Assembly (NCBI RefSeq): GCF_015689175.1
Contig: NZ_CP065047.1
Span: 3,162,001-3,226,000, forward strand
Direction of reading: 5' to 3'
DNA: 64,000 bases
DNA from: Mycobacterium kubicae
GTDB lineage: Bacteria; Actinomycetota; Actinomycetes; Mycobacteriales; Mycobacteriaceae
Shown piece after piece: positions 1 through 64,000 of this stretch. The stretch's first letter is position 1; the number at the start of each line of letters is the position of its first letter. Position numbers and translations under genes: made by a program. The notes under the pieces were generated by a model that ran no database searches, was not told the DNA's origin, and was given only the letters and a program-made list of their open reading frames with translations.

Positions 1-3000
1 GACCAGCGTGCCGCTGCCGTCCGGGAAGAAGCCGTATACCGAGTCCCCGACGGCGAATTCGGTGACGCCGGGGCCGACTTCGACTACCACGCCCGCGCCC
101 TCGCCGCCGAGCAGCGCCTCATGGGTGAACATGCCCAGGGTGATCATGATGTCGCGGAAGTTGGCCGCGATGGCGTGCAGCGCCACCCGCACCTGGCCGG
201 GCTCCAACGGTGCACCGGCGTTGGGTACCGGCTCCAGTTGCAGGTTCTCGAAAGTCCCTGCGCTGCTGAGGCCGAGCCGCCACGGCCCCTCACCTGGTGG
301 CACCAGAATGCCCTCGACCGCGCGACTGCCGTGTACCCGCGGCGTGTAGACCTCTCCCCCGCGCAGCAACACCTGCGGCTCGCCGACGGCCAGTGCCGCG
401 GCGACGGCTTCCTCGTCCAGCGGCAGATCGGAATCAACCAACACGATCCGCTGCGGGTTTTCGGTCTGCGCCGATCGCACCAGTCCCCAGACCGCTGCGC
501 CGGCCAGGTCGCGAATGTCCTCACCCGGCAGGGCCATTGCGCCGCGGGTCGCGACCAGCAGCACTTCGGATTCGTGTTCGGTGAGCCACGCCTGAACGGC
601 GGACAGCGCTTCGTGCGTGCGCGTATAGGTCTGGGTGACCGGATCGTCTTGCGAAGCAACGGATTCGAAGACCTGATAGGGCGGTGTGGTGGCGCCGCTC
701 GGCGACTGCGCCGGTGCCCACACCAGTTCGAACAGGCGGTCGGCACCGGAACTCGACACGGCCGCGCGCAGCTGTCGTTCGCTCACCGGCCTGACCACCA
801 TCGCGGCGACCGACAGCACCGGCAAGCCCAGACCGTCGGCGAGCTCAACCGAGACGGCCGACGGGCCTACGGGCGTGATGCGTGCGCGGGCCACCGCGGC
901 GCCCGCGGCGTGCAATGAAACGCCCTGCCAGGCAAAGGGAAGCACCAGTTCGGCGTCGGGATTGGCGATGACCACGGCATGCAGGGCCGCGTCCAGCAGC
1001 GCTGGGTGCACCCCATAACCGGACACCCCGCCCGCGGCTTCGGGCAGTCGCACCTCGGCGAACAGTTCATCGCCGCGCGCCCACACCGCGGTCAAGCCGC
1101 GAAATGCCGGGCCGTATCCGTAACCCTGGTCCGCCAACCGGTCGTAACCGCCGGCGACATCGACCGCGACCGCGCCCGCGGGCGGCCACACGGCCAAATC
1201 GGCTGTGGGCTTTATGGTTCCGTCGCGCAGTATGCCGTCAGCGTGGCGCGTCCACACCGCAGCCCCGTCGGAGTCCGCGCGGGAGTAGACCGAGACGCTG
1301 CGCTGTCCGCCTTCTTCGGCGGCGCCGACAACCACTTGCACGGCAACGGATCCCGCCGCCGGGATCAGTAACGGCGAGCGCAGGGTCAGCTCGTCCAGGA
1401 CCGAACAGCCGACCTCGTCGCCGGCGCGCACCGCCAACTCGACGAAGCCGGTGCCCGGGAGCACCGCCATGCCGGAGACGGCGTGGTCGGTCAGCCAGCC
1501 GTGGGCGCTGGTCGACAACCGACCGGTCAACACCACTCCGCCGGAAGCGGGCAACTCGACGACCGCGCCGAGAATGGCGTGGTCGCTGGCTGCCAGGCCC
1601 AAGCCGCTGGCGTCGGCCCCGACGCTGTCACCGGAAAGCCAGAACCGCCGTCGCTCAAAGGCGTACGTGGGCAGCTCGACATGATTGGCGCCGTCCAGCG
1701 TGGCGCGCCAGTCCACCGCGACACCGGCCACGAAGGCGGTGGCAGCCGACAACAGGAAGCGTTCCAGGCCGCCCTCTTCGCGACCCAGGGTGGGCACGAC
1801 GATGGCTTCCGCGCCGCCGTCCAGGCAGTCGTTCGCCGTGTCTTCGATACCGGCGATGAGTGCGGGGTGCGGACTGGATTCGATGAACGTGCGGTATCCG
1901 TGCTTGCACGCGGTGCGCACGGCCTGGTCGAGTTCTACCGTCTGCCGGATGTTGCGGTACCAGTAGTCGGCGTCGAGTTCGGCTGTGTCCAAACGGCTTC
2001 CGGTGACCGTGGAGAAGAAGGCGGTGCGGGTGGAGCGCGGCTCGATGCCGGCTAAGGCTTGGGCGAGCTGGTCGCGGATGGCCTCGACCTCGACCGAGTG
2101 CGACGCGTAGTCCACGTCGATGCGGCGAGTGCGCAGTTCGCGGTCGGCGCAGCGCTGGATGAGCTGTTCGAGCGCTGTCACTTCACCGGAGACGACCACG
2201 GCTGAGCGGCCGTTCACGGCCGCGATGCTGAGCCGATCTCCGAAGGCTGCCAATAACTCCTGGGCTTGTTCGACGCCGCAGGCGATCGACACCATGCTGC
2301 CGGGGCCGGCCAGTCCGGTGAGCAGCTTGCTGCGCAGGGTGACGACCTTGGCGGCGTCGTGCAAGGACAAGGCGCCGGCGACGTAGGCGGCGGCGATTTC
2401 CCCTTGTGAATGCCCGATGACGGCATCGGGACGCACACCCATCGACTTCCACAGTTCGGCCAGCGAGACCATCACCGCGAACAGCACGGGCTGCACCACG
2501 TCGACGCGGTCAAGGGCGGGCGCCCCCGGGGCGCCCCGCAACACGTCGATCAGTGACCAATCCACGAATTCGGCGAACGCCTCGGCGCACGCGTCCATTT
2601 GTCGCGCGAAAACCGGTGCAGTGTCGAGCAATTCGACGCCCATGCCGATCCATTGGGAGCCTTGGCCGGGGAAGACGAAGACGGTTTTGCCTGCCGGTGT
2701 CGCACTACCGCGGATCACCGAGGTGACCTCGTCGGCAGCTAACTCCTCCAACCCCGCCAACAACTGCTCACGATTACCGCCAACAACCACCGCCCGATGC
2801 TCAAAAGCCGAGCGGCCCGCCAACGACCACCCCACATCGGCAACATCCAACTCCGCATGCGCCCCCACATACGACGCCAACCGCCCCGCCTGCGCCGCCA
2901 ACGCCGCACCCGACTTCGCCGACACCACCCACGGCACCACCGCCCGCGGCGCCCCCTGCTGACGCGGCGCCGCCGCCACCGCCTCGATAATCACATGCGC

Positions 3001-4341
3001 ATTAGTGCCACTAATCCCAAACGACGACACCCCCGCCCGCCGCACCCGACCCTGCGCCGGCCACGGCTGCGCCGAAGTCAACAACTCCACCGCACCCGCC
3101 GACCAATCCACATGCGGACTCGGCACATCCACATGCAAACTCGCCGGCAACACCTCATGGCGCATCGCCTGCACCATCTTGATCACACCCGCCACACCCG
3201 CAGCAGCCTGCGTATGACCCATATTCGACTTAATCGACCCCAACCACAGCGGCTCACTACGGTCTTGCCCGTAGGTCGCCAACAACGCCTGCGCCTCGAT
3301 CGGATCACCCAACGTCGTCCCCGTGCCGTGACCCTCCACCACATCCACATCCGCAGGACCCAACCCCGCATTAGCCAACGCCGCCCGCACCACCCGCTGC
3401 TGCGAAGGACCATTAGGCGCGGTCAACCCATTCGACGCCCCATCCTGATTCACCGCCGAACCCCGCACCACCGCCAACACCGAATGCCCCAACCGCTGCG
3501 CATCCGACAACCGCTCCACCACAAGCATGGCGCCGCCCTCGGACCAGCCGACTCCGTCAGCGGCCCCGGCGTAGGCCTTGCAGCGCCCGTCGGGCGCGAG
3601 GCCCCGGTGCCTGCTGAACTCGACGAAGACCGTGGGTGTGGCGTTGACGGTCGCACCGCCGGCCAGCGCCAAGTCGCACTCACCCGAGCGCAACGACTGC
3701 ACCGCCATATGCAACGCCACCAACGACGACGAACACGCCGTATCCACCGACACCGCCGGGCCCTCCAAACCCAACACATACGACACCCGACCCGACGCCA
3801 CACTTGAGGTCATGCCGGTCAGTCGGTAGCCCTCGATCTCTTCGGCGAACATGCCGTAGCCCTGGGCGATGATCCCGGCGAACACGCCCGTCGCGCTGCC
3901 GCGCAGGCCGGTGGGATTGATGCCGGCCCGCTCCAGCGCCTCCCAGGACAGCTCCAGCAGCATGCGGTGCTGGGGATCCATCGCCAACGCTTCGCTGGGT
4001 GCGATGCCGAAGAAAGCGGGGTCGAAGTCGGCGACACCTTCCACGAAGCCACCGGTGCTGGCATAGCACTTGTGCGGGGCGTCGGGATCGGGGTCGAACA
4101 GGCTGGCCAGATCCCAGCCTCGGTCGGTGGGGAAATCCGACATCACGTCGCGGCCGTCGGCGACCATTTGCCACAGGCTCTCCGGGGAGTCGACTCCGCC
4201 GGGCAGGCGACAAGACATTCCGACGATGGCGATCGGCTCGCTGGACCGCTCCAGCAGCGCGCGGTTGGTGCGCTTCAGGCGCTCCACCTGGACCAGGGCT
4301 TTTCGCAGCGCTTCGGTCGCATGCTGGAGTTGGTCACCCAT
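1..4341 (-). CDS. pks12: Type I polyketide synthase Pks12, first module, C-terminally cut by the window edge
   Basis: This is the N-terminal 1447 codons of a giant modular polyketide synthase; the frame is open at base 1. In mycobacteria Pks12 makes the mannosyl-beta-1-phosphomycoketide backbone. Domain order read from the translation: a short docking helix (residues 1-32), ketosynthase (about 33-455, active-site DTACSSS near residue 200), acyltransferase (about 550-870, GHSQG near 643), dehydratase (about 920-1200) and the start of an enoyl reductase at the window edge ([14 protein letters not shown]). The start ATG at 4341 begins [14 protein letters not shown], matching my memory of M. tuberculosis Rv2048c. 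A block at about 2750-3530 has very different codon use, with G or T in most third positions, which suggests exchange between PKS modules. Neighbour order (Rv2049c-like, rbpA) supports the assignment. Confidence 0.95.
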
Positions 4342-4592
4342 CACTACCCCTCGCCTATTACTGGTCGTCTCGGACTGCGGCAATCTGCTTCTGCCGCGTC
4401 ACGGAAGGTGCTGCGCGAAGCGTCGCAGCTTCGACCTGCGTCGTGCTGCGCTTCGAGCCAAGAATGTCGCTGGTGAGTATCGCCAACTCTGGCCGTATTT
4501 CAAAGCGTCTGATACTCCCAGTTACAGGCATAACGGCTGGCGGCTGATGCGCCCGTGCACTGCCTGCCGTCCATGGCGCGACTTTACCCTGG
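4342..4592. promoter_or_regulatory. Intergenic region upstream of pks12
   Basis: About 250 bp lie between the pks12 start and the end of the small CxxC gene; both genes read leftward. The only structure I see is a 7-bp inverted repeat, GAGTATC (4475-4481) with GATACTC (4511-4517), separated by 29 bp. It could be an operator, but no promoter can be named with certainty. Confidence 0.25.
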
Positions 4593-4943
4593 CTAGACGC
4601 CGACCCGCCGCCACCCGTCGGCGGCCCTGGCCGCCCGGATGAGCTCCTCGCACAGCGAACGCAGCTCCGGCGCCGCGGCTCCTTCGTCCAGCGCGGTGGC
4701 GACGTCTTCGGCCGCGCATCGGACTTGATAGACGCGATCGGCCAGGTCGGCCGCCTCGTCGGAGGACAAGACCACCGCGTCGGCGGGCAACGCGGACACT
4801 TCACCGCGCGCCACGAGGGCCCGCTGCTCGTATGCGCGCTGCCGGCACGACTGGCGGCAGTACTGGCGGCGTCGGCCCATCCCGACGTCACTCACGTCGC
4901 GGCCGCACCAGCGGCACGGCTGGGGACGGGCTCGACGAGTCAC
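4593..4943 (-). CDS. Small CxxC/CxxxC putative zinc-binding protein, Rv2049c-like
   Basis: A 116-residue protein starting at GTG 4943. The N-terminal 40 residues carry two cysteine pairs, CRWCG and YCRQSC, followed by the basic stretch RQRAYEQR. This looks like a small zinc ribbon or treble-clef nucleic-acid-binding fold. The remainder is acidic and helical, rich in Ala, Glu and Asp. Position between pks12 and rbpA matches H37Rv Rv2049c, which has no assigned function. It is transcribed toward pks12 and away from rbpA. The zinc ribbon is inferred from the cysteine spacing alone. Confidence 0.75.
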   Translation of the reverse strand: MTRRARPQPCRWCGRDVSDVGMGRRRQYCRQSCRQRAYEQRALVARGEVSALPADAVVLSSDEAADLADRVYQVRCAAEDVATALDEGAAAPELRSLCEELIRAARAADGWRRVGV

Positions 4944-5015
4944 GCCTGCCGACTTTAGTCCGTCGCCGCTCGCGATCCCGGTATCATTGATAGTCGCGTC
5001 GTGCAGTGCGCGGCC

Positions 5016-5042
5016 GGGAACTATGCGACGTCTCTTAGCGTT
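5016..5042 (+). promoter_or_regulatory. Candidate ECF-sigma (SigH/SigE-type) promoter of rbpA
   Basis: GGGAAC at 5016-5021, a 17-bp spacer, then CGTT at 5039-5042. This fits the GGAAC-N16-18-CGTT pattern of SigH/SigE/SigR-type stress promoters. Transcription would start near 5050, leaving a leader of about 25 nt with the AAAGGAG ribosome site at 5061-5067. The Streptomyces rbpA promoter is known to be SigR-dependent, which makes the match plausible. No transcript data were available. Confidence 0.5.
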
Positions 5043-5075
5043 TGCTTATGCGAAGAGTCAAAAGGAGTAGCGGAT

Positions 5076-5411
5076 ATGGCTGATCGTGTCCTGCGAGGCA
5101 GTCGCCTCGGAGCTGTGAGCTATGAGACCGACCGTAACCACGACCTTGCACCGCGTCAGATTGCGCGGTACCGCACCGAGAACGGCGAAGAGTTCGAGGT
5201 GCCCTTCGCCGACGATGCGGAGATCCCCGGCACCTGGCTGTGCCGCAACGGCATGGAAGGCACCTTGATCGAGGGTGACCTACCCGAGCCGAAGAAGATC
5301 AAGCCGCCGCGGACCCACTGGGACATGCTGCTGGAGCGTCGTTCGGTCGAAGAACTCGAAGAGCTGCTCAAAGAGCGCCTCGAACTGATTCGGTCCCGCC
5401 GCCGCAGCTGA
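5076..5411 (+). CDS. rbpA: RNA polymerase-binding protein RbpA
   Basis: A 111-residue protein. RbpA binds the RNA polymerase beta subunit and the group I/II sigma factors SigA and SigB, stabilises the open promoter complex and affects rifampicin response. The sequence MADRVLRGSRLGAVSYE and the C-terminal sigma-interaction segment (LLERRSVEELEELLKERL) are near-identical to M. tuberculosis Rv2050 as I recall it. The reading frame is open further upstream (to 5001), but ATG 5076 is chosen because AAAGGAG lies 8 nt before it and the homologue starts here. It is divergent from the Rv2049c-like gene and convergent with ppm1. Confidence 0.97.
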   Translation: MADRVLRGSRLGAVSYETDRNHDLAPRQIARYRTENGEEFEVPFADDAEIPGTWLCRNGMEGTLIEGDLPEPKKIKPPRTHWDMLLERRSVEELEELLKERLELIRSRRRS

Positions 5412-5417
5412 GCCGCG

Positions 5418-6215
5418 CTATCCGGTGCGGGCGGCTCCGGTCCGATTGCTTTTGCCGGATCGCCGGCCTTCGATGCCCCACCGGGTCACCTTGACCAGCG
5501 CCTCGCGAATGTTGGAGCCGCTCATCTTGGATACGCCGATCTCGCGTTCGGTGAAGGTGATGGGCACTTCTACCACGGTGAAGCCGCCATTGACCGTGCG
5601 CCAGGTCATCTCGATCTGGAAGCAGTAGCCCTTGGAGTCGACGCCGGTCAGGTCGATCGTTTCGAGCACTTCCCGGCGGTAGGCGCGGTAACCGGCGGTG
5701 ATGTCGTGGACACCGATGCCCAGCGCGAGCCGCGAGTAGGTGTTGGCCGTCTTGGACAAGGCGAGGCGCCGCCATGGCCAGTTGCGTACCGTTCCGCCGT
5801 AGACGTATCGCGAACCGATGGCCAGGTCTGCTCCGGCGTCGACGGCGTCGAGCAGGCGGTACAGCTGTTCGGGTGCGTGACTGCCGTCGGCGTCCATTTC
5901 CACAAGAACCGAGTAGTCGCGGCTCAGACCCCAGCCGAAACCTTCCAGATACGCCGCGCCCAGGCCGTTCTTGGCCGTGCGGTGCAGCACGTGGGTGCAT
6001 GTGGGGTCGGCAGCGGCCAGCTCGTCGGCCAGTTGGCCGGTGCCATCAGGGCTGTTGTCGTCGACGACGAGCACATGCACGTCGGGACTGGCGTCTTTGA
6101 TGCGCCGGTAGATCAGGGGCAGGTTTTCCCGTTCGTTGTAGGTCGGGATGATCACCAGGACGCGCTCGCTGGGACGGTTGCCCGGGACCTGGGGCGCAGG
6201 CTGGCCGGTGGTCAT
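5418..6215 (-). CDS. ppm1: Polyprenol-phosphate mannose synthase (GT2)
   Basis: A 265-residue family 2 glycosyltransferase that transfers mannose from GDP-mannose to polyprenol phosphate. The product is the membrane mannose donor for lipomannan/lipoarabinomannan and protein O-mannosylation. Visible motifs: [14 protein letters not shown] near the N terminus, [10 protein letters not shown], and the metal-binding DAD in [13 protein letters not shown]. In M. tuberculosis this domain is the C-terminal half of the fused Rv2051c; here it is a separate gene with its own ATG at 6215 and a strong AAAGGAG that overlaps the stop of the upstream lnt (gap 9 nt). The two are therefore a translationally coupled pair rather than a fusion. 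Confidence 0.93.
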
Positions 6216-6224
6216 GTAGCTCCT

Positions 6225-8027
6225 TTATGTCGCCCGCTTGGACCGGCGGCGAGACGGACGCGGGAACCACCCATTCTGCCGTATCGCGACGAGGATGACC
6301 GCTCCAGCTGCCCCGGCCAGGATCCATTGCAGCACCGGCGCCCACCTGGTGGCGGGGGTGAGGCGCGTCTTGAGGCGCACCTGGATGTCGAGGTAGGCGG
6401 GCACGAAGAAGTCGGTGCGGACGAGTTCGGCGCCGTCTGGGGCGATGACCGCGCTGATGCCGGTGGTGCCGGCGACGATGACGTACCGGTCGTGTTCGAC
6501 GGCTCTCACCTTGGCGAAGGCCAGCTGTTGTTCGCTCATCGTCCGGTTGAATGTGGCGTTGTTGCTGGGCACCGTCAGCAGTTGCGCACCGTTGAGCACC
6601 GACGTGCGCGGCGCGCGGTCGAAGATCACCTCCCAGCAGGTCGCGACTCCCACGGGCACGCCCGTGATGCGCACGACGCCATCTCCCGGACGCGCCACGA
6701 TGTGGCCGGCGCGGTTGGCGTACCCGGAGAGGTGCCGGAACAGCCACGGCATGGGCAGGTACTCTCCGAAGGGCTGCACGATGGCCTTGTCGTGCCGGCC
6801 GGCCGGCCCAGTGACGGGATTCCAGACGATCACCGTGTTGGTGAACTCCGGCGCATCGTCGGGGCGCCCGGGTACGTCGAGGACGGTGCCGACCAGAATC
6901 GGCACTCCCACGGCCGCGGCCGCCAACGAGATCTGCTGCCCCGCGTCGGGGTTGATCAGCGGATCGATGTCGGAGGAATCTTCGGGCCAGATGACGAATT
7001 GCGGTTGGGGGGCGGATCCGGCGCGGACGTCTTCGGCCAGCCGAATGGTCTCCCGTACGTGGTTGTCCAGGACCGCCCGGCGCTGCGCATTGAAGTCCAG
7101 CCCCAGGCGCGGCACGTTGCCTTGGACGACGGCGACAGTGACCGGCGGTTCACCACCGGATCCGGCTCCGGCGTGGCGGACCTGTGGCCAGACGATCACC
7201 GCGCCGAAGAACACCAGGCAGATGCAGATGGCCGGCAGCACGACTGCCGGCGGTTTTTCTGCGGCTTCGGCTTCCTTGTTCGGGCCGGTGCGCAACCACT
7301 TCTCGATTTCCAGGGCGATCGCGGTCACACTGGCGCCGAGCAACACGATGGATGCCGACAGCAGCGCGACACCGCCGAGCTGCACCAGCGGCAACAACGG
7401 GCCCTCGGCCTGGCCGAATGCCACCGAGCCCCAAGGGAACCCGCCGAACGGGAAGACCGACTTCAGCCATTCCTGGGCGGCCCACAACAGCGCGAACCAG
7501 ATCGGCCAGCCTGGCAGTCGGCGTACCACAACGGCGCCCAAGCCGAATAACCCGGGGAACAGCGCGCACGCCGTCGCCAACACCAACCAGGGCGTGGCGC
7601 CCACCAGAATGCTGATCCACGGCAACAGCGGCACATAGAACGCCAGACCGAAGACGAAGCCGTAGCCCAGTCCGCCCAGCGGTCTGGTGGCGCGGTGGGT
7701 CAGCACCCAGCTCAACAGCGCGATGGAGACGATGGCGGCCCACCACCAGCTCATTCTCGGGAAGCTGGCATACATGAGCCAGCCGGCTAGGGCGCTGACA
7801 GCCAGCCGGGTCAGGCGGGGTCGCAGCGCGGCCCACAGGACCGGCAGCCCGCCTCGTGCCGCGCGGGCCAGTCGCGCCGGCGCCTTCGGCGAACCGGAAG
7901 CGTCGTCCTCAGGCGCAGCCGCGCCGGTTTGCTCGGGTTCGGGTGCAGGCGCGGGTGCTTGCGCTTCGGGCTCGGGTTCGGCGGCAGCCGCGCGTTGCGC
8001 TCTGCGATCGAGCCGGCGCTTAGCCAT
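6225..8027 (-). CDS. lnt: Apolipoprotein N-acyltransferase
   Basis: A 600-residue integral membrane enzyme that N-acylates the modified N-terminal cysteine of lipoproteins. Residues 1-60 are a cytosolic Ala/Pro/Glu-rich extension, followed by several hydrophobic helices and a periplasmic carbon-nitrogen hydrolase domain. The Glu-Lys-Cys triad is visible in [20 protein letters not shown] and GVATCWEV. It corresponds to the N-terminal half of M. tuberculosis Ppm1 (Rv2051c), which also recruits the mannose synthase. The frame is open upstream to 8189, but ATG 8027 is chosen: it overlaps the stop of the amidohydrolase gene by 8 nt (ATGGCTAA) and gives a normal N terminus, MAKRRLDRR. Confidence 0.92.
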
Positions 8028-9624
8028 AGATGACCGCACCCCGGTGCACGGTCTGGCGGCACCGCGGCAAAGCGTCGGTCGGGCCGAGCCGCGGGAGGGC
8101 GGGGACGCGGGACCGCGGGTCGGTCGACCAGCGCTGCACGGCGTCGCGCGGTGCGCTGACGTCGAAGGCTTCGGCATCCCATACCGCATAGCTGGCCGGT
8201 GCTCCCGGCGCCAGGGTGCCGGCGTTGCCGTCGCGGACGCCGCAGGCCCGCCACCCGCCGCGCGTTGCGGCAGCGAATGCAGCCCGCGCCGACAGGCCGC
8301 TGCCCGGGGTGCGGTGGTGGACCGCCGCGCGCACGCTCGCCCACGGCTCGAAGCCGGTGACCGGCGCGTCGGAACCGAGGGCGAGGGGCACGCCTTGGGA
8401 TGCTAACAGCGCCAGTGGATTTAGCCGCTGACCTCGATCCCGGCCGAGGCGTTCGGCGTACATACCGTCGTCACCGCCCCACAGCGCATCGAAGTTGGGC
8501 TGCACGCTGGCGATGACGCCCCAGGTTCCCAGCTTCGCCGCCTGATCGGCGGTGACCATTTCCACGTGCTCGAGCCGGTGTCCGCGACCCGCAACGGCCA
8601 CCACCCCCAGGTCTGCCACCACCCGCTCTATGGCGGCGACTACCGCCGATACCGCGGCATCGCCGATCACGTGGAAGCCGGCGGTCACGTCGGCCTCCGT
8701 GCACGCTCGCACATGCGCCTCGATGGCGTCGGGTTCGATATGCCGCGTGCCGAAGCAGCCGGGGGCGTCGGCGTAGGGCTCCTGCAGCCAGGCGGTGCGC
8801 GAGCCCAGGGCCCCGTCGATGAACAAGTCCCCAGCCAGCCCGTGGGCGCCCGTCTCGGCGATCAGCGTGCGGGCCTGCGCGGCGGTGGTGACCGCCTCAC
8901 CCCAGTAACCGATGACCTGCACGCCGCGGTCGACGGCACGCAGCTGCAGCCAGTCGTCCAGGCCGCCGATCTCCGGTCCGGCGCATTCGTGCACCGCCAC
9001 GATTCCGGCCGCGGCGAGCGCCTGCAACGCCGCGGTGCGGGCTTCGGCGAGCTGCGCGCCGGTCAACAGGTTGCGGGCCGCCGCGCGGACGAGGTGGTGT
9101 GCCGCGCCGGTCAGTGGATGCTCGGCGGCGAAGCCGGCCGTGGTCGGCAGCTCGCGGGCCAGCCGCCGCAGCGCTGTGGAGGCCAGCGCCGAGTGCACGT
9201 CGACACGAGCCAGGTAGGCGGGACGATCACCGAGGACGGCGTCGAGGTCCGCGGTGCTGGGTGCGCTGCGGTCGGCCCACGCCGACTCGTCCCACCCGTG
9301 ACCCCACAGCGGCCGGCCGGGGTGGGCGGCGGCATAGTCGGCGACCAACTGCAGGCAGTGCGCCCGCGAGGTGGCGGGCCGCAGATCGAGCCCACTAAGC
9401 GTCAGACCGGTAGCGCTGAGGTGAATGTGACTGTCTACGAACCCGGGCGCCACGAATGCGCCGTCGAGATCCTGTATTTCCGCGTCGGGGAATTGATGGC
9501 GGCCGACGTCGTCGCTGCCCAGCCACGCGATGACGTCGCCGCGCACCGCCATCGCAGTCGCATCCGGGTGAGTTGGGCTGTACACGCGCCCGTTGACCAG
9601 CAGCTTGGTAGCAGTCGCCGTCAC
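8020..9624 (-). CDS. Amidohydrolase-3 (YtcJ-like) family protein, Rv2052c-like
   Basis: A 534-residue metal-dependent hydrolase of the amidohydrolase superfamily. The metal-binding DSHIHL motif is near residue 64, HVIGDAA and the HRLEHVEM segment lie in the barrel, and GSDAPV carries the late catalytic aspartate. The substrate is unknown. It starts at GTG 9624, with no strong ribosome site, so the start is less certain than the body. Its stop overlaps the lnt start, placing it first in an amidohydrolase-lnt-ppm1 operon, as in H37Rv (Rv2052c). Confidence 0.88.
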
Positions 9625-9668
9625 AGGGCAAAACTACGCGGATCTTGCTGCCCAGCGGGCGACCGGCG

Positions 9669-9971
9669 TCAGAAGTTTTCTTCGCAGCTGCCGTTGCTGC
9701 CGGCGGCGCGATGGAAGTCGTCACTGTAGGGGGCGCGGGGCGGCGCGATCTCGTCGAGGCGCTCGTTGATGGCCTGCGCCAGCATGTCGTGCTGGATGGG
9801 CGGCAGAGCGATGGCCCCGTTGAGATACGCGTCTAGTTCGAAGCGACCGATTTCTCCACCCAGGCTGAAATACCGCAGCCACAGCTCGTCGACGGTGACG
9901 TCGGCCGCCTCGAACGAGTCCCGGAATTGCTGATTCAGATCGCTGTATTCGTCCATGAGCCAATTACGCAT
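9669..9971 (-). CDS. Small acidic hypothetical protein paired with a GAF-ANTAR gene
   Basis: A 100-residue protein not assigned to any family I know. It is acidic and mostly helical, with the segments DLNQQFRDSFEAADV and LPPIQHDMLAQAINERL. The start codon ATG 9971 overlaps the last 8 nt of the GAF-ANTAR gene (ATGCGTAA), so the two are translationally coupled. A second possible start lies five codons further in (9956). Tight coupling to a signalling protein suggests a partner or effector of it; that is inference from position only. Confidence 0.7.
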   Translation of the reverse strand: MRNWLMDEYSDLNQQFRDSFEAADVTVDELWLRYFSLGGEIGRFELDAYLNGAIALPPIQHDMLAQAINERLDEIAPPRAPYSDDFHRAAGSNGSCEENF

Positions 9972-10677
9972 CCGCCGGCGAGGCGACGATTCGTGCCGCG
10001 ACCTCGCTCACGAGCTGCCCGGTACGGTGCGACTCCGCCGCCAGCTCGCGAAAGGCCTCGTCGGGGTCAATCCCTCGGCGTGCCATGACGATGCCGCGAG
10101 CCATCGCGACGAGGTCGCGGGATCGCAGCGTCTTCTTCAATTGGTCACTGATGTGTTCGGCGGCCCGAACGGTTTGGACGTTGCCGACGAATATGGCGGC
10201 CTGTTCGGCGAAGCGCCGCAGCAGGTCGGCATCGCGTTCGTCGAATGCGTTGACGGCAGTCGAATAGACCTTGATCGCACCCAGTGCACTGTCGCGGTTG
10301 ATGAGCGGAGCGCTCAGAAACGAGCGCATGCCGAATTGATGCGCGCGGGGTGTCCAGGCCGGCCAGCGTTGCTCGTCGCGCCCGTCGGAATGCAGCACGG
10401 TGCGCTCGCGCCACGCAGTCAGGCAGGGCCCCTCGTCGAGCTCATACTGCAGATCGTCGAGCTGCTCCACCAGCGGATCTGTCGCGGCGGAGGTGATCCG
10501 CCGTCCGTCGGCGTCCAACAGGCTTATGCCGGACCCGGCGGTACCCGCGAGGGCGTCCGCTGCCAGCGACGTGACGGTCGACAGTGCGGTCGCGACGGTC
10601 GCTTCGGTGAGCAACATCCCCGATACGCGAGCGAAAACTCCCACCAGCTCCTCCCCGAGGCCGGAATCTGCCGTCAT
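9964..10677 (-). CDS. GAF-ANTAR regulatory protein
   Basis: A 237-residue regulator. Residues about 20-165 form a GAF sensor domain (LLDADGRRI, DEGPCLTAWRE, FLSAPLINRDSALGAIKVYS). Residues about 175-232 form an ANTAR RNA-binding domain (LKKTLRSRDLVAMARGIVMARRGI), which in this family recognises tandem RNA hexaloops and prevents transcription termination. ATG 10677 follows a good GGAGGTGA site (complement of 10684-10691). The gene lies between a divergent 44-residue ORF and a coupled 100-residue ORF and has no counterpart here in H37Rv as I recall, so it is probably a lineage-specific gain. The ligand is unknown. Confidence 0.9.
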   Translation of the reverse strand: MTADSGLGEELVGVFARVSGMLLTEATVATALSTVTSLAADALAGTAGSGISLLDADGRRITSAATDPLVEQLDDLQYELDEGPCLTAWRERTVLHSDGRDEQRWPAWTPRAHQFGMRSFLSAPLINRDSALGAIKVYSTAVNAFDERDADLLRRFAEQAAIFVGNVQTVRAAEHISDQLKKTLRSRDLVAMARGIVMARRGIDPDEAFRELAAESHRTGQLVSEVAARIVASPADA

Positions 10678-10720
10678 TGAATGTCACCTCCGTCACAGTG
10701 CGCCGTCGACAAGCCGCAGC

Positions 10721-10787
10721 AAGGACTACCACTCCTGCACCTGCCCAAACGTTGCCGCGTTCGCTGGTCGTATTGGGGGTAGTCCTT
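10721..10787. promoter_or_regulatory. Divergent SigF-like promoter pair on a perfect 10-bp inverted repeat
   Basis: AAGGACTACC (10721-10730) and GGTAGTCCTT (10778-10787) form a perfect inverted repeat. Each arm contains a SigF-type -10 (GGTAG). On the minus strand GTTT (complement of 10747-10750) is 15 bp upstream of TGGTAG. On the plus strand GTTC (10759-10762) is 14 bp upstream of GGGTAG (10777-10782). These resemble the mycobacterial SigF pattern GTTT-N15-17-GGGTAT. They would serve the GAF-ANTAR gene and the 44-residue ORF. Confidence 0.4.
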
Positions 10788-10808
10788 CGATCGACAAAGG
10801 AGGTTGTG

Positions 10809-10943
10809 ATGCCCAAAGAGTCAGAGACTTCGGCCGACGAGCCGAAAGGCGGTCGCCCCGGTCCAGCCGATCACGGTCGCGAAGGCGGGATGGCGACCCG
10901 TGAGCAAGCGCCCGAACTCACCGATCCCGAGCGCGACGACTAG
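10809..10943 (+). CDS. 44-residue hydrophilic small protein
   Basis: A short ORF with an unusually strong ribosome site, AAAGGAGG at 10796-10803, ending 5 nt before ATG 10809. The product is highly charged and rich in Pro, Gly, Glu and Asp (KGGRPGPADHGREGG), with no hydrophobic core, so it is probably disordered, resembling small stress-induced hydrophilic proteins. The stop overlaps the stop of fxsA by 4 nt. A candidate SigF-type promoter lies directly upstream. The ribosome site is the main argument for a real gene; function is unknown. Confidence 0.65.
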   Translation: MPKESETSADEPKGGRPGPADHGREGGMATREQAPELTDPERDD

Positions 10944-11422
10944 CGACGCTCACTGCCGCGGGGCAATCCGGGCGATTCCACGTCGACGACGTCGATGACC
11001 TCACCGTCGATGTAGTCCCGGCCCGCACGGCCAGTCGGCGCGTCGGCCGGCAATGGGACGCGGCGGCGGAAGGTCCGCCCCAGGACGGCGGTCAATCCCG
11101 GCCGGGCGGCGGCCCGGATCGGCGGCATCAGCAACAGCAAGCCCAGCGCGGTGGTCACCACACCCGGTAAGAGCACCAACCCGGTCGCAACCGCGACCAT
11201 GGCGCCGTCGCCTAGCGCACTGCGCGGATCCTTGACACCCGAGCGCAACTGCATGACCTGGCGACTGAGCTGCCAGCCACCCATCGGGGCCCAAAGGACC
11301 AACCCGAAGACGAATGCGCCCAGGAGCACCACCAGGGTCCAGCCCACACCGATCGTCGCCGCCAGCCCGACGAGCGCCATCAGCTCGACGACGGCATAAA
11401 CAAGAAGTAGCCGACCTACCAT
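10940..11422 (-). CDS. fxsA: FxsA family membrane protein
   Basis: A 160-residue inner-membrane protein of the FxsA family, corresponding to Rv2053c. There are two N-terminal hydrophobic helices (LLLVYAVVELMALVGLAATIGV and the WTLVVLLGAFVFGLVLW region) and a further hydrophobic pair near residues 75-102 (VAVATGLVLLPGVVTTALG). The C-terminal 50 residues are hydrophilic. In E. coli overproduction of FxsA relieves phage T7 exclusion by F plasmids; its role in mycobacteria is not known. It is convergent with the 44-residue ORF. Confidence 0.9.
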   Translation of the reverse strand: MVGRLLLVYAVVELMALVGLAATIGVGWTLVVLLGAFVFGLVLWAPMGGWQLSRQVMQLRSGVKDPRSALGDGAMVAVATGLVLLPGVVTTALGLLLLMPPIRAAARPGLTAVLGRTFRRRVPLPADAPTGRAGRDYIDGEVIDVVDVESPGLPRGSERR

Positions 11423-11494
11423 GTCAGCCCAACGTCTGCGGGCCTCGTCGGAGTTCCGCGCACGATCGCGGCACGGCTGCAGTTAGATGACGCT

Positions 11495-12190
11495 ATGACG
11501 ACGATCGATATTCAAGCTCCGGCCGGCCCGATCGACGCGCTGCTGGACGTGCCCTCCGGGCAGGGCCCGTGGCCCGGCGTGGTGGTGGTTCACGATGCCG
11601 TGGGTTACGCGCCGGACAATGCAGCGATCTCGCGGCGTATCGCCCAGGCCGGTTATGTGGCGCTGACGCCCAACATGTATGCCCGAGGCGGCCGGGCACG
11701 GTGCATCCCCCGGGTCATGCGGGAGCTGATGACCCAGCGGGGTCGAGCGCTCGACGACATCATGGCCGCCCGGGACCACCTGCTGGGGATGCCCGAATGC
11801 ACCGGGCGCGTCGGCATCGCCGGGTTCTGCATGGGTGGCCAGTTCGCATTGGTGTTGTCGCCCAACGGTTTCGGCGCGTCCGCGCCGTTCTACGGCACTC
11901 CCCTGCCGCGGCACCTGAGCGAGACACTGGATGGGGCGTGTCCGATCGTGGCGAGCTTCGGCACCCGCGACCCGCTGGGTATCGGGGCGACCAAGCGGTT
12001 GCGCGCGGTGACGGCCGCCAAGAACATCACCGCCGACATCAAGGCGTACCCGGGCGCCGGCCACAGCTTTGCCAACAAGCTGCCCGGCCAGCCGTTGATT
12101 CGCATCACCGGCTTCGGTTACAACGAAGCCGCCACCGAAGACGCGTGGCGACGGGTGTTCGCGTTCTTCGGCGAGCACCTCGCGGACTGA
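11495..12190 (+). CDS. Dienelactone hydrolase family protein, Rv2054-like
   Basis: A 231-residue alpha/beta hydrolase. The nucleophile elbow is GFCMGG, a cysteine nucleophile as in carboxymethylenebutenolidase. The acid FGTRDPLG and the histidine in GAGHSF follow in the correct order. These enzymes hydrolyse cyclic enol lactones; the actual substrate here is unknown. The ATG at 11495 is divergent from fxsA. In H37Rv this gene (Rv2054) is followed by a set of alternative ribosomal protein genes; here the next gene is directly Rv2061c-like. Confidence 0.9.
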   Translation: MTTIDIQAPAGPIDALLDVPSGQGPWPGVVVVHDAVGYAPDNAAISRRIAQAGYVALTPNMYARGGRARCIPRVMRELMTQRGRALDDIMAARDHLLGMPECTGRVGIAGFCMGGQFALVLSPNGFGASAPFYGTPLPRHLSETLDGACPIVASFGTRDPLGIGATKRLRAVTAAKNITADIKAYPGAGHSFANKLPGQPLIRITGFGYNEAATEDAWRRVFAFFGEHLAD

Positions 12191-12204
12191 AGCGGCTGGG
12201 ACGA

Positions 12205-12600
12205 CTAGTTCTGGGCCAGTTTGAGTTCCAGGCCGACGTTGTTCTCCATGCCGCCGCGTAGCTTGCTGAGGAAGTTGAAGACCTTGCCGACGATGCCGTA
12301 GCGCTTGCCGATTGCGTCGTAGACGGCGGCGGTCTGGGACTTGTCCAACACGGTCGCGGTGGCCTCGACGGCCTCGCTGGTCGGGCGGCCGTTCATGGTG
12401 CACGTCGCCAGCGTCACGCGTGGGGTATTGCGGATGCGCTTGACCTTCCAGGACTTGGCTTGCGTGATGACCAGCAGCCGATCCCCGCGCTCCTTGTCCA
12501 ACGCCGCCCAGATCGCGGTCGGCTTGGGCCGCCCGTCTTTGGTGAAGGTGGTCAGCAAGATGTATTGGGCGTTGGCGAGGTCGGCGAAGGTGGGTGTCAC
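12205..12600 (-). CDS. PPOX-class split-barrel protein, F420/FMN type, Rv2061c-like
   Basis: A 131-residue protein of the pyridoxamine-5'-phosphate oxidase-like split beta-barrel fold, a family in mycobacteria that often binds F420. Typical elements are YILLTTFTKDGRPKPTAIWAA, LLVITQAKSWKVKRI and VTLATCTMNGRP. The frame is open upstream into cobN, but GTG 12600 (VTPTFADL) is chosen because it gives the standard N terminus and leaves 10 nt to the cobN stop. It lies immediately downstream of cobN on the same strand and is probably cotranscribed. Confidence 0.88.
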   Translation of the reverse strand: MTPTFADLANAQYILLTTFTKDGRPKPTAIWAALDKERGDRLLVITQAKSWKVKRIRNTPRVTLATCTMNGRPTSEAVEATATVLDKSQTAAVYDAIGKRYGIVGKVFNFLSKLRGGMENNVGLELKLAQN

Positions 12601-12610
12601 GGTGCCAAAC

Positions 12611-15600
12611 CTAGCCCTCCAGGTCACCTTCGGTTTCCAGCAGCGCCTGACGCAGTCCGTCGAGAGTGTCGGGTTGCGGTTCGGCCCACATGCCACGACC
12701 GGCCGCTTCCAGCAATCGCTCAGCCATCCCGTGCAACGCCCACGGATTCGATTCGGCCATGAACTTGCGATTCTCCGGGTCGAGCACATAACGATCGGTG
12801 AGTTGTTCGTACATCCAGTCGGCCATCACGCCGGCGGTGGCGTCGTACCCGAACAAGTAGTCGACGGTCGCTGCCATCTCGAACGCGCCTTTGTAGCCGT
12901 GCCGGCGCATCGCCGCCATCCAGCGCGGATTGACCACGCGGGCGCGGAACACACGGGTGGTTTCCTCAGAAAGGGTGCGGGTGCGGATGGCGTCGGGTCG
13001 GGTGTTGTCACCGATGTAAGCCGCGGGTGCTTGCCCGGTCAGCGCGCGCACCGTGGCCACCATGCCGCCGTGGTACTGGAAGTAGTCGTCGGAGTCGGCG
13101 ATGTCGTGTTCGCGGGTGTCGGTGTTCTTGGCGGCCACCGCGATACGCCGGTATTGGCGGTTCATGTCGTCGACCGCTTCCCGGCCGTCCAGGTCGCGGC
13201 CGTAGGCGAATCCGCCCCAGGCGGTGTACACCTGCGCCAGGTCGGCGTCGTCGCGCCAGTTGCGGCTGTCGATCAGCTGCAACAATCCAGCGCCATAGGT
13301 GCCCGGCTTGGAGCCGAAGATCCTTGTGGTGGAACGCCTGTCGTCGCCGTGCTGGGCCAGGTCGGCTTGGGCGTGGGCGCGCACGTAATTGTCTTCCGCC
13401 GGCTCATCCAGGGCCGCGACCAACCGCACCGCGTCGTCGAGCATGGTGACCACGTGCGGGAAGGCGTCGCGGAAGAAGCCGGAGATGCGCACGGTCACGT
13501 CGACACGCGGGCGGCCCAGTTCGGGCAGCGGAATGGGGGTGAGGTCGACAACTCGCCGGGACGCGTCGTCCCACACGGGCCGGACACCGAGCAGCGCAAG
13601 GACTTCGGCGATGTCGTCGCCCGCGGTGCGCATCGCCGAGGTGCCCCACACCGAAAGCCCGACGGACTGCGGCCACTGCCCGTGGTCCTCGCGGTAGCGG
13701 GTTAACAGCGAATCAGCCAGTGCCACACCGGCTTCCCACGCCAAGCGGGATGGGACGGCTTTCGGGTCGACCGAGTAGAAGTTGCGTCCGGTGGGCAGCA
13801 CGTTGACCAGGCCGCGCAGCGGTGACCCCGACGGTCCGGCCGGAATGAAGTGACCGTCGAGCGCCCGCAGCACTTGGTCGATCTCCGCGGCGGTGCCGGC
13901 GAGTCGCGGCACCACCTCGGTGGCGGCGAACCGCAACACGGCCGCGACTTCCGGGTTGGCGGTGATGCGTTCCACGGCATCGGGATCCCAGCCGCTGGCT
14001 TGCAGTTGCCCGACCAGTCCCCGCGCTGCCGCCTCGATCTGATCGACCAACGTCCGCTCGTCGGTGCCGTCTTCGCATAGGCCCAGTGCCTGCCGCAGAC
14101 CCGGCAACGCGTGTTCGCCGGCGAACAGTTGCCGCGCCCGCAAGATAGCCAGCACCAGGTCGAGTTCTTGCTCGCCCTGCGGTTTCTGCCCGAGGATGTG
14201 CAGCCCATCGCGGATCTGAACGTCCTTGATCTCGCACAACCAGCCGTCGACGTGCAACAGCATGTCGTCGAAGGTGTCTTCGGCGGGACGCTCGGTCAGT
14301 CCGAGATCGTGGTCCATCTTGGCGGCCCGGATCAGCGTCCAAATCTGCTGACGGACGGCGGGCAGCTTGGTCGGGTCCAGCGCGGCGACGTTGGCGTGTT
14401 CGTCGAGCAGTTGTTCCAAACGCGCGATGTCGCCGTAGGTTTCGGCGCGGGCCATCGGCGGGATCAGGTGGTCGACCAGTACCGCGTGGGCGCGTCTCTT
14501 GGCTTGGGTGCCCTCGCCGGGGTCGTTGACCAGGAAGGGATAGATCAGCGGCAGGTTGCCCAGAGCGGCGTCGGATCCGCAGGCCGCCGACATGCCGAGC
14601 GTCTTGCCCGGCAACCATTCCAGGTTTCCGTGCTTGCCCAGATGCACCACCGCGTGGGCACCGAATCCGGCATCCAACCAGTGGTAGGCGGCCAAATAGT
14701 GGTGGCTGGGCGGCAGATCCGGGTCGTGGTAGATGGCGACCGGATTCTCGCCGAAGCCGCGGGGCGGCTGCACGATCAGCACCAGGTTGCCCGCTTGCAT
14801 TGCGGCGATGACGATTTCGCCGTCGGGGTCGTTGCTGCGGTCGACGAACAGCTCGCCCGGCGCCGGGCCCCAATGCGCGCTGACCGCGTCGGTGAGCTCG
14901 GCCGGCAGGGTGGCGAACCACTGGCCATAGTCTTTGGCCGACAATCGGATCGGGTTTCCAGCCAGCTGCCCCTCGGTAAGCCAGTCGGGGTCCTGACCGC
15001 CTCGTTCGATCAGCGCGTGAATGAGCGCGTCACCGTCGTTGGCTTCGATACCCGGCAGCTCTGCGACCTGATACCCGCGCTCACGCATGGCCCGCAGCAG
15101 CGCCACCGCGCTGGCCGGGGTGTCCAGGCCCACTGCGTTGCCGATGCGGGCATGCTTGGTCGGGTAGGCGGAGAACACCACGGCCACCCGCTTGTCTTGG
15201 ACCGGAATGTGCCGCAGTCGGGCATGCCGCACCGCCAACCCGGCAACGCGTGCGCAACGCTCGGCGTCAGCGACATAGGAGATCAGCCCGTCACCGTCAA
15301 TCTCTTTGAAAGAGAACGGCACAGTGATGATGCGTCCGTCGAACTCGGGCACGGCGACCTGGCTGGCGACATCAAGCGGGCTCAGACCGTCGTCGTTGTC
15401 GCACCACTGGGCCCGCGAGCTGGTGAGACACAGACCTTGCAAGATCGGAATGTCAAGAGCGGCAAGGTGTTCCACGTTCCAGCTGTCGTCATCACCGCCG
15501 GCGGACGCCGTTGCGGGTTTGACTCCCCCGGCGGCCAGCACGGTGACCACCATGGCGTCGGCCGCACCGAGCCGGTGCAGCAGTTCGGGTTCGGCGGTGC

Positions 15601-16183
15601 GCAGCGACGCGCAATAGACGGGCATCGGCCGTCCGCCCGCGTCTTCGATGGCCCGGCACAGCGCTTCGATGTAGGCGGTGTTCCCGGCCAGATGCTGGGC
15701 GCGGTAGTAAAGCACGGCGATGGTTGGGCCGGTGGTCTGTGGTTGGGGCCGCTCGAGTTCTCCCCAGGTCGGCGTGACGGTCGGCCCGGTGAAGCCGAAA
15801 CCGGTCATCAACACGGTGTCGGTGAGGAAGGCGTGCAGTTGGCGCAGGTTGTCCACACCGCCGTGAGCCAGATAGATGTGAGACTGAACGGCGATGCCGG
15901 CGGCGACCGTGGACATTTCGGTCAGCTCGGCGTCGGCGGCTTGTTCACCGCTGACCAGGACGGCGGGTACGCCGCTGGCCAAGACCGAGTCGATGCCGCT
16001 TTCCCAGGCCCGATAACCACCGAGAATGCGCACCACCACGATCGATGCGCCCGCCAGCAGATCTGGCAGCTCGACCTCCGAAAGCCGTGCCGGGTTGGCC
16101 CACCGATAGTTCTTTCCGCTGGACCGGGCGCTGATCAGGTCGGTATCGGAGGTCGACAACAGCAAGACGGACGGCTCAGCCAC
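12611..16183 (-). CDS. cobN: Cobaltochelatase subunit CobN
   Basis: A 1190-residue large subunit of the ATP-dependent aerobic cobaltochelatase, which inserts cobalt into hydrogenobyrinate a,c-diamide; length matches Rv2062c. The CobN/magnesium chelatase H fold is visible through HLGKHGNLEWLPGKT, LPLIYPFLVNDPGEG and the C-terminal segments DDYFQYHGGM and RHGYKGAFEMAATVDYLFGYDAT. It starts at GTG 16183. CobS/CobT subunits are not in the window. Together with cobG-H-IJ and cobK-M-L elsewhere in the window it supports aerobic B12 synthesis. Confidence 0.95.
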   Translation of the reverse strand: MAEPSVLLLSTSDTDLISARSSGKNYRWANPARLSEVELPDLLAGASIVVVRILGGYRAWESGIDSVLASGVPAVLVSGEQAADAELTEMSTVAAGIAVQSHIYLAHGGVDNLRQLHAFLTDTVLMTGFGFTGPTVTPTWGELERPQPQTTGPTIAVLYYRAQHLAGNTAYIEALCRAIEDAGGRPMPVYCASLRTAEPELLHRLGAADAMVVTVLAAGGVKPATASAGGDDDSWNVEHLAALDIPILQGLCLTSSRAQWCDNDDGLSPLDVASQVAVPEFDGRIITVPFSFKEIDGDGLISYVADAERCARVAGLAVRHARLRHIPVQDKRVAVVFSAYPTKHARIGNAVGLDTPASAVALLRAMRERGYQVAELPGIEANDGDALIHALIERGGQDPDWLTEGQLAGNPIRLSAKDYGQWFATLPAELTDAVSAHWGPAPGELFVDRSNDPDGEIVIAAMQAGNLVLIVQPPRGFGENPVAIYHDPDLPPSHHYLAAYHWLDAGFGAHAVVHLGKHGNLEWLPGKTLGMSAACGSDAALGNLPLIYPFLVNDPGEGTQAKRRAHAVLVDHLIPPMARAETYGDIARLEQLLDEHANVAALDPTKLPAVRQQIWTLIRAAKMDHDLGLTERPAEDTFDDMLLHVDGWLCEIKDVQIRDGLHILGQKPQGEQELDLVLAILRARQLFAGEHALPGLRQALGLCEDGTDERTLVDQIEAAARGLVGQLQASGWDPDAVERITANPEVAAVLRFAATEVVPRLAGTAAEIDQVLRALDGHFIPAGPSGSPLRGLVNVLPTGRNFYSVDPKAVPSRLAWEAGVALADSLLTRYREDHGQWPQSVGLSVWGTSAMRTAGDDIAEVLALLGVRPVWDDASRRVVDLTPIPLPELGRPRVDVTVRISGFFRDAFPHVVTMLDDAVRLVAALDEPAEDNYVRAHAQADLAQHGDDRRSTTRIFGSKPGTYGAGLLQLIDSRNWRDDADLAQVYTAWGGFAYGRDLDGREAVDDMNRQYRRIAVAAKNTDTREHDIADSDDYFQYHGGMVATVRALTGQAPAAYIGDNTRPDAIRTRTLSEETTRVFRARVVNPRWMAAMRRHGYKGAFEMAATVDYLFGYDATAGVMADWMYEQLTDRYVLDPENRKFMAESNPWALHGMAERLLEAAGRGMWAEPQPDTLDGLRQALLETEGDLEG

Positions 16184-16217
16184 CTACCATTCCTACCGCA
16201 ACCGCTCCGCATGGGTA

Positions 16218-17051
16218 ATGATGAGGGCTGTGTCTGTTGCCGAGAAGGTGGTTGCCGTCACGGGTGGAGCGCGCGGGATCGGTTTGGCCATAGCCGCCGC
16301 CCTGCACGGTCAAGGCGCCAAGGTGGCGATCGGTGATATCGATGAAGCCGCCGTCGTCGAGAGCGGTAGCCGGCTGGGACTGCCGGTCAGCCGAAGCCTG
16401 GACGTGACCAATCGCGGATCCTTCACCGAGTTTCTGGATGACGTGGAAAACCAGCTGGGTCAATTAGACGTCCTGGTCAACAATGCGGGCGTCATTGCGG
16501 TGGGCGACGCGGCCGAAGAGCCCGACGCCGTCACCGAACGCTTGCTGAAGGTCAACGTCTTCGGCGTCATCCTGGGCACCAAACTGGCTGCGCAACGCAT
16601 GCTGCCCCGCCGTCAGGGGCACGTCATCAACATCGCCTCACTTGGCGGCGTGCTGCCGACCGAGGGTATCGCAACCTATTGCGCCACCAAGCATGCCGTG
16701 CTCGGCTACACCGACACCGTGCGGCTGGAGAACCGCGGATCTGGCGTGCACTTCTCCTCGATCATGCCCACGTTGACCAACACCGAGATGACTGCCGGCA
16801 TCGGACACGCCAAGGGCTTCAAGAACGCCGAGCCCGAAGACGTCGCCCGAGCGGTGGTGGAGGTGATCGCCAAACCCCGTCCTCGTGTAATCGTGCCGCG
16901 CACAATCGGTTTCACGGTGTCGGCGCAACAGCTGTTGCCCCGCGGGCTACGAGAGGCGATGGGACGAGCGTTGGGCACCGGCCGGGTATTCACCAGCGAC
17001 GTTCAAGTCGAAAAGCGCACCGGGTATGCCCGGCGGACCGGTACGTCCTGA
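16218..17051 (+). CDS. Short-chain dehydrogenase/reductase
   Basis: A 277-residue classical SDR. The NAD(P)-binding TGGARGIG is at residues 16-23, NNAGV follows, and the catalytic Ser and Tyr-x3-Lys are in NIASLGG and YCATK. A basic C-terminal tail of about 60 residues extends beyond the core. The start is ambiguous: ATG 16218, ATG 16221 or GTG 16230 are all in frame. It is divergent from cobN (34-bp gap) and convergent with a second SDR (5-bp gap). It marks the left end of the accessory block between cobN and cobG. Substrate unknown. Confidence 0.88.
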   Translation: MMRAVSVAEKVVAVTGGARGIGLAIAAALHGQGAKVAIGDIDEAAVVESGSRLGLPVSRSLDVTNRGSFTEFLDDVENQLGQLDVLVNNAGVIAVGDAAEEPDAVTERLLKVNVFGVILGTKLAAQRMLPRRQGHVINIASLGGVLPTEGIATYCATKHAVLGYTDTVRLENRGSGVHFSSIMPTLTNTEMTAGIGHAKGFKNAEPEDVARAVVEVIAKPRPRVIVPRTIGFTVSAQQLLPRGLREAMGRALGTGRVFTSDVQVEKRTGYARRTGTS

Positions 17052-17056
17052 TCTGT

Positions 17057-17974
17057 TCACACGGCCGCGGTCAATCGCTCGAGCGCCTGCCACAGCTGCG
17101 CCTCCCGTGCGGGATCATATGACTCGTCCGAAGACCGGATTACTTTCCCGCGGTCCACGTATGACCCGGACGCAGCGTCGATTTTGCCCAGCACGACGTC
17201 TGCCAGGTACTGGCCGGCCGCCCGCCGGCTCGTGGCGACCGGGGTCACAGCCAGTGCCGGCAGGATCCGGCGCACCACGAACCGCGACAACGGATCGGCG
17301 TTGCGTGCGAGCCCGGTGTTCGGCACGAAACCTGGGTTGTACGAGACGATGTCGACGCCGGCGGGCAACCGGCGCGCGTACTCGTGCACGAGGTAGATGA
17401 CCGCGAGCTTGCTGGTCGAGTACGCCGTGCGTCCGGCAGCAACGCTCGCCGGGCTGGGGAACGCGTTGATACGCGCCAGGGTCTCCGGCGCTTGCCAGTT
17501 CGGTGCCGGCACCAGACCGAGGTTGTGTTTGAAGTCCCCGAAGTGGGTGTCACTGGAGGTGATGACGATGCGGGCGGGCGGCTCGAAGAGGTCGGTCAGC
17601 GCCGAGATGAGCACATGATTGGCCATTACGTTGAGGGCGAAGGTGGCTTCGAACCCTTCGGGCCCCTCGGTGGTGTCGTTGGGGTATTGGATTCCCGCGT
17701 TGCCGACGAAGCCTTTCACAGGGGGCAATTGACCGTGCGTGAGATTGTCGCGCAGCGTTGCCGCTGCCGTGCGGGTGCTCGCCAGTGACGATAAGTCGGC
17801 TTCGATGTGTGCGACGGTATGTCCGCGGCGTTGCAGATCGCGGACCAGCTCGGCTCCACTTTCACCGCGGGCCAGTACCAGCAGGTGAGCGTCCTTGTCT
17901 TCGGCGAGAATGCGTTCGGCCGCGACGCGCCCGATGCCGCGAGTCGCTCCGGTCATGACGATGGTGTGATTCAT
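17057..17974 (-). CDS. SDR oxidoreductase, retinol-dehydrogenase-like
   Basis: A 305-residue short-chain dehydrogenase with TGATRGIG near the N terminus, DLSSLAS, NAGI, ITSSDTHFG and the catalytic YSTSK, an arrangement typical of RDH/WWOX-type SDRs. The C-terminal extension (SGSYVDRGK) is common in actinobacterial members. It starts at ATG 17974 after a good AAAGGAG site. It is divergent from an XRE-type regulator across 120 bp, an arrangement typical of a regulator and its target. Substrate unknown. Confidence 0.88.
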   Translation of the reverse strand: MNHTIVMTGATRGIGRVAAERILAEDKDAHLLVLARGESGAELVRDLQRRGHTVAHIEADLSSLASTRTAAATLRDNLTHGQLPPVKGFVGNAGIQYPNDTTEGPEGFEATFALNVMANHVLISALTDLFEPPARIVITSSDTHFGDFKHNLGLVPAPNWQAPETLARINAFPSPASVAAGRTAYSTSKLAVIYLVHEYARRLPAGVDIVSYNPGFVPNTGLARNADPLSRFVVRRILPALAVTPVATSRRAAGQYLADVVLGKIDAASGSYVDRGKVIRSSDESYDPAREAQLWQALERLTAAV

Positions 17975-18094
17975 GGTGTGCTCCTTTCCATTTCACTCGA
18001 GCATGCGGTGCGGGCGGTGGTCCTGCCAGGTGTTGCCGAGAGGGGGACTGAGAGTACCTATGCTGCAAGGCGCCGTTGCGCCGATAATTGCTGT

Positions 18095-18940
18095 GTGACA
18101 TTCGGCGAACTACTGCGGCTGTGGCGGGACCGGCTGTCTCCGCAGGAGGTCGGCTTGACCGTCGCGCTGCGGCGGCGCGCGCCGGGGCTGCGCCGCGAAG
18201 AACTCGCCACGCTCGCAGGTATCTCCGTCGATTACCTGCTGCGGCTGGAACAAGGCAGGTCCAGCCACCCGTCGCCCTCGGTGGTGGCGTCGCTGGCCCG
18301 GGCGTTGCAGTTGTCGCGCAGCGAACGCGATCAACTTTTCGCGAGCGCGGGGCTGTTGCCGCCGCGGGACGGCACCATCGACACCTATCTGCCGCCGGGC
18401 ATTCAACGCCTGGTGCGCCGCTTGTCGGACATCCCCTGTGCGGTGTTCTCCGCCGACTGGACCTTGCAGTGGTGGAACGACATGTGGGTCGCCCTGGCCG
18501 GTGATCCGGCGCAATTACCTCCCCGGGAGCGCAATGTCGCCCGCGCCATCTTCGGTGACGGCCCGGCGCGGGCCTTGTTGACGTCATCGCACTCCCCCGC
18601 TGCGGTGAGTGACGGAACGTTCGAGAACGCGATTCTGGCGGACTTGAAGGCGGCGTCGGCGCGCTACCCGCTGGATCCGGGTTTGTCGGAGTTGGTACGT
18701 GAATTGAGGACTGTGTCAACGGATTTCGACGAACGGTGGCGAGCGGCTTCGCCGGCTGTGCACACCACTCAATGCAAGACGATTCGGCATCCGGAGGTCG
18801 GCGAGATCAGGGTTGACTGCGATGTCCTCGACATTCCGGGTGCTGACTTGCACCTGGTGACCTACACCGCAGCCGCAGACAGCAGTGACGCCGGCAAGCT
18901 CGAGCTGCTGCGGGTGACCCGCGGGGTGACGATCTCGTAG
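18095..18940 (+). CDS. XRE-family regulator with MmyB-like ligand-binding domain
   Basis: A 281-residue transcription factor. Residues 1-75 form an XRE helix-turn-helix (LRREELATLAGISVDYLLRLEQGRS), and about 95-275 form the MmyB-like domain that often binds fatty-acid-like ligands (WTLQWWNDMWVALAGDP). GTG 18095 is chosen because the protein then begins at the helix-turn-helix as in the family; the frame is open further upstream without homology. The divergent SDR at 17057-17974 is the likely target, with the operator inside 17975-18094. Confidence 0.88.
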   Translation: MTFGELLRLWRDRLSPQEVGLTVALRRRAPGLRREELATLAGISVDYLLRLEQGRSSHPSPSVVASLARALQLSRSERDQLFASAGLLPPRDGTIDTYLPPGIQRLVRRLSDIPCAVFSADWTLQWWNDMWVALAGDPAQLPPRERNVARAIFGDGPARALLTSSHSPAAVSDGTFENAILADLKAASARYPLDPGLSELVRELRTVSTDFDERWRAASPAVHTTQCKTIRHPEVGEIRVDCDVLDIPGADLHLVTYTAAADSSDAGKLELLRVTRGVTIS

Positions 18941-19019
18941 TTGTCCACAGTTGGGCGTCTGTGCACAGGCGGTCGTCGTGGGGTTCTTCGTTTCGGCGCG
19001 GGCGACTAGAATCGCACAT

Positions 19020-20231
19020 ATGTTCGATGGAGACCTGCCTGATCTGGCTGCGCTGGCGGGCGCCGACGATGCGACCCTGGTTGCGGCCATCGCCGGCTGG
19101 GCTCGGGTGGAGGCCGCCGCGTCGGCGCGCCGGCTGGCGGCCATCGCCGAACTGGTGCATCGCCACGCTGACGGCCCTACCGATCTCGCACGGTGGTCCT
19201 GCGACAATTGGGACGCGATGGCCGCCGAAGTGGCTGCGGCACAAGGTATCAGCCATGCAATGGCGTCCGGTCAGATGTACCTCGGCTCGGCACTACGGAC
19301 TCGACTGCCGAACGTGGCAGCGCTCTTGGCGGACGGCACGATCAGCGCTCGACTTGCCTCAGCGATCGTGTGGCACACCGATCTCATCAAAGACCCGGAA
19401 ACCTTGCAGCTGGTGGACAAGACGCTGGCCGAGGATGCGAGACGGTACGGCCCGTTATCCGCCAACAAGACCGCCCAGGCCATTGATGCGGTGGTCGATC
19501 GCTATGACCCGCAGGCGCTTCGACGCACCCGCGCCGCAGCGCGTAGTCGCGACTTGGTGATCGACTCTGCCCACGACGAATCGGGCACCACCACACTGTG
19601 GGGGCGGTTGTATTGCACCGACGCCGCGACACTGGATCGGCGCCTGCACCAGATGGCTCACGAGGTCTGCGACGACGACCCACGCACCATCGCTCAACGT
19701 CGCGCCGACGCGCTGGGCGTCTTGGCTGCCGGCGCTTTACGCCTCACCTGCGCGTGCGACACCCCCGACTGCCCCGCCCGAACCGACTGCGACGATCAAC
19801 CAACCGGTGTCGTCATCCACGTCGTCGCCGAGGCCTCCGCAGTGGAAGCCAAGACCGATGCGCACCTGTCGGGTGAGATCAAGTCCCAGACACCCGAGCC
19901 GGAGCCGCCACTTCCGGCTGGGGCTGCGAAGAATTGGACCACCGCTTTGATCACCAGTGGCGGCACGGTACCGGCGCCGCAGTTGGCCGAGTTGGTCCGC
20001 CGAGGGGCACGACTTCGGCCGGTTCAACATCCTGGCAGCGAGGTCGTGGCCCAATCCCAATACCGGCCCTCGAGGGCGCTGGAAGACTTCGTGCGTTGCC
20101 GTGACCTGACTTGCCGCTTCCCTAACTGTGATCGCCCAGCCGAATTCTGCGACGTCGACCATACGATTCCGTATCCGCTAGGCCCGACGCATCCGTCGAA
20201 TCTCAAATGTTTGTGCCGAAAACATCACCTG
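19020..20231 (+). pseudogene. REP13E12 family protein (DUF222 + HNH), 5' part, split by an integrated element
   Basis: About 404 codons of a 13E12 repeat family protein from ATG 19020. The DUF222 domain (residues about 1-290) is followed by the start of an HNH nuclease domain (CRDLTCRFPNCDRPAEFCDVDHTIPY, then CLCRKHHL). The frame is cut at the attL core at 20223-20231 and would run on artificially to 20411. The missing end lies at 30793-31155, beginning with the same HHL and continuing LKTFW as in intact family members. phiRv1 of M. tuberculosis integrates in the same repeat family. Confidence 0.9.
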
Positions 20232-20248
20232 ATATCCGTAGTACATTT
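20223..20248 (+). other. attL of the phiRv1-like element
   Basis: The shared core CATCA (20223-20227) is followed by CCTG, where attR has TCTG. AGTACATTT at 20240-20248 is an exact inverted copy of AAATGTACT at 30769-30777 near attR. In the reconstructed attP these arms are 32 bp apart, centred on the CA of the core, as expected for a serine integrase site. Confidence 0.8.
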
Positions 20249-20253
20249 TAAGG

Positions 20254-21684
20254 ATGCGCCAAGCTACCGCCATCTACACCCGTATCAGCCTGGACCGTTC
20301 CGGCCAACGCCACGGCGTGACCAGGCAACTCGAGGACTGCACCGCACTGGCCGAACGCCTCGGCTGGAACGTGGTGGCCCGCTTCGACGACAACGACCTA
20401 TCCGCCTATAACGGCAAGACGCGGCCGCAGTTCGAGGCGCTGCTGGATGCGATGAAGCGCGGCGAGATCGACTCGCTGATCTGTTGGCACCCCGACCGCC
20501 TCTACCGGCGTCTTGCTGACCTGGTGCGGTTGCTGGACGTGGCCGCCGGGGTGGAGATTCGCACCGTCAACGGCGGCGACATGGACCTCTCCAACGCCAC
20601 CGGGCGCATGCTGGCCACCATCATCGGCAGCGTGTCGACGCAGGAGTCCGAGCACAAGGGTGAGCGGCAGCGGGCCGCGGCCAAGCAGTTAGCCGCGAGC
20701 GGCGCACCGAAGTGGCGGCGCGCCTTCGGCTACATCGGTGACACCTACCAACCCGATCCTGCGGTGGCGCCGCTGGTGCGTGAGGCGTACGCGGCGGTCC
20801 TTGCCGGGGCCTCTCTCGGCGACGTGTGCCGGATGTGGAACGACGCGGGCGCGCTGACGCAGCGCTGGGTGAAGCCCAAGAACGCCGACGGCCAAACGAT
20901 CCGCGACGCGCAGCCCGTAGTGGAACGGCGCAAGTGGACGCAGCCGCAGGTCTCGAACTTTCTGCGCAAGCCCCGCAATGCCGGTTTGCGGGACCACAAC
21001 GGTGTCGTCGTCGGCAAAGGCACGTGGCCAGCGCTGGTGGACGAGGACACGTGGCGCGCCGTCCAAGGCGTGCTGGAAGCGCCCGGACGGGCACCGGGCC
21101 GCAAGACGGTGCGCCGCCACCTGTTAACCGGCGTGCTGCAATGCGGCAAGGACGGTTGCGGCGGCTACCTGTCCGGGATGCAGACCCTCGACAAACGAAT
21201 CACCTACGCGTGCAAGACGTGCCGCGGGGTGTCGGTGCGCGCTGAGCACGTTGAGCCGCTGGTCTACGGCGTCGTAGCGGGGCGGTTGGCGCAGCCGGAC
21301 GCGGTGGACCTGTTGAAAGCCGAACTGCACGACACCACCGAAGCGGAGCGGCTACGCGGTGAGCGGGCGACGCTGCTGGCGCGCCTGGACGACATCGCCA
21401 TCGAACGGGCCGACGGCCTGATCGACGGCAAGGGTTACCGCGCCATGACCGATCGCATTAACGAGCAGTTGGCCGGCATCGAGCGCCGCCAGCACGATCA
21501 GGAACGGTTGCGCGTATTCGACGGATTGCCGCTCGGGACACCAGAAGTCGCCGAGCGGGTCCGGGCGCTGTCCGCGGACCGCCTGCGCGCGGTCATCGAC
21601 GTGTTGGTGGAGTTCGAAGTTGCCCCAGTTGGCAAGGGCGGCAAGGTGTTCAATCCCGAGAGAGTGAAGGTGAACTGGAAATGA
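20254..21684 (+). CDS. Large serine recombinase (phiRv1-type integrase)
   Basis: A 476-residue serine integrase. The N-terminal resolvase domain has the catalytic Ser12 in YTRISLDRSG and conserved arginines in HPDRLYRR. The recombinase domain follows (about 155-290, LRKPRNAGLRDHNGVV). A zinc ribbon lies at about 297-322 (CGKDGC ... CKTC), and a coiled-coil segment runs to the C-terminal NPERVKVNWK. Several blocks match phiRv1 Rv1586c as I recall it (QERLRVFDG, PLGTPEVAE). ATG 20254 is only 23 bp from the attL core, and the nearest purine run, AAGG, abuts the start codon, so translation initiation is unusual. Confidence 0.95.
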   Translation: MRQATAIYTRISLDRSGQRHGVTRQLEDCTALAERLGWNVVARFDDNDLSAYNGKTRPQFEALLDAMKRGEIDSLICWHPDRLYRRLADLVRLLDVAAGVEIRTVNGGDMDLSNATGRMLATIIGSVSTQESEHKGERQRAAAKQLAASGAPKWRRAFGYIGDTYQPDPAVAPLVREAYAAVLAGASLGDVCRMWNDAGALTQRWVKPKNADGQTIRDAQPVVERRKWTQPQVSNFLRKPRNAGLRDHNGVVVGKGTWPALVDEDTWRAVQGVLEAPGRAPGRKTVRRHLLTGVLQCGKDGCGGYLSGMQTLDKRITYACKTCRGVSVRAEHVEPLVYGVVAGRLAQPDAVDLLKAELHDTTEAERLRGERATLLARLDDIAIERADGLIDGKGYRAMTDRINEQLAGIERRQHDQERLRVFDGLPLGTPEVAERVRALSADRLRAVIDVLVEFEVAPVGKGGKVFNPERVKVNWK

Positions 21685-22037
21685 GCGACGATGACGTACA
21701 CCTTATCGAGGTTCATTGCGACGGCGCGCCGGGTGCGCCCCACACACGGCTGTACGTGGCGCGGATGGTGCGAACACTTCGCATGGACGACGCGCGCGGG
21801 TGGGCTGTTGCACGCGACGGCGGTCGTGGACACGGAGCCGACCAGAGCGGCCAAGGACGTGACCGGATTGATTTGAGGTGCGGTAATGGCGGTTGCCGCC
21901 TCAGCGCCCAGGTCGTCTTCGACGAAACCCGCGAGACCCGCGCGCACGCCCGCATGGTGGAGGCGCTCGATGCCTGGGCGGCTACAGGTCAGACGGAACT
22001 TCCTCTACATGCGATAGCTGGTATCGTTTCCCGTTAG
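21681..22037 (+). CDS. Small phage protein of unknown function
   Basis: A 118-residue ORF whose ATG overlaps the integrase stop by 4 nt (ATGA). It contains a possible CxxxxC pair (RCGNGGC) and a C-terminal helix (ARMVEALDAWAATGQTELPL). The position between integrase and directionality factor matches Rv1585c in phiRv1, but I cannot claim sequence similarity. The stop-start overlap argues for a real translated gene. Confidence 0.6.
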   Translation: MSDDDVHLIEVHCDGAPGAPHTRLYVARMVRTLRMDDARGWAVARDGGRGHGADQSGQGRDRIDLRCGNGGCRLSAQVVFDETRETRAHARMVEALDAWAATGQTELPLHAIAGIVSR

Positions 22038-22100
22038 CGCGGGTAACGCCGCCGGTCGGAAGCAATTGCCGATCAGCCGCTGACGCGTTGAAATCCCTCT

Positions 22101-22146
22101 CATCGGAGGGGCCACTTCTTGTGCCCCTTGGGAGTTCCCTCCGATG
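22101..22146 (+). promoter_or_regulatory. Hairpin covering the directionality-factor start codon
   Basis: CATCGGAGGG (22101-22110) and CCCTCCGATG (22137-22146) are a perfect 10-bp inverted repeat. The right arm contains the ATG (22144-22146) of the next gene, and the 26-nt loop contains its GGGAG ribosome site (22130-22134). In the mRNA the start codon would be paired, which could hold translation off until the fold is disrupted. As DNA, the repeat could also be an operator. Confidence 0.5.
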
Positions 22147-22389
22147 CCTGTGCCCACTTCGCCGCAATCGCGGTCCGCTCGCGCCAGGTTGGCGCAGTCT
22201 GCCCACGCCACTGGGCGAGATTCGGCCGAGACGACTGAGGCGCGGCGCGACTTCGCCGCAGCTCGCCTCGATGACTACATACGCGACACCCTTGCGAAGG
22301 CGCCGCCGCTCACAGATGCCCAGCGGACGAAACTTGCCCAGTTGCTGAAGCCAGCCCGCACCGCCGCGTTGGGTGGTGCGCAGGCGTGA
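22144..22389 (+). CDS. Recombination directionality factor (excisionase), Rv1584c-like
   Basis: An 81-residue basic helical protein. The C-terminal half, LDDYIRDTLAKAPPLTDAQ followed by RTKLAQLLKPAR, closely resembles Rv1584c (IADYLIRTLAAAPPLTDEQ), which is reported as the directionality factor of the phiRv1 integrase. Such factors bind the integrase-att complex and switch it from integration to excision. Its position two genes after the integrase also fits phiRv1. The start codon is buried in a predicted hairpin. Confidence 0.75.
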   Translation: MPVPTSPQSRSARARLAQSAHATGRDSAETTEARRDFAAARLDDYIRDTLAKAPPLTDAQRTKLAQLLKPARTAALGGAQA

Positions 22390-22399
22390 ATGAACGAAA

Positions 22400-22431
22400 A
22401 AGCCTCCCAGAACGGGCATTCGGGGAGGCTT
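22400..22431. terminator. Bidirectional terminator-like hairpin
   Basis: AAGCCTCCC (22400-22408) pairs perfectly with GGGAGGCTT (22423-22431) across a 14-nt loop. Five A residues precede it (22397-22401), giving a U tract for transcripts reading leftward; rightward there is only TTC. It lies between the directionality-factor gene and the primase gene and would insulate the integration module. Confidence 0.55.
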
Positions 22432-22510
22432 CATCACAACAACTGCACACTGAGCGTACCGCCGGGACGCTGTTAGGCCGCAGCGCCGGAACAGCGCAGC
22501 GAGGTCGGCA

Positions 22511-24586
22511 ATGAGTGCGGCGCTGATAGCGATTGCAGAGGCGTTGCGCAGCAACGGAAAACACGTCGTTGAGCGCGGTGATCAGCTTGCCGCGCAGTGC
22601 CCTGCTCACGACGACAGCAACCCGTCGCTGTCGATCAAGCAACGCCGTGACGGCACAGGTGTGGTGGTGTACTGCCACGCCGGTTGCGACCACCGGGACA
22701 TTTTGGGCGCCATCGGGCTGACGGACCGCGACCTTTTCGACGAGCCGCGTATCCGTGCGGCGTACAACCCAAGCCGCACCTACACCTACACCGATGGACG
22801 GAAGGTGCACCGAAAGCCCGGCAAGAAATTCGCGCAATCCGGTAACACCAGCGGCCGCGCGTTATACGGCGTGGACAACATCGGTGCGCACGGCACCGTG
22901 TACGCCGTCGAGGGCGAGAAGGACGTCGAGGCCGCAAGGGCGGTAGGTGCAGTCGCGGTGTGCGGCGCAATGGGCGCCGGTAAAGCCCACAAGTTCGACT
23001 GGACGCCACTGCGCGACCATCCGGTCGTGATCGTCGCCGACCGCGACGAGCCCGGCCGCCGGCATGCCTACCAGGTAGCCGAGCAACTTCAAGGCATCGC
23101 CGCATCGGTGCGCATCGTGGAAGCCAGGGCTGGCAAGGATTTGGCGGACCACATCGCCGCCGGGTTGGGATTAGACGACCTCGTGGCAGTCGAAGAGGCC
23201 CGCAATGGTTTGCCGGTCGGCGACAGCGGGCAAGCGCACGGCATCCGGGACGCCGAGCAGGCCAAACATTCCGGGCAGGTGCGCATGGCGTACCTGTTGG
23301 CCGCGGCCTACGAGAACAAGCTGCTACACGTCCACGGCATCGGCTGGCATCAGTGGGACGGGCGACGGTGGGCAGCCGACGACACCGGGGCCGCCCACCG
23401 CGCCGTTCTCGATGTGCTGCGGCGAGCCTTGGCAGAGTCGCTGGGCGATAGGGAGTTGCGGGCGGACGTGCGCAAGTGCGAATCCGCTGCCGGGCTTGCA
23501 GGTGTGCTGGAGATCGCCGCTGCGCTAACGGTTTTCGCGGCCACCGTGCGCGACTTGGACGCCGACCCATATCTGCTGAACACCGCCAACGGCACACTTG
23601 ATCTACGCACGCAGGAGCTTCGGCCGCACAACCCGGCCGACCGCATCACAAAGGTGTGCCGCGGCGCGTACCACCCCGAGGCGGCACAACCAGCAGTGTG
23701 GGAGGCGTTCCTGGCGCGGGTGCTACCCGATGGGGCTGTACGCGGATTCGTGCAGCGCCTGGCCGGGCTTGCGCTGCTGGGCGAGGTGCGTGAACACATC
23801 CTGCCCATCTTCACCGGCACCGGCCGCAACGGGAAAGGCACCCTGTACAAGGCGCTGTTGTACGCGCTGGACGATTACGGTCACGTGGCTGAACCGGATC
23901 TGTTCATGCACCGCGAAGGGGCGCATCCCACCGGCCAGATGGACCTTTTGGGGCGGCGCCTGATAGTGGTGTCGGAGTCTGACCGCGACCGCCGACTGGC
24001 CGAGGCCACCATGAAGCGGCTGACCGGGGGCGACCCCGTCACCGCCCGCCACATGCGCCGCAACTTCGTCACCTTTACCCCGTCGCACCTGCCGATCCTG
24101 GTCACCAACCACCTGCCGAAGGTGTCCGGTGACGACCCGGCCGTCTGGGCGCGTATCCGCGTGGTGCCGTTCGCCGTCTGCATCCCCAGCCACGACCAGG
24201 ACACCGAACTGGACACAAAGCTGCACTGCGAAGCTGACGGCATTCTGTCCTGGGCTGTCGCGGGCCTTGCCGACTACCTTGCCTGGGGCCTTGACGAACC
24301 CGAACAGGTGCGCACGGCAACCGACGACTACCAGTCCGAGAGCGATGCGGCGCGCCGCTTCATAGCGGAAGAGTGCGTGACGACGAGTCCGGCGCTCAAG
24401 GCAACCACCGCGCAGCTTCACGAGGCCTTCGAGCGGTGGCGGGTGCGTGATGGCGCCGAGGCGATGTCGCAGCGGGCGTTCGGTTCAGCGCTAGACCGCC
24501 TTGGCTACCAGGCCGGGCGTCCTACCAACGGCAAACGATGGCGCACCGGAATTGCGGTGAAGGTGAGCGACGATGAAGGCGAATAG
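22511..24586 (+). CDS. Phage/satellite primase-helicase (zinc finger, Toprim, SF3 helicase)
   Basis: A 691-residue replication initiator. An N-terminal zinc-finger-like motif uses C30, H33, C55 and C59 (CPAHDD ... CHAGC). The Toprim primase core has VEGEKD (about residue 133) and ADRDEPGR (about 175). A D5-type SF3 helicase follows with Walker A GTGRNGKGT (about 435), a VVSESD segment as Walker B, and LVTNHLPK. Such proteins open the origin and prime DNA synthesis for phages and satellites. phiRv1 carries a related D5-type gene, Rv1582c. An iteron array begins within its stop codon, the arrangement seen in SaPI rep-ori pairs. Confidence 0.92.
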   Translation: MSAALIAIAEALRSNGKHVVERGDQLAAQCPAHDDSNPSLSIKQRRDGTGVVVYCHAGCDHRDILGAIGLTDRDLFDEPRIRAAYNPSRTYTYTDGRKVHRKPGKKFAQSGNTSGRALYGVDNIGAHGTVYAVEGEKDVEAARAVGAVAVCGAMGAGKAHKFDWTPLRDHPVVIVADRDEPGRRHAYQVAEQLQGIAASVRIVEARAGKDLADHIAAGLGLDDLVAVEEARNGLPVGDSGQAHGIRDAEQAKHSGQVRMAYLLAAAYENKLLHVHGIGWHQWDGRRWAADDTGAAHRAVLDVLRRALAESLGDRELRADVRKCESAAGLAGVLEIAAALTVFAATVRDLDADPYLLNTANGTLDLRTQELRPHNPADRITKVCRGAYHPEAAQPAVWEAFLARVLPDGAVRGFVQRLAGLALLGEVREHILPIFTGTGRNGKGTLYKALLYALDDYGHVAEPDLFMHREGAHPTGQMDLLGRRLIVVSESDRDRRLAEATMKRLTGGDPVTARHMRRNFVTFTPSHLPILVTNHLPKVSGDDPAVWARIRVVPFAVCIPSHDQDTELDTKLHCEADGILSWAVAGLADYLAWGLDEPEQVRTATDDYQSESDAARRFIAEECVTTSPALKATTAQLHEAFERWRVRDGAEAMSQRAFGSALDRLGYQAGRPTNGKRWRTGIAVKVSDDEGE

Positions 24587-24665
24587 CACGCAAAGTACGC
24601 AATTGGGGGTTCACCAGTACGCGCGCGCCTATGTCGTCATACAGAAATTGCGTGCTTTGCGTACT
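24585..24665. repeat. Iteron array, candidate replication origin of the element
   Basis: Five copies of the heptamer AGYACGC: forward at 24585-24591, 24594-24600 and 24616-24622; reverse at 24650-24656 and 24659-24665. The outer pairs each have 9-bp periodicity and together form a 20-bp inverted repeat (24585-24604 with 24646-24665) with two mismatches, both C/T exchanges inside the iterons. The array follows the primase-helicase gene directly and lies in non-coding DNA. This is the layout of a satellite or phage origin recognised by the neighbouring initiator. Confidence 0.65.
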
Positions 24666-24715
24666 GCCGCAGGTCAAAGGCCCGAGGGCGGCCAGCGCAG
24701 CGGCGAGCGTGTGCG

Positions 24716-25048
24716 GTGAGCATGCCCGGTGGCCGCTGGGTCAGCACGCAGGACTGGGCTCGCATCGTTGCCGTTGCGGGCTTGGCCGCGGGAGCGGAGC
24801 CCCGCGAGGTGGCCGCCGCCCTGGAGGGCCGTACTGGCCGTGGTGCGGCGCAGGCGGCGCGGGCGGCGCGCGCGGCAGCCATTCGTGCTTGCCGCGGCTG
24901 CGACCCGTCAGGGTGGCGTCTGGGCGCGGATGGAGTGCCGTTGGACCCGGCCGTGCGCTGCGGCCACAACGCCGCCGACCCGCCCGTCGCGCGCGATCCC
25001 AGCGAGCCGCTACACGAGCACCCCAATGCCGGTGCGGCATGCGGTTGA
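24716..25048 (+). CDS. Small phage protein with CxxC ... C-x-H motif
   Basis: A 110-residue ORF from GTG 24716 (alternative ATG 24722). The N-terminal half is an Ala/Arg-rich helix (TQDWARIVAVAGLAAG). The second half has CRGCDPSGWRLGADG and, 10 residues later, RCGHN, a probable zinc-binding knuckle seen in small actinophage proteins. It opens a run of overlapping small genes (24716-26473) downstream of the putative origin. Function unknown. Confidence 0.65.
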   Translation: MSMPGGRWVSTQDWARIVAVAGLAAGAEPREVAAALEGRTGRGAAQAARAARAAAIRACRGCDPSGWRLGADGVPLDPAVRCGHNAADPPVARDPSEPLHEHPNAGAACG

Positions 25049-25239
25049 CCGTCCACGGCGGCGACTACGCGGTTGCGGTGGTGCCCAAGCTCCGCACACG
25101 CCGCGTGAGCATCCGCGCGGGGCCGGTGATCCTGACGGTGTCACCGGCCGAAGCGTTCGCATTGGCCGATGCACTAGTCGAGGCAGCCGAAACACTCCGC
25201 AGCACAACCGTTCACGGCACAACACAGGAGGGAAAATGA
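25039..25239 (+). CDS. 66-residue small phage protein
   Basis: A short ORF from ATG 25039, overlapping the end of the preceding gene by 10 nt and the start of the next by 4 nt (ATGA). The product has a beta-rich first half (LTVHGGDYAVAVV, SIRAGPVILTV) and a C-terminal helix (PAEAFALADALVEAAETL). I do not recognise a family. The overlaps on both sides are the argument for translation. Confidence 0.6.
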   Translation: MRLTVHGGDYAVAVVPKLRTRRVSIRAGPVILTVSPAEAFALADALVEAAETLRSTTVHGTTQEGK

Positions 25240-26018
25240 GCGAGGTAAGTAGCGGCGAACCGGCCGACGATGACGAGGCTGTGGTGGCGCGGGTGGCTGC
25301 CCGGATGCGGAACCGGCCGCGGAAGCCCGTCAACCCGGTCACCGACGCCGACCCCGCCGATGTGCGGCGGCAGGTGCGCGCCGATGCCACGGCTGCCATG
25401 GCCCTGTGGTTTGGGCTGGCTGGCCTTGATGTGGGCTTCGCGGCAGCTGTGGACCATGCCAGCACGCCGTGCGAGTGCTGCCCGGACGATGTTGGCCTGG
25501 CGTCAATGCCGTACGAAGTGTTCCGCGCCGCGGATGTGCGTTTGGTCGGTGACGCCCGCCGGGTGCTGGACGATGCCGTCATTCGCGGCGCCGCTGTGGT
25601 GCTGCCGACGTGCTGTGCCCGTGACCGCCCGCAGGTCGAGTTGCTAGTGTGGCGCATCATCAACCGGCTGCGCGACCTGCTGACCGACCACCAGCGCGAA
25701 GACCTGCGGGTGCGGTGCACAGGCGGCGATGACGACTTTGAGTTACGTTGTCTGCGTGCGGGTTACGTGCTAGCAATTGCACAGATCACCGACGCTGACG
25801 ACATGGCATCGGCTGCCCATGACCTGACCGTGCGCGAGTGCCGCGAACAGCCGTTCGGCGGTCTGACGCCCCGCGGCGTCTGGTGCGTGGCCGCTCCTGC
25901 GGTAGCGCGCATGGCCTCCGACCTTGCACCCGATGCCCTAGTGGCGTTGTTGCAGGCGGAGTTGGTGCGCCTCGATTCGCTGATGGTTTACCCCGATGCC
26001 GATGTGGGTGCGCGGTGA
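25236..26018 (+). CDS. Phage protein of unknown function
   Basis: A 260-residue ORF from ATG 25236 with GGAGG at 25228-25232. The N terminus is charged and disordered, followed by a helical core (RQVRADATAAMALWFGLAG). Cys-rich segments CECCPDD and TCCARDR might bind a metal, and RRVLDDAVIRGAAVVLP lies between them. Its start overlaps the previous stop (ATGA) and its stop overlaps the next start (GTGA). No family recognised. The region behaves as one polycistronic message. Confidence 0.7.
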   Translation: MSEVSSGEPADDDEAVVARVAARMRNRPRKPVNPVTDADPADVRRQVRADATAAMALWFGLAGLDVGFAAAVDHASTPCECCPDDVGLASMPYEVFRAADVRLVGDARRVLDDAVIRGAAVVLPTCCARDRPQVELLVWRIINRLRDLLTDHQREDLRVRCTGGDDDFELRCLRAGYVLAIAQITDADDMASAAHDLTVRECREQPFGGLTPRGVWCVAAPAVARMASDLAPDALVALLQAELVRLDSLMVYPDADVGAR

Positions 26019-26473
26019 TTCAGCGGCTGGCCGGTGTGTACCTCGATGCCTATGACGGCGCGTTTGTTGTGGAAGCGCTGGACCGCTTGGCGCAGTTGAC
26101 GGCTGGGCCGACCCCGGCGCGCCTGGAGTCGGTGACGGCGAAGCTGCGCCGCGCTGTGCGCCACTCGGCCGAACCGCCAGCACAACCACCAGTGCCCGAT
26201 TCGGTTGCTGAGCAGCAGCATTCGGCGCAACCGCCAGAAACAACCGCCAGTGTGCGTGCACTGCAACGTGATTCGGTGCACGCTGGTCCGCATGTCACCG
26301 GCACCATGGGCACCGGCCAGGCCGCACGCCTCCTCGGCATCTCAGCCAACGGGGTCCGCGACCTTGCCCGCCGCGGCCGCCTACCGGCCAGCCGCACCGG
26401 CACCCGCTGGCAGTTCGACGCCGCAGCCGTCACCGCTTTTAGCCAGCGGAGGGCCGCGGCGCAGGGCAGGTGA
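26015..26473 (+). CDS. Excisionase-type helix-turn-helix protein
   Basis: A 152-residue ORF from GTG 26015 (GTGA overlap). The C-terminal 55 residues form a MerR/excisionase-type winged helix: TGQAARLLGISANGVRDLAR, then GRLPASRTGTRWQFD. The N-terminal half is a helical segment followed by a Gln/Pro-rich linker. It may regulate the late operon or act as an accessory DNA-binding protein. It sits directly before the head protease gene, so control of the head module is plausible but inferred. Confidence 0.75.
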   Translation: MIQRLAGVYLDAYDGAFVVEALDRLAQLTAGPTPARLESVTAKLRRAVRHSAEPPAQPPVPDSVAEQQHSAQPPETTASVRALQRDSVHAGPHVTGTMGTGQAARLLGISANGVRDLARRGRLPASRTGTRWQFDAAAVTAFSQRRAAAQGR

Positions 26474-27051
26474 GCGTTGTGCCTAACCTGCGCACCATCC
26501 GCGGCGTGGAGTTGATGCGGGTCGGAACGTGGCAGACCGCAAGCCACCCCGATGGCTGGACGGTGACGGCCGACGATCTGGCCGCCGTCGTCGCCGCGCA
26601 CGCCGCGGGTGTGCTGCCGCGGGCTCGGCTCAAAATCGGGCACAGCGACCCCCGTTTCGACGGCGGTCCCGCACTTGGCCGCGTCGATAACCTGCGCCTG
26701 GCCGATGCCGGTGCGACGTTGGTCGGCGACTTTGTGGACGTGCCAGCCGCCATCGCCGCGCTGCTGCCGCACAGCTATCCCTCGCGGTCGGTGGAGGCGT
26801 TGGTGGATTACACCGCACCCGATGGCACTGTGTGGCCGCTGGTGCTGACCGCGGTGGCGCTACTCGGTGCCACCGCGCCGGGTATCGAGACGCTGGCCGA
26901 CATCACCGACTTGTACGGCGTCGCAGCAGCATCAGCGCGCCGCCTAGTGCTGGCCGCACCACCGCGCGGCGAGGCGACCAGCCAGCGTGCCCGCGCTGTC
27001 GCGGTGGCACGTGCCCGACGCACCCGCAGCACCCGAACCCTGGCCGTCTAA
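26470..27051 (+). CDS. Phage head maturation protease-like protein (Mu gpI type)
   Basis: A 193-residue ORF from GTG 26470 (GTGA overlap). The segments LKIGHSDPRFDGGPALGRVDNL, VGDFVDVPAAIAALLPHSYPS and RSVEAL recall Mu-like head protease/scaffold proteins, with IGH as possible catalytic histidine and PSRSVE as possible serine. It is followed by decoration-like and capsid genes, the normal place for a head protease. The C terminus is Ala/Arg-rich. Assignment rests on these motifs plus order; the exact protease type is not certain. Confidence 0.6.
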   Translation: MSVVPNLRTIRGVELMRVGTWQTASHPDGWTVTADDLAAVVAAHAAGVLPRARLKIGHSDPRFDGGPALGRVDNLRLADAGATLVGDFVDVPAAIAALLPHSYPSRSVEALVDYTAPDGTVWPLVLTAVALLGATAPGIETLADITDLYGVAAASARRLVLAAPPRGEATSQRARAVAVARARRTRSTRTLAV

Positions 27052-27068
27052 CCCGGAAGGACACCCGC

Positions 27069-27449
27069 ATGTCGACTACCCGCATCAACCCCTACTCGTA
27101 TGCCCCCGGCGCGAACATCACCGGCGAAGCCACCGCCACCATCAGCGCCCGCAAGTTCGTCAAGATCAGCGGCAACCGCACCGCCGCAGGCAACCTCGCG
27201 GTAGCGCCAGCCGCAGCAGGGGACCGCGCGTTCGGAGTGGCCGCCCACGACGCCGCGACCGGTCAGTTGGTGCACGTGGCCCGCGGCGGCGTCGTCAAAG
27301 TCCTTGCCTCCGGGGCCATCGCCGCCGGTGCCGCCGTCCAGGTCGGCGCAGGGGGTGCAGCCTCAACCGCCGCGGCGGGCGTCGTGGTCGGGTTCGCCGT
27401 CACCGGGGCCGCCGACGGCGCCGTCGCCGAAGTGGCGTTCTACGCCTAA
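27069..27449 (+). CDS. Capsid decoration-like protein (DUF2190 type)
   Basis: A 126-residue beta-rich Ala/Gly/Val protein from ATG 27069, with a GGAAGG site at 27056-27061. Repeating short strands (ARKFVKISG, GDRAFGVAAHDAATGQLVHVARGG, GAAVQVGAGGAAS, GAVAEVAFYA) are typical of DUF2190-type small head proteins found directly upstream of a major capsid gene. It would stabilise or decorate the shell. Confidence 0.7.
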   Translation: MSTTRINPYSYAPGANITGEATATISARKFVKISGNRTAAGNLAVAPAAAGDRAFGVAAHDAATGQLVHVARGGVVKVLASGAIAAGAAVQVGAGGAASTAAAGVVVGFAVTGAADGAVAEVAFYA

Positions 27450-27469
27450 CCGAAAGGAACCGAACCGCC

Positions 27470-28354
27470 ATGACTTCACCGCTCATCCCCACCCTGTCCG
27501 GGCAGCAGTTGACCGTCGATGCCGCGCTCAAGCATCCGTCAATCATCCAGACCCGCATCGCCAAGCTGGCCGACAAGCAACTGCTGCTCGGCAAGTTCTT
27601 CCGCCAATTGGGAACGCAGGTGCAGGGCGGCGCGCTGCTCTACAGCACCATCACCGCCGCCGACTACTACGCCGCAGGTGGCATGGAGAAGCGCACACCG
27701 GGCGCGGAGTACGCCGTCATCGAAGGCGTGGCACCCGAGCCGCGGCTAGCACCCGTGGAGGACTGGGGCGCCAAGGCCATCCTGCCTGCCGAGGCGATCT
27801 TGCGGAATGACGCAAACCTGTTGGACAACACTGTAACTCAGCTCTCGAATACCCTTGCTCGTAAGTTGGATACCCGTGCGGTGGCCGCCCTCCAGGCCGC
27901 CAGCATCGGCAGCCTGGCACCCGCGGCCGGATGGGATGACCTGGTCATGGTGGGGCCGCTGGATGCCATCACCCCATCGGCAGACCGGCCAAGTGCCCAC
28001 TGGGCCGAGGCGCAAGAGATGGCCGATTTGGAAGAGCTTGGTGTGCAACACGATTTGCTCATTGTGCACCCAGAGCAGGCCAAGCAGCTACGCGTCGCCT
28101 ACGCCGAGAACCTGGACGCCGCACTGGAATCCGCGGGCTTCACCAACGGCATGTTCGCCAACCCCCGCATCCCCATCGGGCAAGCTTTCGTCCTCGAACA
28201 GGGCGCAGTGGGCACGGTCGGCTTCGAACTGCCGCTCACCGTGGACATCTGGGAAGAGAAGGGCACCCGGTCGTGGGTGCTGCAGGTCTACGCCGTGCCC
28301 GCCATGGCCGTCGACCGGCCCTACGCCGCCAAGAAAATCACCGGCCTCAGCTAG
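27470..28354 (+). CDS. Major capsid protein
   Basis: A 294-residue protein from ATG 27470, preceded by GAAAGGAA at 27452-27459. The N-terminal arm (LKHPSIIQTRIAKLADKQLLLG), the E-loop-like stretch (GGMEKRTPGAEY), the spine helix (NTVTQLSNTLARKLDTRAV) and the axial domain (LLIVHPEQAKQLR, VLEQGAVGTVGFELPL) fit an HK97-fold capsid. At under 300 residues it is short for an independent phage, though not decisive. It lies between decoration-like and scaffold-like genes in a head module without portal or terminase. It does not resemble Rv1576c of phiRv1 as I recall. Confidence 0.8.
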   Translation: MTSPLIPTLSGQQLTVDAALKHPSIIQTRIAKLADKQLLLGKFFRQLGTQVQGGALLYSTITAADYYAAGGMEKRTPGAEYAVIEGVAPEPRLAPVEDWGAKAILPAEAILRNDANLLDNTVTQLSNTLARKLDTRAVAALQAASIGSLAPAAGWDDLVMVGPLDAITPSADRPSAHWAEAQEMADLEELGVQHDLLIVHPEQAKQLRVAYAENLDAALESAGFTNGMFANPRIPIGQAFVLEQGAVGTVGFELPLTVDIWEEKGTRSWVLQVYAVPAMAVDRPYAAKKITGLS

Positions 28355-28375
28355 CCCAGAAGGGAAACGCACACC

Positions 28376-28849
28376 ATGGCACTCACGCTTGACGACACCC
28401 AGACCGCGGCGCTACTCGACGCACTGGGCCTACCAGCCGACACCGACGACGCCAACCTGGTGGTGGACACCGCCAAGGACCTCGCCACCCAGGTCCAGGG
28501 CCTCGACACCGCCAAGGCCAGCGCCGTCGTCGCCGCAGCCGCACGGCACGGCATGGAGGTCATCGACAAGCCCACCGCCGACGCACTGCGCCGCGACGCC
28601 CAAGAAGGCAGACGGGTCATCGCCGCGGCAGCCAAGGCCAAAGTCGAGGCCGCCGTTGACCACGCCATCGACACCGGCCGCATCATGGCCAGCAGCAAGA
28701 AACACTGGATCACCCTGTGCGAAAACGACGAAACGATGCTGCCGCACCTGGCCTCCATCGCACCCGGCACCGCCGTCCCACTCAGCGAAGTCGGGCACAG
28801 CGCCGACGCAACGCCCGACCCCAACCCATCCGGCCAGTGGTTCTACTGA
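28376..28849 (+). CDS. Scaffold-like phage head protein
   Basis: A 157-residue acidic, Ala-rich helical protein from ATG 28376, preceded by AGAAGGGAAA. The opening LLDALGLPADTDDANLV and long charged helices (LRRDAQEGRRVIAAAAKAKVE) resemble the C-terminal scaffold part of Mu-type gpI proteins. Here it would be a separate gene after the capsid rather than fused to the protease. The tail ends in a Pro/Asp-rich stretch with Trp-Phe-Tyr. Function by analogy and position. Confidence 0.6.
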   Translation: MALTLDDTQTAALLDALGLPADTDDANLVVDTAKDLATQVQGLDTAKASAVVAAAARHGMEVIDKPTADALRRDAQEGRRVIAAAAKAKVEAAVDHAIDTGRIMASSKKHWITLCENDETMLPHLASIAPGTAVPLSEVGHSADATPDPNPSGQWFY

Positions 28850-29233
28850 CCACCTAGACCGCGCTGCCGGGTGGGTGCAACAGCCCGCACACACCCCGGC
28901 GCGGCGTGGGCAGGCGCCCCGGTTCCGACTCGTCCTTGGCTGCCGGGGCGCCGCCCACGACCCCCGAGACGGCGGCCCAGGCCCGCGGTGGGCGCCCAGA
29001 CAGCCAGCAGCCAGCGGGCCGCGGCCAGCCCTCGGCTCGGCGGCACACCGATGCCACCCACCCCCGAAAATCTTCGGCTCCCCCCTCGGGGTGGCTCCCA
29101 CGGGGTAGCCATGGATTTTTTGCGCGGCTCGAAAAAGATCGGGCTCGAAGCGCAACGAGTGCCGTCTGATGGCGGATGTAGCGTTTGGGCTGTGATGTGA
29201 CGAATCCCCGATTCGGGGGCGAAGTGGAGCACC
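28850..29233. other. Non-coding, very GC-rich segment with nested hairpins
   Basis: 384 bp with no convincing gene. The first 200 bp are extremely GC-rich. At 29053-29095 GCCACCC pairs with GGGTGGC (7 bp), enclosing CCGAA (29064-29068) and TTCGG (29073-29077) around an AATC loop. After 29100 the composition turns AT-richer before the cargo gene at 29234. It may hold a terminator for the head operon, a promoter for the cargo gene, or a packaging site. Confidence 0.4.
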
Positions 29234-30538
29234 GTGACTGTCCCGAGAAACCGATTTGACGAGACCTGGCATCGGCTACGCGATTGGACAGGTGGCCAAT
29301 CCAAGTCCGAGATGCTGGCGTGGCAGGTGATTGGGGCTGAGGGCTACACCCGTATTGACCCGGCACATACACACGGAGGCCCTGACGGTGGTGGGGACGC
29401 CATGTGTGAGCGGGATGGCGAGACGTGGGTGATGGCGGCCTATTTCCCGTTAGGTCAGAAGACGCCGGCCACGATCAAGAAGAAGCTGTTGCAAGACATG
29501 AAGGGCGCGAAAGCCAAGGGCGGGGTGGGCATCGCGTTCGTCACCAATCAGGAGATCACCCTGGCGGAGCGCGAGCAATGGGAGCAATTGGACCCTGACC
29601 TCAAGGTCCACCTGTTCCATCTGTTGAAGGTCACCCAAATCCTCAACGAACCTCAGTACGCCCGGACCCGCGAGGAGTTTCTCGATATCGTCGCCGGCCC
29701 CCCGCCGATGCTAATCAAGGCGTCCATACTTGGGCCTGCTCATGCATTCACTGATGACAGGGTTGTACTCGAAACCTTCGTGAAGATGTATGAGCAGCGG
29801 ATTCGAAAACGGTCCGATAAGGGGCATGCGCGCGTTCGCGCCGAACGCGAAGCGAAGGAACGCGCCGAACGCGAAAGACGAGAGCGCGCGGCCGCGGCCG
29901 CGGCGCGCGAGGCGGCGGAGGAGGCGCAGCAGGAAAGGCTGCGGGAACTCGGGCCAAAGAGGCCGTGGGATCTAGCTGGTACCCCCATCCCACGGATGAC
30001 CGACATGCTCGGTCAACGTCCGTATTACAACCTTGGTCAGGTTCAAGGCCGTGACTCTCTGATGGACGACGCCAAACGGGAGGAACTGCTGTACAAGACG
30101 CTGGGGATCAATCCGCCGACGCCGCCACAGCCGCTGGACGAGGCGCAGATCACGGAAAGGGTAGCCGCATACCGGGCAGGCCTAGAAGCGCGCTGGCCCG
30201 CGTGCCGGGACTACCTCGCTGGTGTCGCGTGGCCGGGCCTGCGGTTTCGGATCAAGAACGAGGCAAGAAGTTTCCTCAACGATGTACAGGTCATCCTGAC
30301 CTTCCACGGGGCACGGGGTGTCAACTTCGAGGATCTCGAAGGCTTTCGAATTCGACAAGGTTCCGGACCCGAGTTGGCAGCGTCCGGTGGACCCGCTGTT
30401 CTATACCGCACTGCCGGCTATGCCCCGGCTGGCCCCGCCGTCGGACTACCCAATCGAATGGCGGCACAACGACGACGGGGACCTCGAAGTGACGGTCACG
30501 TTGCCGCAGCTAAGGCCGCATCCAGAGTGGCGAAGTGA
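29234..30538 (+). CDS. Nuclease-like cargo protein with coiled coil, frameshifted near its 3' end
   Basis: A 434-residue reading frame from GTG 29234 (GGAG at 29226-29229). Residues about 20-150 resemble restriction-endonuclease-fold domains: GGPDGGGD at 48-55, the following strand ETWVMAAYFPLGQ, then IKKKLLQDMKGA and GIAFVTNQEITLAERE. Residues 186-243 are an Arg/Glu/Ala coiled coil. After VNFEDLE the frame runs into Arg/Gly-rich sequence unlike the rest, while the natural continuation is in another frame (30318-30734). A one-base indel near 30340 is likely. It sits where phages and satellites carry defence cargo. The nuclease fold is inferred from motifs. Confidence 0.7.
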   Translation: MTVPRNRFDETWHRLRDWTGGQSKSEMLAWQVIGAEGYTRIDPAHTHGGPDGGGDAMCERDGETWVMAAYFPLGQKTPATIKKKLLQDMKGAKAKGGVGIAFVTNQEITLAEREQWEQLDPDLKVHLFHLLKVTQILNEPQYARTREEFLDIVAGPPPMLIKASILGPAHAFTDDRVVLETFVKMYEQRIRKRSDKGHARVRAEREAKERAERERRERAAAAAAREAAEEAQQERLRELGPKRPWDLAGTPIPRMTDMLGQRPYYNLGQVQGRDSLMDDAKREELLYKTLGINPPTPPQPLDEAQITERVAAYRAGLEARWPACRDYLAGVAWPGLRFRIKNEARSFLNDVQVILTFHGARGVNFEDLEGFRIRQGSGPELAASGGPAVLYRTAGYAPAGPAVGLPNRMAAQRRRGPRSDGHVAAAKAASRVAK

Positions 30539-30734
30539 CGAGTACGGAGACGACATAGTGGTTGTTGTGGACCCCGGTCTCGAGGCCGACGAGATAGCAG
30601 TCACATACACGGCCACCGCCCATAGCTACGGCGACGTGTTTGAAGGCGAGCAAATTGCTCTGCCCGTCGAGAAGGAACCCATGCTTGACGTGCTGCGTCG
30701 GGTGATTGCCGCGACCAGGGATGATGACTCCTGA
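30318..30734 (+). CDS. C-terminal part of the nuclease-like cargo protein, displaced frame
   Basis: A reading frame that overlaps the end of the preceding ORF and looks like its true continuation. From AFEFDKVPDPSWQRPVDP onward it is normal protein sequence with beta strands (LEVTVTLPQLRPH, DDIVVVVDPGLEADEIAVTYTATA) and a final helix (MLDVLRRVIAAT). Joined to the upstream frame near 30340 it would give a protein of about 500 residues. It is probably not translated on its own, although a GTG at 30318 exists. It ends 35 bp before the attP arm of attR. Confidence 0.6.
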   Translation: MSTSRISKAFEFDKVPDPSWQRPVDPLFYTALPAMPRLAPPSDYPIEWRHNDDGDLEVTVTLPQLRPHPEWRSDEYGDDIVVVVDPGLEADEIAVTYTATAHSYGDVFEGEQIALPVEKEPMLDVLRRVIAATRDDDS

Positions 30735-30768
30735 TAGTGAGGTGGGCGGCGCCGCGTTTGTATGCGTG

Positions 30769-30801
30769 AAATGTACTTCGCGCCGCTAGTGCCATCATCT
30801 G
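30769..30801 (+). other. attR of the phiRv1-like element
   Basis: AAATGTACT (30769-30777) is the left attP arm, followed after 15 bp by the core CATCA (30793-30797) and TCTG from the host gene. The reading frame CAT CAT CTG CTC AAG restores the REP13E12 protein (HHLLK). Confidence 0.8.
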
Positions 30802-31155
30802 CTCAAGACCTTTTGGACGGCTTGGCGCGACGAGCAATACCCCGACGGCACCGTTGTGTGGACCTCCCCTACCGGCCACACGTACACCACTCGGCCAGGC
30901 AGTCGCTTACTGTTCCCGAGCTTGTGCGTGCCCACCGGCCAGCTGCGCAGTGCCGCAAGGCAACCCGTCACACCGGGTCGCGGACTTCAGATGCCGACTC
31001 GCCGCCGCACCCGCGAACAGGATCGGCTGCACCGCATCGACGCCGAACGTGTCCTCAATGCCGCTAGGCCGCAACGCCCTTGTGCCGTAACAGCGGCAGC
31101 ACGCCCTCAGCGAACCAGTACGCCTCTTCCAGATGCGGGTAACCCGACAGGATGA
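30793..31155 (+). pseudogene. REP13E12 family protein, 3' part
   Basis: The downstream half of the gene split by the element. From the attR core the frame reads [20 protein letters not shown], then [17 protein letters not shown], then the basic [21 protein letters not shown], all characteristic of the C-terminal part of 13E12 proteins. Beyond about 31060 the frame continues without homology to a stop at 31155, antisense to ssuD, so the original end was probably lost. Rejoined to 19020-20231, the gene would encode a protein of over 490 residues. Confidence 0.8.
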
Positions 31156-32158
31156 ACTCGTCGAAGCCGAGTGAGTGGTATTCGACGATCAGGTTGGCGA
31201 CTTCCTCATGGCTTCCCACTAAAGCGGTGCCCGCGCCGCCGCGTACCAGACCGACACCGGCCCACAAGTTGGGGTAGATCTCGAGTTGGTCCAGGCGGCC
31301 GCCATGCAGGGCGGTCATCCGGCGCTGACCTTCCGATTCCGAACGGGAATGCAAAGCCGTGGCGCTCGCGATCTGCTCGGGTGTGAGCTCGCTGAGAAGT
31401 TCATCGGCCACTGCCCAGGCCGCCTCCGATGTGGCGCGGCTGATGGTGTGCAGCCGGATTCCGAACCGCACCGTGCGGCCCCGCGCCTGGGCCAACTGCT
31501 GCACCTTGGCGATCTTGTCCGCCGCCAACTGCGGTGGTTCGCCCCAGGTCAGATACACGTCGGTGTACTCGGCGGCGATCTCCAGCGCTGGTGGCGAGGA
31601 GCCGCCGAAATAGATCTGCGGCAAAGGATCTGGCGGCTCGGATACCCGCGCGTCCTCGACCCGGTAATGCTTGCCGGTGAAGTCGACCGACTCTTGGCGC
31701 CATACAGAATTGACGATGTGCAGGAACTCCCCGGTGCGGGAATAGCGCTCGTCGTGGTCCAGCCAGTCGCCGAAGCGGCGCTGCTCCCGGTCATCGCTGC
31801 CGCTGACCACGTTCAGCAGCACCCGCCCCTCGGAGAACCGTTGCAGTGTCGCGGCCTGCTGAGCCGCCAACGTCGGCGGCACCAGGCCGGGCCGGAACGC
31901 GACCAGGAACTTCAACCGCTCGGTCTCGGGAACCAGTGCGGCGGCGGTCAACCAGGCGTCCTCGCACCATGTTCCGGTCGGTGTCAGCACACCCTCGAAA
32001 CCCAGCCGGTCGGCGGCCCGCGCCACCTCGGCCAAGTACCGACGGCTGGGCTTGCGGTGACTGGCCGGCACCGCATGGTGCGACGACGCATGCGAGCCGC
32101 CCACAATGGATCGGCTGTCACCGGTGGTGGGAAGAAACCAGAAGAACTTCGCCGACAT
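31064..32158 (-). CDS. ssuD: FMNH2-dependent alkanesulfonate monooxygenase
   Basis: A 364-residue luciferase-like monooxygenase that cleaves alkanesulfonates to sulfite and aldehyde. The family N terminus [12 protein letters not shown], the barrel segments [12 protein letters not shown] and [18 protein letters not shown], and the late active-site region [15 protein letters not shown] are all present. ATG 32158 is the start. It is the last gene of an ssuCBAD operon (6-nt gap after ssuA). The operon supplies sulfur from organosulfonates under sulfate limitation. No ssuE flavin reductase gene is adjacent. Confidence 0.93.
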
Positions 32159-32164
32159 GACTTC

Positions 32165-33175
32165 CTAACTGATGAGGTTGGGCCGTAGCACTTCGTTGAA
32201 CCGTCGATCGACCCAATTGGTGAAGCGCGGTGACGACTGGATCTGTCCCGACGCTGCGAACAGGTCGGCCAGCTTCTGTTCCGAGGCGACCAGGTCGTCG
32301 CTGAGTTCGGTCGGTAACCGCAGACTCCGGTTCGCTGCCACCGCCGCGACTTGCGGGTCCAATCCGACGGCAGCCGAGTAACTTTGGGCCCATTCTTGAG
32401 GATGGGCTCTAGCCCACTGGACAGCCTTCTCGTAGCGCACCAACAGGTCAGACAGCGCGGTGTTGCGTTTCGGGTCGGCGAGCGCCGGGTCGGCCGCGAC
32501 GCCGAGCCAGTCGCCGTTGGTGACGCCCGTCGCTTCGGCGATGCTGCGCACCGCAATCTGTTGTTCGGCTTGGGCGGTATAGGGATCCCAGATGGCCCAC
32601 GCGTCCGCCTGATGCTGGTTGAAGGCCGACAGTGCGTCGGCGGGCTGCAAGAAGACCAACTTCACGTCGGACGGCTTGAGTCCCGACTTGTCCAGCTGGG
32701 CCAGCAGATTGGCGTGCGACGAACTGCCCTTGCCGACCGCCACCGCTTTGCCTCGCAAATCGGCCACGGACGTTATTGGCGAGTCGGCATGCACCAGAAT
32801 CCGATTACCGGCTCCTCCGCCGCCATAGGCGGCAACCACCTTGATCTTGGCATTGCTGGCGGCACCGAAGATCGGCGGCGTGTTGCCCATGATCGCGAAG
32901 TCGATCTTGCCCGCGGTCAGCGCCTCGACCTGTGGCGGCCCAGACGTGAAGGTGGAGAACGCAATTCGATACGGCAGGCTGTCCAGTTGGCCGGCCGCGC
33001 GCAGCAGTGACTCGGTGCCGCCTTTCTGGTCCCCCACCTGCAGCGTCAGACCGGCCAAGTCGGACAACGGCACGGGCGCCGGAGCCGCCTGCGGGCCGGT
33101 ACTGCCGGCGCGCGAGACGCATCCGGTCAGCAGCAGTAAGACGACAGCAATCGCCGCCACGACTCCGCGCCGCAT
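32165..33175 (-). CDS. ssuA: Aliphatic sulfonate ABC transporter, substrate-binding lipoprotein
   Basis: A 336-residue lipoprotein with signal peptide RRGVVAAIAVVLLLLTGC, where the lipobox LLTGC gives lipid-modified Cys19. The mature protein is a class of NMT1/SsuA periplasmic binding proteins (GDQKGGTESLLRAAG, FAIMGNTPPIFGAA, KGSSSHANLLAQL, DAWAIWDPYTAQAE). It would deliver sulfonates to SsuC/SsuB. ssuB ends 2 nt upstream of its start, so they are cotranscribed. Confidence 0.93.
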   Translation of the reverse strand: MRRGVVAAIAVVLLLLTGCVSRAGSTGPQAAPAPVPLSDLAGLTLQVGDQKGGTESLLRAAGQLDSLPYRIAFSTFTSGPPQVEALTAGKIDFAIMGNTPPIFGAASNAKIKVVAAYGGGGAGNRILVHADSPITSVADLRGKAVAVGKGSSSHANLLAQLDKSGLKPSDVKLVFLQPADALSAFNQHQADAWAIWDPYTAQAEQQIAVRSIAEATGVTNGDWLGVAADPALADPKRNTALSDLLVRYEKAVQWARAHPQEWAQSYSAAVGLDPQVAAVAANRSLRLPTELSDDLVASEQKLADLFAASGQIQSSPRFTNWVDRRFNEVLRPNLIS

Positions 33176-33177
33176 CG

Positions 33178-33933
33178 TTAGAACCGCACCCCCAAATGGT
33201 CGAGCAACTCCGCGCGGTGCTGCTCGGTGTGCGCGCCGGGGTCACCGGGTGCCCGTCGAGGTTCGTCGATGGTCACGGCGTGGGCGACACGACCGTCCTC
33301 GAGGACGAGCACACGGTCGGCCAGCGCGACCGCCTCGTCGACGTCGTGAGTGATCAGCAGCACACCAAATCCATGTCGACGCCACAGGTCCAGCAACAAC
33401 GTGTGCATGGTGAGCCTGGTCAACGCGTCCAGCGCCCCGAACGGTTCGTCGAGCAGGAGTAGCTCGGGCTCGGCGACCAGCGCCCTAGCCAGCGAAACCC
33501 GTTGCGCCTGACCACCCGACAAGGTCAGCGGCCATGCGTCGGCCCGGTCGGCCAGCCCGACATCGGCCAGCGCGCGATCGGCGCGTTGCCGAACCTCATC
33601 CCTCGGTAACCGGCTACGGGTCAGGCCGTAGCCGACATTGGTCCGCACGTCCCGCCAGGGCAGCAGCCGCGGTTCTTGAAAGGCCAGCGCGGGCGCACCG
33701 GCCACGACACGCTCACCCGTGTGATCGCGGGAAAGCCCCGCTAGTACCCGCAATACCGTCGACTTGCCCGACCCGCTGCGACCCACCAGAGCGACGATTT
33801 CACCGACTCGGATCTGCAGCGAGACATCGACTAACACGTGATTGCTGCCATACCACATGTCGACGTGGCGCAGCTCTCCGGCGATCCCAGACCGCGCCGC
33901 CTTCACCGCGGTTGCTTCTACAGTGACTGTCAC
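33178..33933 (-). CDS. ssuB: Aliphatic sulfonate ABC transporter, ATPase
   Basis: A 251-residue ABC ATPase: Walker A GRSGSGKST, Q-loop FQEPRLLPW, signature LSGGQAQR, Walker B LLLLDEPFGALD, and H-loop THDVDEA. GTG 33933 is chosen over an upstream start at 33993 because a GAAAGGG site lies directly before it, and it falls 10 nt after the ssuC stop; the longer version adds unrelated residues overlapping ssuC. Energises sulfonate import. Confidence 0.92.
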   Translation of the reverse strand: MTVTVEATAVKAARSGIAGELRHVDMWYGSNHVLVDVSLQIRVGEIVALVGRSGSGKSTVLRVLAGLSRDHTGERVVAGAPALAFQEPRLLPWRDVRTNVGYGLTRSRLPRDEVRQRADRALADVGLADRADAWPLTLSGGQAQRVSLARALVAEPELLLLDEPFGALDALTRLTMHTLLLDLWRRHGFGVLLITHDVDEAVALADRVLVLEDGRVAHAVTIDEPRRAPGDPGAHTEQHRAELLDHLGVRF

Positions 33934-33943
33934 CGAGGCCCTT

Positions 33944-34738
33944 TCATTGTCGGTACCGCAGCGCGCGGCGCTCGATGAGCCTGACCACCGCATCGGTGCT
34001 GATGCCCAGCAGTGCGTACACGGTCAGGCCGAAGATGATGATGTCGATGCGCAAGAAGTCACGGGCATTGTTGATCAGGTAACCGATTCCCTTGTCCGCG
34101 TTGATCTGCTCGGCGACGATCAGCGTCAGCCACGCGATCGCCAACGACTGCCGGAACCCGACCAGAACTTGCGGCGCCGCGCTGGGCACCATGATGCGAC
34201 CGAACCGCTGCCGGAACGAAAAGCCCAGCACTTGCGCGGTTTCCAGCAGCTTCGGATCGACCTGACGGATCGCCGAGAAGGTGTTCAGGTACAAGGGAAA
34301 GACCACTCCGAGCGCGACCAGCAACACCTTGGGCAGCTCGCCGATCCCAAACCACACGATGAACAACGGGATCAGGCCCAGATGCGGAAGTGCTCGGATC
34401 ATTTGCATCGGCGGGTCCGCGGCGGCTTCGAACCAGTGGGAAAGACCGACCGCTGACCCGAGGACGATGCCGATAACCCCGCCCAGCACCAGTCCCTCGA
34501 CCACCCGGGCGCCGCTGACCTGCAGCGCATCGGCAAGCTGACCGTTCCGCACCAGCTCAAGGCCGGCTTCGACGATCAGCGACGGTGCGGGCAGGACGTC
34601 TTGCGGGATGAGTCCCGTCGCGCTGCCCAGCTGCCACACGGCGAGCAGCACCAAAGGCGAAGCGACGCGCAGATATTCCAGTCTGCGCCGCGCCCTGGAT
34701 TTGGTCGGCGCAGGGGGAAGCGCCGTGGCAATGCTCAC
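33944..34738 (-). CDS. ssuC: Aliphatic sulfonate ABC transporter, permease
   Basis: A 264-residue permease with about six membrane segments (LVLLAVWQLGSATGLIP, GVIGIVLGSAVGL and others) and the EAA-type coupling loop, DPKLLETAQVLGFSFRQRF. It starts at GTG 34738 and is the first gene of the ssuCBAD operon, so the promoter should lie in 34739-34805 or further into the monooxygenase gene. No such operon lies here in H37Rv as I recall. Confidence 0.92.
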   Translation of the reverse strand: MSIATALPPAPTKSRARRRLEYLRVASPLVLLAVWQLGSATGLIPQDVLPAPSLIVEAGLELVRNGQLADALQVSGARVVEGLVLGGVIGIVLGSAVGLSHWFEAAADPPMQMIRALPHLGLIPLFIVWFGIGELPKVLLVALGVVFPLYLNTFSAIRQVDPKLLETAQVLGFSFRQRFGRIMVPSAAPQVLVGFRQSLAIAWLTLIVAEQINADKGIGYLINNARDFLRIDIIIFGLTVYALLGISTDAVVRLIERRALRYRQ

Positions 34739-34805
34739 CGGATCGACGCTATGGCGACCTCAGTGGTTCGGGTAAGGGTTTTGTTCTGCCTGACGGCAAC
34801 CCGGG

Positions 34806-36272
34806 CTAGGCGGTGCGCACGTCGAAGTCTGCCACCTCGGGTCGGCGCAGAAGTTCGCGATGGGTTTCCGGTGTCCACGGAAACAGCTCGGGCAGCCCGT
34901 CTTTACCGAGGTACCAGCTGCTGCAGCCGGTCACCCAGATGGTGTCGGGCATGGCGGCTTTCATGCTCTCGTTGTAGTCCTTGGTCGCCGCCTCGCTGGG
35001 AGCGGCCGCGCGCACCGCACCTTCGCGCAGCCGCTCGATCCACCACATCACGTAATCGGCTTGGTCTTCGGCGATCGGTATCAGGGACTGGTTACCGATC
35101 GGTGAGTGCGGGCCCATCATCATGAACAAGTTGGGAAATCCGGGCACCGCGACAGACCGGTACGCCATGGGGCCGTCGGCCCACACCTCGTCCAAGGTGA
35201 CCCCGCCGTCGCCGACGATCTCCAGCGGCCGCACATATGCCCGGGCATCGAAGCCGGTGGCATACACCAGGACATCGAGTTCGTGCAGGGCGCCGTCCGC
35301 GGTGACAACGCCGCGAGGCTCGATATGGTCGATCCGATCGGTGATCACCTCGACGCCGGGTTGTCGCACCGCTCGGTAGAAGTGCCCGGCCAACACCTGC
35401 CGCTTGCACATCGGCTGGTCCTTTGGCGTCAGCTTGGCCCGCAACTGCGGGTCGCGCACCGATAGCCGCAAGTTCCACCGGCATTCGGCCTGGACCAGCC
35501 GTCGTTGCCAGCCCGCACGGATCGGCGCCCGGCCGAATATCGATCTGAAGAACCAGCCCCAGAACAGGTAGGCGAGCCTGCTCAACGCGGGCCATCGGGC
35601 TTGCGCCGCTCGGGTCAGCCGGGAGTACCGCGGGTTGGGCATCGGGTAGACCCACTGCGCGGTGCGTTGGAAGACCTTGAGCCCCCGCACTTTACCGCCG
35701 AGTTCGGCCACAATCTGCACACCGGTTGAGCCGGTGCCGATGAGCCCGATGCGCTTGTCGGGCAACTCCACGGAATGGTCCCAGCGCGCGGAATGAAAGG
35801 CCGGTCCGGCGAACGTTTCTCGTCCCGCAATGTCGGGATAGCGGGGTATCCGCAGCACTCCGGTCGCGGTGACGAGCACGTCGAACGTTTCCTCGCCCTC
35901 GGGCGTTGTCAGCCGCCATGTCCCGTTCTCGTATCGGGCCGCGGTCACGTTGGTGCCGAACCGGATGTGCCGGTGCAATCCGCGCTCGCGGGCGACCTGC
36001 TGGAAGTAGGCCTGGATCTCGGGGCCGGGCGGCAGAAAGCGCGACCATTCGGGGTTGGGCCGAAACGAGTACGAGTAATAGCGCGACGGGACGTCACAGG
36101 TCAGACCCGGATAGGTGTTGTCGCGCCACGTGCCGCCGACGTCTTCTGCCTTCTCGAAAATGGTGAACGAATCCATGCCGGCGTCCTGCAACTTGGCCGC
36201 CATGCAGATGCCGGACATCCCGGCGCCGATGATCGCAACCTGTACCGGACGCTTGTTTGCCATACCGACCAC
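34806..36272 (-). CDS. Flavin-dependent monooxygenase, Baeyer-Villiger type
   Basis: A 488-residue FAD/NADPH monooxygenase. The FAD motif GAGMSG is at residues 17-22, the NADPH motif GTGSTG is near 198, and the fingerprint FAGPAFHSARWDH matches the FxGxxxHxxxW pattern of Baeyer-Villiger enzymes such as EthA. Mycobacteria carry many of these, some activating ethionamide; the substrate here is unknown. The start is either GTG 36272 or ATG 36263 (MANKRPVQ); GGAAGGA lies just upstream. A short gap separates it from ssuC. Confidence 0.9.
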   Translation of the reverse strand: MVGMANKRPVQVAIIGAGMSGICMAAKLQDAGMDSFTIFEKAEDVGGTWRDNTYPGLTCDVPSRYYSYSFRPNPEWSRFLPPGPEIQAYFQQVARERGLHRHIRFGTNVTAARYENGTWRLTTPEGEETFDVLVTATGVLRIPRYPDIAGRETFAGPAFHSARWDHSVELPDKRIGLIGTGSTGVQIVAELGGKVRGLKVFQRTAQWVYPMPNPRYSRLTRAAQARWPALSRLAYLFWGWFFRSIFGRAPIRAGWQRRLVQAECRWNLRLSVRDPQLRAKLTPKDQPMCKRQVLAGHFYRAVRQPGVEVITDRIDHIEPRGVVTADGALHELDVLVYATGFDARAYVRPLEIVGDGGVTLDEVWADGPMAYRSVAVPGFPNLFMMMGPHSPIGNQSLIPIAEDQADYVMWWIERLREGAVRAAAPSEAATKDYNESMKAAMPDTIWVTGCSSWYLGKDGLPELFPWTPETHRELLRRPEVADFDVRTA

Positions 36273-36315
36273 CGGTCCTTCCGTTGGCCTGCACGTTACG
36301 CCCGAACCTGGTTGT

Positions 36316-36996
36316 TTAGGAGGGCAGAATTGCCGCTATGCGCACGGCGACGTCCTTTGCCGCCCTGCGCGCCTCGTCGCTTCGCCCCGGCTCGTACCGA
36401 TCGGCGACCGTGTCGTAATCCGCCCCAGCGATGGATCCGTGGTCGGCGTCCAACTCGACCAAGTCCACCGGCCAGCCGACCCGCTCGAGGTACGCGGCGA
36501 AGTCCCGGCTAGCCGACACCGGCACGACGTCGTCTGCCCGACCATGCAGCAAGGTGAATGGCGACCCGGCCTGGTTACCAGAGAGCCCGTGGGTCAGCGC
36601 GCGCCCCGAGATGGGGTCGGGCGCCATGAACGCTCCGGCCAGGCAGACGGTATGCGCCAGGGTGACGTCGTGGCGGGCCGCATCGAAGGTCAGTCCGGCC
36701 GCGGCCGCACCGCCCATCGACCAGCCAACCAGCACAATGCCGTGGCCGCCACGGGCGTGGTTCCGCACGAAGTCGAGCGATCCCAACAGGTCGCTGCGGC
36801 CGCCGTCGTCGCTGTGCGAATTCCAGTCCGGCGCCACCACCGCGGCGCCGTGACCAGCGATCAACTCGGCCAGGGGCCGCACGGCCGCGCGGGCATCGGT
36901 CTGCATGCCATGCCACAGCAGCACCGGAGGATTTGTGGGGTCACCGAAGACATCTGCGCTGCGCCCCGGGGCATATTCCACCGTCTCCATGTCCAT
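36316..36996 (-). CDS. Alpha/beta hydrolase family protein
   Basis: A 226-residue single-domain alpha/beta hydrolase. The oxyanion segment LLWHGM, nucleophile elbow GWSMGG, acid in GRADDVVP and the histidine in DADHGS occur in the usual order, as in dienelactone hydrolase or esterase-like enzymes. It is divergent from cobG by 23 bp, and the monooxygenase gene lies 43 bp downstream on the same strand. A monooxygenase followed by ester hydrolysis would suit a Baeyer-Villiger pathway, but that is inference. Confidence 0.85.
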   Translation of the reverse strand: MDMETVEYAPGRSADVFGDPTNPPVLLWHGMQTDARAAVRPLAELIAGHGAAVVAPDWNSHSDDGGRSDLLGSLDFVRNHARGGHGIVLVGWSMGGAAAAGLTFDAARHDVTLAHTVCLAGAFMAPDPISGRALTHGLSGNQAGSPFTLLHGRADDVVPVSASRDFAAYLERVGWPVDLVELDADHGSIAGADYDTVADRYEPGRSDEARRAAKDVAVRIAAILPS

Positions 36997-37019
36997 CAGT
37001 CTGCCCGTACCGTGGATGG

Positions 37020-38117
37020 ATGGTCAGAGTGCGGCACACCGACGCCTGCCCGGGCGCGCTGCAAGTTCACCAGGCGGCCGACGGCGCGCTGGTGCGGGTT
37101 CGGGTTCCCGGCGGCATGATCACGGCCGCCCAGTTGGCCACGCTGGCCAAAGTGTCGACGGAACTGGGCGCCGGGACGCTGGAGCTGACCGCCCGCGGCA
37201 ACATCCAGGTGCGCGGGATCACTGACGTGGCGGCGGCCGCCGAAGCGATTGCCGGCGCCGGACTGCTGCCGTCCGTCAGCCACGAGCGGGTCCGCAACAT
37301 CGTCGCGTCACCGCTGTCGGGCCGAGTCGGCGGCAGGACCGACATCCGCCCGTGGGTGAGCGACCTAGACGCGGCTGTCTGCGCCGAGCCCGCCCTGGCC
37401 GGGTTGGGCGGACGGTTCTGGTTCAGTCTCGACGACGGCCGTGGCGATGTATCCGGTCTGGCCGCCGATATCGGTATCCACGTGTTCGGTGACGGGATCG
37501 GCTTGTTGATCGGCGGGCGCGACACCGGAATGCGGGTCGAGGATCCCGTCACCACGTTGGTCGAACTGGCGCGTCGATTCAGCGATATCCGCGGAACGGC
37601 CTGGCGGGTAGCGGAATTGGACAATGTCAACGACCTACTGCCAGGTGTGCGGCTGGGTACCGCGTTCCCGCCGGTGACCAAGGGACCGGTCGGCTGGCTG
37701 TCACAAGATGACGGCCGGGTGACACTGGGTGCTGCGGTGCCGCTGGGCGTGTTGCCGGCACGCGTAGCGGAATTCTTGGCCGCCATCGAGGCCCCGATGG
37801 TCATCACCCCGTGGCGATCGGTGCTGGTGTGTGATCTCGACGAAGCCGTGGCCGACGTCGCGTTACGGGTGCTGGCGCCGCTGGGCTTGGTGTTCGACGA
37901 GAACTCCCCGTGGTTGACCGTCAGCGCCTGCACCGGCAGCCCCGGCTGTGCCCACTCGGCCGCCGATGTGCGGGCGGACGCGACGCGCATGCTCGACGAC
38001 GACGCGGAAGTGCACCGACACTTCGTCGGCTGCGAACGCGCTTGCGGCAGCCCACTTGTTGGTGAGGTGCTGGTCGCCACCGGCGACGGTTACCGGTTGC
38101 TCAAGCATCTAGGGTGA
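37020..38117 (+). CDS. cobG: Precorrin-3B synthase CobG
   Basis: A 365-residue enzyme of the nitrite/sulfite-reductase-like family that uses O2 and a 4Fe-4S centre to convert precorrin-3A to precorrin-3B. The ferredoxin-like half-domain motif [14 protein letters not shown] and the cluster cysteines in [10 protein letters not shown] and [11 protein letters not shown] are present. ATG 37020 gives a length close to Rv2064. It starts the plus-strand cobG-cobH-cobIJ operon. Its presence indicates the aerobic B12 route. Confidence 0.94.
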
Positions 38118-38121
38118 GCGA

Positions 38122-38748
38122 GTGCTCGACTACATCCGCGACGCGGCGGAGATCTATCGCCAGTCGTTTGCGGCCATCCGCGCCGAAGCCGACCTGGCCC
38201 GGTTCCCCGCCGACGTCGCGCGCGTGGTGGTGCGGCTGATTCACACGTGCGGACAGGTCGACGTCGCCGACCACGTTGCCTATACCGACGACGTCGTGGC
38301 CCGCGCCCACGCCGCCCTGCGCGCCGGTGCGCCCGTGCTCTGTGATTCGTCGATGGTGGCCGCCGGAATCACCGCGGCGCGGCTGCCCGCTGACAACGAA
38401 GTCGTGTCGCTGGTCGCCGATCCCCGCGCGGCCGAGCGAGCCGCCCGCACGCACACCACCCGCTCTGCTGCCGGTGTGGACCTGTGGGCCAACCGGCTGC
38501 CCGGCGCGGTCGTGGCCATCGGCAATGCGCCGACCGCGTTGTTCCGGCTTCTGGAACTGATCGACGAGGGAGTCGATCCGCCGGCCGCGGTGCTGGGCGG
38601 GCCGGTCGGGTTCGTGGGGTCGGCGCAATCCAAGCAGGAGCTCATCGAGCGACCCCGCGGCATGTCGTATCTGGTGGTGCAAGGCCGCCGCGGCGGCAGT
38701 GCCATGGCCGCCGCGGCCGTCAACGCGATCGCGAACGAGCGGGAATGA
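38122..38748 (+). CDS. cobH: Precorrin-8X methylmutase CobH
   Basis: A 208-residue enzyme, the same length as Rv2065, that moves a methyl group from C11 to C12 to make hydrogenobyrinate. The family motifs [10 protein letters not shown], the catalytic-histidine region [17 protein letters not shown] and [13 protein letters not shown] are visible. It starts at GTG 38122, 4 nt after cobG, and its stop overlaps the cobIJ start (ATGA). Confidence 0.94.
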
Positions 38749-40217
38749 CCGAGCGGGGCACGCTGTGGGGTGTCGGGTTAGGACCCGGTGATCCGGAATT
38801 GGTGACCGTGAAGGCAGCGCGGGTGATCGGTGATGCCGACGTGGTGGCCTATCACAGCGCCCGCCACGGACGCAGCATCGCGCGCGGAATCGCCGAACGG
38901 TACTTGCGGCCCGGTCAAATCGAAGAACATCTGGTCTATCCGGTGACCACAGAGACCACCGATCATCCCGGCGGCTACGCCGGCGCGCTCGCAGACTTCT
39001 ACGTGGAGGCCACCCAGCGCATTGCGCGGCACCTGGATGCCGGACGCAATGTGGCGCTGCTCGCCGAAGGCGACCCGCTGTTCTACAGCTCGTATATGCA
39101 CCTGCACACCCGACTCACCGAGCGCTTCAACGCCGTCATCGTGCCGGGCGTGACGTCGGTCAGCGCCGCCTCCGCGGCCATCGCGACTCCGCTGGTGGCC
39201 GGTGACGAGGTGCTGTCGGTCCTGCCGGGCACGTTGCCGGTGGCCGAGCTGACCCGCCGACTCGCCGACGCTGACGCCGCCGTCATCCTCAAGCTAGGCC
39301 GGTCGTATCACAATGTCCGCGAAGCACTTTCGGCATCGGGACAACTCGACCATGCATACTACGTGGAGCGGGCGAGCACGCCGGGACAGCGCGTGTTGCC
39401 CGCCGCCGACGTCGACGACAGCAGCGTGCCGTACTTCTCCCTGGCGATGCTGCCGGGTGGGCGGCGGCGCGGACAGCCCGCCGGCAGCGTCGCGGTAGTG
39501 GGACTCGGCCCCGGCGATCTGGACTGGATGACACCCCAGAGCCGCCGCGAATTAGCCTGTGCCACAGACCTTATCGGGTACAGCACTTATCTTGATCGAG
39601 TTCCGGCGCGCGATGGGCAGCGCCGTCACGCCAGCGACAACACCGACGAACCTGCCCGCGCCCGACTGGCCTGCACCTTGGCCGAGCAAGGGCACGCGGT
39701 GGCCGTGGTGTCCTCGGGTGACCCGGGGGTATTCGCCATGGCGACGGCGGTGCTCGAAGAAGCCAAACAGTGGCCCGGCGTACAGGTTCGGGTCATCCCG
39801 GCAATGACCGCCGCCCAAGCCGTCGCCAGCCGAGTGGGCGCACCCCTTGGGCACGACTACGCCGTCATCTCACTTTCCGACCGGCTCAAGCCCTGGGAGG
39901 TGATCGCCGCACGGCTCACCGCCGCCGCGGCCGCCGACTTGGTGCTGGCCATCTACAACCCGGCGTCCAAGTCGCGGACCTGGCAAGTGGGTGCGATGCG
40001 CGACCTGCTGCTCGAGCACCGCGAGCCGGGCACGCCGGTGGTCATCGGACGTAACGTGTCGGGACCCGACGAAGAAGTCCGAGTGGTGCGATTGGCCGAT
40101 CTGGATCCCGCAGAAGTCGACATGCGCTGCCTATTGCTCATCGGTTCGTCCCAAACCCAATGGCACACCACCGATTACGGGGATCGGGTGTTCACGCCCA
40201 GGCGTTACCCGGGCTGA
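38745..40217 (+). CDS. cobIJ: CobI-CobJ fusion, precorrin-2 C20- and precorrin-3B C17-methyltransferase
   Basis: A 490-residue fusion of two SAM-dependent tetrapyrrole methylases, as in Rv2066. The first half (residues 1-240, [27 protein letters not shown]) is CobI. The second half (about 245-490, [33 protein letters not shown]) is CobJ. ATG 38745 overlaps the cobH stop. The 3' end overlaps the convergent PPE gene by 13 nt. In H37Rv the next genes are Rv2067c and blaC, which are absent here. Confidence 0.94.
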
Positions 40218-41737
40218 CCGCCGTCGCCCCAGCTGCTGGGCAGCATCGGCACGCCCGGCGCGTCGTCGAATTCGTTGGCGGACAACGTGATCAGCCCGGC
40301 CGCCTGCTCGGATTGCGCACCGAAGGTGGGCGCGGCCCCGGCGAATCCGACCGGGCCCGCTCCGGCATCGGATGCCGTGATGGGTTCGGGATCCAGGTAT
40401 TCGTAGCGGTTGCCATGCACTTTGGCATCACCGCCCATGCGCCGGCGGCGCCGGGCCCGACCGGCGGCTGCCGCAGCCGCAGCCGCTGGGGCGTCGACGT
40501 CGTCGGGGTTCGGCTCGGGAGCCTTGTCCCGCGCTTTGCTGCTGGCGTTGCCCTTGGCCGACAACCCGGACAGGCCCACGGCGTACAGGGAGTCACCGAT
40601 GCCCGCCGTCAAACCCGTCGAGTCGGTGGCCGTCGGACCGAAGCCGACGCCCGGGCCACCCCCGGCCGGTCCCCCACCAACGGGATTCGCCACGGTGGTC
40701 GCCGTGGGACCGTGGGCCATCGGGGCGTGGCTGACGGTGGGAACGACCCCGGCCGTGCCGGGGACCGGCAACGCGCCGGCCGGTGCAGCGGCGGCCGTTG
40801 CCAACGGCGTCGCGACCGACAGCGGAACCGCGATGCCGACCGTCGTCGCCGCACCTGCTACCACGGCCGTGCCTCCCGCGGCCGACAGGACCGCGATCGC
40901 CGGCACTATTGCCAATTGAGCCAACGCGATCGCCTGTTGGCCGAAGGGCCAGAAAATCATCAGCGTGTGGAAGATGGCCCAGCCGATCGCGGTGGCAAGC
41001 GCCGGTGACAGGCCAGGAATATTCGAAAGGGCGGACGTGATCCCGTTGACGAACGGCACCGCAGGGATGGGCCAACCGCCGGGGTTCAGGTCCTTCGACA
41101 CCGGCCAGGCGAAGTTCGACGTGTAACTCTTCAGCCACGCGGTGAGCTGGTCCTGCCACGACGTGGAGAGGTTGCTCAACTGTTGGGTAGGCGACGCATC
41201 CGCTGATTTGGCTATCGGCGGTGCGGGTTGAGTCGCGGGCACGGCCGCCACGGCCGACTCGGTGGCCGCCTGATAGCCGGTCATCGTCTCGGCGGCTTGC
41301 ACCCACATGCGCACGTAATCGGCTTCGTTCAGCGCGATCGGGATGGTGTTGATTCCGAAGAAGTTCGTCGCCACCAACACCGCATGAATCGCGTGGTTGG
41401 CGGCGAGCTCGGCCAGCGTGGGCATGCTGGCCAGCGCGGCGGTATACGCGGCGGCGGCCGTTTGATGCAGAGCCGCCGCCGCAGTGCTCTTGGCGGCACT
41501 GTCGAGCAACCAACCGAGATAGGGGCCGTGGGCCGCGACGTACTGCTCAGCGGTCGGACCGGCCCACGCGCCCGCCTGGACGGCGCCGAGTACGGCCATC
41601 AGCTCGTCTGCCGCGTCGGCGAATTCCGTGCTCAGCGCCGACCATGCCTCGACGGCCGCCAAGAGCGACTCGGGCCCCGGCCCACTGCTCAGCAGCGCTG
41701 AATGGACCTCGGGCGGCAAGGCGAACCAGACCGTCAT
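40205..41737 (-). CDS. PPE family protein, PPE-PPW subfamily (PPE2-like)
   Basis: A 510-residue PPE protein. The N-terminal PPE domain (residues 1-180) has ALPPEV at 6-11 and the turn GAWAGP. A hydrophobic middle follows. A run of arginines, RARRRRR, lies at 427-433, and the C terminus carries the PPW signature: GFAGA (464-468) and PMLPSSW (497-503). This layout recalls PPE2 (Rv0256c), which in M. tuberculosis sits in a B12-riboswitch operon with cobQ1-cobU and has a nuclear-localisation-like basic run. PPE proteins are exported by ESX systems, but no PE partner gene is adjacent. Location among cob genes is striking. Confidence 0.9.
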
Positions 41738-41847
41738 ACCTCAGTGGTCGCGTGCGGGCGGCAGTTAGTTCCATGGGTTCTGTGAACGGCGTGTGCATCG
41801 CGTAGGTGGTCTTTGCATGCAGCCCCGCGGTGCGCGACGATGCAGGG

Positions 41848-43188
41848 ATGCGGTGTGAGGTTGCGCGTGAGGAGCTGTCGGCGCGGCTGGACGGCGAGCG
41901 TCCACAGCTGCTGGCGCAGCAGGTCGACGCCCACCTCGAGTCCTGTCGACGATGCCGCAGTTGGCTGATCAGTGCGGCCGCGCAAACTCGGCGGTTGGCC
42001 ACCGTGGACGCGGGCCGCGGCCCCGACCTGGTCGACAAGATCATGGCTTCGGCCAGCGTTCCGGCGACGCCGTATCGCCGCTGGGTGCGCCGGCTGGGCA
42101 ACAGTTGCTGGCGGTGGTGCCTGATCGCCGTAGGCGTCTTCCAGGTCGCCATCGCCGCCGCCCAAATCAGTGGCATCGACTTCGGCATCATGCCGCACCA
42201 TATGCATGGCATGCACGGTGAAATGATGACCGGCGCGCATTTGCTGCACGAGTCCACCGCATGGCTGTTGGCGTTGGGGCTGGCCATGATTGCCGCCGGC
42301 ATCTGGACCGGCGCTGCGGCGGGTGTAGCCGCCATCGCCGGCGCCTACTCGCTCGCGCTGGTGGCTTATGTGGCGTACGACGCGTGGAACGGCGAGGTGA
42401 CGGCCGCCCGCATCGCCAGTCATGTGCCGGTGCTGGCCGGGATGGTATTCGCTTTGCTGGTAGCGCGAGACCGCGGCCGGGGCCGGTCGCGTTCCGAGCA
42501 ATCCGAAGCGGACGCGCCCGGCGAGCCGGCGGCTAGTTTGCCGGAGCGGCGCCGCGGGCATCTATGGCCCATCAACCGTTCTACGACGGCCCGTCGTACC
42601 CCCGGTGCGGCCGCCCGTTTAAGGTGGATGCCCATGACCGCGTCAAGCGACGACGAGGCCGTTACCGCGCTGGCCCTGGCGGCGGCAGAGGGGAACGCTC
42701 AGGCGCTCGAGGCGTTCATCAAGGCCACTCAGCAAGACGTGTGGCGCTTTGTCACGTACCTGTCGGACGCCGGCAGCGCCGACGACCTGACTCAGGAGAC
42801 GTTCCTGCGGGCGATCGGCGCCATACCGCGGTTCGCCGGCCGCTCCACCGCCCGAACCTGGTTGTTGTCCATTGCCCGCTGTGTCGTCGCCGACCACTTC
42901 CGCCACGCCCAGTCGCGGCCGCTGACCGCGCATGGCGCCGACCCCGAACAGTTGCTCGGCGGAGATCGGCACTCACGTGGGTTTGAAGACCTTGTCGAAG
43001 TGACCACCATGATCGCGCAACTCACCGCCGACCAGCGCGAAGCGTTGTTACTCACCCAGCTGCTCGGACTCTCCTACGCCGATGCGGCCGCGGTGTGCGG
43101 ATGCCCGGTGGGCACCATTCGGTCCCGCGTCGCCCGCGCCCGCGACGCCTTGCTGGCCGACGCCGACCGCGACGACCTGACCGGCTAG
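41848..43188 (+). CDS. Zinc-finger anti-sigma-like membrane domain in frame with SigC
   Basis: One uninterrupted 446-codon frame. Residues 1-45 contain an anti-sigma zinc finger HxxxCxxC (H29, C33, C36). Residues about 90-215 hold four membrane segments and a His/Met-rich loop ([13 protein letters not shown], near 113-125) suited to copper binding. After an Arg/Ser-rich linker (about 215-262), SigC begins at residue 263. No stop codon separates the parts. Either a fused protein is made, or SigC starts internally at ATG 42634 and the membrane protein is translated through. ZAS-type anti-sigma factors are normally a separate gene. The start ATG 41848 gives a family-like N terminus. Confidence 0.65.
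42634..43188 (+). CDS. sigC: ECF RNA polymerase sigma factor SigC
   Basis: A 184-residue ECF sigma factor closely matching Rv2069. The sigma-2 region ([18 protein letters not shown]) and sigma-4 helix-turn-helix ([19 protein letters not shown]) are intact. M. tuberculosis SigC is linked to virulence and, in recent work, copper acquisition. ATG 42634 ([10 protein letters not shown]) matches the known start, with AAGG at 42621-42624; ATG 42628 is an alternative. The same frame is open upstream through an anti-sigma-like domain. The stop TAG lies in CTAG at the edge of the IS composite. Confidence 0.93.
43185..43188 (+). other. CTAG flank, left, of the IS composite
   Basis: CTAG at 43185-43188 contains the sigC stop and is repeated at 47317-47320, where it contains the cobK stop on the other strand. 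Removing the composite leaves a shared CTAG with both stops overlapping, an arrangement also found between the 723-residue ORF and pepE at 55141-55144. Likely a 4-bp target duplication. Confidence 0.6.
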
Positions 43189-43304
43189 ACGGTATGGAGG
43201 CTGACTCGAGGCCGAAGGCCTCGGGCTGCAATCGGACGTGGGTTGCCGGTGTCGGGTGAACACTCGCACGGGTAGAGCCACAGTTGCAGATCAGGAGGCC
43301 TCCG

Positions 43305-44387
43305 GTGAGTTTCAACGGTACGAGTGTCGGGTTGGACGTGCACGCGCTTTCGGTGGTTGCTCATGCCGTCGATGAACAGACGGGTCGAGTCGAACGGGCG
43401 CGGTTGTGTCCTGATCACGGTGAGATCTTGGATTGGTTGCACCGGTTGCGAGGCCCGGTGCGAGTGGCCTATGAGGCCGGGCCAACGGGGTTTGGTCTGG
43501 CACGAGCTCTAGCGGATGCCCAGATCGACTGCGTGGTCGCCGCGCCATCGAAGCTGATCCGCCCGGCCGGGGATCGGGTCAAGACCGATGCTCGTGATGC
43601 TGCGCATCTGACCAGGTTGCTGCGGTTGGATGAGATCACTGCGGTTACGGTGCCCGACGTTGAGGTCGAGGCGGTGCGAGATTTGGTTCGTGCTCGCGAG
43701 GACGCCCGTGCGGATCTGATGCGTGTTCGGCACCGGTTGTCGAAGCTGTTGCTGCGCCAAGGCCGGGTCTACTCAGGTGGTCAGGCCTGGACCGGAGTGC
43801 ACGAAACGTGGCTTAGGCGCCAACGATTCGACGATGTCCACACCGCGGCGGCGTTTGATCATCACTTTGACGCGGTGCTCACCGCTACCGCGGCCAGGAA
43901 CCGTCTCGACGAGCAGATCGTCATGGTCGCGGCCTCACCGCGCTGGGCCGATCCGGTCAACCGGCTGGGCTGCCTACGCGGGATCTCGGCGTTGACTGGT
44001 CTGGCCTTAGCCGTAGAAATCGGGGACTGGACCCGATTCACCGGTGCCTCGATCGGCGCCTACGTCGGTCTGGTGCCCACCGAGTACTCCTCGGGGACTT
44101 CACGGGTCCAGGGTTCGATCACCAAGGCTGGCAACGCCCACGTCCGCAGACTGCTGATCGAATCGGCCTGGCACCACCGCGCCGGCTACCGCACCCCCGG
44201 TCCGACGATGCGGGCCCGATGGGCCAAGGTCGACCCAGCGCTCAAGGACCGCGGGCACGCCGGAAACCGCCGTTTACATCAGCAGTGGTGCCGGTTCAAT
44301 GAGCGCAAGAAGCCCCACGTCGTGGCCAACGTCGCGGTCGCTCGTCAACTGGCCGGTTGGTGTTGGTCGCTGGCCACGCTGACATAA
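43305..44387 (+). CDS. IS110-family transposase, left copy
   Basis: A 360-residue DEDD-type transposase. The N-terminal RuvC-like domain has GLDVHALSVVAHAV and, further on, AYEAGPTGFGLARAL and VKTDARDAAHL. The C-terminal Tnp_20 domain has LRGISALTGLALAVEIGDW and GSITKAGNAHVRRLLIE with the putative catalytic serine. GTG 43305 is chosen because AGGAGG lies at 43293-43298; the frame is open to 43284. The protein is identical to the copy at 46118-47200. IS110 enzymes act with a structured bridge RNA encoded in the element's non-coding end. Confidence 0.93.
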   Translation: MSFNGTSVGLDVHALSVVAHAVDEQTGRVERARLCPDHGEILDWLHRLRGPVRVAYEAGPTGFGLARALADAQIDCVVAAPSKLIRPAGDRVKTDARDAAHLTRLLRLDEITAVTVPDVEVEAVRDLVRAREDARADLMRVRHRLSKLLLRQGRVYSGGQAWTGVHETWLRRQRFDDVHTAAAFDHHFDAVLTATAARNRLDEQIVMVAASPRWADPVNRLGCLRGISALTGLALAVEIGDWTRFTGASIGAYVGLVPTEYSSGTSRVQGSITKAGNAHVRRLLIESAWHHRAGYRTPGPTMRARWAKVDPALKDRGHAGNRRLHQQWCRFNERKKPHVVANVAVARQLAGWCWSLATLT

Positions 44388-44629
44388 GCGCAGCCGCCCG
44401 AAGCTTGATCGGAGTCAGCCGGTCGGCGGTGAGGTAGGCGAACTGGACCTGCGTTACAGCTATGAGCAACAACAGCATTCGACCAATGCTGATGTGACGC
44501 CCGCCCCTAGAAAGCAGCCACCGTTCGCGCCGAACCATCGTCTTGCGGTACCCAACCCGCGTATATCAGTCTGACACCACCGTCGTTGACCAACGACCGC
44601 CGCGACGCCCGACTGACCCCGATCAAACG

Positions 44630-44661
44630 AAAGCCGCCCCGGCCCATACCGGGGCGGCTTT
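44630..44661. terminator. Strong GC hairpin in the left arm
   Basis: A 13-bp perfect stem (44630-44642 with 44649-44661) around a CCCATA loop, with A-rich and T-rich flanks on the two sides. It looks like a bidirectional terminator or a fixed element of a non-coding RNA. An exact inverted copy is at 45844-45875. Confidence 0.6.
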
Positions 44662-44819
44662 CACCTGCCTATTGACAAACAGTGCCTACATATCAGCTGT
44701 AGTGCCCAGGGTCGTTGGTTGAGATGTGACGACACGCTGTAGCGGTCGTTGATGGGTGAAGGTCTCCTGTCGTGGAGTGGAGCTGCTACCACTGCACCCA
44801 CAACGAACAGGAGACCTTC

Positions 44820-45812
44820 GTGGTCCACGCTAACGCTGTTTTGACGCCTCGGGGTCGGTTGATGCTGGCTCGTCGTGTCGTTGATGAGGGATGGCCGATC
44901 GTGCGGGCCGCTGAACATTTCCATGTGTCGTGGCCGACCGCTAAACGTTGGGCGGTGCGGTATGCGGCGATGGGCGAGGCCGGGATGACCGATCGCTCTA
45001 GCCGACCCCATCACAGCCCTAACCGCACACCGCCGCCGGTCGTGCGCCGCATCGTGGAGCTGCGGTGGCGACATCGCCTCTCACCGCTGGCGATCGCGTC
45101 GCGGTTGTCGATGCCGGCCTCCACAGTGCACGCCGTTCTGGTGCGGTGCCGACTGAATCGCCTGTCGTACATCGATCTTCGCACTGGAGAGGTCATTCGT
45201 CGCTATGAACACGATCGCCCCGGTGCGCTCCTCCACGTCGATGTGAAGAAATTGGGCAACATCCCCGACGGCGGCGGCTGGCGATTTGTGGGACGAGCGC
45301 AAGGATGGCAGAACCGACGTTCGATGCCCGACACCAAACGCAGTCGTTACCGCAACGAATTGATGGGGCATGGCTTCGTGCACACCGTAATCGATGACCA
45401 CTCGCGGGTGGCCTACGCCGAAATCCACGACGACGAAACTGCGGCCACCGCGATCGCGGTGTTGCGCCGCGCTGTGGGCTGGTTCGCCGTGCGCGGAGTG
45501 ACGGTGCAACGTGTGCTCTCCGACAATGGCTCGTGCTACCGCTCCCATGCCTGGCGCCACGCCTGTGCTGAGCTGCACATCGTGCCTAAACGGACCCGCC
45601 CCTACCGGCCTCAGACCAACGGCAAAATCGAGCGCTTTCACCGCACCATGACCGCCGAATGGGCCTTCGCCCGTCACTACCCCAACGAACGCACCCGCCG
45701 CTCAGCTCTACCGGCGTGGCTACACACCTACAATCACCACCGGCAACACTCCGCGATCGGCAAGACCCCACCCATCACACGGTTGACCAACCTGCCTGAG
45801 CACTACAGCTGA
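44820..45812 (+). CDS. IS481-family transposase
   Basis: A 330-residue DDE transposase. The N-terminal helix-turn-helix (LARRVVDEGWPIVRAAEHFHV) is followed by an integrase core with catalytic residues in LLHVDVKKLG, VLSDNGSCY and NGKIERFHRT. GTG 44820 with AGGAG at 44809-44813 gives the family's usual N terminus (VVHANAVLTPRGR). Its terminal repeats probably lie in the inner ends of the arms (around 44690-44710 and 45795-45815, sharing GTAGTGC and CAGG). Intact and the only asymmetric gene in the composite. Confidence 0.92.
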   Translation: MVHANAVLTPRGRLMLARRVVDEGWPIVRAAEHFHVSWPTAKRWAVRYAAMGEAGMTDRSSRPHHSPNRTPPPVVRRIVELRWRHRLSPLAIASRLSMPASTVHAVLVRCRLNRLSYIDLRTGEVIRRYEHDRPGALLHVDVKKLGNIPDGGGWRFVGRAQGWQNRRSMPDTKRSRYRNELMGHGFVHTVIDDHSRVAYAEIHDDETAATAIAVLRRAVGWFAVRGVTVQRVLSDNGSCYRSHAWRHACAELHIVPKRTRPYRPQTNGKIERFHRTMTAEWAFARHYPNERTRRSALPAWLHTYNHHRQHSAIGKTPPITRLTNLPEHYS

Positions 45813-45843
45813 TATGTAGGCACTGTTTGTCAATAGGCAGGTG

Positions 45844-45875
45844 AAAGCCGCCCCGGTATGGGCCGGGGCGGCTTT
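45844..45875. terminator. Strong GC hairpin in the right arm
   Basis: Inverted copy of the hairpin at 44630-44661, with a 13-bp stem and a 6-nt loop. It lies 31 bp after the IS481 transposase stop and would end that transcript. Confidence 0.6.
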
Positions 45876-46117
45876 CGTTTGATCGGGGTCAGTCGGGCGT
45901 CGCGGCGGTCGTTGGTCAACGACGGTGGTGTCAGACTGATATACGCGGGTTGGGTACCGCAAGACGATGGTTCGGCGCGAACGGTGGCTGCTTTCTAGGG
46001 GCGGGCGTCACATCAGCATTGGTCGAATGCTGTTGTTGCTCATAGCTGTAACGCAGGTCCAGTTCGCCTACCTCACCGCCGACCGGCTGACTCCGATCAA
46101 GCTTCGGGCGGCTGCGC

Positions 46118-47200
46118 TTATGTCAGCGTGGCCAGCGACCAACACCAACCGGCCAGTTGACGAGCGACCGCGACGTTGGCCACGACGTGGGGCTTCTTGC
46201 GCTCATTGAACCGGCACCACTGCTGATGTAAACGGCGGTTTCCGGCGTGCCCGCGGTCCTTGAGCGCTGGGTCGACCTTGGCCCATCGGGCCCGCATCGT
46301 CGGACCGGGGGTGCGGTAGCCGGCGCGGTGGTGCCAGGCCGATTCGATCAGCAGTCTGCGGACGTGGGCGTTGCCAGCCTTGGTGATCGAACCCTGGACC
46401 CGTGAAGTCCCCGAGGAGTACTCGGTGGGCACCAGACCGACGTAGGCGCCGATCGAGGCACCGGTGAATCGGGTCCAGTCCCCGATTTCTACGGCTAAGG
46501 CCAGACCAGTCAACGCCGAGATCCCGCGTAGGCAGCCCAGCCGGTTGACCGGATCGGCCCAGCGCGGTGAGGCCGCGACCATGACGATCTGCTCGTCGAG
46601 ACGGTTCCTGGCCGCGGTAGCGGTGAGCACCGCGTCAAAGTGATGATCAAACGCCGCCGCGGTGTGGACATCGTCGAATCGTTGGCGCCTAAGCCACGTT
46701 TCGTGCACTCCGGTCCAGGCCTGACCACCTGAGTAGACCCGGCCTTGGCGCAGCAACAGCTTCGACAACCGGTGCCGAACACGCATCAGATCCGCACGGG
46801 CGTCCTCGCGAGCACGAACCAAATCTCGCACCGCCTCGACCTCAACGTCGGGCACCGTAACCGCAGTGATCTCATCCAACCGCAGCAACCTGGTCAGATG
46901 CGCAGCATCACGAGCATCGGTCTTGACCCGATCCCCGGCCGGGCGGATCAGCTTCGATGGCGCGGCGACCACGCAGTCGATCTGGGCATCCGCTAGAGCT
47001 CGTGCCAGACCAAACCCCGTTGGCCCGGCCTCATAGGCCACTCGCACCGGGCCTCGCAACCGGTGCAACCAATCCAAGATCTCACCGTGATCAGGACACA
47101 ACCGCGCCCGTTCGACTCGACCCGTCTGTTCATCGACGGCATGAGCAACCACCGAAAGCGCGTGCACGTCCAACCCGACACTCGTACCGTTGAAACTCAC
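46118..47200 (-). CDS. IS110-family transposase, right copy
   Basis: Predicted protein identical to the left copy over its full length, in opposite orientation, so the two genes face each other across the IS481 gene. Start GTG 47200 mirrors 43305 with the same AGGAGG site. Both copies are intact with no frameshift. The convergent arrangement means long transcripts from either side would form about 1.5 kb of self-complementary RNA. Confidence 0.93.
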   Translation of the reverse strand: MSFNGTSVGLDVHALSVVAHAVDEQTGRVERARLCPDHGEILDWLHRLRGPVRVAYEAGPTGFGLARALADAQIDCVVAAPSKLIRPAGDRVKTDARDAAHLTRLLRLDEITAVTVPDVEVEAVRDLVRAREDARADLMRVRHRLSKLLLRQGRVYSGGQAWTGVHETWLRRQRFDDVHTAAAFDHHFDAVLTATAARNRLDEQIVMVAASPRWADPVNRLGCLRGISALTGLALAVEIGDWTRFTGASIGAYVGLVPTEYSSGTSRVQGSITKAGNAHVRRLLIESAWHHRAGYRTPGPTMRARWAKVDPALKDRGHAGNRRLHQQWCRFNERKKPHVVANVAVARQLAGWCWSLATLT

Positions 47201-47316
47201 CGGAGGCCTCCTGATCTGCAACTGTGGCTCTACCCGTGCGAGTGTTCACCCGACACCGGCAACCCACGTCCGATTGCAGCCCGAGGCCTTCGGCCTCGAG
47301 TCAGCCTCCATACCGT

Positions 47317-48042
47317 CTAGCCCAGCGCGGTCACCCAGGCGAGCGCCTCCTCGACCGTGCCGACCGTCGTCACCCCGTCGCGCAACGGCGGCCGCGCCAC
47401 CATCAGCACCGGGATGTCGAGCGCTGCGGCCGCGTCGAGTTTGGCGCGGGTCATGTCGCCACCGCTGTTCTTGGTGATCAGGGCATCGATGCGGTGGCTT
47501 TCGAGCAGGCGCAGTTCGTCGTCGTAGTGGTACGGCCCGCGGGAGAGCAGCACCTGGTGGCGGCGCGGGAGTGCGGCGGTGTCGAGCGCGGTGACCACGC
47601 GGATCAGATACCACGCGTCGCTTGCGGCGTAGGCTGCGACGGCCGAGCGGCCCGTGGTGAGGAATACTCGCGAATAGCCTTGGTGTGCAACGCGTTCAGC
47701 CGCATCGGTGTCCGAAGACACCACGATGGCGGCACCGGGGTCCCAGGCCGGGCGCGCCAGCACCAGGTGCGGCAGCTGCAACTCGGCGCAGGCTTCGGCG
47801 GCGTGCGCGGTCATGGTCGCCGCGAAGGGATGGGTGGCGTCGACGACGGCGTCGATGCGGTGCTCGCGCAGCCAGTTCTGCAGGCCGTCGACACCACCGA
47901 ATCCGCCTACTCTCACCGCCCCGGGCGGCAACGCCGGGTCGGGAACGCGTCCGGCCAGCGAGCTGATCACCTCGACGCGTGGCTGTAAAGCACTTGCCAG
48001 TGCGCGACCTTCGGCGGTGCCGCCGAGCAGCAGCACCCGCAT
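47317..48042 (-). CDS. cobK: Precorrin-6A reductase CobK
   Basis: A 241-residue NADPH-dependent reductase that converts precorrin-6A to dihydro-precorrin-6. The N terminus VLLLGGTAEGRALA, the central VDATHPFA and the C-terminal segment ALITKNSGGDMTRAKLDAA are family-typical. ATG 48042 is preferred over an in-frame TTG at 48045; it overlaps the cobM stop by one base (TGATG). The stop TAG falls in the CTAG next to the IS composite, so the protein is intact. Confidence 0.93.
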   Translation of the reverse strand: MRVLLLGGTAEGRALASALQPRVEVISSLAGRVPDPALPPGAVRVGGFGGVDGLQNWLREHRIDAVVDATHPFAATMTAHAAEACAELQLPHLVLARPAWDPGAAIVVSSDTDAAERVAHQGYSRVFLTTGRSAVAAYAASDAWYLIRVVTALDTAALPRRHQVLLSRGPYHYDDELRLLESHRIDALITKNSGGDMTRAKLDAAAALDIPVLMVARPPLRDGVTTVGTVEEALAWVTALG

Positions 48043-48797
48043 CAATGTGGGCCCTGGTCACGTCGCGCCTGCGAGTACAGGTAGCTGTCGGTGAAGCCCT
48101 CGGCCGCCAGCACCTCACCGATGATGATGACGGCGGTTTTGGTGATATTGGCCTGGTGCATCTGTTCGGCAATGCCGGACAAGACGCCGCGCAGCACCGT
48201 CTGCTGCGGCCAGCTAGCGAATGCGACTACGGCACAGGGTGTTTCGGAGTGATAGCCGGCCGCTTGCAGTTGCGCGACGATGGTATCGATTTGCGCGGCG
48301 GACAAGTGCAGGACCAGGGTGCCTCCGGACTGGGCAAGCGTGGTGAGGTCCTCACCGGCAGGCATGGCCGTCGATAGGGTCGCCACCCTGGTCAGCGTGA
48401 CCGTCTGGGCGACCCCGGGCACGGTGAGTTCGCGTTTGAGGCACGCCGCGGCCGCGGCGAAAGCAGGTACGCCCGGCACGATTTCGTAGTCGATACCCAG
48501 CGCGTCCAGGCGGCGGCACTGCTCGGCCAGCGCGCTGTACAGGGACGGGTCACCCGAGTGCAGGCGAGCGACATCGTGGCCGGCGGCGGCGGCGTCGGCC
48601 AGGTGTTCGATGATCTGCTCGAGTGTAAGCGGGCCGGTGTCAACGATTTTGGCGTCGGGTGGGCAATGGGCCAGCAGATCCTCGGGCATGATGGAGCCGG
48701 CATACAAGCACACCGGGCACCGTTCGAGCAGCCGCTGGCCCCGGACGGTGATCAAATCGACGGCGCCAGGGCCCGCGCCGATGAAGTACACCGTCAT
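48042..48797 (-). CDS. cobM: Precorrin-4 C11-methyltransferase CobM
   Basis: A 251-residue SAM-dependent tetrapyrrole methylase, the size of Rv2071c. GAGPGAVDLITVRG, LHSGDPSLYSA, VPGVPAFAAAAA and LVLHLSAAQ mark the family. ATG 48797 (MTVYFIGAGPG) is chosen over an upstream start at 48815; it overlaps the cobL stop by 4 nt (ATGA). Middle gene of SDR-cobL-cobM-cobK. Confidence 0.93.
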   Translation of the reverse strand: MTVYFIGAGPGAVDLITVRGQRLLERCPVCLYAGSIMPEDLLAHCPPDAKIVDTGPLTLEQIIEHLADAAAAGHDVARLHSGDPSLYSALAEQCRRLDALGIDYEIVPGVPAFAAAAACLKRELTVPGVAQTVTLTRVATLSTAMPAGEDLTTLAQSGGTLVLHLSAAQIDTIVAQLQAAGYHSETPCAVVAFASWPQQTVLRGVLSGIAEQMHQANITKTAVIIIGEVLAAEGFTDSYLYSQARRDQGPH

Positions 48798-49969
48798 TGC
48801 TTGGTCACCGCCCATTGGGTGACCGGGTACTGCGGACGCCAGCCGGTGAACCCGCCCAACGGCTCGCCGTGATAGTGCTGAAAGCGTCGCAGTTCACCGC
48901 CGTATCGGGAGAATGCTTGCGTCACAACCGCTTCGGACTCAGCGGTGACCGCATTGGCGACCAGTCGTCCGTCGGTGGGCAAGTGGTCAAGGCAGGTGTC
49001 GAGCAGCCCGGGCTGGGTCAGTCCACCGCCGATGAAGATCGCGGACGGCTGCAGCGCGCCGTCGAAGGCTTCCGGCGCTGCCCCGCGGGACTCGATGCTG
49101 ACGCCGAAGGCCGCGGTGTTGAGACCGATGTTGAGACGACGTTGCTCGTCACGTTCGAACGCCACCGCGGTGCACCCTCGCCAACTGCGGCACCACTCGA
49201 CGGAGATGCTGCCCGAACCCGCACCGATATCCCATAGCCGCTGCCCTGGGCGAGGGCCGAGCGCGGCCATGGTGACGGCCCGGATGCCGTGTTTGGTGAT
49301 CTGCCCGTCGTGGACGAATGCATCATCGGGCAGGGACGAGATGCGTTCGTCAGGCAGGTAGCGGACGGCGATGACGTTGAGGTCATCGATATCGAGGTAA
49401 GCGTCGGTGGCCCACTGATGCGCGGTGCCGCGCCGACAGCGTTCGGCGGGGCCGCCGAGTTGTTCGCAGACGGTGAACTCCGAATCGCCGCGGCCATGGG
49501 CGTTGAGCATCACCGCGAGCGCCTTGGGTGTGGTCCGGTCGCCGGATAAGACGATGGCCTGGCCGCCCCGTCGGACTGCGGTGCGCGGTAGGGCGGTCAC
49601 CAGGCTGATCACTTCGGTGTCCTGCACGTTCCAGCCCATCCGGGCACACGCCAGGGCCACCGATGAGACGTGCGGTAACACGGTGACCTTGTCGGCGCCG
49701 AACAGTCGGATCAGCGTCCCGCCGATGCCGTGCAGGAGCGGGTCGCCGCTGGCTACGACATGAATGTCGTGGGCGGTGTCACCCAGGAGATCTGTGAGGG
49801 CGGGCAGCAGTGGCGATGGCCAGGTTCGACGTTGGGCGGTAATCGATTCGTCCAGCAGGTCGAGTTGCCTGCGGGATCCGAAAATAGTTGTGGCTCTGCG
49901 GAGTTCGGCTGCGGCTGGTGGGGAAATGCCGGGTAGCCCGTCGGCTCCGACGCCGACAACGATGATCAT
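48794..49969 (-). CDS. cobL: Precorrin-6Y C5,15-methyltransferase (decarboxylating) CobL
   Basis: A 391-residue fusion of a CobE/CbiE-type methylase (residues 1-200, VVGVGADGLPGISPPA, VASGDPLLHGIG) and a CbiT-type decarboxylating methyltransferase (about 205-391, LWDIGAGSGSISVEW). It methylates C5 and C15 and decarboxylates the acetate side chain at C12. ATG 49969 overlaps the stop of the SDR gene (ATGA), which supports this start over one at 50038. Matches Rv2072c. Confidence 0.93.
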   Translation of the reverse strand: MIIVVGVGADGLPGISPPAAAELRRATTIFGSRRQLDLLDESITAQRRTWPSPLLPALTDLLGDTAHDIHVVASGDPLLHGIGGTLIRLFGADKVTVLPHVSSVALACARMGWNVQDTEVISLVTALPRTAVRRGGQAIVLSGDRTTPKALAVMLNAHGRGDSEFTVCEQLGGPAERCRRGTAHQWATDAYLDIDDLNVIAVRYLPDERISSLPDDAFVHDGQITKHGIRAVTMAALGPRPGQRLWDIGAGSGSISVEWCRSWRGCTAVAFERDEQRRLNIGLNTAAFGVSIESRGAAPEAFDGALQPSAIFIGGGLTQPGLLDTCLDHLPTDGRLVANAVTAESEAVVTQAFSRYGGELRRFQHYHGEPLGGFTGWRPQYPVTQWAVTKQ

Positions 49970-50715
49970 CGCGGCATCCGGCGCCAGATCGGCTGTGGCA
50001 GCAGCCTCATGGCGAAGAACATGGGCTGCAGTGCCCAAGGGATCCAGACGGTGCGGCGGCCCTTCGCCAGCGCGCGTGCGGTGGCCGCGGCGACTTGTTC
50101 GGGTGTGCTGGACAACGGAGCGGGTGTCATGCCCTCGGTCATCCGGCCGATCACGAAACCTGGTCGCGCGATCAGCAGTTGGACTCCGGTGCCGTGCAGC
50201 GCGTCGGCCAGTCCGCTGGCGAAGCCGTCCAGTCCGGCCTTGGCCGATCCGTACACGTAGTTGGCGCGCCGCACCCGCACGCCCGCTACCGAGGAGAACA
50301 CCACCAGCGATCCCCGGCCCGCGGCGCGCATCGCGGTGGCCAGATGGGTGAGCAAGCTGACTTGGGCGACGTAGTCGGTGTGCACGATGGCAACGGCGTG
50401 CTCTGCGTCTGTTTCGGCTCTGGCTTGGTTACCCAAGATGCCGAAGGCCAGTACCGCAATGCCGATGGGGCCGTGGTCGGCGATGATCGAGGCCACCAGC
50501 GGGCCGTGTGAAGCGACGTCGTCGGCGTCGAACTCCAGGGTGTGCACGGCGGTGGCGCCGGCCGCTTTGACGGCCGAGCACTGTGCGGCGAGGTCGTCGG
50601 CTCGGCGGGCGGCCAGCACCACTGTCGCGCCCGAAGCCAGGCGCCGCGCGAGTTCAATGCCGATCTCGCTGCGGCCGCCGAAAATTACTACCGGACCTGC
50701 GCCCGTGTCATCCAC
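49966..50715 (-). CDS. Short-chain dehydrogenase, Rv2073c-like
   Basis: A 249-residue SDR resembling DprE2-type reductases. The cofactor motif is GGRSEIG, a variant of TGxxxGIG, followed by AARRADD, LEFDADD, VFSSVAGVRVRR, and the catalytic YGSAK. The C terminus is hydrophobic (WIPWALQPMFFAMRLLPQPIW), suggesting membrane association. It starts at GTG 50715 and overlaps cobL, so it is the first gene of the cobL-M-K operon although its reaction is not part of known B12 synthesis. Gene order matches H37Rv. Confidence 0.88.
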   Translation of the reverse strand: MDDTGAGPVVIFGGRSEIGIELARRLASGATVVLAARRADDLAAQCSAVKAAGATAVHTLEFDADDVASHGPLVASIIADHGPIGIAVLAFGILGNQARAETDAEHAVAIVHTDYVAQVSLLTHLATAMRAAGRGSLVVFSSVAGVRVRRANYVYGSAKAGLDGFASGLADALHGTGVQLLIARPGFVIGRMTEGMTPAPLSSTPEQVAAATARALAKGRRTVWIPWALQPMFFAMRLLPQPIWRRMPR

Positions 50716-50750
50716 GGCTGCGATTATGACCTGCGCTAGCGTGGTAGCTG

Positions 50751-51158
50751 ATGGCGAATACCACTACGCGGCTCACTGACGACGCGTTGGCGTTTCTCTC
50801 CGAACGTCATCTAGCCATGCTGACCACGCTGCGCGCTGACGGTTCGCCGCACGTGGTGGCCGTCGGTTTCACCTTCGACCCGAAGACGCACATCGCTCGG
50901 GTGATCACCACCGGCGGCTCGCAGAAGGCCGTCAACGCCGATCGGGGTGGGATTGCCGTGCTCAGCCAGGTGGACGGCGCCCGATGGCTGTCACTGGAGG
51001 GACGGTCCGTCGTCAACAAGGACATCGACGCCGTCCGCGACGCTGAGCTGCGGTACGCCCAGCGCTATCGCACCCCACGGGCCAATCCGCGGCGGGTGGT
51101 CATCGAGGTCCAGATTGAGCGGGTGCTGGGTTCCTCGGACCTGCTTGACCGCAGCTAG
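50751..51158 (+). CDS. F420-dependent biliverdin reductase-like protein, Rv2074-like
   Basis: A 135-residue split beta-barrel flavin/deazaflavin-binding protein. [45 protein letters not shown] and [14 protein letters not shown] match Rv2074, which has been shown to reduce biliverdin using F420. ATG 50751 is divergent from the SDR gene (35-bp gap). The link to tetrapyrrole chemistry fits the neighbouring cob genes, but its in vivo role is not settled. Confidence 0.9.
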
Positions 51159-51248
51159 ACACCGCCCGACTGAATTACCCTGCCGGCCGATTGGCGATAC
51201 CATCGCGCAATGCTGGTAGCCCGATCGACGCCGCGGGGGTGCGGGTAG

Positions 51249-52211
51249 TTGAGTGGCGGCGATGATCAGCAGTTGAAGATCATCCTCGATCAGCTTTCGC
51301 AGCTGGTCGGGATGCCGCCGCCGCCCGCGATCACTCCGGATGCGCTGGCCACTGGCGGTTCGAGCATCAGTCAGCTGCTGCGGGCGCTGGGTGCGGCGGC
51401 CAACGGCGGCGACCCGGCCGACAACGCCGATGCGCAGGCCGGGCATGACGAGCGCGAGGCCAAGGTCAGCGATGCGCTGGCCAAGTTCCCAGCCAACGAG
51501 GACGAGGCGGCCGCGCAGTTGGCCGGGGTCGGTGGTTCCGGTGAGATGGGGCAGATGCTGCAGCAGATGCCGCAGATGGCGGCGGGTATCGCCGGTGGTA
51601 TCGCCGGGGCGCTTGGTGGGGCGCTGCAGCCGCTGACTCAGATCCCGCAACAGCTGGCACAGGCGGGTCAGCAGGCGATGCAGGCTGGGATGGGCATGCT
51701 GCAGCACGGCGCGGAGGCCGGTGCGGCGACGCCTGCGGAGCTAACGGATGCGGAATCTAAATTGGGCGGCGGCGCAGAGGGTTTCGGTGCCGGTGGCGGT
51801 GGTTCTGGTGGGGGCGCTGGCGGCGGCATCGGCGCGACTACGCCCACCGCGCTGCTGGGGCCGCCGCCGACGCCGTCGGCTGGGACGGTGCCCGCGTCGT
51901 CCAATGCGGCAGCGGTGGCGCCGTCGAGTACGCCGCAGCCGCCAGCGGGGCCGCGAGGCGGCATGGGCGCGATGCCGATGATGCCGCCAGGCGCCATGCA
52001 CGGCGCTGGCGGGACAGGCAATGAGGTCAAGCCAGAAACCAAACGCATCGTTGCGCCGACGGTGAAAAACGGGGCTCCCGTGCAGGGACGGATCACTACC
52101 CCGCCGCCTAGCCCGGCGGTGGTGAAGCGCGTCGACGGCAAGCCGGTTGCGACGAGGCGGGTTCTTCTGCCGGAGGAGAAGCGGGGTGAGGGTGGGGACT
52201 CGGGAGGGTGA
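51249..52211 (+). CDS. Gly/Pro/Met-rich putative secreted protein
   Basis: A 320-residue protein from TTG 51249 (start uncertain). Residues 1-60 are helical (LKIILDQLSQLVGMPPPP). A Met/Gln/Gly-rich stretch follows at 95-165 (MGQMLQQMPQMAAGIAGGI, LQPLTQIPQQLAQAGQQAM), then Gly runs and a Pro/Ala-rich tail ending in Lys/Arg. No signal peptide or lipobox is visible. The composition recalls mycobacterial ESX-associated proteins. It precedes a TM-anchored protein and an Rv2082-like protein. Family not recognised. Confidence 0.7.
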   Translation: MSGGDDQQLKIILDQLSQLVGMPPPPAITPDALATGGSSISQLLRALGAAANGGDPADNADAQAGHDEREAKVSDALAKFPANEDEAAAQLAGVGGSGEMGQMLQQMPQMAAGIAGGIAGALGGALQPLTQIPQQLAQAGQQAMQAGMGMLQHGAEAGAATPAELTDAESKLGGGAEGFGAGGGGSGGGAGGGIGATTPTALLGPPPTPSAGTVPASSNAAAVAPSSTPQPPAGPRGGMGAMPMMPPGAMHGAGGTGNEVKPETKRIVAPTVKNGAPVQGRITTPPPSPAVVKRVDGKPVATRRVLLPEEKRGEGGDSGG

Positions 52212-52424
52212 GGTCGCGAAGGTCTTCATTTCATTATGGGTAGTAGTCGGATATTCAAACGAGCGTTCGGCGTCTTTGACGAAATCTGACGACATCTTCA
52301 AGCAGAGCAGTTGGGCCAAGTGAGAACACCTATGGGCCTACTGCGCCGAAACCGCCCGTACCGCCCGTTCGGGCACCACCCAAGGTGACTACCGCGAATA
52401 TCTTCAAGCGATACGATTCACGGC

Positions 52425-52976
52425 GTGTCGAATGTGCCTTCACCGCACTCTGTGCCTCCCTGGCCGGTGTCAAGCACGCCTCCGCCACAGCGGCCGCACC
52501 GATGGATCAGCTTGCTCGCGCTGTTATTGGCACTTGTAGCCGTCGGGGTGGCGGTCGGGGCCTGGTTTCGACCGATTCACGTGCGAGATTCTTCGCCGGT
52601 GTCTCCAACGACCATTTACAGCAATGAGCAGATCACAAACGCCAAGGCATCAGTGTGCGGCGCATATGGCAAAGTCCATCGTGCTTTAGTACTTAGTTCC
52701 GAGCGGAACGGCGGCACGGACGCAACTGCCTCACTTGTAGTCGCCACAAGTGGCCGGCAAGTACTTGAAGCCGGCAGTCGATATCTTCTGACCAAGTTGT
52801 TGGAAGAACCGGCGACACCCTCGGAGCTCGCAGCAGCGGTTAAGAAGCTAGCCGACACGTACCAAGAAATGGTAATCGGCTATCTGGATGGGCTGACTAA
52901 CTCGGACGCCGAGTTGCAACCTCTGCTGCAGACGTCTGACGACGCCACATCAACGATAGAACGGCTTTGCAAGTGA
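52425..52976 (+). CDS. Membrane-anchored protein with extracytoplasmic helical domain
   Basis: A 183-residue protein from GTG 52425. A Pro-rich cytosolic N terminus precedes one membrane segment (residues about 29-47, LLALLLALVAVGVAVGAWF) and an extracytoplasmic helical domain with two cysteines (C78 and C182) that could pair. The coding DNA from about 52600 is visibly AT-richer than its surroundings. The stop overlaps the start of the next gene (GTGA), so the two are coupled. Similar small anchored proteins accompany Rv2082/Rv3899c-type genes in mycobacteria as I recall; function unknown. Confidence 0.75.
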   Translation: MSNVPSPHSVPPWPVSSTPPPQRPHRWISLLALLLALVAVGVAVGAWFRPIHVRDSSPVSPTTIYSNEQITNAKASVCGAYGKVHRALVLSSERNGGTDATASLVVATSGRQVLEAGSRYLLTKLLEEPATPSELAAAVKKLADTYQEMVIGYLDGLTNSDAELQPLLQTSDDATSTIERLCK

Positions 52977-55144
52977 CTGGTATGCCATCGGGAAAATGGT
53001 CGTACTTACTTGTCGGCCATGTATGGCCAGATGACTCTGCTATAGCGGCGATGAATAACGGATTCGAGCATCGCGCATTGATCGAAACCGGATACCTTAA
53101 TTTCGCTACAGCCCTTGAAGGTGCTAGGAAAGGCCAATTATCTCAGCAAGAAGGTCTGACGGCAGAAGATCTGCGTTCAGCATACATTCGCGGCGAAGAA
53201 CAAGCCCGAAAAATAGCAAAGAAGAGCGGCGCGAAAAAGGCCGCTTATCGGAGGGCTCACGACAGTGCTCAAACACTCCAGGACGCGTTGTTTGATTTAG
53301 CTACTCAAGGCAACTCCGAAATCGATAACGTTGAGCACTCAAAGGACCCGGCCGCAATAAAGGCAGGAAAGATCAGCGCGATCGTCGCAGATTATCAGCG
53401 ACTCGCGAATACGAGGGCAGCGCAGTGTGCTAGTGACGTCATCGATGCAATCCAGGGCGTCCTCAATGAAGAAGGTAACGGTGAGTCAGCCCGTCAGTTC
53501 GTGCAAGGCCAAGCGGTTGACTTGCGCCAGCTGTTACTTCAGCCCAACCAGGTCGCTATTGAAAGGGATGTCCAATGCTTGATGTCGAAGTCTTCAACGG
53601 CAGAACTCACTAACAATCTAGGAACTCCGCCCGAAGCTCCCTTAACAGCGCCTGAGGTGTCGGTTCCCGCTGCAACGCCCGTCCTCACTTCGAACCTTGG
53701 AACCGGCGGTGCGGCGCCTGCGGCTTCCAACGGTCCGATGCCAGTTACCGTCCGAACTACAAGCCTCACAGGTAATTTGGGCGGCGCGGCTGGCCGCGGC
53801 TTATCACCGCCTTCGGTCACTTCGCCCCCCTCTCCGAGCGCCGGTCAGCCGTATATGCCGCTAAGTGGAGTGCATCCCACACCGCCAGCGTTCTCGCCAA
53901 ATGCCTTGCCGTCACCTTCGCCGGGCGGCAATTCGGCGCTGCCCACCACCCCCAGCGGCCAACTACCCCCCGTCACCCCACCCCCACCCCCCACCACACC
54001 CGCCGAGCTCATGCAGAGCTTCAACAAGGGCATGGACTCGGGCGCGCCGATTTCCGCCGCGGCGAATCCGGTTCCGCACCCCATCACTCCCACCGAGCAA
54101 GTGCCGCATGCTCCCCCGACCGCGCCTGCGGCCGTCGCGAACCCGGTTGTACACGCGCCGGTCGTCGACTCCCCTCCGCCTCCGGTCCAGCACGCGGCTG
54201 AGGCTCCCGCGGCGCCCATTGTCGCGGGTCCGGTCGCGCCGAACCCCAACCTCGTCGCGCCCTCGCCGTCGACGCCACTCCCCACCTATGGCGCCGACCT
54301 ACGCCCGCCCGTCACAGCGACACAGTCCGCCGCGTTGCCCAGCTCACCGCCCATGCAGCCGGCGACACCGTCCTCAGCACCGGTCCATCCCTCGGCCGGC
54401 CAGGCCGGCACAGGTCAACCAGCCGTCGTGCGGCAAACCCCTCCAGCGGCGAAACCGCTCCCGCCGTCGAACGTGGCCACCGAAGCCGTCGCAGCGACCG
54501 CCACGGGAGCGGCAGCCGGCGCCGCATCGGCCGACGCCACCGCCCGCGCACGCCTGCAGCGGCTGGTGAATTCGGTTGCGCGCCAACAACCTCGCCTGGC
54601 GTGGGTGGTTGGCGACCGTCCCGACAACACCACCGTTCTGACCACGGACCTGGCCAGCGGGTGGATCCCGCCGGGCATCGACCTTCCGGCCGCGGTCACC
54701 CTGTTGCAGCCGGCACGACGCCGCGGCAACGTCGAAGCCCTGCTCGGCGAAGTAACGATCGCCGCCGCCTACACCCCAATCCACCATGTGACCGACGCCG
54801 ACGAGCCGATCCCCACCTCCTCCCGGCCACGGCACGCCCCGGAGATCGACGAACTGGGCTGGGAACTCGGGCAGGCCACCCAATGGCGCGACGGCCTCCC
54901 CCGGTTGGCCCACACGCTGGCCAAAGCCGCATCCGCGGGCACCGGCGTCCTCGACTCCGAGGTCGATCTGCTGCACCAGCACCTGAAGGACGTCGGCACC
55001 AAAGTCTTGGACAGCTATCCCGACAACGTCGACGCCCACGACGTCGGAAACTGGCAACTGCTCGCCGCCATTGACGCGCTGGTCGCCGGCGACAAGGCGG
55101 CGGCCAACTACCACCTCGCCTGGTTCCGGGCCTGTAGCCGCTAG
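52973..55144 (+). CDS. Rv2082/Rv3899c-like large Pro-rich protein
   Basis: A 723-residue protein. GTG 52973 is chosen because it overlaps the preceding stop (GTGA); ATG 52982 is an alternative. Residues 1-215 are an AT-rich-encoded helical domain rich in Lys and Gln (EEQARKIAKKSGAKKAAYRR). Residues 215-520 are a Pro/Ala/Ser linker. The last 190 residues (RLQRLVNSVARQQPRLAWVVGDRPD, LGWELGQATQWRDGLPRL) are a conserved domain I associate with Rv2082 and Rv3899c, with nearly the same total length as Rv2082. Probably exported and ESX-linked; no enzymatic motif seen. The end shares CTAG with the pepE end. Confidence 0.8.
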   Translation: MTGMPSGKWSYLLVGHVWPDDSAIAAMNNGFEHRALIETGYLNFATALEGARKGQLSQQEGLTAEDLRSAYIRGEEQARKIAKKSGAKKAAYRRAHDSAQTLQDALFDLATQGNSEIDNVEHSKDPAAIKAGKISAIVADYQRLANTRAAQCASDVIDAIQGVLNEEGNGESARQFVQGQAVDLRQLLLQPNQVAIERDVQCLMSKSSTAELTNNLGTPPEAPLTAPEVSVPAATPVLTSNLGTGGAAPAASNGPMPVTVRTTSLTGNLGGAAGRGLSPPSVTSPPSPSAGQPYMPLSGVHPTPPAFSPNALPSPSPGGNSALPTTPSGQLPPVTPPPPPTTPAELMQSFNKGMDSGAPISAAANPVPHPITPTEQVPHAPPTAPAAVANPVVHAPVVDSPPPPVQHAAEAPAAPIVAGPVAPNPNLVAPSPSTPLPTYGADLRPPVTATQSAALPSSPPMQPATPSSAPVHPSAGQAGTGQPAVVRQTPPAAKPLPPSNVATEAVAATATGAAAGAASADATARARLQRLVNSVARQQPRLAWVVGDRPDNTTVLTTDLASGWIPPGIDLPAAVTLLQPARRRGNVEALLGEVTIAAAYTPIHHVTDADEPIPTSSRPRHAPEIDELGWELGQATQWRDGLPRLAHTLAKAASAGTGVLDSEVDLLHQHLKDVGTKVLDSYPDNVDAHDVGNWQLLAAIDALVAGDKAAANYHLAWFRACSR

Positions 55145-56256
55145 GTGACGACGATCAGCTCGTGGGGCCGGTTATTGACCGACACAGCACCGTCTTCGGT
55201 CACGATCACAATGTCCTCGATGCGGGCACCCCAGCGCCCCGGGAAGTAGATACCCGGCTCAACCGAAAACGCCATGCCCGGCGCCAGTGGCAGATCATTG
55301 CCGGCAACGATGTAGGGCTCCTCGTGCACGCACAAGCCAATGCCGTGCCCGGTCCGGTGCACGAAGTACTCGGCAAGTCCGGCTTCAGCCAACACATCCC
55401 GGGCGGCGGCGTCGACCTGCTCTGCGGTCACACCGGGACGGACGGCCGCCACCGCGGCACGCTGAGCCTGCTGTAGCAGCGAATATTGCTTGGCCACTTC
55501 AGGATCGGGCTGGCCGATGCTGTACGTGCGGGTCGAGTCCGAATGGTATCCGGGCTCGTAGCTGCCGCCGATGTCCACCACGACGACGTCGCCGGGCTGC
55601 AGCTCACGGTCCGACACCTCGTGATGCGGGTCGGCACCGTGCGGACCAGAGCCGACGATGATGAACGCCACCTCCGAATGGCCCTCGGCGACAATGGCTT
55701 CGGCGATGTCGGCGGCAACATCAGCCTCGGTCCGACCCGGCCCCAGAAACTCCGGCACCCGGGCATGGACCCGGTCGATCGCCGCACCCGCCTTGCGCAG
55801 CGCGTCAATCTCCGCGGGCTCCTTGATCATTCGCAACTGGCGCAGCACATCGGTGGCCAGCACCGGCACTGCGCCCAGCACCTCGGCCAGGGGCAGCAGG
55901 TGCAAGGCGGGCATGGATTCAGTGACTGCCGCCGCCGCACCCCCCAACGCGTCTCGTACCAACCGGTACGGGTCCTCGCCGTCGACCCATTCCTGCACGC
56001 TGACCCCCAGTTCGACGGCGGCGGAGTCGGCCAACGATGCCAACTCCAGCCGGGGCAATACCACGGTGGCGTCACCGGAGGCCGGGATGACGAGCGCGGT
56101 GAGTCGTTCGAACGTCTGCGCCCGCGAGCCGATGAGGTAGCGAAGGTCGTAACCGGGAGTGATCACCAGACCGGCCAGACCGGCGTCAGCGGCCGCGGCA
56201 GCCGCTGCTGCCAGCCGTCGCGCATGCACCGCGGTGTCGAATCGATGAGAGCCCAT
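55141..56256 (-). CDS. pepE: M24 metallopeptidase PepE (Xaa-Pro dipeptidase-like)
   Basis: A 371-residue pita-bread-fold dipeptidase. All five metal ligands are visible: VVDIGGSY (D), HSDSTRTY (D), HRTGHGIGL (H), SVEPGIY (E) and RIEDIV (E). ATG 56256 ([14 protein letters not shown]) gives a length close to Rv2089c; the frame is open upstream to 56529 across the divergent exonuclease gene and is not used. Cytosolic, releasing amino acids from Xaa-Pro peptides. Confidence 0.93.
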
Positions 56257-56302
56257 GGCAGCCAGGCTAATCGTCGGCGGCGCGCGTGAGACCATAGCGC
56301 GC

Positions 56303-57259
56303 ATGCCCGCACCTGTGTTGCTGCTGGACGGCCCCAGCATGTGGTTTCGCTCGTACTTCGGCGTGCCGTCGTCGATCAAGTCGCCCGACGGCCGTCCAGT
56401 CAACGCCGTGCGCGGGTTCATCGACTCGTTGGCGGTGCTGGTCAGCCAGCAGCGCCCGTGCCGACTGGTCGTCTGCCTGGACCTCGACTGGCGCCCGCAG
56501 TTCCGGGTGGACCTCATCCCGTCGTACAAGGCGCATCGCGTGGTCCAAGAAGAACCCTCCGATCAACCCGACATCGAAGAGGTGCCCGACGAACTGACCC
56601 CGCAGATCGACATGATCATGGAGTTGTTGGACGCTTTCGGTATTCCCGCGGCGGGCGCACCCGGTTACGAGGCCGACGATGTCCTGGGCACCTTGGCGGC
56701 GAAGGAGCGCACTGACCCGGTGATCGTGGTCAGCGGCGACCGCGATCTGCTGCAGGTGGTCAGCGACGACCACGTGCCGGTCCGAGTGCTTTATCTGGGC
56801 CGCGGCATGTCGAAGGCCACCTTGTTCGGACCCAAAGAGCTGGCCGAACGCTACGGGGTGCCGGTAGATCGGGCCGGCCCGGCCTACGCCGAACTGGCCT
56901 TGTTGCGCGGCGACCCGTCCGACGGGCTGCCGGGCGTGCCGGGCATCGGCGAGAAGACCGCAGCGACCCTGCTGGCCCAGCACGGCTCGCTGGAACGGAT
57001 CATCGCTGCCGCCAACGACCCAAAGTCGAAGTTGGCCAAGGGGTTACGCACGAAATTGCGCGCATCGTCGGACTACATCAGGGCCGCCGAGCCGGTGGTG
57101 CGAGTGGCCACCGACGCTCCGGTCACGCTGTCCACGCGCACCGACAAACTTCCCCTGCATGCCGTCGACACCACCCGGACCGCCCAGCTGGCCACCCAGT
57201 ACGGCGTCGGGTCGTCGATCAAACGACTCCAGAAGGCTCTCGACGCGCTGCCGTCGTGA
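56303..57259 (+). CDS. 5'-3' exonuclease (PolA-like flap nuclease domain), Rv2090-like
   Basis: A 318-residue stand-alone FEN/5'-nuclease. The acidic active-site motifs are [27 protein letters not shown] and [11 protein letters not shown]. The helix-hairpin-helix DNA-binding motif is [16 protein letters not shown]. It would remove RNA primers or 5' flaps. ATG 56303 is chosen ([10 protein letters not shown]); a start at 56255 would overlap pepE. It is divergent from pepE by 46 bp. Confidence 0.9.
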
Positions 57260-57262
57260 CGG

Positions 57263-57994
57263 TTACTGCGGCCGACCGACCTCGTAGGTGCCCTTGTTGT
57301 CCTGGAAGGTCACGGTGACGTGCTTGGAGGCGCCGTCGATGCTGACGGTGCAGTCGAACGTGCCACCCTTCTTGACGGTCGGGTCGGACCCGTTGTTGCA
57401 CTTGACGTCTTTGACGTTCTTGGCGCCGTAGCCGTTGGTCTCGTCGGTCAGGATCTGCTGCACACCCGCATTCGCCTTGTTGACGTCGAGCTTGGTGGTG
57501 ACGAAGAACCCCGGCTGCCAGAAGCCCAACACCAGGATCACCGCGATGAACAGCACCGCGACCACGCCGACGATGCTGGCGATCAGCGCCGTAGAGCGCT
57601 TCTTGCCGGGCTGGCTGTACGGAGCTGGTTGCCCGGGGTACTGGCCGGGCTGACCATACTGGCCCGGCTGACCGGGCTGGCCGTATTGCGGTGGCTGGCC
57701 GTATTGGCCCGGCTGCTGGTACTGGCCCGGCTGGCCATACTGCGGCGGCGCGCCGTACTGGGTGGCTTGCGAACCGAAGTCCGAGCCGTAGCCCGACTGC
57801 GGGTACTGCTGCGGGTAGGCCTCACCAGGCTGCTGGTACTGCGGGTACTCGGACGGCGTGTACGCCGGCGCGTGCCAGGTCGCGTCCTGATTGGGTTGCT
57901 GCTGCCAGGGCGACCCCGCCATGGTCGGGTCGGAGGAATGGTCGCCGGCTTGGCCGGGTTGCCACGACTGCCCCGGTCCCTGCGGTCCGCTCAT
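57263..57994 (-). CDS. DUF4333 membrane protein with Gln/Pro/Gly/Tyr-rich N terminus, Rv2091c-like
   Basis: A 243-residue protein. Residues 1-130 are low-complexity cytosolic sequence with repeated QYGQPGQ units. One membrane segment follows (about 137-160, [23 protein letters not shown]), then an extracytoplasmic DUF4333 domain with two cysteines ([16 protein letters not shown]). Architecture matches Rv2091c. Function unknown. It is convergent with the exonuclease gene (3-bp gap) and lies 72 bp downstream of helY on the same strand. Confidence 0.9.
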
Positions 57995-58066
57995 GAATTC
58001 TCCTAGTACGTCTTGTCCTGGCTTTGCCGATCACATTGGACGATGTAACCGTAGCTCCGGCTCAGC

Positions 58067-60832
58067 CTACCCGGCGTCAACTGCCACGACGCCGCGCCGA
58101 ATGTCATTGATAGCGCGCTTCGCGGTGGCCCGCAGGTCAGGGTCCGGGGCGGCATTGCGAACCTGGTCAAGCAGGTCGAGGACCTGCCGGCACCAGCGCA
58201 CGAAATCGCCTGCAGACAGGGGTGATCCGGTGCCCGCGGCGTCGGCGGCCGCCAGGGCCGCGGCCAGATCGCCGGTGCGCGCCCAGCGGTAGATGACGGT
58301 GACGAAGCCGTCGTCGGGTTCGCGGCTCTGGGAGATCCGGTGTGTTTGCTCGTCGGCGCGCAGCGCCGCGGACAGCCGCGCAGTCTGGCTGAGCGCCTGC
58401 CGCAATTTCTGCGTCGGCACTTCGGCGCCCAACGGGGCGCTCGGCGCATCACCGCGCGACTCGTAGAGCACCGCCGAGACCACGGCCGCCAGCTCGGGCG
58501 GCTTAAGACCCGACCACGCTCCGGTGCGCAGGCACTCGGCCACCAGCAGGTCACTCTCGCTGTAGATCCGCGCCAATAACCGTCCGTCGTCGGTGACCTG
58601 GGGGTCGTCGGCGGGCCCTTTGATGAACCCGCGCTCGGTGAGCAGACCGACGATCCGGTCGAAGGTACGGGCCAGCGAGTTCGTCGCGGCGGCGACCTTG
58701 TGCTCCAACTGCGCGTTGTCCCGTTCGATGCGCAGATAGCGTTCGGCTTCGCGCATGTGCGCTTCGCGGTCGGGCGCCTGGTGTGCGGTATGGCGGCGCA
58801 TCTTTTCCCGCAACGACGCCAGCTCCGGATCGTGGAATTCGCCGTCCTGGTTGCCGCGGCCCCCGGAGCGCCGACCGGCCGAGGGCAGCAGGCCCGCGGC
58901 AGCCGTTCGCAGCGCCGACGCCAGATCGCGTCGCACCCGCGGCTGGCGGTGCTCGACCCGTTTGGGCAACGTCATCGACCCGACCGGCGGCGTCACCCCG
59001 GAATAGTCGGCCGACGAGATGCGCCCAGCCCAGCGATGCTCGGTCAGCACCAACGGCCGCGGGTCGCTGCTGTCTCGCGCGGACTCCAAGACGACGGCAA
59101 GCCCGCTGCGTCGGCCGTGGGTGATGTTGATGATGTCCCCACGGCGCAGGGCGGTGAGTGCGTCGCTGGCCGCTTGCCGGCGCTGCAGCCGGGACGCGCG
59201 GGCCTGGGAGCGTTCCATGTCCGAAATCTGCGCGCGGATGCGGGCGTAGTCGAAGATCGCCGCGTCGTGCCCGCCGAATTCACCGGCGATTTCGTCGAGC
59301 ATCCGTTTGCCGCGGTCGATCCCGCGGACCAGCCCGACGACGGATCGGTCGGCCTGGTACTGCGCGAAGGACTGTTCGAGCAGTTGATGCGCCTGCTCAG
59401 GACCCATCCGCTGGACCAGGTTGATGGTCATGTTGTAGGACGGCGCGAACGAACTGCGCAGCGGGAAGGTGCGCGTCGACGCCAGTCCGGCCACCTCGGA
59501 CGGTTCCACATCGGGTTGCCACAACACCACCGCGTGGCCTTCGACGTCGATGCCGCGCCGGCCGGCGCGTCCGGTCAGCTGGGTGTACTCCCCCGGCGTC
59601 AGCGGCACGTGCTGTTCGCCGTTGAACTTCACCAGCCGCTCGAGGACGACCGTGCGGGCCGGCATATTGATGCCGAGCGCCAGGGTTTCGGTGGCGAAGA
59701 CGGCTCTGACCAGGCCGGCGGCGAACAACTCTTCGACGGTGTGGCGGAATGCGGGCAGCATGCCGGCGTGGTGAGCGGCCAGCCCGCGCAGCAAGCCCTC
59801 CCGCCACTCGTAGTAGCCCAGGACTGCCAGGTCGGCGTCGTCGAGGTCACCGCAGCGGTGGTCGATGACCTCTGCGATCTGCGCGCGTTCGGATTCGGTG
59901 GTCAATTGCAGCGGCGAACGCAGGCACTGTTGGACGGCCGCGTCGCACCCGGCTCGGGAGAACACGAAGGTGATGGCGGGCAGCAGGCCGGCCGCATCCA
60001 GGATTGCGATGACGTCCGGCCGTGCCGGCGGCCGGTAGAAGCGGGGCCGGCTGGGCCGACCCTGGTTGCGCCGGCGCGGCTGCCAATCCGACATCCGGTC
60101 GGCCTCGCGGCGGTGCGCGATGTGGCGCACCAAGTCGGCGTTGACGTGGGGCTTGCCGATGGTGCCGTGGGTCTGCTGGTTGGCCGGGTCACCGGAGCGG
60201 TAGTCGAACAGGTCGAACAGCCGCTTACCCACCAGAACGTGTTGCCACAGCGGCACCGGTCGGTGTTCGTCGACCACCACGGTGGTGTCGCCGCGCACGG
60301 TCTGGATCCAGCCGCCGAACTCCTCGGCGTTGCTGACCGTGGCCGACAGACTGACCACCCGCACCTCGTCGGGCAGATGCAGGATGACCTCTTCCCACAC
60401 CGGTCCGCGCATCCGGTCGGCAAGGAAATGCACCTCGTCCATCACCACATGCGAAAGGCCTTGCAGCGCAGACGAATCCGCATAGAGCATGTTGCGGAGC
60501 ACTTCGGTGGTCATGACGACGACGGGCGCGTCGGCGTTGACCGACAGGTCACCGGTGAGCAACCCGATGCGGTCGCGGCCGTAGCGGGCCACCAGGTCGG
60601 TGTGCTTCTGGTTGCTCAGCGCCTTCAGCGGTGTGGTGTAGAAGCACTTCCCGCCCGCGGCGAGGGCCAGGTGAACGGCGAATTCGCCGACCACCGTCTT
60701 GCCCGCGCCCGTCGGTGCGCAGACCAGCACACCGTGACCGCCTTCCAGCGCGGCGCACGCCCGGCGTTGAAAGTCGTCGAGCTGGAAGGACAGTTCGGTG
60801 GCGAACCGGTCAAGCTCGGGCAGATCGCTCAC
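58067..60832 (-). CDS. helY: Ski2-like DEVH-box RNA helicase HelY
   Basis: A 921-residue superfamily 2 helicase, close to Rv2092c in length. Motif I APTGAGKT (about residue 39), DEVH (motif II, in VVMDEVHFLADRMRG), SLSATVSN (motif III) and the C-terminal QLTGRAGRRGID (motif VI) are visible, followed by a DSHCT-type helical domain. Such helicases unwind RNA in decay or processing. It starts at GTG 60832 and lies 27 bp downstream of tatC on the same strand. Confidence 0.93.
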   Translation of the reverse strand: MSDLPELDRFATELSFQLDDFQRRACAALEGGHGVLVCAPTGAGKTVVGEFAVHLALAAGGKCFYTTPLKALSNQKHTDLVARYGRDRIGLLTGDLSVNADAPVVVMTTEVLRNMLYADSSALQGLSHVVMDEVHFLADRMRGPVWEEVILHLPDEVRVVSLSATVSNAEEFGGWIQTVRGDTTVVVDEHRPVPLWQHVLVGKRLFDLFDYRSGDPANQQTHGTIGKPHVNADLVRHIAHRREADRMSDWQPRRRNQGRPSRPRFYRPPARPDVIAILDAAGLLPAITFVFSRAGCDAAVQQCLRSPLQLTTESERAQIAEVIDHRCGDLDDADLAVLGYYEWREGLLRGLAAHHAGMLPAFRHTVEELFAAGLVRAVFATETLALGINMPARTVVLERLVKFNGEQHVPLTPGEYTQLTGRAGRRGIDVEGHAVVLWQPDVEPSEVAGLASTRTFPLRSSFAPSYNMTINLVQRMGPEQAHQLLEQSFAQYQADRSVVGLVRGIDRGKRMLDEIAGEFGGHDAAIFDYARIRAQISDMERSQARASRLQRRQAASDALTALRRGDIINITHGRRSGLAVVLESARDSSDPRPLVLTEHRWAGRISSADYSGVTPPVGSMTLPKRVEHRQPRVRRDLASALRTAAAGLLPSAGRRSGGRGNQDGEFHDPELASLREKMRRHTAHQAPDREAHMREAERYLRIERDNAQLEHKVAAATNSLARTFDRIVGLLTERGFIKGPADDPQVTDDGRLLARIYSESDLLVAECLRTGAWSGLKPPELAAVVSAVLYESRGDAPSAPLGAEVPTQKLRQALSQTARLSAALRADEQTHRISQSREPDDGFVTVIYRWARTGDLAAALAAADAAGTGSPLSAGDFVRWCRQVLDLLDQVRNAAPDPDLRATAKRAINDIRRGVVAVDAG

Positions 60833-60859
60833 GTCGTCACCGGCGAGGGTGCGCAGTGG

Positions 60860-61810
60860 CTAGGTGACGTCGTCATGAGGTCCGCCGATCACCGACGGCG
60901 CCGGTATCGGCGCGGGTGGGTCGATGACGGAGGCTTCGTCATCGGGTATCGACGCTTCACGCTTGGCTTTTCGCTTGTCATGGATGCGGGCAATCTGAAT
61001 GGCGAACTCGAGCAACACGGTTAGCGCTACCCCGAGTGCGGTCATCGAAAACGGATCAGACCCCGGCGTGAATACCGCCGCGAACACGAACATCGCGAAG
61101 ATCAACCCGCGCCGCCAGGACTTGAGCCGCTCGTAGGTGAGCATGCCGACCATGTTGAGCATGACGATGAGCAGGGGGAATTCGAAGCTGACGCCGAACA
61201 CCACCAGCAGGTTGATCAGGAAGCCGAAGTACCGGTCACCGGACAGGGCGGTCACTTGGACGTCGCTGCCGACGGTCAATAGGAAGCCAAGCGCCTTGGA
61301 CAGCACCACATAAGCCAGCGCGGCGCCGGCCGCGAACAGCACGGCCGCCGGAATGACGAACGCCACCGCGAAGCGGCGTTCCTTCTTGTACAGGCCGGGG
61401 GTGATGAACGCCCAGAGCTGGTAGAACCACACCGGGCAGGCCAGCACGATCCCGGTGGTCATTCCGACCTTGAGCCGCAACATGAATTGGTCGAACGGCG
61501 CGGTCGCCAGCAGCCGGCACTGACCGTCCGCGCTGATTTCCGCGCGAGCGGACTGCGGCAGCGAACAGTAGGGCTCGCGCAGGAATTCGCCGAGGCTTCG
61601 CAGACCGAAGACCGAATGCGAATACCAGATGAATCCGAAGATGGTGGTCAAAAGGATGGCCGCCAACGAGATGAGCAGGCGGGTGCGCAGCTCGGTTAGG
61701 TGGTCGACCAGCGACATGGTCGCGTCGGGGTTGACGCGGCTGCGCCGTTGCCGGGGGTTGAGCCGCTTGAAAAGACCAAAAGCGCGCGCTGAAACCCTAG
61801 AGCCGTTCAC
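60860..61810 (-). CDS. tatC: Twin-arginine translocase subunit TatC
   Basis: A 316-residue six-helix membrane protein, the receptor for twin-arginine signal peptides. [17 protein letters not shown] near the N terminus, [17 protein letters not shown] and [10 protein letters not shown] are diagnostic. The hydrophilic C-terminal tail ([17 protein letters not shown]) resembles M. tuberculosis TatC. It starts at GTG 61810, 22 bp after tatA. With TatA (and TatB elsewhere) it exports folded proteins. Confidence 0.95.
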
Positions 61811-61832
61811 GACATACGGTCAGTGGCGCCGG

Positions 61833-62096
61833 CTAGGCCGGCCGCGCCTCGGTGTGACCCTGCTCAGCAGCGGCTGGGGGGTCGACACGCTGCGACTCGA
61901 CGGGTGTGGGGGACGCCGCAGGGGTCTGAGGGGACGCTTCTGACTTGTTCTCGTTCTGCAACTCGCGGACCTCGGATTTGAAGATTCGCATCGACTTGCC
62001 CAACGAGCGCGCCGCATCGGGGAGCTTCTTGGCACCGAAGAGCACGATCACCACGACGGCGAGGATCGCCCAATGCCACGGACTGAGACTGCCCAC
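61833..62096 (-). CDS. tatA: Twin-arginine translocase subunit TatA
   Basis: An 87-residue protein with one membrane helix ([19 protein letters not shown]) followed by the amphipathic helix [18 protein letters not shown] and a Pro/Glu-rich tail. GTG 62096 (VGSLSPWHW) is chosen because GGAGG (complement of 62106-62110) sits 9 nt upstream and the M. tuberculosis homologue starts here; the frame is open to 62156. First gene of tatA-tatC-helY. Confidence 0.94.
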
Positions 62097-62197
62097 TTTG
62101 ATTACCTCCAGACGTTGACCCGATGTTACCGCAGCGGGTGCCGCTGTCCGGCCCAAGCGAGGCGCACCGGCCGCGCGCGCCGCCCGCTTCGCCGGGA

Positions 62198-63166
62198 TCA
62201 GCCCTGCTCAGCGGCGCGATAGGCGGCAAGCGCCGCGGCCGCCTGGTCGCGCACCCGCTGCGCCAGCGACTCCGGGGCCAGCACCTGAACATCGGAGCCG
62301 AAGCCCAGCAGCAGGCGGGTCATCCAGGCCTCGGAGGCGTAGGTCATGGCGACTTCGCACGAGCCGTCGGGCAGCTCGCGCTGCACCCGAAGCGGGTAGT
62401 ACTCGAACATCCACGACGCCGACGGCGCTACCAGCAGCGTCGCCGACGGCAACGACGGATCGCCGTCGAACAGCGAGGTGTCCGGCGGCGCCTGCAACAC
62501 CGGTTCGGGCGGCATGGCCGGCTCACTGAGCTCCGTGGCGTCGACGATGCGGTCGAAGCGGAAGAGCCGAACGCCCTCGGCCTCGCGTGACCAGGCCTCC
62601 AGGTAACTGTGGCCACCGATCAGTAGGACCCGGATCGGGTCGACGGTCCGGGTGGTCAGCGAGTCGTGCGAGGCGGAGTAGTAGTCGATGGTCAGCGCAC
62701 GTTTGTCGTGCACCGCTGCGCGAACGGTCGCGGCGGCCCGGCTCTCGACGGGTGCCGGCTCGTCGACGACGGCCGCCGCGGTGTCGTTGCCGGCGGCGCC
62801 TGCGGCCACCGCGATCTTGGCGATGGCGCTGCGCGCGGCCTCCGGATCGACCACCCCGGGGATATCGGCCAGCGCGCGCAGCGCCACCAAGAGCCCGGTG
62901 GCTTCCGGCGAGGTGAGCTTGAGCGGCCGGTCGATGCCTGCCGAGAAGGTCACCTCGACGGTGTCACCGGAGAAGGCGAAATCGATCAGATCACCGGGCA
63001 GGTATCCCGGCAGGCCGCACATCCACAGCTGGTTGAGGTCTTCCTCGAGCTGCTTGGCGGACACCCCCAGATCGGCCGCGGCTTCAGCTCGGGTGATCCG
63101 CGGGTTGGCCTGGAAGTACGGCACCATATTGAGCAGCCGCACCAGCCGGGTGGAAACGGAAGTCAT
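62198..63166 (-). CDS. pafC: WYL-domain regulator PafC
   Basis: A 322-residue helix-turn-helix/WYL protein. The HTH lies in the first 60 residues ([21 protein letters not shown]). The WYL domain includes [22 protein letters not shown] and [21 protein letters not shown]. With PafB it forms a heterodimer that activates the LexA/RecA-independent DNA-damage response in mycobacteria. ATG 63166 overlaps the pafB stop (ATGA). The operon pafA-pafB-pafC is linked to the proteasome locus, but the regulator acts independently of pupylation. Confidence 0.94.
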
Positions 63167-64000
63167 AGCCGCTCCTCCTCAACTCCCGCCTGCGCAGCCA
63201 ATCGGGCCAGCACATCGTCGCGCAGCGACGGGGGCGCCAACACGATGGCGTCCGGACCGTAGCCGGCGATCTCACGCGCCAGGCGGTCACTGAACCCGAT
63301 GTCGAGCTGGATCACCTCTCCGTCGCGGCCGGCCAGTCGGCGCGGCCCGATGCGGGTGCCGGCGCGGCGCAAAGCGGTGGCTCGCCCGTCGGCCACCCAC
63401 ACCGTCGCGTGCACACCGCTGGGTGCTTCACTGACCGTTTGGGCCACGATGTGGCGCAGGTCGACACCATCCGGGATGGTCACCGCTCCCGGCGGGCCGA
63501 TCGGCTTCACCTCGCCGCCGATGCGCGACAGGCGGAAGGTACGGGTGGCGTCGCGGTCGCGGTCATGGCCGACCAGGTACCAGCGGCCCTTCTCGGTGAC
63601 CACGCCCCACGGCTCCACCGTGCGGGTGGTGTAGGGCTCGGCGCGCGTCGACCGGTGCGCGAACTGCACGGCCTGGCGAGCATCGATGGCGGACAACAGG
63701 ATTCCGAGGACTTCCTCCGACCCCCGCAAGCCCGGCACGCCCGCGGGCGAGGCGATGGCCACCGGCGCGTCGGGGTCGACGTCCACCCCCGCCGCGCGCA
63801 GCTTGAGTAGCGCTCCCTGGGTTGCGGTGATCAGCTCGGGCGACTCCCAGAGCTGGGTGGCGACCGCGACCGCGGCCGCCTCCTCGGCGGTCAAATCCAC
63901 GGACGGCAGCGCGTAGGCGTCGCGGTTGATGCGGTAGCCCTCGGTGGGGTCCAGGTTGGACACCCGGCCCACCTCGAGGGGGATGCCGAGGTCGCGCAGT
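63163..64000 (-). CDS. pafB: WYL-domain regulator PafB, N terminus beyond the window
   Basis: The C-terminal about 279 codons of PafB; the frame is open at base 64000 (LRDLGIPLEVGRVSNLDPTEGYRIN). The region seen covers the end of the HTH/linker part and the WYL domain (RAEPYTTRTVEPWGVV, RWYLVGHDRDRDATRTFRLSRIGG) and the C-terminal extension. Matches Rv2096c. Partner of PafC in the SOS-independent DNA-damage response. Confidence 0.94.
   Translation of the reverse strand, partial: LRDLGIPLEVGRVSNLDPTEGYRINRDAYALPSVDLTAEEAAAVAVATQLWESPELITATQGALLKLRAAGVDVDPDAPVAIASPAGVPGLRGSEEVLGILLSAIDARQAVQFAHRSTRAEPYTTRTVEPWGVVTEKGRWYLVGHDRDRDATRTFRLSRIGGEVKPIGPPGAVTIPDGVDLRHIVAQTVSEAPSGVHATVWVADGRATALRRAGTRIGPRRLAGRDGEVIQLDIGFSDRLAREIAGYGPDAIVLAPPSLRDDVLARLAAQAGVEEERL

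Follow-up and report, generated by a model that had tools for sequence, protein, structure and literature searches.

The mirror-symmetric unit at the sigC/cobK stop codons of Mycobacterium kubicae most likely (probability about 0.93) arose when an IS481-family element inserted first and an RNA-guided IS110-family element with IS1111-type layout then entered each of its ends. Within the window, the whole 64,000-nucleotide stretch that we analyzed, the IS481 target duplication GCTAGC sits at the overlapping sigC/cobK stops. Insertion there would have duplicated 6 bp and created CTAG-N-TGTA, read inwards, at each IS481 end, a reading that the sequence shows at both. An IS110 element would then have gone into each end, with one guide of a downstream noncoding RNA pairing with the strand opposite ..CTAG, the other pairing with AG-YTGTA, and a DEDD recombinase joining the AG core of the IS110 to the AG of the target. 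Because the guide matches the seam between IS481 and chromosome, the second element inserts at both ends, and because it inserts in one orientation while the IS481 ends are inverted copies that share the inward reading CTAG-N-TGTA, two same-orientation insertions yield a mirror image. None of these events would disrupt the tips or the transposase frame of the IS481, or either host stop codon.

Much of what an earlier, sequence-only reading had described proved to be real. The inverted arms (43183-44719 and 45786-47322) are 1537 nt each, with 1066 nt between them, and differ at 4/1537 bases, all near the inner end (44706 and 44711-44713 only), with 43183-44705 exact. Each arm contains one complete IS110-type transposase ORF (43284..44387 on the + strand and 46118..47221 on the - strand) and the middle a single IS481-type transposase ORF (44772..45812, +). 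As previously proposed, CTAG at both ends supplies both host stop codons, that of the sigC-side ORF, which ends at 43188 (CTAG at 43185-43188), and that of cobK (47317..48045, -; CTAG at 47317-47320). The same reading had correctly remarked that IS110 elements usually make no target duplication, but the 4-bp CTAG duplication that it described is part of a 6-bp duplication (GCTAGC), which is the IS481's own, not one made by IS110, and is interrupted by the IS110 copies, which lie between CTAG and the final duplicated base at each IS481 end. At this locus the right IS110 end supplies the TGA stop codon of the IS481 transposase. Nor do the IS110 boundaries lie well inside the arms, a finding that had been named as one that would count against the earlier reading; these boundaries are ambiguous by 2 bp because the AG core is common to element and target (table).

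Features of the mirror unit at sigC/cobK (positions in the window)
Feature	Positions	Strand	Remarks
GCTAG, left part of the IS481 6-bp target duplication GCTAGC	43184..43188		TAG forms the stop codon of the sigC-side ORF
Left IS110-family element, 1508 bp	43189..44696	+	Ends set from nine genomic copies with differing flanks
IS110-family DEDD transposase, 360 aa	43305..44387	+	Pfam PF01548, PF02371; NCBIfam NF033542
Putative target-binding loop of guide RNA, between basal stem CTGC (44449) and GCAG (to 44517)	44449..44517	+	
Right-target guide UUACAGCU, complementary to AG-CTGTAA	44454..44461	+	Covariation with right flanks
Left-target guide CCCCUAG, same sense as left flank ..CTAG	44504..44510	+	Covariation with left flanks
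Possible donor-binding segments: UAUAUCAG, like the IS110 right end; ACCGUC, complementary to left end GACGGT	44562..44586	+	Sequence match only
Stranded C between left IS110 and IS481, last base of left target duplication	44697..44697		
IS481-family element, 1110 bp, tips TGTAGTGC.../...GCACTACA	44698..45807	+	Five genomic copies, one bare
IS481-family transposase, 330 aa	44820..45812	+	NCBIfam NF033577
Stranded G between IS481 and right IS110, first base of right target duplication	45808..45808		
Right IS110-family element, copy of the left element in reverse orientation	45809..47316	-	
Guide segments of right IS110 copy: left-target 45995-46001, right-target 46044-46051	45995..46051	-	
IS110-family transposase, right copy	46118..47200	-	
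CTAGC, right part of the IS481 target duplication	47317..47321		Includes the cobK stop

Other copies in the same genome bear on the order of events, and the search that the sequence-only reading had proposed for half units, empty sites, and further arm ends was decisive, as it recovered one-sided units, a bare IS481, and solo IS110 copies. Five IS481 copies are present, two with IS110 at both ends (the second of these units lies at a different site), two with IS110 at one end, and one with none, the last flanked on both sides by TCTAGC, its target duplication. The IS110 element has nine copies, six at IS481 ends and three elsewhere; all nine have CTAG before them and C or T plus TGT after them, with the right end pointing to TGT and AG alone common to both junctions. 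Solo IS110 copies occupy CTAG without IS481 at L012, L013, and L024. The stranded base, or its outside counterpart, fits the local IS481 target duplication in 19/22 comparisons, counted by eye (the exceptions are L126, L117, and L182; in L126 and L117 the seam base is C), including a case in which the duplication differs from GCTAGC (TCTAGT at L003, read from the IS110 side). IS110 therefore arrived after IS481 at such sites. An assembly artefact is an unlikely source of the mirror unit because the contig spans 5.96 Mb, a second two-sided unit exists elsewhere in the genome, and a Mycolicibacterium poriferae plasmid carries a homologous two-sided unit, whose IS110 is 86% alike and whose IS481 is a different one.

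Both families are supported by profile matches and by element structure. Pfam PF01548 and PF02371 score above their cut-offs for the IS110-type transposase, NF033542 ("IS110 family RNA-guided transposase") reaches 207.9 bits (cut-off 140), and NF033577 reaches 330.8 bits (cut-off 224) for the IS481 transposase. A sequence search of solved structures with the IS110 transposase detected no relative with E ≤ 0.01. Candidate DEDD residues, chosen on the model of IS621, are D11, E57, D95, and D98. As expected of IS110 elements, the nine copies share just AG at their junctions, make no target duplication of their own, and sit in one orientation at the target; the two target-matching segments of a putative guide RNA can be recognized at the level of sequence. 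IS1111-type features include a long noncoding region downstream of the transposase gene (309 bp, 44387 to 44696, vs. 116 bp upstream of 43305), a top-strand complement (44454-44461) that precedes the bottom-strand match (44504-44510), and the C-terminal motif GL-P----S(T)G, present as GLVPTEYSSG in the translation. A sub-terminal inverted repeat pairs TATGGAGGC near the left end with TATGTAGGC near the right end (reverse complement, 8/9) and is shorter than usual, and the 360-aa transposase falls outside the published IS1111 range of 330-350 aa. The IS481-type transposase and the 6-bp NCTAGN duplication, which takes the form TCTAGC at the bare copy, place the central element in IS481.

The IS110 of this unit is apparently RNA-guided. 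Two segments of its 3′ noncoding region look like guides and follow the IS1111/seekRNA order; one reads CCTAG and the other is complementary to AG-CTGTA. Among related elements, right guides match their own right flanks at 71/80 bases over 16 guides (shuffled mean 26.1, SD 4.8; 0/20000 shuffles as high; each distinct guide represented by a single element, n = 16, with 48/62 right ends scored and 14 dropped). Left guides match left flanks at 44/65 bases (n = 13; shuffled 26.7; 0/20000 as high; 39/62 scored, 23 dropped), and the helices enclosing the guides covary as well. Guide–target match and covariation are the directly observed part of the proposed mechanism, in which the element would produce the RNA and carry out recombination. 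Opposite a guide G, the right target begins with either C or T, as would be possible with G-U pairing. The match is imperfect in places: one IS110 copy in L142 fits its own guide poorly (1/5), three left flanks lack TAG (L062, L122, and L077), and most CTAG elements show little left specificity beyond CT and the core. Folded as a single sequence, 44430-44600 is no better than shuffles (z 0.11), and an Rfam search found no family at threshold and one match under the curated threshold, presumably by chance. The ends of the IS110 elements hardly vary.

The predicted IS110 target is CTAGCTGTA, with CTAG and TGTA parts. The six occupied IS481 ends presumably carried CTAGYTGTA before insertion; three such sites are free in the genome, two of them IS481 ends. 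CTAGYTGT sites are occupied at 6/8 IS481 ends vs. 3/34 elsewhere (Fisher's exact test, P = 4e-4, for copies that may not be independent), and no IS481-type gene lies near the 31 free non-IS481 sites. For CTAGYTGTA alone the comparison is too small (6/8 vs. 0/1, P = 0.33). A requirement for C or T at the seam base, seen in 9/9 occupied sites vs. 2/4 free IS481 ends, is only suggestive (Fisher P = 0.08). Elsewhere in the genus, an IS110 right end is detectable beside just 2/29 retrieved IS481 loci (L153-L181). The address fits IS481s whose proteins can be just 38% alike. We also considered host TAG stop codons as a general rule for IS110 insertion and dropped it, as long open frames precede some copies but not others.

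The 4.1-kb unit could instead transpose as a composite, through the IS481 transposase or the paired IS110 copies, duplicating CTAG. Two complete two-sided units at different genomic sites, with identical arms and CTAG on both sides, are what such movement would leave. However, one-sided units, IS481 alone, and IS110 alone all coexist in this genome, stranded bases mostly follow the local duplication, also at the TCTAGT site, and the unit is bounded on each side by the left end of an IS110 rather than by an IS481 tip. A composite transposon would act through its outer ends and make its own duplication, whereas the duplication here is that of the IS481, split by IS110. We therefore consider this account, one of two offered by the sequence-only reading, very improbable.

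Mirror copying during transposition or replication, the other option raised at that stage, need not be invoked, given the shared address of the two IS481 ends and the single orientation in which IS110 inserts. A related scenario, in which one arm inserted and recombination or copying derived the second from it, draws on the identity of the arms and on the right IS481 tip at sigC/cobK, which resembles the left tip by one base where the genome's other observed right tips differ (CACTACA vs. CAGTACA). Yet arm identity is uninformative, since all or nearly all genomic IS110 copies are equally identical (seven full copies at 100%, L003 at 99.7%). IS481 ends also lack any homology that could direct a copied arm to the position between CTAG and N, and insertion gives the same placement at solo sites, so that we give this scenario scant credence. 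It is equally hard to credit that IS110 recognizes CTAG only, or its site by protein alone, with adjacency to IS481 reflecting a common CTAG preference. The solo copies at CTAG and the weak left specificity are consistent with that idea, but the YTGT to the right of all nine copies, the excess occupation of IS481 ends (with the same caveat on independence), and the tracking of right guides by right flanks across relatives argue against it.

Elements that address other transposons have precedents. IS4321 and IS5075 are known IS1111-type elements that target transposon ends, and the site used by IS4321 reportedly lies within the transposon's own repeat. Here, too, an IS1111-type element is addressed to the end of another transposable element and both ends can be occupied; unlike IS4321, the host element is an IS481, the address spans its target duplication plus about four tip bases, and insertion falls outside the IS481 itself.

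A close molecular parallel is the seekRNA of the IS1111-type elements ISEc11, ISPa11, ISKpn4, and ISPst6 (PMC11187229). These share the noncoding region downstream of the transposase gene, the top-strand complement 5′ of the bottom-strand match, and natural re-programming among relatives, while the sub-terminal repeat (8/9 bp here, usually 11-13 there) and transposase length (360 vs. 330-350 aa) differ. As in the IS621 bridge RNA (PMC11208160), the left guide would pair with the bottom strand and the right guide with the top strand, the core dinucleotide occurs in both guides, and guides covary with targets; unlike IS621, of the IS110 group, whose RNA lies upstream of the transposase gene and whose core is CT, the RNA would lie downstream in reversed order with core AG. 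The IS481 resembles published elements with an NCTAGN target (PMC3053399, PMC2516522). ISLxc2 (PMC2516522) and ISRe46 of TnRErm46 (PMC6794481) share the NCTAGN duplication, TGT tips, a target-supplied transposase stop codon, and insertion at host stop codons; unlike in these, both ends here hold an IS110 element, which gives TGA in the same frame.

Among the matches listed from the open-licence literature, judged by titles and the starts of abstracts, none places IS110 elements at IS481 ends, and within the literature searched it is new that the junction between an IS481 tip and that element's own target duplication serves as an address. The arrangement illustrates that the trace left by one mobile element, including its target duplication, can guide another to its site, and explains long perfect mirror units in assemblies without artefacts. 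In mycobacteria, the 16 right guides with their actual sites provide a natural guide–target series for RNA-guided IS110/IS1111 recombinases that is useful for learning pairing rules. More tentatively, and at somewhat less than even odds, a mycobacterial IS110 lineage may have become specialized in parasitizing IS481 elements at large, guided by RNA. If so, one guide would serve many distantly related NCTAGN-inserting, TGT-tipped IS481s by reading their seam, insertion would be harmless to IS481 and to host gene ends, and every IS481 jump would open fresh landing sites. A single IS481 in one genome has a closer IS110 at one end and a distant one (63% aa) at the other, and the guide of the distant element is altered at the variable base of the seam, which hints that the IS481-seam address evolved more than once.

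The mirror unit at sigC/cobK, on a contig of 5.96 Mb in a genome totalling 6.02 Mb, comprises a single IS481-family transposase gene between two inverted arms, each with one complete IS110-family transposase ORF. In the assembled sequence its anatomy, its target motif and the independence of its pieces are plain, and the separate pieces are present elsewhere in the same genome, which has five IS481 copies and nine IS110 copies, six of the latter at IS481 ends and three elsewhere. The bare IS481 has TCTAGC on each side, a 6-bp NCTAGN duplication; duplications of this type also occur at IS481 relatives in other genomes, and NCTAGN is the IS481 target described in the available text of two reports (PMC3053399, PMC2516522). 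All nine IS110 copies have CTAG before them and C or T, then TGT, after them.

Parts of the sigC/cobK unit (window positions) and IS481 and IS110 copies in the genome (kb)
Feature	Position	Remark
Inverted copies	43183-44719; 45786-47322	sole mismatches at 44706 and 44711-44713
Stranded bases	44697 (C); 45808 (G)	between IS110 copies and IS481 tips
Right guide, UUACAGCU	44454-44461	complementary to AG + right flank
Left guide, CCCCUAG	44504-44510	same sense as left flank
IS481 with IS110 at both ends	sigC/cobK; near 980 kb	2 copies
IS481 with IS110 at one end	near 170 kb; near 4622 kb	2 copies
IS481 without IS110 at either end	near 4374 kb	1 copy
IS110 away from IS481	near 4682, 2516 and 1510 kb	1510-kb copy interrupted

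Three of the five IS481 copies (L021, L022 and L023, at about 980, 170 and 4374 kb) contain an identical 4475-bp insert close to the end of the transposase, with genes for two tyrosine recombinases and one DUF6262 protein; the IS481 transposase C-terminus is altered in these copies, yet sites and duplications differ among the three. A solo IS110 (L024) is interrupted (1893-6470) by about 4.6 kb of DNA that encodes two tyrosine recombinases as well as a Mutator-family (IS256-type) transposase.

Insertion of IS481 at GCTAGC leaves CTAG-N-TGTA at both its ends, read inwards. IS110 would then enter between CTAG and N, its right end facing IS481, and two such insertions, made the same way at inverted IS481 ends, would produce the mirror image. 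At each end of the unit, the outer CTAG belongs to the IS481 duplication, which IS110 has split. We tallied by eye whether the nucleotides bordering CTAG match those expected from the unit's opposite end, for the sigC/cobK, 980-, 170- and 4622-kb units, L001, L056, L091, L126, L117, L154, L158/L134 and L182. Bases agreed in 19 of 22 comparisons; the exceptions are a stranded C (the base left between IS110 end and IS481 tip) in L126, where the other end predicts T, and in L117, where it predicts A, and one base in L182. Such agreement across unit ends suggests that IS110 arrived later than IS481 at that site. This weighs against one of the two proposals of the sequence-only reading, that the 4.1-kb unit is a composite transposing as one, an explanation we regard as highly improbable. 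We infer this order of events, as we do recombination and production of the RNA considered below.

Alignment of the IS110 noncoding region 3′ of tnp among relatives revealed two short segments that vary among elements, tracking flanking DNA. A profile search gave 68 distinct IS110 right ends, 62 of which extend to the element's end; 48 were scored for the right guide and 14 dropped (guide missing or end irregular). With one element per distinct guide (n = 16), 71/80 positions match, versus a shuffled mean of 26.1 (sd 4.8) and maximum of 54 (0/20000 reach 71). All 48 right ends give 207/240 matches (shuffled 127.3; 0/20000), and 27 distinct guide-flank pairs give 110/135 (shuffled 54.8; 0/20000). 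Matched guide/flank pairs include UUGUAG/CTAC, GAGAAC/GTTCTC, AAAUCG/CGATTT, GCCCGG/CCGGGC and GGAAAG/CTTTCC; one copy in L142 fits poorly (1/5). Guide-target covariation is evident at the level of sequence.

For the left guide, scored in 39 of the 62 elements (23 dropped), one per distinct guide (n = 13) gives 44/65 matches (mean 26.7; 0/20000). In most CTAG elements the left match covers only CT, the core and one or two additional bases, so left specificity appears short; the left flanks of L062, L122 and L077 are not TAG. The right guide lies 5′ of the left guide, the order described for IS1111-type seekRNAs in the available text of PMC11187229, and the pairing senses are those described for bridge RNAs in that of PMC11208160. 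In a sequence alignment of 25 elements (500 shuffles), three predicted helices set the two guides across an internal loop from each other, with 86.1% paired cells (78.1% shuffled) and covariation of 0.200 (0.104 shuffled), values that 0/500 shuffles reach in either case. Pairs changed on both sides (seven) are not above shuffles in this alignment (137/500). One basal pair is U-A in 18 elements and C-G in 7; the second helix often has an A-C mismatch (12/25 unpaired), and the window's sequence folded singly does no better than shuffles.

CTAGYTGT is scarce here: 33 free sites, versus 961 for its letters in reverse order. Of the 33, two are ends of the window-type IS481 and 31 lack an adjoining IS481-type gene. 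Free CTAGYTGTA occurs at three places, two of them IS481 ends; with occupied sites added back, eight of nine would be IS481 ends, six of those eight occupied. Occupation of CTAGYTGT is 6/8 at IS481 ends versus 3/34 at others (Fisher 4e-4; copies may not be independent). Among 48 right ends with a readable guide (L063 omitted, flank lacking), an IS481-type gene lies beside 14/30 that have 400 bp or more of flank and guide UUACAG, UUACAA, UUACGG or ACACAC, versus 0/17 with other guides, a grouping set after the data were seen and with some rows related. Of 14 right ends without a readable guide, one (L117) has such a neighbor. The adjoining IS481s are diverse (L056, L066, L001, L126 and L091 proteins are 38–54% identical to the window's). 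An IS110 right end was found beside 2/12 IS481 loci of 76–93% DNA identity (L154 and L158, one end each) and 0/17 further loci (L165-L181), so IS481 ends elsewhere are not generally occupied. IS1111-type elements sitting at transposon ends are already known; new, within the literature searched, is an address made of the IS481 tip and IS481's own target duplication.

The target also supplies stop codons. IS481-family insertion at CTAG can preserve the host stop codon, as the available account of TnRErm46 describes (PMC6794481); sigC is directly followed by cobK, without insertion, in four related genomes (L026-L029). The IS481 transposase gene itself lacks a stop codon (window 45801-45812; L003, L001, L153-L181, L091, L126, L056). 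Among 35 loci with a long match, its frame is ended by the target-duplication TAG (or TAA) in 26 and by a same-frame TGA from the IS110 end in three (window, L003, L001); the remaining six are interrupted or truncated, or stop sooner. Target-site stops for the IS481 family already appear in the accessible parts of PMC2516522 and PMC6794481.

Other loci carry comparable units. One of them, two-sided and built on a different IS481 (54% aa), is on an M. poriferae plasmid; its counterpart on the M. hippocampi plasmid (L133) has identical flanks, and the two were counted as one insertion. L182 (1724-4583) has one IS481 (43% aa) with a different IS110 at each end; their amino-acid identities to the window's IS110 are 63% and 84%, and the more distant one has guide ACACAC and right flank GTGTAT (match 4/5). 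In the right flank of L056, the IS481 start has the same 20 bases as the TnRErm46/ISRe46 inverted repeat of Rhodococcus equi, as given in the available text of PMC6794481. In L060 (1376-1511) the IS110 right end is directly followed, some 125 bp further along, by another, partial one, a layout that would fit two insertions at one target.
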